Positions 1 through 20,434 of a DNA stretch of 20,434 nucleotides are shown one piece after another. The position numbers and the translations under genes were made by a program. This stretch comes from a virus, in the IMG/VR virus record IMGVR_UViG_3300042458_000668, positions 1 to 20,434 of that record; one strand, 5' to 3'. A model generated the notes under the pieces. That model was not told the origin of the DNA and ran no database searches. It was given only the letters and a program-made list of their open reading frames with translations. The stretch's first letter is position 1. Each line of letters begins with the position of its first letter.

Positions 1-5
1 CAAAA

Positions 6-221
6 ATGGAACAAGTAAATCACCCCCAACATTACGGAGGAGAAGATAACCCTTATGAGGCAATCAAAGTAATTGATGCTTGGGAATTAGGATTCTCATT
101 AGGAAATACGGTAAAGTATATATCAAGAGCGGGAAAGAAAGATTCGGATAAAGAATTACAAGATCTTAAGAAAGCTTTATGGTACTTAGAACATCATATA
201 GAAACATTAGAAAAAAAATGA
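6..221 (+). CDS. DUF3310 family protein
   Basis: This 71-residue protein opens with the pattern V-N-H-P-x-H-Y (residues 4-10) and continues with A-I-x-V-I-D-A-W and V-K-Y-I-S-R-A-G-K-K. These are hallmarks of the small phage family DUF3310, sometimes labelled nucleotide kinase although it has no P-loop. Its function is not established. The length is normal for the stand-alone form, and the start at base 6 is the only Met before the conserved block. The stop codon overlaps the ATG of the next gene (ATGA), so the two are probably translationally coupled. The promoter must lie upstream of the window. Confidence 0.85.
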   Translation: MEQVNHPQHYGGEDNPYEAIKVIDAWELGFSLGNTVKYISRAGKKDSDKELQDLKKALWYLEHHIETLEKK

Positions 222-1147
222 AAATAATAGTAACAGGAGGTGCGGGTTTTATAGGTTCCGCTTTTATAAATTACTTATTAGATAACTTTGAATGTGATGT
301 TCTTTGTATTGATAAACTGACATATGCTGGACGTAAAACGAACATTAAACATAATGTTTCATTCTTACAAAAAGACATTTGTGATGTAACCGCAGATGAA
401 TTAGGTGAATTTGATTATATTGTTCACTTCGCAGCAGAATCTCATGTTGACAATTCAATCACAAACGGACTTCCATTTGTTAAAACAAATGTTGAAGGGA
501 CTTTTAACCTTTTAGAGATATCAAGAAATAATAAAAGGTTAAAGAAGTTTATTCATATTTCAACCGATGAGGTTTATGGTGATATGGACGAACACTTCTC
601 AAGTAATCATACGGCAACTGAAGATGATAATTTAAAACCTAGTTCATATTATTCCGCAACTAAAACGGCATCTGATATGTTAGTTTTATCTGCTAACAGA
701 ACTTATGGTTTACCATATATTATTACAAGAACTTGTAATAACTTTGGTGAACACCAATTTGAGGAAAAGTTCTTACCTACAATCGCTAGATCAATTAAAG
801 AAGGTAAAGAAATTCCTGTGTATGGTGATGGTAAACAAGTTAGGGAATGGATGTATGTTTACGATAACGTAAAAGTAATCTGTGATTTAATGTTTGATGA
901 TGAGATTATTAACACTATATTTAATATCGGTACATCATTTAGGGTAACAAACTTGGACATTATAAATAAAATATCCTATATTTTAACAACAGACGTAAAA
1001 ATTAAAAACGTTGAGGATCGTTTAGGTCACGATAGAAAATACGGATTAAATTGTTTAAAAATGAGGGATTATTATCTTAAAACCAAAGGTGAGATACCAA
1101 AGTTTTTAAATTTATTTGAATACTTAGAAACACAATATAAAAAATAA
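218..1147 (+). CDS. dTDP-glucose 4,6-dehydratase-like NAD-dependent sugar epimerase/dehydratase
   Basis: This is an extended short-chain dehydrogenase of 309 residues. The N terminus carries the Rossmann motif T-G-G-A-G-F-I-G (residues 6-13). The catalytic pair Y145-x3-K149 and the triad S-T116-D117-E118-V-Y-G match the RmlB type, which converts dTDP-glucose to dTDP-4-keto-6-deoxyglucose in the cytoplasm. Substrate specificity cannot be fixed by eye, and another nucleotide-sugar dehydratase is possible. It is somewhat shorter than cellular RmlB (about 330-360 residues). I chose the ATG at 218, which overlaps the preceding stop, over a TTG at 179 inside the upstream gene. No other deoxysugar genes are seen here, so the product may feed host or off-window phage glycosylation, for instance of virion, DNA or cell-surface sugars. 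Confidence 0.85.
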   Translation: MKIIVTGGAGFIGSAFINYLLDNFECDVLCIDKLTYAGRKTNIKHNVSFLQKDICDVTADELGEFDYIVHFAAESHVDNSITNGLPFVKTNVEGTFNLLEISRNNKRLKKFIHISTDEVYGDMDEHFSSNHTATEDDNLKPSSYYSATKTASDMLVLSANRTYGLPYIITRTCNNFGEHQFEEKFLPTIARSIKEGKEIPVYGDGKQVREWMYVYDNVKVICDLMFDDEIINTIFNIGTSFRVTNLDIINKISYILTTDVKIKNVEDRLGHDRKYGLNCLKMRDYYLKTKGEIPKFLNLFEYLETQYKK

Positions 1148-1148
1148 C

Positions 1149-1997
1149 ATGATAGAAACAGGAAAAATTATAAAGGGAGATTGTGTTGAGGTAATGAAAA
1201 AATTACCTGAAGGATCTGTTGATTTAATCGTAACATCACCACCTTATGGGGTTGGGATTGAGTATGATGTACACGATGATGATGTTGAATTTGATGAGTA
1301 TTTGGTATTTGCTAAGAATTGGTTAACCGAAGCGTATAACGTATTGAAGGACGATGGACGTATTGCTCTTAACATTCCTTATGAGATTAACAGACAAAAG
1401 AAAGGTGGTCGTATCTTCTTTGTTTCTGAAATGTATCAGATAATGAAGGAAATTGGATTTGGATTCTTTGGTATTGTTGACTTGGAAGAACAATCACCAC
1501 ATAGATCTAAAACTACTGCGTGGGGTTCTTGGATGTCACCGTCAAGTCCTTACATCTATAATCCAAAGGAATGTGTTATTTTAGCTTACAAAAAACATCA
1601 CATCAAAAAAGTTAAAGGTGAACCACAATGGAAAGGAGTTCCAACTGAAATTGAACAGGAAGATGGAACATTAAAGAAAAAAGTAGTGTATGAGGAAAAA
1701 GATAAGAAAGAGTTTATGGAACTTGTGTTTGGTCAGTGGAATTACTTTGCGGATACTAAATCACTCACCAAGGCGACTTTCTCCATGGATATACCAACCA
1801 AAGCGATTAAAATACTATCCTACAAAAACGATGTAATATTGGACCCATTTGCTGGATCAGGAACAACATTAGTAGCTGCTCAAATATTAGAACGTAGATG
1901 GTTAGGAATTGAATTAAGTGAAAATTATAAAAAGATTGCTGAGACAAGGATTAATTATTTTAAAGCTTTAGAACAAATAAAAGAACTTCCACTATAA
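1149..1997 (+). CDS. DNA methyltransferase (N4-cytosine/N6-adenine type)
   Basis: The 282-residue protein has catalytic motif IV T-S-P-P-Y (S30-P31-P32-Y33) near the N terminus. The S-adenosylmethionine motif D-P-F-A-G-S-G-T-T (232-240) is near the C terminus and is followed by L-G-I-E-L. This order (IV before I) is that of beta-class amino-methyltransferases; SPPY occurs in both N4-cytosine and N6-adenine enzymes. No restriction endonuclease gene neighbours it, so it is probably an orphan phage methylase that protects DNA from host restriction. It starts one base after the stop of the sugar dehydratase gene, in the same operon. Its last codons form the left arm of the terminator at 1984-2016. 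The recognition site is unknown. Confidence 0.9.
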   Translation: MIETGKIIKGDCVEVMKKLPEGSVDLIVTSPPYGVGIEYDVHDDDVEFDEYLVFAKNWLTEAYNVLKDDGRIALNIPYEINRQKKGGRIFFVSEMYQIMKEIGFGFFGIVDLEEQSPHRSKTTAWGSWMSPSSPYIYNPKECVILAYKKHHIKKVKGEPQWKGVPTEIEQEDGTLKKKVVYEEKDKKEFMELVFGQWNYFADTKSLTKATFSMDIPTKAIKILSYKNDVILDPFAGSGTTLVAAQILERRWLGIELSENYKKIAETRINYFKALEQIKELPL

Positions 1998-2016
1998 TGT
2001 GGAAGTTTTAGTTTTT
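1984..2016 (+). terminator. Rho-independent terminator after the methyltransferase gene
   Basis: A perfect 9-bp stem AACTTCCAC/GTGGAAGTT with loop TATAAT is followed by TTAGTTTTT. The left arm lies inside the last codons and the stop codon is in the loop, so coding end and terminator share sequence. Confidence 0.8.
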
Positions 2017-2021
2017 AATGG

Positions 2022-2029
2022 TATTTATA
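2022..2029 (+). promoter_or_regulatory. Putative phage-type promoter element TATTTATA
   Basis: TATTTATA occurs directly after a terminator and 14 bases before a small ORF at 2044. It sits inside an inverted repeat GGTATT...AATACC (2020-2043). The same octamer precedes six other gene starts in the window. Which of the two copies here (2022 or 2116) is active cannot be told. Confidence 0.4.
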
Positions 2030-2043
2030 ATAAATTGAATACC

Positions 2044-2097
2044 ATGGAAGACGAATACGACAATATGTTTGGAGATCACGCAATATGTGAATTTTAA
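2044..2097 (+). CDS. Possible 17-residue acidic peptide
   Basis: An ATG at 2044 opens an 18-codon ORF encoding MEDEYDNMFGDHAICEF. It is acidic and has no recognisable domain. It lies between a terminator and the DHH phosphoesterase promoter, 14 bases after a TATTTATA element. ORFs this short arise by chance, so the call rests on the promoter and on its fit into an otherwise unexplained gap. Confidence 0.25.
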   Translation: MEDEYDNMFGDHAICEF

Positions 2098-2115
2098 TTT
2101 TTTATACCCAAAAAA

Positions 2116-2123
2116 TATTTATA
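2116..2123 (+). promoter_or_regulatory. TATTTATA promoter of the DHH phosphoesterase gene
   Basis: TATTTATA-AGT-ATG: the element ends three bases before the start codon. The same arrangement is found at 9212 and, on the minus strand, at 3883-3890. A transcript from it would have virtually no leader. Confidence 0.6.
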
Positions 2124-2126
2124 AGT

Positions 2127-3533
2127 ATGAATAAAAAATTAATAACAGAATCGGGAATAAGAAATATCAGAGAATTATCCAGAAGATATCCTGAGGCTAA
2201 AATATACTTTCACCAAGATTTAGATGGGGTTACCACTGCGTTGGGTATGAAAAATTACTTAGAAGAAAACGGTATAAAAGTGGTTGACGCTGAGATTATC
2301 CAATATGGTGATAAGGAATTTGCGATTAAGAAATTAGATGCCGAAGGTGATGTTATGCCAGTGTTAGTTGACTTTGCTCATGGTAAACCAATGTTTGTTA
2401 TTCACACGGATCACCACGACACACAAGCTGGTGTTGAACAAGGTACCGCAACTAATTTTAAATCTTCAAGGTCAAATGTTGAAACAATATCTCAAACCGT
2501 ATCTCCAAGAGACATTTTCCCAACAGATGATATTACTTTGATTTCAACTGTAGATTCTGCAAACTATGCTCAACATGATATTAGTCCTGAAGAAGTAATG
2601 AACTATTTGTTTAAGGTTGATAAAGATCAATCCTTACAAAGAAACAAAATGGTAATGGGTATGGTAACTAATAAGTTATTGTTGGCATTCAAAAACAAAC
2701 CAGGGTTCTTGGAAAATATTGTAATGAATGCGAATCCATCTTTATTAAGTATATTATTAAACATCAGATCTCAGATAAAAGAAAAGAACTATGCGGATGT
2801 TGAATCTTTGGAAAAAAACAAAGAGAACTATGTTCAAACAATGAAGACACATAAGAATGTTAACGTTGATGATAATGTTATTGTTCAGTATGGTGGTGGT
2901 AGTATGATGAAACCAGGATCCTACGATAGATATACACCATTCAGAAATAATCCTGAGGCTGACTTCTTAGTAATTGCTTGGCCTTTAGGGTTGGTACAAG
3001 CGTCTTGTAACCCATTTAAGAAAGAAAGGGCACTTAAAGGTGTGAACTTAGGTGAGATTAAAGATGAGGTGTTAAACAAGTGGAAATCACAATTACAGGA
3101 CAAGGATATTCCTCTATCAACAATCAAATGGATATCAGAATCGGGAAAAGATTTTGGTGAGCAATCAGTTGGTTTTACATTCAGAGATTTCAATGCGTTA
3201 TATGGTAAAGAATTTAAAAAAATGATTGATGGGGAGGACATTCTTAATGATGTTGATAAGATAATGAAAAAACCATTCAGTGAATTAAGAGACGAAGAAA
3301 TGAAATTGTTAGATTCAATTAGTGTGAACGCTTGGGACCTTATTCAATCTAATAGCGGTGGTCACAAATGTATTACAAATATTTCTGGGTTATCTTACTT
3401 AGGTAGATCTAAACGACCACCTGAGGGTAAATACAAATATAACGCTGAGTCAGATGATTCACCTTATGTAAAATTTACAAAGATGGTTCAGAATGAGTTT
3501 GTGAGAGTATTGAAAGAAAAAATGAAAGATTAA
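2127..3533 (+). CDS. DHH-family phosphoesterase (RecJ/NrnA-like)
   Basis: The 468-residue protein carries the DHH superfamily signatures: H29-Q-D31-L-D33-G34 (motif I), V-D82-F-A-H85 (motif II) and H93-T-D95-H96-H97-D (the DHH motif). A C-terminal G411-G412-H413-K is typical of DHHA1 substrate-binding domains. Family members are manganese-dependent single-strand exonucleases, nanoRNases or cyclic-dinucleotide phosphodiesterases; which applies here is open. The N terminus begins K-L-I-T-E-S-G-I, loosely like the tag on the virion-type proteins of this window, but the DHH core starts right after it. The gene has a TATTTATA promoter 3 bases upstream. It is transcribed towards the DUF192 gene and the two stop codons overlap. 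Confidence 0.85.
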   Translation: MNKKLITESGIRNIRELSRRYPEAKIYFHQDLDGVTTALGMKNYLEENGIKVVDAEIIQYGDKEFAIKKLDAEGDVMPVLVDFAHGKPMFVIHTDHHDTQAGVEQGTATNFKSSRSNVETISQTVSPRDIFPTDDITLISTVDSANYAQHDISPEEVMNYLFKVDKDQSLQRNKMVMGMVTNKLLLAFKNKPGFLENIVMNANPSLLSILLNIRSQIKEKNYADVESLEKNKENYVQTMKTHKNVNVDDNVIVQYGGGSMMKPGSYDRYTPFRNNPEADFLVIAWPLGLVQASCNPFKKERALKGVNLGEIKDEVLNKWKSQLQDKDIPLSTIKWISESGKDFGEQSVGFTFRDFNALYGKEFKKMIDGEDILNDVDKIMKKPFSELRDEEMKLLDSISVNAWDLIQSNSGGHKCITNISGLSYLGRSKRPPEGKYKYNAESDDSPYVKFTKMVQNEFVRVLKEKMKD

Positions 3534-3877
3534 TCTTGTAAAATAATAGTATCGCCTTCAGCTATATCGTATTTAATACAAGTACCACCTTTAAGTTCTA
3601 ATACCATATCTCCATTACCTGTGTAACGATCGCATTCAGGTGCGTCACACGGTTTACAGTTATTATGTATTTTGTTAATTTTATTATCTTTTATAAAAAT
3701 TATATCTAAAGATATGATACAGTTCTTCATCCAAAAAGAATGATCACCATCCTTCATTATGAATAACATACCATCAAAACTTTTATCAAATTTTTTATCC
3801 ATCATACCGTTTTGTATGTCTTTACTGGTTATAACACATTTGACATTGAATAAATTATTGTTTACTATTAATTCCAT
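3530..3877 (-). CDS. DUF192 family protein
   Basis: This 115-residue protein is the only minus-strand gene in the window. It shows the DUF192 pattern: G-M-M near residue 24, G-M-L-F, F-W-M-K-N-C, I-S-L-D-I-I-F-I, then a C-K-P-C...C-D-R-Y block and V-L-E-L-K-G-G. DUF192 proteins are small beta-rich proteins of unknown biochemical role that are usually exported in bacteria. No signal peptide is visible here, so this copy is probably cytoplasmic. Its start is 23 bases from the start of the divergent Nudix gene, with a minus-strand TATTTATA 5 bases upstream. It converges on the DHH gene with overlapping stops. Confidence 0.8.
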   Translation of the reverse strand: MELIVNNNLFNVKCVITSKDIQNGMMDKKFDKSFDGMLFIMKDGDHSFWMKNCIISLDIIFIKDNKINKIHNNCKPCDAPECDRYTGNGDMVLELKGGTCIKYDIAEGDTIILQD

Positions 3878-3882
3878 ATACT

Positions 3883-3890
3883 TATAAATA
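3883..3890 (-). promoter_or_regulatory. TATTTATA promoter of the DUF192 gene in a 23-bp divergent region
   Basis: On the minus strand the sequence reads TATTTATAAGTAT then ATG, nearly identical to the element before the DHH gene (TATTTATAAGT then ATG). The whole spacer between the two divergent start codons is 23 bases (3878-3900). Confidence 0.55.
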
Positions 3891-3900
3891 TATTCTTATA

Positions 3901-4311
3901 ATGAAATCAGATAGAAGTTCAGGTGTAATATTAAAATATGGTAATAAAGTTTTGTTATGTAAACGAGCTGACCATGAAACTTATGCGGGTAAATGGTTTA
4001 TTCCATCAGGGCATATGGAAGCAAACGAAACTCCAAGAGATTGTGCTTATCGTGAGTTTTATGAAGAGACAAACATTAAGATTGAAGACGAAATAAGTTT
4101 GGTTGGGTTCATAACAAAAAAAGATGATGATGGAGATCCGAAGGGTTTAATTTATGTGTATCTATATGAATCTGACAAGAAAATGACACCAAACTTGGAT
4201 AAAGCAAAAGATGGGCATGAACATTCAGATTTTGGGTTTTTTACGTTAGAAGACCTTCCAATTGGTAAAAATGAAGAATTATACAAGATTTTAACAAAAA
4301 TTTTAAATTAA
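3901..4311 (+). CDS. Nudix hydrolase
   Basis: The 136-residue protein has a complete Nudix box, G-x5-E-x7-R-E-F-Y-E-E-T-N-I, within P-S-G-H-M-E-A-N-E-T-P and R-E-F-Y-E-E-T-N-I (about residues 36-58). This magnesium-binding fold hydrolyses nucleoside diphosphates linked to another group. Candidate substrates include oxidised or modified dNTPs, ADP-ribose, NAD-type compounds and capped or triphosphate RNA 5' ends; the sequence does not decide. It starts in the 23-bp divergent region shared with DUF192. The ATG at 3901 directly follows TTATA, so this transcript may also be leaderless. Confidence 0.9.
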   Translation: MKSDRSSGVILKYGNKVLLCKRADHETYAGKWFIPSGHMEANETPRDCAYREFYEETNIKIEDEISLVGFITKKDDDGDPKGLIYVYLYESDKKMTPNLDKAKDGHEHSDFGFFTLEDLPIGKNEELYKILTKILN

Positions 4312-4346
4312 AAGTAAATTTTTTTGACTTTTACTAAAGTATTATA

Positions 4347-4354
4347 TATTTATA
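4347..4354 (+). promoter_or_regulatory. TATTTATA promoter in front of a candidate small RNA
   Basis: The octamer lies in a non-coding stretch, 36 bases after the Nudix stop. No credible ORF follows it before the terminator at 4415-4451. Confidence 0.45.
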
Positions 4355-4357
4355 TTA

Positions 4358-4451
4358 CACAAAAAAACAACCAATACCCTTCCTTTCTACGAATTAATTG
4401 GTTTATCAATATTAATCCCATGTTTTTTGAGAAAAAAGTATGGGATTTTTT
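4358..4451 (+). ncRNA. Candidate phage small RNA of about 90 nt
   Basis: Between a TATTTATA element and a strong terminator there is a segment of about 90 bases without a convincing reading frame. It can form a 7-bp helix AACCAAT (4369-4375) with ATTGGTT (4397-4403) and then the terminator hairpin. A TTG-initiated frame does cross the region, but its coding sequence is better started at 4498. The RNA boundaries and its existence are inferred from promoter, helix and terminator only. Confidence 0.4.
4415..4451 (+). terminator. Rho-independent terminator
   Basis: A long stem pairs ATCCCAT (4415-4421) with ATGGGAT (4440-4446), continues through a G-U pair and one bulged G, and ends in TTTTTT/AAAAAA around the loop GAG. 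A run of Ts follows from 4446 to 4451. It separates the region above from the gene at 4498. Confidence 0.75.
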
Positions 4452-4472
4452 ATGCCATGTCATTTTTATTTG

Positions 4473-4480
4473 TATATTTG
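4473..4480 (+). promoter_or_regulatory. Bacteroidota-type -7 promoter element TATATTTG
   Basis: TATATTTG fits the Bacteroidota -7 consensus TAnnTTTG and lies 17 bases before the ATG at 4498. No clear -33 TTTG is seen at the expected distance. Confidence 0.55.
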
Positions 4481-4497
4481 TAAAAACAAAAAAACAT

Positions 4498-4830
4498 ATG
4501 GGTAGTTACATCAATACATTCAAGAAAAAATTCAACAAGAAAGCAACCCTTGATGGGCAAGAAGTAATTGTTGGACAAGCAACATTTTTATGTAGACAAG
4601 ATTGGTCAGGTATTTACACACCATCTGAAAGTAGAGAAATGACAAGAGCATATGCTTTGACTGAAAATGATCAACCTGATTATATTATATTTGAAGGTGA
4701 AACGGTTTATAAAAATAATAAACGTGGCGTTTGGTCTGATGGTTCTGGTTTTTGGTCAGGTATTGATCCTCAAAAAGATTTTGTTGGTACACTAAAAAAA
4801 GTGGGTAAAAAATTTGTAATTGAGAAATAA
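4498..4830 (+). CDS. Hypothetical protein (110 aa)
   Basis: I do not recognise this family. The protein begins with a basic stretch (K-K-K-F-N-K-K) and is otherwise a soluble, beta-rich sequence with two W-S-G repeats (W-S-G-I-Y and W-S-G-I-D) about 60 residues apart and a single cysteine. I chose the ATG at 4498 because an upstream TTG start would place a terminator and a promoter inside the coding sequence. It has its own TAnnTTTG promoter and is followed 17 bases later by the next gene, which has a promoter of its own. Confidence 0.7.
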   Translation: MGSYINTFKKKFNKKATLDGQEVIVGQATFLCRQDWSGIYTPSESREMTRAYALTENDQPDYIIFEGETVYKNNKRGVWSDGSGFWSGIDPQKDFVGTLKKVGKKFVIEK

Positions 4831-4843
4831 TTAACTATATTTG
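4813..4843 (+). promoter_or_regulatory. Bacteroidota-type promoter, TTTG-N19-TATATTTG
   Basis: TTTG at 4813-4816, a 19-base spacer and TATATTTG at 4836-4843 match the Bacteroidota -33/-7 consensus. The -7 element ends four bases before the ATG at 4848. The -33 part lies in the last codons of the upstream gene. Confidence 0.7.
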
Positions 4844-4847
4844 TTAT

Positions 4848-5123
4848 ATGAATAAGACGGGTTTCAACATAAAAGTAGTAAGTGATAAGTTCGGTGATTT
4901 AATCAACGAGACATTCATGGATCAGACACAATTCAGAATCTTTTTGAAGATGGTACACGGAGCATTGGTATTAGAAGAAGACTTGAGTTTCTTCAACGGA
5001 GATACATTCTTGGTTCACATCCCAAATAAGGTATTGAAAGATTCGGTTATCGTTACTAACGTTAAGGAAGTTTCATTAACTGAACAAGTTAAAAGTAAGA
5101 TTGAGGCGTTGGTAACAAACTAA
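4848..5123 (+). CDS. Hypothetical protein (91 aa)
   Basis: No family is recognised. The sequence is soluble and mixed alpha/beta in character, with no cysteine and no membrane segment. The start is fixed by the promoter: TATATTTG ends four bases upstream, so the mRNA should begin at or very near this ATG. The 3' side carries two extra hairpins and then a UUCG-capped terminator. The gene is monocistronic. Confidence 0.75.
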   Translation: MNKTGFNIKVVSDKFGDLINETFMDQTQFRIFLKMVHGALVLEEDLSFFNGDTFLVHIPNKVLKDSVIVTNVKEVSLTEQVKSKIEALVTN

Positions 5124-5129
5124 TTGTTT

Positions 5130-5177
5130 CCTTGTTTAGAAAAACAAGGTGGTGGAGTCAGACATTTATCCAATGTC
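5130..5177 (+). other. Two hairpins in the 3' untranslated region
   Basis: CCTTGTTT (5130-5137) pairs with AAACAAGG (5142-5149). GACATT (5161-5166) pairs with AATGTC (5172-5177) around the loop TATCC. Both lie between the stop at 5123 and the terminator at 5189. They could protect the mRNA end or form a small RNA released from the 3' end. Confidence 0.5.
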
Positions 5178-5188
5178 GGGCCTAAAAT

Positions 5189-5211
5189 GGGAACTTCGGT
5201 TCCCTTTTTTT
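5189..5211 (+). terminator. Rho-independent terminator with UUCG tetraloop
   Basis: The stem GGGAAC/GTTCCC is closed by the extra-stable tetraloop TTCG and followed by seven Ts. Confidence 0.9.
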
Positions 5212-5234
5212 ATTTATTTTTTATTATATAGGTA

Positions 5235-5242
5235 TATTTATA
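5235..5242 (+). promoter_or_regulatory. TATTTATA promoter of the peptidoglycan-binding protein operon
   Basis: TATTTATA lies within TATATTTATATA, 29 bases before the ATG at 5272. It follows the terminator at 5189-5211 and precedes the 5272 and 5488 genes. Unlike most copies it would leave a leader of about 20-25 bases. Confidence 0.55.
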
Positions 5243-5271
5243 TAATAAAATAAATTTAAGACACAATACTT

Positions 5272-5484
5272 ATGTTGCATAAATTAAAATTAACGGAAAG
5301 TGAGATCAGAGACATACTAAGCAAACATGGGGTAAAGACCAATGTTTTGGTTGAGCAGACTCAGGATTACACCATTTTAGATATACAGAATTGGTTAAAT
5401 ACCAATAAAAATGCGGGTTTAGATGCCGACGGTAAATTTGGTCCTTTGACGGCTAAGGCCATAAAAAAAGCTATAATTGGATAA
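5272..5484 (+). CDS. Small peptidoglycan-binding protein with N-terminal virion-type tag
   Basis: The 70-residue protein has two parts. Residues 1-29 form a tag: K-L-T-E-S-E-I-R-D-I-L (5, 7-16), then V-L-V-E28-Q29. Residues 34-68 are a minimal peptidoglycan-binding (PG_binding_1-like) repeat: I-Q-N-W-L-N, A-G-L-D-A-D-G-K-F-G-P-L-T and A-I-K-K-A-I. The tag resembles those on the genes at 5488, 9223 and 15054 and ends in a possible prohead-protease site L-V-E|Q. The repeat resembles the C-terminal end of the next protein. A role as a minor virion or cell-wall-contact protein is inferred. The next gene begins three bases after its stop. Confidence 0.7.
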   Translation: MLHKLKLTESEIRDILSKHGVKTNVLVEQTQDYTILDIQNWLNTNKNAGLDADGKFGPLTAKAIKKAIIG

Positions 5485-5487
5485 GAC

Positions 5488-7827
5488 ATGAAAAGAATTA
5501 CAGATAGTTTATTAAAAAGAATTGTTAGACAAAGTCTAAATGAAAGTTATGGTTTGTTAAATGAGAGTTACGACACTGGTAAAGTAACAGTTGGTGATAA
5601 AACATATGATAATATTAAAATAGAGTTCAACCCATGTGTTGATGGTGGTTTTTGTATTGGGGCTGATGGTGCTAGTTACTGGCTAGCTAAAAATGCTCAA
5701 ACAGAAATTGCAAGTATTAGTCGTAGTAATCTTGATTTAGCGGTAGATGAATTATCGAAAAAATGTAATACTTTAAAAATGGGTAAACCTCTAAGTTCAA
5801 ATATTGAACAAGTAGTGGAGGATCTTATTACTCAGTACAGAGCGACAGATACGGTAGAGGATAAAGTTAGAAGTATAATTTATCAGTTAGATTTCCCATC
5901 ATGGTGTGCTACTGTAAAAAGAGGAGAGGACCTTGGATATGGTAATATATATAGAGCGTCGGTTGCTAATGTTGGATCAGATGATTATTCTTATTATGTT
6001 GCTCAAGCTTCAATACATTCATTAACTAAGTCAATTGATTTAACAGAGGCTAAACGTGACGAATATTGGAAATCTGTTGGTGATAGTATTGAAAATACTA
6101 AAAAAAGTGAAGAAACATTGAACGACACATTATTAGCAAATGCTAAAAAATGTGGATATGATACAATTGAGGCATATAGAGCGGGTAGTGATGGGGAAGC
6201 ATGGAAATGTGTGGGTCGTAAATATACCCCTCATACTGGTGATGGAGAAATTGGTTCTTATCAAGTATCGTTTGAAGGTTATTACTGTATAGACCCTAAT
6301 TCTCCAAGACGTAATCCGGCATTAGTGAATAAACCGAAACAAATACCTGGAGGTGTTGGGTATCAATTAAACACAGGTAATCCTATTATTGATAAGTTTG
6401 TTTATGGTGTTGCAAAAGACCAAAGAGGTACTGATTACACAGATGTAGGGGTACAAATGGATAGTAATAAAGTTATAACTGAGTTTGATTGTAATGATAA
6501 AAAAATACAATTTTCACTATCAACTAATGCTTGGAGTTATGATGATATAGTACCATATATTAACCCTGAATATTTTAGTTGGGCAATTCCAGGACCGGAA
6601 CAAAATAAAATAGTTTTAACTACAGATCCCGATTTTAATGATAATGGTAAAAGTGACAATAGTATCCAAGGTGCACCTAATCGTAATTTATTAGAAGATA
6701 GTGTAAGTAACAATAGAATCAGAGGTTTTAGACATAATTTATTAACTGAAGAACAAACTTTATGGATAGGTGCGGAAGACCCTGATGTTGGGTTGATACA
6801 AAAGGCATTAAAGTTAAGACCTGTTGATAACAAATTTGGAAAAGACACTCAAAAAGCGGTAATTAAATTCCAAACAACTGAAGGAGCTAAACTTCCAACA
6901 CCATTAAGAACTGATGGAGTTGTTGATGATGCAACTTTAGAGGCAATAATAGGTACTGAAGCCTTTAACGCACGGAATGTTTTACCCGCATCTGCAACAG
7001 AATTACCCGCATCTGCAACAGAATACACAAGACCTTTAACGCTTAAAAGTACGGGTCCTGATGTTGTTGCAATACAAACAAAATTAGGTATTAGTACTAA
7101 AGGTGGTTATGGTCCTGAAACGCAAAAAGCGGTATTAGCTTTCCAACAAAAAGATACTAACTTGGAAGATACGGGTGATGTTGATGAGTTAACATTTAAA
7201 AAAATTATGGCTTATGATGCTGCATCACCTATAAAGTATTCGGGTAGAAAACATAATTATACGACAAAGGATGAAGGTAAATGGATTAAAGTATCTCCTA
7301 ATACTAGTGATACACAACTAAGTGATAATAATGGGTACTTTAAAATTTTAAATGTTTTAGATGAATATAATGTAGTGATTGATGCTGAATATAAAAACGT
7401 TGGTGGTGGTGGATCAACACAAAAAGTTTTATTTGGTGAAGACGCAAAAGAGGGTACTGACCAGGTTATTAGAGGTGGTGGTTCAGGTGGTTCAGGTGGT
7501 ACAGGTGGTACAGGTGGTACAGGTGGTACAGGTGGTAGAGGTAGAAGAAGTGGAGTAGTAGGTGGTGGTGGAGGAGGAGGAGGTAATGTAGATCCTGAAA
7601 GACAAAGACAAAGAGATTTACGTAAAAAAGAAATGTGTGATGCTTTAAGACAAGTAAAACAATATTTAAATAACACTAAAGATGCGGGATTAACCGTCGA
7701 TTGTAAAAGAGATCAAAATACAAGAAATCAAATTATGATGGCTCTTACAGGTGGATCTTCAACTGGAGGGGGAGGAGCTGAAGAACCAAAGGTATCAACA
7801 CCGGGAGGAAATGTAAGAATATATTAA
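5488..7827 (+). CDS. Large modular peptidoglycan-binding protein, probable virion component
   Basis: The 779-residue protein is modular. Residues 1-27 are the tag K-R-I-T-D-S-L-L-K-R-I-V...L-N-E19-S, with a second L-L-N-E26-S. A cysteine-containing region (about 45-300) of unknown fold includes A-K-K-C222-G...E-A-Y and W-K-C241. Two peptidoglycan-binding repeats follow, near 433-462 (F-G-K-D-T-Q-K-A-V) and 521-553 (Y-G-P-E-T-Q-K-A-V). They are joined by a linker with a perfect 21-base duplication. After about residue 660 comes a Gly-rich linker, and residues 717-756 form a degenerate wall-binding repeat like that of the 5272 protein. No lytic catalytic domain is recognised. It may anchor the virion to cell wall or be injected. 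A terminator follows at 7850-7874. Confidence 0.75.
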   Translation: MKRITDSLLKRIVRQSLNESYGLLNESYDTGKVTVGDKTYDNIKIEFNPCVDGGFCIGADGASYWLAKNAQTEIASISRSNLDLAVDELSKKCNTLKMGKPLSSNIEQVVEDLITQYRATDTVEDKVRSIIYQLDFPSWCATVKRGEDLGYGNIYRASVANVGSDDYSYYVAQASIHSLTKSIDLTEAKRDEYWKSVGDSIENTKKSEETLNDTLLANAKKCGYDTIEAYRAGSDGEAWKCVGRKYTPHTGDGEIGSYQVSFEGYYCIDPNSPRRNPALVNKPKQIPGGVGYQLNTGNPIIDKFVYGVAKDQRGTDYTDVGVQMDSNKVITEFDCNDKKIQFSLSTNAWSYDDIVPYINPEYFSWAIPGPEQNKIVLTTDPDFNDNGKSDNSIQGAPNRNLLEDSVSNNRIRGFRHNLLTEEQTLWIGAEDPDVGLIQKALKLRPVDNKFGKDTQKAVIKFQTTEGAKLPTPLRTDGVVDDATLEAIIGTEAFNARNVLPASATELPASATEYTRPLTLKSTGPDVVAIQTKLGISTKGGYGPETQKAVLAFQQKDTNLEDTGDVDELTFKKIMAYDAASPIKYSGRKHNYTTKDEGKWIKVSPNTSDTQLSDNNGYFKILNVLDEYNVVIDAEYKNVGGGGSTQKVLFGEDAKEGTDQVIRGGGSGGSGGTGGTGGTGGTGGRGRRSGVVGGGGGGGGNVDPERQRQRDLRKKEMCDALRQVKQYLNNTKDAGLTVDCKRDQNTRNQIMMALTGGSSTGGGGAEEPKVSTPGGNVRIY
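6982..7023 (+). repeat. Perfect tandem duplication of 21 bp
   Basis: Two identical adjacent 21-base units (6982-7002 and 7003-7023) encode L-P-A-S-A-T-E twice. They form part of the linker between the two central peptidoglycan-binding repeats. The exact identity suggests a recent slippage event. Confidence 0.9.
7474..7585 (+). repeat. Gly-rich low-complexity coding repeat
   Basis: Nine-base units of the type GGTGGTTCA and GGTGGTACA encode G-G-S and G-G-T in tandem, followed by a short R-G-R-R stretch and a run of glycines. It is a flexible linker inside the 779-residue protein. The long Pro-rich frame on the opposite strand is a shadow of it. Confidence 0.9.
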
Positions 7828-7849
7828 TAGTTAAAACTAAAAATTTATT

Positions 7850-7874
7850 AAGGGAGAGAGATCTCCCTTTTTTT
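7850..7874 (+). terminator. Rho-independent terminator
   Basis: An 8-bp stem AAGGGAGA/TCTCCCTT is closed by a GAGA (GNRA) tetraloop and followed by a T run to 7874. Confidence 0.9.
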
Positions 7875-7887
7875 ATGATATTTTTTT

Positions 7888-7917
7888 TTGTATATTCCAA
7901 TTAAAGCGTTATATTTG
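7888..7917 (+). promoter_or_regulatory. Bacteroidota-type promoter, TTG-N19-TATATTTG
   Basis: TTG at 7888-7890 and TATATTTG at 7910-7917 are 19 bases apart. The -7 element ends four bases before the ATG at 7922. It drives the small-protein, kinase and phosphatase operon. Confidence 0.75.
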
Positions 7918-7921
7918 TGGT

Positions 7922-8134
7922 ATGAAACTAACAAAGAAAGAACAATTATTTATGGAACTCTTGGAAAAAGAAGGGGTTGTTTGGGTTTTTGATCACATTT
8001 TGTTAGATACTAAAGATAAAAAAGGATATGACAAGGTTATTGGGTATAAGGCTTGGAACATTGCGTATGACTTGTTAAAGAAAGGTTTGATAAAAGTTAA
8101 CCCTGACAATAAATCTGGTTGGGTAAAAAATTAA
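7922..8134 (+). CDS. Hypothetical protein, possibly winged-helix-like (70 aa)
   Basis: No family is recognised. The 70 residues begin with K-L-T-K-K-E-Q-L-F-M-E-L-L-E and end with Y-D-L-L-K-K-G-L-I-K-V-N followed by a Gly-Trp turn. That order of helices with a terminal beta hairpin would suit a small winged-helix protein, which is a guess. The promoter four bases upstream fixes the start. The polynucleotide kinase gene follows after three bases, so a regulatory or accessory role in that operon is possible. Confidence 0.7.
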   Translation: MKLTKKEQLFMELLEKEGVVWVFDHILLDTKDKKGYDKVIGYKAWNIAYDLLKKGLIKVNPDNKSGWVKN

Positions 8135-8137
8135 GTT

Positions 8138-8539
8138 ATGGAAAAAATATTATATATTGTTAGAGGTGTGCCTGGATCAGGTAAATCTACGTTTGCTAAA
8201 TCATTAGGTGGTGCTCATTTTGAGACTGATATGTTCTTTATGGATAATGGTGAATATAAATTTGACTTCACCAAAATAAAGGAAGCACATAAGTGGTGTC
8301 AAGATAGTGTTAATACTGCGATGATATTAAATCATACCGCAAATATTAATAACGTAATTGTTGTTTCAAACACATTTACTCAAGAATGGGAAATGAAACC
8401 GTATTTTGATATGGCGGAAATATTTGATTATAAAGTGTTTTGTTTGATTGTTGAGAATAGACATGGTGGGATTAATCAACACGGAGTCCCTGAAGATAAG
8501 ATACAGTTAATGAAAGATAGATTTGAAATTAAAATTTAA
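8138..8539 (+). CDS. Polynucleotide kinase-like P-loop protein (N4BP2 type)
   Basis: This 133-residue P-loop ATPase carries Walker A G10-V-P-G-S-G-K-S17 at the N terminus. It then shows F-E-T-D-M-F-F-M...G-E-Y-K-F-D and A-H-K-W-C, an arrangement typical of the small polynucleotide kinase-like proteins related to the kinase domain of human N4BP2. Such enzymes phosphorylate 5'-OH ends of RNA or DNA. There is no fused phosphatase domain as in T4 Pnkp, but a metallophosphoesterase gene follows after three bases and could supply the 3'-end clean-up. Together with the RNA ligase at 11265 it suggests nucleic-acid repair. The ATP-binding fold is certain; the substrate is inferred. Confidence 0.8.
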   Translation: MEKILYIVRGVPGSGKSTFAKSLGGAHFETDMFFMDNGEYKFDFTKIKEAHKWCQDSVNTAMILNHTANINNVIVVSNTFTQEWEMKPYFDMAEIFDYKVFCLIVENRHGGINQHGVPEDKIQLMKDRFEIKI

Positions 8540-8542
8540 GAA

Positions 8543-9196
8543 ATGAAATTTGATAAAATATTAACGACAGGTAGAGTGTGGGTCACATCAGATCCCCACT
8601 ACAACCATAAAAACATTTGTAGAGGTGTAACTGATTGGAGAACTACTGATGGGAAAGTGCCAGACCATAGTACAAGAAATTTCCCAACGTTAGAACTAAT
8701 GAATAACGCATTGGTTGATAACATCAACTCTAAAGTTGGTCAAGACGACACTTTAATTATGTTGGGTGACGTTGCTTTTGGTGGTTTTGAGTTTATTAGA
8801 ATCTTCTTGGACCGATTGGTATGTAAAAACATTCACTTGGTTCTTGGTAATCACGATCACCATATCAAAAACAATAGAGATGGCATTAAAGATATGTTCT
8901 TATCTGTTAGTGATTACCTACAGGTTAACATTGGTGGAGAAAACTTTGTGATGACTCACTATCCATTTGAAAGTTGGAATGGTCTTAATAAAGGGGTGGT
9001 TCACCTTCACGGACACGTTCACTTACCGGCAAGTAGAAAATGGGGTAAAGGTAAAAGATTGGACGTTGGTGTGGATGGAAACAACCTCCAACCATATAGT
9101 ATTACCGAGATTGTACACATGATGGATAAAAGAAATATTGTCTCTGAGATGAACGATGATCACCATTTAGATGATATTGTTGGGGTTGTGGGTTAA
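8543..9196 (+). CDS. Calcineurin-like metallophosphoesterase
   Basis: All metal-binding motifs of the family are present in this 217-residue protein: D17-x-H19 followed by H22, G75-D76-V, G102-N103-H104-D105, H139 in M-T-H-Y-P, and G157-H158-V-H160. These bind two metal ions for hydrolysis of phosphomonoesters or diesters. The layout resembles small stand-alone phosphoesterases common in phages. Pairing with the kinase three bases upstream suggests joint processing of RNA ends, such as removing a 3' phosphate or opening a 2',3'-cyclic phosphate. This pairing is inferred from position. The stop codon lies in an inverted repeat at 9179-9210. Confidence 0.85.
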   Translation: MKFDKILTTGRVWVTSDPHYNHKNICRGVTDWRTTDGKVPDHSTRNFPTLELMNNALVDNINSKVGQDDTLIMLGDVAFGGFEFIRIFLDRLVCKNIHLVLGNHDHHIKNNRDGIKDMFLSVSDYLQVNIGGENFVMTHYPFESWNGLNKGVVHLHGHVHLPASRKWGKGKRLDVGVDGNNLQPYSITEIVHMMDKRNIVSEMNDDHHLDDIVGVVG

Positions 9197-9210
9197 ATTA
9201 CAACTCCAAC
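9179..9210 (+). other. Inverted repeat spanning the phosphoesterase stop codon
   Basis: GTTGGGGTTGT (9179-9189) pairs with ACAACTCCAAC (9200-9210) with one G-U pair and a 10-base loop containing the stop codon. It is as strong as the terminators here but has no T run. The TATTTATA element of the next gene begins two bases after it. Confidence 0.65.
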
Positions 9211-9211
9211 A

Positions 9212-9219
9212 TATTTATA
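9212..9219 (+). promoter_or_regulatory. TATTTATA promoter of the HExxH protein gene
   Basis: TATTTATA-TGT-ATG: the element ends three bases before the only usable start codon, since the next in-frame Met is far into the protein. The mRNA would therefore be leaderless or nearly so. Confidence 0.6.
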
Positions 9220-9222
9220 TGT

Positions 9223-10458
9223 ATGAAGATTATATTAACAGAAACACAATACAAAATACTTAACGAAGCGTTAGGGGTTCCTGAAGGTATTTTAGATACT
9301 GCATCAGATTTATATGAAATAGTTGAAAATTTAATTAAGGGAATTGATTATAAAAAAGACGAATATATTTTTAACCAAAGTGTTGATTTAACTATTTCGG
9401 ATTATCAGATTGATTCACTTGATCTTCATGTTAATGTTGAGCATATTCCAGGTTATGATGGGAAGGCTGAACTTGCATCTATGGCTATGGGTCAAAATTT
9501 TAATTATAATAGAAAAATACAATTAAAAGTTCAGTTATTAGATACTGAAATAGAATTACATATAACATTTGTCGTTGGTAATGAATGGGAACCTGAAGAT
9601 TTATATGAAAGATTTACACAAGATCGTGTTGAAACTGAATCCACTTTGGCTCATGAGTTAAAACATAAGTACGACAAACAGAAAAAACAATTTGATTTAA
9701 TTGGTAAAGACGCTCAATACCAAACTTACTCTAAAGGAAATTTAAGGTTTGGAATACCTGAGATTGACCATAAGTTTATGAGGTACAATTATTTTATGCA
9801 AGTTGCCGAAAGTTTAGTTAGACCAACTGAACTTGCGTCAAGAATGAGACAAAGGAAAATTTTAAAATCTAAGTTTTTAAATTTCCTTAAAGAAGACAGA
9901 TCATTTAAAGAGATTTTAGAAATTAGGGATTATAGTTTTGAAAAGTTAATTGATGGTTTAAAAGAACAAATGGATAGAGTGGATGCGTTAATTAAACATA
10001 TTGGACAATATAATGAAAATTTAACTGAAGACGAAAAGATTAAAATAACATTAAAATTAGTTTATGTGAACTTGGTGAATAATAACGTTGAGTTATTTGA
10101 TCAAATGACATCAACACCTTTAGACAGATATGGTATTAGGGCTTTATTTAATAATGCATTTGGTGGTGGATTACTTCCGCAAGATGAAGAAGAAAAAAAC
10201 TTACAAAAAGTAAGACAAAAATTCATCAACTATTTGACAAAGTATGATGATGATCCTATTATGTTCTTTAAAGATATATGTAAACAATTATCTGACGACG
10301 CAAACAAAATTATTAAAAAACTAGGTAAACTTTACGCAATGGCAGAAGACGATCAACCAATGAATGAATCTATAATCAATTGGGAACTTCATCAACAACT
10401 GATGGAAAAAAAATACGGTAAAAGAAAAATAGAAACCGAATTTAAATTCAAAAAATAG
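9223..10458 (+). CDS. HExxH putative zinc metallopeptidase with N-terminal virion-type tag
   Basis: The 411-residue protein starts with the tag I-L-T-E-T-Q-Y-K-I-L-N-E15-A16, which ends in a perfect T4-type prohead-protease site (L-N-E|A). A zinc-peptidase signature A-H144-E145-L-K-H148 follows within a helix-like segment. Possible third ligands are E196 (in V-A-E-S-L) or E203 (in R-P-T-E-L). The C-terminal half is helical and highly charged, with no recognised domain. No membrane segment or signal peptide is seen. HExxH also occurs by chance, so enzymatic activity is a proposal. If the tag is a capsid-targeting signal, this would be a protease packed in the phage head and delivered into the host. 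It is a single-gene unit behind a TATTTATA promoter. Confidence 0.65.
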   Translation: MKIILTETQYKILNEALGVPEGILDTASDLYEIVENLIKGIDYKKDEYIFNQSVDLTISDYQIDSLDLHVNVEHIPGYDGKAELASMAMGQNFNYNRKIQLKVQLLDTEIELHITFVVGNEWEPEDLYERFTQDRVETESTLAHELKHKYDKQKKQFDLIGKDAQYQTYSKGNLRFGIPEIDHKFMRYNYFMQVAESLVRPTELASRMRQRKILKSKFLNFLKEDRSFKEILEIRDYSFEKLIDGLKEQMDRVDALIKHIGQYNENLTEDEKIKITLKLVYVNLVNNNVELFDQMTSTPLDRYGIRALFNNAFGGGLLPQDEEEKNLQKVRQKFINYLTKYDDDPIMFFKDICKQLSDDANKIIKKLGKLYAMAEDDQPMNESIINWELHQQLMEKKYGKRKIETEFKFKK

Positions 10459-10490
10459 TTTGTCAAATCCAAATTAATTTATTACCTTTG
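10459..10490 (+). promoter_or_regulatory. Bacteroidota-type promoter, TTTG-N20-TACCTTTG
   Basis: TTTG at 10459-10462, a 20-base spacer and TACCTTTG at 10483-10490 fit the -33/-7 consensus. The element ends five bases before the ATG at 10496 and opens the RNA ligase operon. Confidence 0.75.
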
Positions 10491-10495
10491 TTTCT

Positions 10496-10729
10496 ATGTG
10501 GACAACTAAAGAAACTAAAAGGGAATATCGTGGTGTAATAATCACAAAGTTTGAAGGATCAAAAGTCAAAGATTATTTCAGACGTAGAGACCCGCGCACA
10601 TTTCAGAAAGACGATAAGAGATTCACTAAGTGGCAATCATATGTTGTTAACATTAATGATGTTAAATATGACTTTGAAAAGTTGAAAGATGCAAAAGAAT
10701 ATGTTGATTCAATCTTAGATAAGAAATGA
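10496..10729 (+). CDS. Hypothetical protein (77 aa)
   Basis: No family is recognised. The protein is small and strongly basic (E-Y-R-G-V-I-I-T-K-F, then R-R-R-D-P-R), with the C-terminal pattern F-E-K-L-K-D-A-K-E-Y-V-D-S-I-L-D. A basic face and small size could mean nucleic-acid binding, which is only a suggestion. The promoter five bases upstream fixes its start. Its stop overlaps the next ATG (ATGA), so it leads an operon of four genes that ends with the RNA ligase. Confidence 0.7.
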   Translation: MWTTKETKREYRGVIITKFEGSKVKDYFRRRDPRTFQKDDKRFTKWQSYVVNINDVKYDFEKLKDAKEYVDSILDKK

Positions 10730-10908
10730 AAAAACCCTGTAAAGAATGTCCTCATACCATTCGTAACCGACATAATGATATGATTGTAGAGTTTGGTAAA
10801 AGAACGGGAAAGAAACATAATTGTCATATGACGGAAGGAAAAAAAGATTTGTGGAATATAACTAATAAAAAATTGGAATGTTATGGATCAAAAGAAGAGA
10901 GAAACTAA
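10726..10908 (+). CDS. Cys/His-rich small protein, DUF6283-like
   Basis: This 60-residue protein has C5-x2-C8-x-H10, then H-N-C-H and a further cysteine near the C terminus, which suits binding of one metal ion. The opening K-K-P-C-K-E-C-P resembles the phage family DUF6283, which has no known function; I hold that match with moderate confidence. It overlaps the upstream gene by four bases and the downstream gene by up to 26 bases in another frame, as is usual in a tightly coupled phage operon. Confidence 0.65.
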   Translation: MKKPCKECPHTIRNRHNDMIVEFGKRTGKKHNCHMTEGKKDLWNITNKKLECYGSKEERN

Positions 10909-11254
10909 ATTTGGAACTTATATAGAAATGGAAACAGAAACTAATGTAAAGAAAACCGGTGATAAGATCACAAGGTTTGTTGAAAGATTGAAAAAAATTG
11001 GAATTGAAGTTAAACTTTCAGGTAATTACCCGTGGGTTTATATTGATGAAATCTGTGGTATCAGAGTAAAAGAAAAGTTTGCGGGAAATCACGGATTTAC
11101 TATAATTTTTCTTCCTGTGAGAAACGATACACCACCATCTGATTTTACAGATATCAAAGAGACGTTCAAGTTAATTAGAAAATATAGTAGAGAGGCTCTT
11201 TTGATAAAAATGATGGAAGAGGATCAAAAAAACGGATTGTATGATATTAATTAA
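10883..11254 (+). CDS. Hypothetical protein (123 aa)
   Basis: No family is recognised. The sequence contains I-T-R-F-V-E-R-L-K-K-I-G-I-E-V-K-L, then W-V-Y-I-D-E-I-C-G-I-R-V-K-E-K-F and F-T-I-I-F-L-P-V. This is an alpha/beta pattern typical of small phage accessory proteins. The start is uncertain: the ATG at 10883 overlaps the previous gene by 26 bases, and an in-frame ATG at 10928 would shorten the protein by 15 residues. It sits ten bases before the RNA ligase gene in the same operon. Confidence 0.7.
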   Translation: MDQKKRETKFGTYIEMETETNVKKTGDKITRFVERLKKIGIEVKLSGNYPWVYIDEICGIRVKEKFAGNHGFTIIFLPVRNDTPPSDFTDIKETFKLIRKYSREALLIKMMEEDQKNGLYDIN

Positions 11255-11264
11255 AAAATAAGAA

Positions 11265-12398
11265 ATGGAAAATTTAAATAGTGTATGTTATGTTGGAATA
11301 ATCGGAGAGATTATACCAATAGAAGGTGCGGATAACATTGAACTTGCATTGGTTGGTGGTTGGCAAGCCATTACTAAGAAAGGTGAATACAGTGTTGGTG
11401 ATAAGGTTGTTGTTGCAACTACCGATGCGGTAATCCCCGTTGAATTATCTGATTTAATGGGTGTAACTAATTACCTAAGAAAAGGTCAAAGAGTTCGTAC
11501 CGTTAAACTTCGTAAAGTTTACTCTGAGTGTTTAATTATGAGTAAGAATACTATTCCTGCTTTAAGAAAATACCCCACTCTTACAGAAGGAGAAGATTTA
11601 ATGGAACTATTAGGTATCACCAAATACGAACCACCAGTTAAGATGGTTGAGATGAGTGTTGGGGGTAGAAAATTCAAGTACCACCAAAACCCTAACTTCC
11701 ACGTTTACTACAAATTCCCAAATATGAAAAATGTACCGGATATGTTTAATGAGGACGATGAGGTATGTATTACTCGTAAATTACACGGGACCAATGCTCG
11801 TTACGGAATTGTAAGGAAGAAAAAACTTTCATTCTTAGATAAGATTCGTGGATGGTTTGGTAATCAATGGATTGGATATGAATATGTTGTGGGTAGCCAT
11901 AATGTAGAAAAAGGTTCTGATTCACAAGGATTTTATGATAGAAATGTGTGGGAAGACATAGCAATAAAATACGATATTCGTAGAAAACTTTGGGATCACG
12001 TTAAAGATGTTTATTCACCTGATGGGATAGGTTCTGGTTTTATTATCTATGGTGAGATCTTCGGACACGGAATCCAAAAGAATTATGATTATGGTTTAAC
12101 GGAGATTCGTTTTGCTGGTTTTGATGTTGAGGTTGATGGACATTATGAAGATAATTTAAGTCAAACAACACACTTCCAATGTTTAGAATTAGATGAGGTT
12201 GAAACATTATATTCAGGTCCTTGGTCAAAAGAAAAACAAGATAAATACGTGTTCGGTAACTATATTCAAGGGACTAAAGTTCCTCACGAAGGTGTTGTTG
12301 TTAAATCTTTGGATGGTAGTAGACACAAAATTGCTAAAATCATTAACCCTGATTATTTGATAGCAAGTGAGAAAAATAATTACGGTGATTCACATTAA
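11265..12398 (+). CDS. RNA ligase with N-terminal OB-like domain (Rnl5/DraRnl type)
   Basis: The 377-residue protein has the nucleotidyltransferase ligase motifs. Motif I is K172-L-H-G-T-N, whose lysine would carry AMP; motif III/IIIa is Y-G-E264-I-F-G and F-A-G-F-D-V; motif IV is E342-G-V-V-V-K347; motif V is K355-I-A-K358. About 130 residues before the catalytic core have a beta-barrel-like pattern. That domain order is known from Deinococcus radiodurans RNA ligase (Rnl5), which seals a 3'-OH end to a 5'-phosphate in nicked duplexes. A 5' kinase and a phosphatase are encoded about 2.7 kb upstream, under the same promoter type. It is the last gene of its operon and is followed by an endonuclease unit. 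The subfamily assignment is by motif and architecture only. Confidence 0.85.
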   Translation: MENLNSVCYVGIIGEIIPIEGADNIELALVGGWQAITKKGEYSVGDKVVVATTDAVIPVELSDLMGVTNYLRKGQRVRTVKLRKVYSECLIMSKNTIPALRKYPTLTEGEDLMELLGITKYEPPVKMVEMSVGGRKFKYHQNPNFHVYYKFPNMKNVPDMFNEDDEVCITRKLHGTNARYGIVRKKKLSFLDKIRGWFGNQWIGYEYVVGSHNVEKGSDSQGFYDRNVWEDIAIKYDIRRKLWDHVKDVYSPDGIGSGFIIYGEIFGHGIQKNYDYGLTEIRFAGFDVEVDGHYEDNLSQTTHFQCLELDEVETLYSGPWSKEKQDKYVFGNYIQGTKVPHEGVVVKSLDGSRHKIAKIINPDYLIASEKNNYGDSH

Positions 12399-12437
12399 AA
12401 TATATTAATTTATATTAGTTTTTTTCTATTAGTAATA

Positions 12438-12445
12438 TATTTATA
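12438..12445 (+). promoter_or_regulatory. TATTTATA promoter of the homing-endonuclease unit
   Basis: The octamer, within TATATTTATA, ends four bases before the ATG at 12450. The unit therefore carries its own promoter of the probable late type. Confidence 0.55.
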
Positions 12446-12449
12446 TTAT

Positions 12450-12620
12450 ATGGGACGATTAAAAAAATACAAAACGGAAGAGGAGAAAAAAGAGGCTCAA
12501 AAAAAATGGGCTAATCAGTATTACCATCGTAACAAAGAACGAATAAATAAAATTGCTATGGAGAAATATTATGAACTACAAAAAAGTGTACGACCAGATA
12601 ATCCTGAGGGCGAAGAGTGA
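12450..12620 (+). CDS. Small charged protein preceding the HNH endonuclease (56 aa)
   Basis: This frame starts four bases after a TATTTATA element and encodes 56 residues: a start M-G-R-L-K-K-Y-K-T-E-E-E-K-K-E-A, then Y-Y-H-R-N-K-E-R-I-N-K and E-K-Y-Y-E-L. Such Lys/Glu-rich helices with Y-Y-x-R-N-K-E patterns are often found at or next to the N termini of phage homing endonucleases, probably for DNA contact. It overlaps the endonuclease gene by 50 bases in a different frame. It could be a separate coupled protein, or the first part of an endonuclease made by frameshifting. Confidence 0.55.
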   Translation: MGRLKKYKTEEEKKEAQKKWANQYYHRNKERINKIAMEKYYELQKSVRPDNPEGEE

Positions 12621-13293
12621 AAATAGAATTAAAAATTGTGGGGTATACTATGAATCACACCACATAATCCCAAAATGTTTGGGTGGTGAAGGAAAAACTG
12701 TAGAGTGGAAAACACACCCAAACATTGTATTATTAACAGCAAAGGAACATTTTATTGCTCATTTATTACTTTGTGAGATACATCCTGATGAATACAAATT
12801 GAAATTTGCGTTATGGGGTATGTGTAACCAAGATAGGAATGGTATGAGATATAAAGTAAACTCAAGACAATACCAAAGGATCCGAAACGAGTTCTCAAAG
12901 TTAATCTCAAAAAAATACAAAGGTCGTCCTGCTCATAATAAAGGAAAACCAAATCCAAAAACCGCATTATCTAAAATAGGCATACCAAGACCAGATTTAT
13001 CGGAAAGAAATAGGTTAAGAAAGGGAACACCTAAAAACATTCCTGAGGGATATGTAAGCCCTTTAAAAGGTGTAAAACAAAGTGATGATTTAATAAAAAA
13101 ACGATCGGAGTCAAAAAAGAGAAATGGTAAATGTGTTCTACAATTTGATTTAGATGGTAATTTTTTAAAAAAATATGATTGTATGACTGATGCCTTTAAT
13201 TGGATGAAGGACAATAATATTAAAGGTGATATTAAATCTAATTTATCAAATAAAACAAAAAAATCGGGCGGATTTATTTGGAAGTATGAATAA
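12571..13293 (+). CDS. Free-standing HNH homing endonuclease with NUMOD DNA-binding motifs
   Basis: The protein has 240 residues from the ATG at 12571. The start M-N-Y-K-K-V-Y-D-Q-I-I-x-R-A-K-S-E-N-R is typical of this phage family. The HNH core follows with E-S-H-H-I-I-P-K-C-L-G-G, P-N-I-V-L-L-T and E-H-F-I-A-H. The middle has NUMOD3-like basic turns (K-G-R-P-A-H-N-K-G-K-P-N-P) and the C terminus a NUMOD1-like module (V-L-Q-F-D-L-D-G-N-F...G-G-F-I-W-K-Y). These enzymes cut homing sites and spread their own gene; no intron or intein is visible, so it is free-standing. GGAG at 12560-12563, seven bases before the ATG, supports this start over a TTG at 12553. Confidence 0.85.
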   Translation: MNYKKVYDQIILRAKSENRIKNCGVYYESHHIIPKCLGGEGKTVEWKTHPNIVLLTAKEHFIAHLLLCEIHPDEYKLKFALWGMCNQDRNGMRYKVNSRQYQRIRNEFSKLISKKYKGRPAHNKGKPNPKTALSKIGIPRPDLSERNRLRKGTPKNIPEGYVSPLKGVKQSDDLIKKRSESKKRNGKCVLQFDLDGNFLKKYDCMTDAFNWMKDNNIKGDIKSNLSNKTKKSGGFIWKYE

Positions 13294-13320
13294 TTTTACT
13301 TATTATTAAAAAAATAACAG

Positions 13321-13593
13321 ATGGCTTGGATAAATGTTAATATTGATTTAGATGATATCTATGACGAAATGGATCGTCAAGATAAAATGGGTATGGCGGA
13401 ATTGTTATATGATGATGGTATTTTAGATGAACATATAAATCCTAATATACGTAAAGTAGTTAGAGGAGAACAAGAATCGCCAGGTGAAGAAGAGTTGAGA
13501 GACAACTTAACCAAGATATGGAACTCATATCATCAATTAACAAACGAAGAGGAAGAATTGATTAAGAAAATTGCAGATAGATTACCTTTATAA
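13321..13593 (+). CDS. Hypothetical acidic protein (90 aa)
   Basis: No family is recognised with certainty. The protein is acidic, opening M-A-W-I-N-V-N-I-D-L-D-D-I-Y-D-E-M-D and ending E-E-E-E-L-I-K-K-I-A-D-R-L-P-L, and looks helical and soluble. Similar small proteins are common in phage genomes without known function. It starts 27 bases after the endonuclease stop with no clear promoter, so it may be read from upstream. Its stop overlaps the next start (TAATG). Confidence 0.7.
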   Translation: MAWINVNIDLDDIYDEMDRQDKMGMAELLYDDGILDEHINPNIRKVVRGEQESPGEEELRDNLTKIWNSYHQLTNEEEELIKKIADRLPL

Positions 13594-13793
13594 TGAAACA
13601 GGAGTTAAACACGTTTGCATTCTTTTCAAAGAACCTTTTATTTTACGCCATTATGATATGGATTGAAAAAGATTACAATCCACTTAATTGGTGGTTATTC
13701 AGTGGATTCTTTCAAATTGTAATAACAATAGTTTTTGAATTATATATACTTGGAACATCATTAGAAGAAAAAAATATAGAAAATGGGAATTAA
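13593..13793 (+). CDS. Small membrane protein, two predicted segments (66 aa)
   Basis: Two hydrophobic segments are visible: about residues 8-24 (F-A-F-F-S-K-N-L-L-F-Y-A-I-M-I-W) and 32-54 (N-W-W-L-F-S-G-F-F-Q-I-V-I-T-I-V-F-E-L-Y-I-L). The C terminus is charged. It is probably an inner-membrane protein, and candidates include a holin-like or superinfection-related factor, though nothing in the sequence decides this. It is coupled on both sides: TAATG with the upstream gene and an 11-base overlap with the downstream gene. Confidence 0.65.
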   Translation: MKQELNTFAFFSKNLLFYAIMIWIEKDYNPLNWWLFSGFFQIVITIVFELYILGTSLEEKNIENGN

Positions 13794-14778
13794 AAAAATT
13801 AAAAAAGAAAACGAATTAGTTAATATTAGTTTAATTGATTTGATGGGTAAACTAGATACTAGTAGTACTAAAAAATACACTCAATTTTTGGTTAAAATAC
13901 TTATAAAAAGTTTTAACAACGATTCGAAATATGTACTTAAAGAAGCGTCACCAAGAGAAAGAAAACTTGATGAGGTTTTAGGTGATAATAGTTTTGATAG
14001 TTGGATGACAAAGAGATTGATTGGACACCTGTATGGTTGGGATGAGATGAATTTATTTGTTGAGTTTTGTGACTATATGGAGAGAGGTTTAACTAATGAA
14101 AAAGACATTAGTAAATACGATAGTTGGGATATGGTCTCAAGTGAGGTGTATATGGCTAAGAATCGTGATCTATTTAAAAAGGCAAAAAAAGAAGTAAAAG
14201 TTGTTTATGAGGATGATCAATATTTATGTATTAAACCATTAACATATGAAGCATCTGTATCTTATGGGTATCAAACAAAATGGTGTACTGCTTCAGTTCA
14301 TGACCCTAGTTACTTTTATAATCACTCAAGAGATGGAGTACTTGTATATGTAATTGATAAAATAAATAATTTTAAATTTGGGTTTTTCCATGGTAAACAA
14401 CAAATTCATATCTACGATCAAAAAGATGATAGAATAGATTCAATGGAGACAGGACTTCCGTTTGAATTATTACATAAGTTGTTTAGTGAAATAAAATCTG
14501 ATGTTAAAGATAAAAATTTTAACTATAAGTTATTTAGTGAAAGTGAATTGGAAAAGTTAAAAAAATATCGTGGGTATGAGGAGCCGGAAGAAGAAATGGT
14601 TGGTCGTGAAGAACCAATACCGGTAGAAATGATGGGGGAGGGGATAATAAATCATGTACAAGAAAGAACCAATGACCTGGGCATTATTCAAGATGAAGGG
14701 TTAGAATATTTAAGACAAAGATTACAGACATTAAGACCAAGAAACCCTATTGAGGTTGGTGATGATTTACCAATTTAA
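13783..14778 (+). CDS. Hypothetical phage protein with TKWCTA motif (331 aa)
   Basis: The core of this 331-residue protein contains V-V-Y-E-D-D-x-Y-L-C-I-K-P-L-T-Y-E-A-S, then Y-G-Y-Q-T-K-W-C-T-A-S and G-V-L-V-Y-V-I-D-K. I recognise the combination of 'xxYGxxTKWCTA' with a following beta strand pair as a recurrent phage and bacterial protein family without an assigned function. The conserved Trp-Cys pair looks like a catalytic or binding site rather than a structural one, but that is a guess. The N-terminal 130 residues are helical; the last 60 are acidic and of low complexity. It overlaps the membrane-protein gene. Confidence 0.7.
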   Translation: MGIKKIKKENELVNISLIDLMGKLDTSSTKKYTQFLVKILIKSFNNDSKYVLKEASPRERKLDEVLGDNSFDSWMTKRLIGHLYGWDEMNLFVEFCDYMERGLTNEKDISKYDSWDMVSSEVYMAKNRDLFKKAKKEVKVVYEDDQYLCIKPLTYEASVSYGYQTKWCTASVHDPSYFYNHSRDGVLVYVIDKINNFKFGFFHGKQQIHIYDQKDDRIDSMETGLPFELLHKLFSEIKSDVKDKNFNYKLFSESELEKLKKYRGYEEPEEEMVGREEPIPVEMMGEGIINHVQERTNDLGIIQDEGLEYLRQRLQTLRPRNPIEVGDDLPI

Positions 14779-14789
14779 AAAAATATAAT

Positions 14790-14981
14790 ATGAAAACATT
14801 TACATTAGATGATGATCAGGTTAAAAAATTGGATGAGTGGAAAGAACACATAAAGGTTATCTACGGTGAATATGGTCAGTATGAATATAAATTCACCTCA
14901 AATGGTATTGGACAAATAGTAGAGGTCTATAGTAAATTAGCAAATGCAACTTTAGATCTTACAGATGTGAGTAAATGGTAA
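14790..14981 (+). CDS. Hypothetical protein (63 aa)
   Basis: No family is recognised. The short protein opens with T-F-T-L-D-D-D-Q-V-K-K-L-D-E-W and has Y-E-Y-K-F-T-S-N-G-I-G in the middle. It is the last gene of the 13321-14981 unit and is followed by a strong terminator. Confidence 0.65.
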   Translation: MKTFTLDDDQVKKLDEWKEHIKVIYGEYGQYEYKFTSNGIGQIVEVYSKLANATLDLTDVSKW

Positions 14982-14991
14982 AACAAATTAT

Positions 14992-15025
14992 AAAACCCCC
15001 TTCATTTTGATGGGGGTTTCTATTT
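14992..15025 (+). terminator. Rho-independent terminator
   Basis: AAACCCCC pairs with GGGGGTTT (to 15019), with an inner TCA/TGA helix around a TTT loop. CTATTTT follows. Confidence 0.85.
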
Positions 15026-15032
15026 TATCACA

Positions 15033-15040
15033 TATTTATA
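15033..15040 (+). promoter_or_regulatory. TATTTATA promoter of the Ala-rich virion-type protein
   Basis: The octamer lies just after the terminator and 13 bases before the ATG at 15054. It would leave a leader of a few bases. Confidence 0.55.
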
Positions 15041-15053
15041 TTAAAAACATTTT

Positions 15054-16550
15054 ATGAAAGATAAAAAACTTATACTTGAGGAGTTAAATAGGATTAAAAA
15101 CCTTATGGGTTACGATCGTTCTAAGACATTAAATGAACAAGAAGGTTATGAAGGTTATGCTGATATATTAAAAAGTTTAGATAGTGATTCCGGTACTAAT
15201 ATTTATGGGACTTCAGATGGTAAACCAAGAAGATTTAGGACACCAGATGGTGATATTTTTGATTCTGCCGTTGATAAAGGAAAAACACCTAAAGGTTCAA
15301 AATGGATTAATAAACCTGAAAAGGTTATTGATGCGGTAAAAGATGTTGCGTCTAATAAAAACGTTCAAACTGCAACAAACACTGTTGGAGGAGGTAAAGT
15401 AGTAAAATCAGTCACAGGTATAGGAAAAAATGCTGCGTCAAGTGCTGAAGTTGCAGGAGCCGAATCTGCGGTAGGTGCTGAAGTTGCGGGAGCGGAAGCT
15501 GCGGTAGGAGCGGAAGCTGCGGTAGGAGCAGAAGCTGCGGCGGTAGGTGCGGAAACTGCGGCGGTAGTAGGAGGAGCGGAAACCGCGGCAGTAGTAGGAG
15601 GAGCGGAAGCTGCGGCGGTGGTAGGAGGAGCGGAAGCTGCGGCGGTGGTAGGTACTGAGGTCGCGGTAGGGGCAGGAGCGGCCGCTGCGGTTGGTGGTGG
15701 TGAAGCGGCAGCGGCTGCGGCTACTTTTTTAGGTTTAGGTCCTGTTGGTTGGGCAATAATTGGTGTTGCGAGTATCGCGGCTTTAGGTGTTTGGGCGTAC
15801 ACAAAAGACGATAAAATGGGTATGGTTGAAAAATTATTTGATATTTGTCAATCAAGTAGTGACAAGGATAAGTGGAAAAGATATATGAGTGATACAGAGG
15901 TTAAAAAGAATTCAGGGATATTATATCATGCCATGGAAGGTTTGGGTACAGATGAAGAAGCGGTTTACGGTGTATTCAAATCATTTAAAAGTCCTGGTGA
16001 TTTTTGTGCGGTAGGTGAAAAATATGAAAATACATTTGGAGAATCTTTGTTAGAGGCGTTAAATGGTGATTTTGATTATGGTTGGGAAGGCATTGCTGAA
16101 CCATTAGTTGATATGACTAAAAAATACGCACAAACTGAATCTGAAGAATATTGTAAAGATCACGTTGAAGAATGTGCTGAGAATTTAAAAAAATATTGTA
16201 AAAAAATACCTAACGATCCTAAATGTAACGTTTTACAATCAGAAGATTTATTAGTAAAGGCTAAAAAATGTGGTCATAAATCTGTGGAAGATTATAAAAA
16301 CTCTGATTGGAAATGTGATCCAAGTTCATCAGGTGGTGGTAATGACGGGACAGGAAAAAGTGAGTATGTGAATTGTAATGGTGAATATCATAAAGGATGT
16401 AAAGGACCAAGAATAGTGCAATTACAAAAATGTTTAGGTGTTGGTGTTGATGGTAAGTTCGGAGAAGAAACGGAAAAGGCATTAGAAGAAAAAACAAAGA
16501 ACAAAACCATCAATGACGAAGATGTTAAGAAAATATGTGGTAAAAAGTAA
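15054..16550 (+). CDS. Modular membrane/peptidoglycan-binding protein with annexin-like segment and virion-type tag
   Basis: The 498-residue protein has, in order: a tag K-K-L-I-L-E-E-L-N-R-I-K...T-L-N-E28-Q; a soluble region; an Ala/Gly/Val/Glu-rich repeat region (about 128-222); one hydrophobic segment (225-249); an annexin-like segment with G296-L-G-T-D-E-E302 and G338-D-F; a cysteine-rich stretch; the module A403-K-K-C406-G...E-D-Y and W-K-C421; and a C-terminal peptidoglycan-binding repeat (454-477, G-V-D-G-K-F-G-E-E-T-E). The combination of membrane segment and wall-binding repeat suits a virion protein that crosses or contacts the cell envelope. No enzyme domain is seen. It is a single-gene unit with its own promoter and terminator. 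The assignment as a structural or injected protein is inferred. Confidence 0.7.
   Translation: MKDKKLILEELNRIKNLMGYDRSKTLNEQEGYEGYADILKSLDSDSGTNIYGTSDGKPRRFRTPDGDIFDSAVDKGKTPKGSKWINKPEKVIDAVKDVASNKNVQTATNTVGGGKVVKSVTGIGKNAASSAEVAGAESAVGAEVAGAEAAVGAEAAVGAEAAAVGAETAAVVGGAETAAVVGGAEAAAVVGGAEAAAVVGTEVAVGAGAAAAVGGGEAAAAAATFLGLGPVGWAIIGVASIAALGVWAYTKDDKMGMVEKLFDICQSSSDKDKWKRYMSDTEVKKNSGILYHAMEGLGTDEEAVYGVFKSFKSPGDFCAVGEKYENTFGESLLEALNGDFDYGWEGIAEPLVDMTKKYAQTESEEYCKDHVEECAENLKKYCKKIPNDPKCNVLQSEDLLVKAKKCGHKSVEDYKNSDWKCDPSSSGGGNDGTGKSEYVNCNGEYHKGCKGPRIVQLQKCLGVGVDGKFGEETEKALEEKTKNKTINDEDVKKICGKK
15436..15720 (+). repeat. GC-rich Ala-Glu-Ala-Ala-Val-Gly coding repeat
   Basis: Imperfect tandem units of about 15 to 30 bases built from GCGGAAGCTGCGGTAGGAG-like sequence encode A-E-A-A-V-G and A-E-A-A-A-V-V-G-G-A. 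The region is far richer in G and C than its surroundings. It probably expands and contracts by slippage. The long Ala/Pro/Thr frame on the opposite strand is its shadow. Confidence 0.9.
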
Positions 16551-16567
16551 AATATTAACACATTTTT

Positions 16568-16596
16568 AAACCCCATCTTACCAGGTGGGGTTTTTT
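16568..16596 (+). terminator. Rho-independent terminator
   Basis: AAACCCCATC pairs with GGTGGGGTTT (one G-U pair) around the loop TTACCA, followed by further Ts. Confidence 0.9.
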
Positions 16597-16613
16597 ATTT
16601 GGAATTAATTCAC

Positions 16614-16621
16614 TATATTTG
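16614..16621 (+). promoter_or_regulatory. Bacteroidota-type -7 promoter element TATATTTG
   Basis: TATATTTG ends four bases before the ATG at 16626, the same spacing as at 4836 and 7910. No good -33 element is seen at the expected distance, so the call rests on the -7 element and the spacing. Confidence 0.6.
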
Positions 16622-16625
16622 CAAT

Positions 16626-16739
16626 ATGGTAGGACTTATACTTTTTTTGTTAATCATAATAATCTCTGTTTTTATGGGGAAAATTAATAAAGATAAGGAC
16701 CATCCATTTAATAAGTTTATAAATGATAGGAGAAAATAA
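16626..16739 (+). CDS. Small single-pass membrane peptide (37 aa)
   Basis: The frame starts four bases after a TATATTTG element. It encodes a hydrophobic N-terminal half (V-G-L-I-L-F-L-L-I-I-I-I-S-V-F) and a charged C-terminal half (K-I-N-K-D-K-D-H-P-F-N-K-F, ending N-D-R-R-K). One membrane segment with a basic cytoplasmic tail is the natural reading. It overlaps the next gene by 17 bases. The function is unknown; small early phage membrane peptides often modulate host proteins. Confidence 0.6.
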   Translation: MVGLILFLLIIIISVFMGKINKDKDHPFNKFINDRRK

Positions 16740-16998
16740 AATATTTGTTATTTTAAATTTTTTAGATACACATTATGGTGAATTAGTGTGTAGTCCAAAA
16801 AATCTTTGTTATCATAAAGAAGGTGAGATTTATTTTAGATTTAACATAAAAGAAAAGGTTATATATTTGGAATATAAAAATTTTGTTCAACCAATATGTA
16901 AAGCGTTAAACATTGATGATGAAATGTTAGATGACTTATATGAGATAATTGAAGAATGGATTGAATATGTTTTTAAAATTAAAGGATCAATAATGTAA
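16723..16998 (+). CDS. Hypothetical protein (91 aa)
   Basis: No family is recognised. The protein opens I-G-E-N-K-I-F-V-I-L-N-F-L-D-T and has an acidic helical C terminus (D-D-E-M-L-D-D-L-Y-E-I-I-E-E-W). It contains two cysteines and no membrane segment. It overlaps the preceding membrane peptide gene and is followed after two bases by the HAD gene. Confidence 0.7.
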   Translation: MIGENKIFVILNFLDTHYGELVCSPKNLCYHKEGEIYFRFNIKEKVIYLEYKNFVQPICKALNIDDEMLDDLYEIIEEWIEYVFKIKGSIM

Positions 16999-17000
16999 TT

Positions 17001-17585
17001 ATGAAAGTATTAGTTCTAGATAACGATGGTGTAATTTGTCTCTCCAACAATTGGGGTGGACGAACAAAGAAATGGGCGAAATATCGTTCAGCAAATCCTG
17101 ATTCAAGTAAGGAACGTAAAGATGCTCCGGTATCTGTAAGATTTGATGACTTTGATAAGAAAGCGGTTAAAATCCTTAATGAGATCCTTGAAGAGACAGG
17201 TGCTGAAATTGTTGTATCGTCTGATTGGAAATTACACGCAACTCTTGAAGAACTTGGTGACTACTACGAAAGTCAGGGGATCATCAAACGACCAATTGCG
17301 GTAACTACTAATCTTGGTCAGTGTACTTGGTATAACGATCAAGTTTGGGTTTGGTCACCAAGATGGAATTTGGAAATGACTCGTGTTATTGAGATTACCC
17401 AATACCTACACGATCACCCTGAAGTAACACATTGGGTTGCGGTTGACGATCTTAATATGGGTAAGAATGGTGAGGACTGGAAAAACTGGGGAATTGATAA
17501 TTTTGTTTTAACTCCAAAAAGTAGTGAAGGTATTAAACAATTAAGTATTAAAGAAAAAATATTAAAGTTTCTGAGAGATGAGTAA
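17001..17585 (+). CDS. HAD-superfamily phosphatase-like protein (HAD_18, RNA-repair-associated type)
   Basis: The 194-residue protein has HAD motif I V-L-D7-N-D9-G-V-I with the nucleophile D7, motif II V-V-S73-S-D-W-K, and an acidic motif IV V-D149-D150-L-N. The pattern D-x-D-G-V-I followed by 'S-S-D-W-K/R' matches the HAD domain named after the Swiss Army Knife RNA-repair proteins, which also occurs alone in phages. I make that assignment by eye. A phosphatase acting on nucleic-acid ends or small phosphate esters is plausible. It belongs to the operon starting at 16626 and its stop overlaps the next start by eight bases. Confidence 0.75.
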   Translation: MKVLVLDNDGVICLSNNWGGRTKKWAKYRSANPDSSKERKDAPVSVRFDDFDKKAVKILNEILEETGAEIVVSSDWKLHATLEELGDYYESQGIIKRPIAVTTNLGQCTWYNDQVWVWSPRWNLEMTRVIEITQYLHDHPEVTHWVAVDDLNMGKNGEDWKNWGIDNFVLTPKSSEGIKQLSIKEKILKFLRDE

Positions 17586-17964
17586 AGATGAAATGAATGA
17601 ATTTCTTGAATCTATAGGCGGGCTTGAGAATGGGTATTACTCAGACAGACCAACTATTAAACACTGCGAGGTGTTTGATGTTGATAGTGGATGGTACCCA
17701 TTGATTAAAGAACTGATTGAAGATCTAATAAAACTTGGTTGGGACAAACAATTATGTCAGGTTAAAGAAAAGTTTGGTGGGTTAAGATTTTACATCAATG
17801 CCGGATCTGATGAAATTTTTAAAAGAATAACATTGGCTGAAAATCAAAGTTATGAGATTTGTGAAACCTGTGGGGAAAAGGGAGATATGAGAACAGATAT
17901 TGGTTGGTATAGAACATTATGTAATAAACATTATGAAGAACATAAATCAAATATTCAGAAATAA
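17578..17964 (+). CDS. Hypothetical protein with C-terminal zinc-ribbon-like cysteines (128 aa)
   Basis: The middle carries L-C-Q-V-K-E-K-F-G-G-L-R-F-Y-I and the C terminus C-E-T-C-G-E-K-G followed by G-W-Y-R-T-L-C-N-K-H. This layout, a K-E-K-F-G-G-L-R-F strand and then C-x2-C with a later C-x2-H, is a recurring phage protein type without assigned function. It presumably binds one zinc ion. It overlaps the HAD gene by eight bases and is probably translated with it. Confidence 0.75.
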   Translation: MSKDEMNEFLESIGGLENGYYSDRPTIKHCEVFDVDSGWYPLIKELIEDLIKLGWDKQLCQVKEKFGGLRFYINAGSDEIFKRITLAENQSYEICETCGEKGDMRTDIGWYRTLCNKHYEEHKSNIQK

Positions 17965-17974
17965 TAAACATCTA

Positions 17975-18247
17975 ATGGATGAACCTGAAGTTCAAGAACT
18001 TGTTGAGTACACAAGAGAACTTGAAGACGAGGTACTTCAAAGGAAGATTGAGGATTCATACGATAAAGAACATATGTTAAGATCTATGTTATTGGATATA
18101 TTAACAAGTTGTCGTGACATGGAGGAAACAAACGAATTATCAAAAAGATATCCTGGTATGTACGAAAAATGTGATTCTGAATCTTTAATTAAAAATTTAA
18201 AGAATTATATTATGGATATGAACGCAAAAAATGATTTAAGGATATGA
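17975..18247 (+). CDS. Hypothetical helical protein (90 aa)
   Basis: No family is recognised. From the ATG at 17975 the protein is rich in charged residues and mostly helical (V-Q-E-L-V-E-Y-T-R-E-L-E-D-E-V-L), with two cysteines. I chose this start because longer starts run back into the zinc-ribbon gene. Its stop overlaps the next ATG (ATGA). Confidence 0.7.
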   Translation: MDEPEVQELVEYTRELEDEVLQRKIEDSYDKEHMLRSMLLDILTSCRDMEETNELSKRYPGMYEKCDSESLIKNLKNYIMDMNAKNDLRI

Positions 18248-18555
18248 ATAAGATTGGTTTAAGTGAAAATTGTTTTGGTGTTGATGTTGAGATAGATGAT
18301 GAATCATTATTTATCCATGAGTACGACAATAGGAGTCCTGAGATAATAAATGATTTGCAGGATAAATTGATTGATAACCTAAGATCAATAAAAAATAAAT
18401 TAAGTATGAATGATTGGACAGAGATTGTTCATTTGATTCTCAATCATGGAGATGAGTTTGAGTATGATGTTGAGAATTCAACGGATTACGAATCTTGTGA
18501 TCAGTGTGGTAATTGGAATCATAATCATATATATAACAGAAAAAAAAATGAGTAG
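18244..18555 (+). CDS. Hypothetical protein with C-terminal C-x2-C (103 aa)
   Basis: No family is recognised. The 103-residue protein is acidic, and its C-terminal end carries C-D-Q-C-G-N-W-N-H-N-H, which could bind a metal ion with the two cysteines and nearby histidines. It is coupled to its neighbours by a four-base overlap upstream and an eight-base overlap downstream. Confidence 0.7.
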   Translation: MNKIGLSENCFGVDVEIDDESLFIHEYDNRSPEIINDLQDKLIDNLRSIKNKLSMNDWTEIVHLILNHGDEFEYDVENSTDYESCDQCGNWNHNHIYNRKKNE

Positions 18556-18850
18556 AGTAAAATTATTTGTAATTGATGAGAAACCTTATCTTGGATCAAC
18601 GGAAGAAATTTTTGTTGGGGATGACGCTATTGTAACGGTAAACGGACAATATCCAATGATTGTTAAGTGTGAAAACGAAACAGTATTAAATTTGATTAAG
18701 GATCCAAAATTAACCTTAACAAAAAGTTTTAAGATCCATGCAAGACCAGATAAGTTGAAACTAACCCCTGAGGATATTGATAGAATATTATCTATTGATG
18801 AAGGTGTATGTGAGGTTGAAAATTTTGAAGGTAGTATTAGGTTTATCTAA
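18548..18850 (+). CDS. Hypothetical beta-rich protein (100 aa)
   Basis: No family is recognised. From the ATG at 18548 the protein reads S-R-V-K-L-F-V-I-D-E-K-P-Y-L-G and continues with short strands, ending C-E-V-E-N-F-E-G-S-I-R-F-I. A longer frame starting at 18446 would sit inside the preceding gene and is less likely. It is the last gene before a new TAnnTTTG element. Confidence 0.7.
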   Translation: MSRVKLFVIDEKPYLGSTEEIFVGDDAIVTVNGQYPMIVKCENETVLNLIKDPKLTLTKSFKIHARPDKLKLTPEDIDRILSIDEGVCEVENFEGSIRFI

Positions 18851-18860
18851 AAATAATTCA

Positions 18861-18868
18861 TATCTTTG
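18861..18868 (+). promoter_or_regulatory. Possible Bacteroidota-type -7 promoter element TATCTTTG
   Basis: TATCTTTG fits TAnnTTTG and lies in a 31-base intergenic gap, 13 bases before the ATG at 18882. The -33 region is poor (TTTA). Confidence 0.5.
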
Positions 18869-18881
18869 ATAAAAATAAGAT

Positions 18882-19106
18882 ATGGTGAAAAAAGCTGAAA
18901 TATTGAGTCAGGAGTTTAAACTCACGTTTGCGCAAGATTCGGACTGCCTTAGTACGGAAGATCAATTCTTAACAATCAAAACTGATAACGGTGGTGGTGG
19001 TGACTTCTTTGTAATTGAAACAGAAAGATGGTCGTTTGATTCCTTTGATGAGTTAATTGAGTTGTTTAATAAGTTTAAAGAAAAACACGAAAAAATCAAA
19101 GAATAA
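18882..19106 (+). CDS. Hypothetical protein (74 aa)
   Basis: No family is recognised. The protein has I-L-S-Q-E-F-K-L-T-F, a G-G-G-G-D-F-F-V-I-E-T turn-strand and a charged helical C terminus. It is the first gene behind the element at 18861 and is followed by the two lipoprotein genes. Confidence 0.7.
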   Translation: MVKKAEILSQEFKLTFAQDSDCLSTEDQFLTIKTDNGGGGDFFVIETERWSFDSFDELIELFNKFKEKHEKIKE

Positions 19107-19111
19107 AATTT

Positions 19112-19357
19112 ATGAAAAAATTAATGTTTATTATGTTATTGGGTATAACTTCCTGTACCATGAAAGAATATAAGTATGAAATTCATGGTAAAGTTAATGT
19201 TTCTACTTCAGGTTCAAACCAAATGAGAGATGCGATATGGTTAACGGACACAATTAGTTTTGATGGTGATACCGCATATTACTTTAATAGTGACGGGTCT
19301 CAGGTAAGAATTAGTCCACCATATACTTTAATTAACAAATCTTTAAATAAAAAATAG
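19112..19357 (+). CDS. Small lipoprotein (81 aa)
   Basis: The N terminus is a lipoprotein signal peptide: K-K at residues 2-3, a hydrophobic core L-M-F-I-M-L-L-G and the lipobox G-I-T-S-C15. The mature part of 66 residues is beta-rich and soluble, starting C-T-M-K-E-Y-K. In Bacteroidota, acidic residues soon after the cysteine can direct lipoproteins to the cell surface; one Glu at +4 is present, too little to decide. Phage lipoproteins are known to block receptors and prevent superinfection (T5 Llp), a possible but unproven role. Confidence 0.8.
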   Translation: MKKLMFIMLLGITSCTMKEYKYEIHGKVNVSTSGSNQMRDAIWLTDTISFDGDTAYYFNSDGSQVRISPPYTLINKSLNKK

Positions 19358-19361
19358 TAAA

Positions 19362-19625
19362 ATGAAAAAAGTTTTTTTAGCAATTTTAATGGGTGTTATG
19401 ATAACATCTTGTACAGAAAATTCAAGAGTTAGAAACTTTGGAGGGGATGGAACCCTTAGATTACCAAAAGGACAAAAGTTGGTTAATATTACTTGGAAAG
19501 AAACTCAGCTTTGGTATTTAACAAGACCAATGACATCAAAGGACTCTTGTCAAACATATACATTTCAGGAAGAATCGTCTTTGGGTTTGATAGAAGGAAC
19601 GTACACAATAATTGAAACTAAGTAA
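19362..19625 (+). CDS. Small lipoprotein (87 aa)
   Basis: A second lipoprotein signal is seen: K-K, the core V-F-L-A-I-L-M-G-V-M and lipobox I-T-S-C17. The mature domain carries W-K-E-T-Q-L-W-Y-L-T-R-P-M and Y-T-F-Q-E-E-S-S-L-G-L-I-E-G-T-Y. I recognise this as a small domain that recurs in phage genomes, often without a signal peptide, with no known function. It lies four bases after the first lipoprotein gene, so the two are probably made together and may act at the same membrane. Confidence 0.8.
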   Translation: MKKVFLAILMGVMITSCTENSRVRNFGGDGTLRLPKGQKLVNITWKETQLWYLTRPMTSKDSCQTYTFQEESSLGLIEGTYTIIETK

Positions 19626-19626
19626 T

Positions 19627-20361
19627 ATGAGTTTATTTAAAATTTATGAGGTAGGTGGAAAAGTTAGAGATGAGATCTTAGGTCTTCAATCTAAAGACGT
19701 TGACTATGTTGCGGTTCCAAGTGATACGTTATTGGAAAAGTACAAAAGTGCTCATGAAATGTTTGTTATTTTGGAGACATTCCTTACTAATGAAAAGTTT
19801 GAGATATTTCTTTCAACTCCTGATTGTTTCACTGTTAGAGCTAAGTTCCCTAAGGATCACAAATATCAAGGTGTTGCAGACTTTGTAATGGCTCGTAAAG
19901 AGATTGGGTATGTGGAAGGTACAAGAACACCTATCGTTGTTCCAGGAACCCTTAAAGATGATTTGGAACGTAGGGATTTCACTGTTAACGCAATGGCAAA
20001 AGATGATGATGGTGAGATTATAGATTTGTTTGATGGAATGAAGGATTTAGGGAAGATGGTTTTAAGTACACCACTACCAACAAAACAAACATTTGATGAT
20101 GATCCACTTCGTGTCTTAAGAGCAATTAGATTTGCAATCACAAAAGGGTTTAGTTTGAAACACTTGGATTACTACATCAACAACTACAATTACGAAACAA
20201 AGATGAAGGTTGTTTCTTCTGAAAGAATCCGTGAGGAGTTGTTGAAATGTTTCAAACACGACACCATGTTGACTTTGGATATGTTAAACGATTACCCAAC
20301 GTTAAAAAGATATATTTTTGAAAACAAATTAATGTGGTTAAAACCCACAATGGAAATTTAA
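19627..20361 (+). CDS. CCA-adding-enzyme / poly(A)-polymerase-type nucleotidyltransferase, short form
   Basis: The 244-residue protein has the class II tRNA nucleotidyltransferase head: V-G-G-K-V-R-D near residues 9-15, the metal-binding pair K-D-V-D-Y, the motif R-R-D-F-T-V-N-A-M-A, and D-P-L-R-V-L-R-A-I-R-F-A with a following E-R-I-R-E-E-L. These add CCA to tRNA 3' ends. Cellular enzymes usually have about 400 residues; here the body and tail domains that measure the tRNA are largely missing. It may be a minimal phage form, or a different nucleotidyltransferase such as one for A or C additions. The ATG at 19627, one base after the previous stop, is preferred over a TTG at 19612. Confidence 0.8.
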   Translation: MSLFKIYEVGGKVRDEILGLQSKDVDYVAVPSDTLLEKYKSAHEMFVILETFLTNEKFEIFLSTPDCFTVRAKFPKDHKYQGVADFVMARKEIGYVEGTRTPIVVPGTLKDDLERRDFTVNAMAKDDDGEIIDLFDGMKDLGKMVLSTPLPTKQTFDDDPLRVLRAIRFAITKGFSLKHLDYYINNYNYETKMKVVSSERIREELLKCFKHDTMLTLDMLNDYPTLKRYIFENKLMWLKPTMEI

Positions 20362-20367
20362 TAAATT

Positions 20368-20434
20368 ATGGAAAATAGAAGTAAACATTACGGAGACGTA
20401 GACAAATGGGTAAGAAAAGTAATTGATTCATGTG
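20368..20434 (+). CDS. Partial hypothetical protein, cut by the window end
   Basis: An ATG six bases after the nucleotidyltransferase stop opens a frame that runs to the end of the window (22 codons). It starts M-E-N-R-S-K-H-Y-G-D-V-D-K-W. Only the N terminus is available; the pattern resembles small phage hypothetical proteins, and no function can be given. Confidence 0.5.
   Translation, partial: MENRSKHYGDVDKWVRKVIDSC

Follow-up and report, generated by a model that had tools for sequence, protein, structure and literature searches.

A predicted small RNA family of large Bacteroidota phages, with the host rpsU leader as a candidate target

Small RNAs such as Staphylococcus aureus RNAIII and the UCCC-motif RNAs use a C-rich loop to pair with Shine-Dalgarno (SD) sites. 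Phages also encode base-pairing small RNAs directed at host mRNAs, as described in PMC12197685 for PreS of lambda, which acts on dnaN, and for IpeX, which acts on ompC. In the Flavobacteriales, rpsU is reported to be virtually the sole gene with a strong SD, and to be translated by ribosomes free of bS21 (PMC9976891, PMC8710568); bS21 autoregulation acts via the extended SD of rpsU (PMC9976891). Freshwater phages that themselves encode bS21, with predicted Bacteroidetes hosts, have been described by Chen et al. 2022 (PMC9723584).

Like PreS and IpeX (PMC12197685), the element described here is a predicted small RNA gene in a phage genome for which a host mRNA target is proposed. It differs from them in belonging to Bacteroidota phages, in its putative late-type promoter, in a CU-rich loop that resembles the 16S rRNA tail and in its broad conservation, as well as in having a ribosomal-protein gene as proposed target and no Rfam family. 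With RNAIII and the UCCC-motif RNAs it shares an unpaired C-rich loop complementary to the SD, but the host lineage is one nearly without SD sites, and it is this near absence that could make an anti-SD loop gene-specific. As in the autoregulation of Flavobacterium johnsoniae rpsU, the extended SD would be the site of action; there the partner is 16S rRNA, whereas here a phage RNA is proposed as competitor (PMC9976891).

The window, that is, the whole stretch of 20,434 nucleotides that was analysed (positions 1 to 20,434 of IMG/VR record IMGVR_UViG_3300042458_000668), contains a short non-coding stretch that is bounded, as read from the sequence, by a promoter and an intrinsic terminator, and that is conserved as RNA and not as protein. 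From the -35-like box to the terminator, the whole self-contained unit occupies 4324-4451 (Table 1). The original prediction had placed a small RNA with dedicated promoter and terminator at this site, and comparison of versions from many phages bears this out at the level of prediction. The promoter-like box, the 7-bp helix, the strong terminator (a stem of 15 pairs at 4414-4447, then T) and the host-type promoter of the next gene could all be read where they had been proposed; the -35-like TTGACT is a further element that had been overlooked. The 5' end of the RNA was set from the box spacing and a conserved ACAAA.

Table 1. Features of the predicted small RNA gene and its surroundings in the window
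Feature	Position	Strand	Basis or remark
NUDIX hydrolase gene	3901..4311	+	PF00293, E 3e-22; constant upstream neighbour
-35-like box TTGACT	4324..4329	+	17 nt upstream of -10 hexamer TATTTA
TATTTATA, phage-type -10 box	4347..4354	+	sequence reading; invariant in 20 A1 rows
Predicted small RNA, ~93 nt	4359..4451	+	layout and sequence kept in 41 distinct versions
Loop hairpin, 5' arm AACCAAT	4369..4375	+	folding; other clades pair here by hand
CU-rich exposed loop CCCTTCCTTTCTA, putative base-pairing seed	4377..4389	+	pyrimidine-rich in every clade
Loop hairpin, 3' arm ATTGGTT	4397..4403	+	TGGT invariant in 21/21 representatives
Intrinsic terminator AATCCCAT...ATGGGATT and T run	4414..4451	+	predicted stem; covariation
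Host-type -7 element TATATTTG of the next gene	4473..4480	+	fits Bacteroidetes consensus TANNTTTG
Next gene, 110 aa, without known family	4498..4830	+	ATG at 4498

Relatives of the next gene were taken from IMG/VR (the best 80 of 85, with 4501-4827 as query, the first codon left off), and the element was then sought by pattern. The same layout was found in 54 of 56 exact-pattern matches; matches L090 and L106 are non-members, and L092 and L132 are members cut by the end of the locus. A covariance model trained on 20 distinct versions recovered more divergent versions missed by the pattern, and when whole records were searched 20 of 28 matched at E <=5e-4, with one strong site each. No second copy was credible, the extra model matches either scoring below 31 bits or being the main-site terminator read on the opposite strand. 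A scan with gene 4848 (the best 80 of 133 relatives) led to further clades; many loci of the second pattern scan were rejected as coding false matches (for example L159, L161 and L163). The extraction comprised 41 distinct versions, one of which, from L283, is cut short; a 42nd row, on the minus strand of L188, is false and was dropped before upstream genes, downstream genes and -35 boxes were counted, but it is still among the 42 rows tested for reading frames. A model built from clade E only again located clades A, D2 and F at their known positions (E 1.5e-6, 1.2e-5 and 6.6e-5, respectively), had no match in G006, G014, G021, G025 and LR756502, and gave in LR745206 weak matches only, at other places.

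Across the clades the parts keep one order: TATTTATA, about 4 nt, ACAAA, the 5' arm, a CU-rich loop, the 3' arm (TGGT), a short linker and the terminator. Within clade A (12 versions), 39 of the 45 positions of 4359-4403 are invariant (mean conservation 0.974), and conservation is as high in the loop region as in the terminator. The flanking promoter spacers are less conserved than the RNA body (0.72-0.83), and the stretch past the terminator, including the next promoter, has a conservation of 0.95. A search of Rfam 15 gave no match at the curated gathering score, the best sub-threshold hit having 20.8 bits versus 67. We consider it highly probable from these comparisons that the sequences constitute a new small RNA family of large Bacteroidota phages, one that belongs to no Rfam family. 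Genes 4848 and 4498 found no match in a search of isolate phages (50,697 records). Another gene of the window, gene 2127 (2127-3533), encodes a protein of 468 aa whose DHH match is weak and below the cut-off, and its only INPHARED relatives are four records of uncultured huge phages (635-735 kb, 27-44% identity). Two of about 640 kb match it at 39-43%, and two of 735 kb over 29% of its length. Of the two 640-kb records, one had no match to model R2, and the other had only weak matches, distant from the gene-2127 relative.

Covariation supports the terminator: in an alignment of 15 sequences (A4), 98% of cells are paired, four pairs have changed on both sides, and the covariation score was reached by 0 of 500 shuffles. 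In the loop hairpin, for which the original prediction had looked to compensating changes, these appear only when clades are compared by hand, because automatic alignments put the arms of distant clades out of register. The arms, paired by hand, read AACCAAT/ATTGGTT in clade A, AGCCAAT/ATTGGTT in L013, CATTAC/GTAATG and CATTACA/TGTAATG in clade D, CTAAATC/GGTTTAG in clade E and ACCA(A)TCA/TGATGGT in clade H, so that by this pairing the hairpin recurs with different letters at the same place. MAFFT with RNAalifold detected no covariation in the loop hairpin, returning four pairs that are invariant or nearly so. As for stability, 4358-4451 folds with z = -3.0, mainly owing to the terminator, and the loop hairpin of the window alone is marginal (z -1.9, p 0.046). 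Only 3 of the 20 clade representatives had a hairpin that beat shuffles at p < 0.05, and since the other 17 fail we dropped hairpin stability as proof of an RNA. The loop is pyrimidine-rich in every clade, with substitutions that stay within the pyrimidine class, and CCTTCTTCTTA is invariant in 12 of 12 clade E rows.

We infer that TATTTATA is a late-type phage promoter box, since it is oriented and precedes structural genes. In G029, a 290-kb relative, it occurs 114 times, 63 of them between genes despite an ORF coverage of 93%, and 49 of the 63 intergenic sites lie no more than 40 nt upstream of a same-strand ATG; of 67 occurrences of the control TATTATTA, 12 are intergenic. Its reverse complement TATAAATA is near an ATG at only 15 of 63 sites, which makes TATTTATA the gene-pointing form. 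The T4-type late promoter consensus is TATAAATA, and a T4-type late promoter was rejected on the same comparison (15 of 63 versus 49 of 63). Among the 348 ORFs of G029, 83 carry TATTTATA or TATTTATT within 45 nt; families were scanned in 43 of these, and the box-bearing ORFs include tail sheath, terminase large subunit, head maturation protease, tail tube, baseplate wedge, virion proteins, NUDIX and others. The promoter of the RNA is set apart from the other TATTTATA promoters by its -35-like box: TTGAC, TTGAT or (once) TTGTTT stands at exactly 17 nt spacing in 25 of 41 versions, most of the others having TTGAA, TTGGT or TTTAC at this place, whereas TTGAC or TTGAT at 14-20 nt was found at 1 of 85 other TATTTATA sites before G029 ORFs.

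The host sigma factor of the Bacteroidetes phylum is described as using TTTG/TANNTTTG, not TTGACA/TATAAT, with 4-5 nt from the -7 element to the transcription start (PMC6847099). In the window, exactly 4 nt separate a TATATTTG -7 element (4836-4848) from the ATG of gene 4848, and the TATTTATA boxes at 2116-2127, 9212-9223 and 12438-12450 end 3-4 nt before an ATG; given that distance of 4-5 nt, the mRNA of gene 4848 would be leaderless and those of the TATTTATA-boxed genes nearly so. A DUF192 gene (3530-3877, minus strand) diverges from the NUDIX gene, and the gap between them holds a TATTTATA box (minus strand, 3890).

The locus is best read as a small RNA gene that has a promoter and a terminator of its own, a reading that is supported because the parts of the element are conserved together while a reading frame is not, the downstream gene changes and the terminator covaries. 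At the level of sequence, the recurrence of the layout in related phages, divergent clades included, is decisive for the element exceeding chance, and the prediction of a real small RNA gene is one in which we place strong confidence. The description of the segment as an isolated transcription unit is to be taken with caution, for a NUDIX gene is always coupled to it upstream: it lies directly upstream in 40 of 41 versions (the exception, L160, has only 110 nt of upstream sequence), with the NUDIX match ending 40-87 nt before the predicted RNA start. This proximity would suit an element that is only the 3' end of the NUDIX transcript, be it a terminator whose hairpin is decorative or an RNA derived from the 3'-UTR and lacking a promoter of its own. 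Such an origin is improbable, however, as a conserved -35/-10 pair at a fixed spacing of 17 nt lies between NUDIX and the RNA, and a loop region conserved like the terminator is needless for a plain terminator. It is less probable still that the element is a cis-acting leader or attenuator, although it does precede a gene and end in a terminator: the first downstream gene varies between the 4498, VNSH and 4848 types and others (at least three different genes), which argues against a leader of one gene, and the constant downstream gene expected of a cis-acting leader or riboswitch was not observed. Moreover, the next gene in the window has its own host-type promoter past the terminator. For a short protein-coding gene we found no supporting point, and its probability is minimal: no frame is kept across versions, the longest from a start codon having 18 aa among the 42 extracted, and version lengths spread over all three classes modulo 3 (42 versions, the false L188 among them), in agreement with the earlier judgement that the stretch holds no credible reading frame.

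The 16S rRNA tail is ACCUCCUUUCUA, and the loops of the family resemble it. Bacteroidota rpsU loci were collected (the best 80 of 563 relatives, with 76 distinct leaders), and a strong purine-rich SD site was recognized by eye in 76 of these 76. The background was taken from two Flavobacterium genomes, which may not be the phages' host: 400 kb of each supplied 305 and 349 gene starts, respectively. Against it, each of the 15 loops tried gave rpsU a rank between 1 and 9 in both sets. Of the 8 clade loops, 7 in the first set and all 8 in the second placed rpsU among the top five, compared with 5 and 4 for the next shared gene. Independent loop shuffles reached the real rpsU score in 0 of 60, and a column permutation shared by the 15 loop rows reached the real value of 139.5 in 0 of 104 (mean 83.8, maximum 130.2), with the proviso that the loops are homologous and the clades not independent, for which the joint permutation corrects partly, and that the loop boundaries were chosen by the analyst. 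Taken singly, 8 of 15 loops paired with rpsU of Flavobacterium leaders at p < 0.05 under mononucleotide shuffles and 6 of 15 under dinucleotide shuffles; the clade H loop did not differ from shuffles. The best duplex, of about 15 bp (dG -20.5 kcal/mol), joins the D3 loop with UUAACGAAAGGGGGUGU of a Flavobacterium rpsU leader. The loop of the window scored -13.3 and -13.1 (rank 4 of 305 and 4 of 349), and by itself its pairing with rpsU is not significant (p 0.087 mononucleotide, 0.193 dinucleotide). Shuffled CU-rich loops rank rpsU equally high in 0 to 11 of 25, and any CU-rich loop tends toward rpsU because rpsU is a rare SD gene. The base-pairing test favours rpsU family-wide, but not by the window's loop alone. 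In Flavobacterium the rpsU SD alternates between GAGAGGAGGTG and GAAAGGGGGTG (L371-L375), of which GAAAGGGGGTG is better for the clade D and F loops.

On the basis of the family-wide complementarity and the known host biology, we tentatively propose that a late phage small RNA silencing host bS21 (rpsU) synthesis is the most likely mechanism. A phage-encoded, trans-acting RNA of about 93 nt would be produced together with the structural (late) genes, as the common TATTTATA box suggests. Its loop would mimic the 16S rRNA 3' tail, pairing with the leader of host rpsU mRNA across the extended SD site (GAGAGGAGGUGU or GAAAGGGGGUGU), and in some clades the pairing may extend into UUAAC just upstream. 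Such pairing would block the translation of rpsU, which is normally carried out by bS21-free ribosomes; host bS21 would then not be replenished, to the advantage of ribosomes that lack bS21 or contain the phage version, which some of these phages encode in SD-less form. The complete scenario, in which a late RNA mimics the anti-SD tail and silences rpsU where ribosomes hide that tail, with bS21 being lost or exchanged in the phage's favour, is possible, and we offer it with more reserve.

Somewhat unlikely, in our estimate, is a trans-acting or protein-binding RNA with another partner, acting on several host mRNAs or through mimicry of the 16S tail; as such a mimic it might occupy the bS21/bS18/bS6 pocket or another RNA-binding protein. 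A loop that is pyrimidine-rich in all clades and tolerates substitutions within that class would be in keeping with this, as would the fact that some loops score other host starts as high as or higher than rpsU (for clade C, rpsU has rank 9 of 305); yet rpsU is common to more clade loops than any other start in both genome stretches. Regulation of phage mRNAs by pairing near start codons has little probability. When the loops of 13 records were paired with the ORF starts of the same record (113 ortholog groups, each represented in 4 or more genomes), no phage mRNA target rose above shuffled loops. The best group, which encodes a small membrane-like protein (MIQLVMFMIAAYGMTTILVYGSIFN) and has a G-rich stretch upstream, did reach z 6.7, but shuffled loops reached z 5.9 in 8 trials; in 9 of 13 records the best real pairing fell short of the average best pairing of shuffled loops, and in the remaining 4 it was stronger by at most 0.9 kcal/mol. 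The MIQLVMFMIAAYGMTTILVYGSIFN protein is itself conserved (G002 38697-39050, G029 137743-138150 and orthologs), and in several clades the G-rich stretch upstream of its gene is complementary to the loop of the RNA, though no more than chance would give.

The proposed silencing of host rpsU touches on the phages that encode bS21. We found bS21 genes in 4 of 21 records (G006, G014, G029 and G031), most records being fragments and the window 20 kb long. Among records searched for both, the bS21 gene and the RNA occur together in G029 and G031 only; in G006 and G014, which have the bS21 gene, the RNA was not detected. Of 13 sequences tested, 12 lack the bS21 region altogether, namely the window and 11 other contigs. 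G029 and G031 (about 290 kb) are like the phages of Chen et al. 2022, in which bS21 is 'on the reverse strand' (PMC9723584): their bS21 gene lies on the strand opposite to its neighbours, as it does in all three loci inspected (L285 1492-1677, L286 1492-1680, L287 1474-1659, minus). Unlike host rpsU, none of these three has an SD upstream. In G029 both genes flanking bS21 carry TATTTATA-type boxes, and the closest solved relative of the bS21 protein is chain 7jil_z. The terms 'small RNA', 'non-coding' and 'promoter' do not occur in the main text of Chen et al. 2022 (PMC9723584), and the difference from the phages described there is that an RNA acting on host bS21 is proposed here.

A literature search, partial in coverage (titles and abstracts), yielded nothing describing this RNA or a phage small RNA against rpsU; the part of PMC9976891 that speculates that phage products may aid bS21 exchange names no RNA. 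Being an uncatalogued phage RNA family present in many IMG/VR contigs at a fixed genomic address, the element is open to detection and testing across many genomes. Should the rpsU reading prove true, it would bear on why Bacteroidota retain an anti-SD that is sequestered and has a single strong client gene, and on how the phages of these hosts exchange ribosomal bS21.
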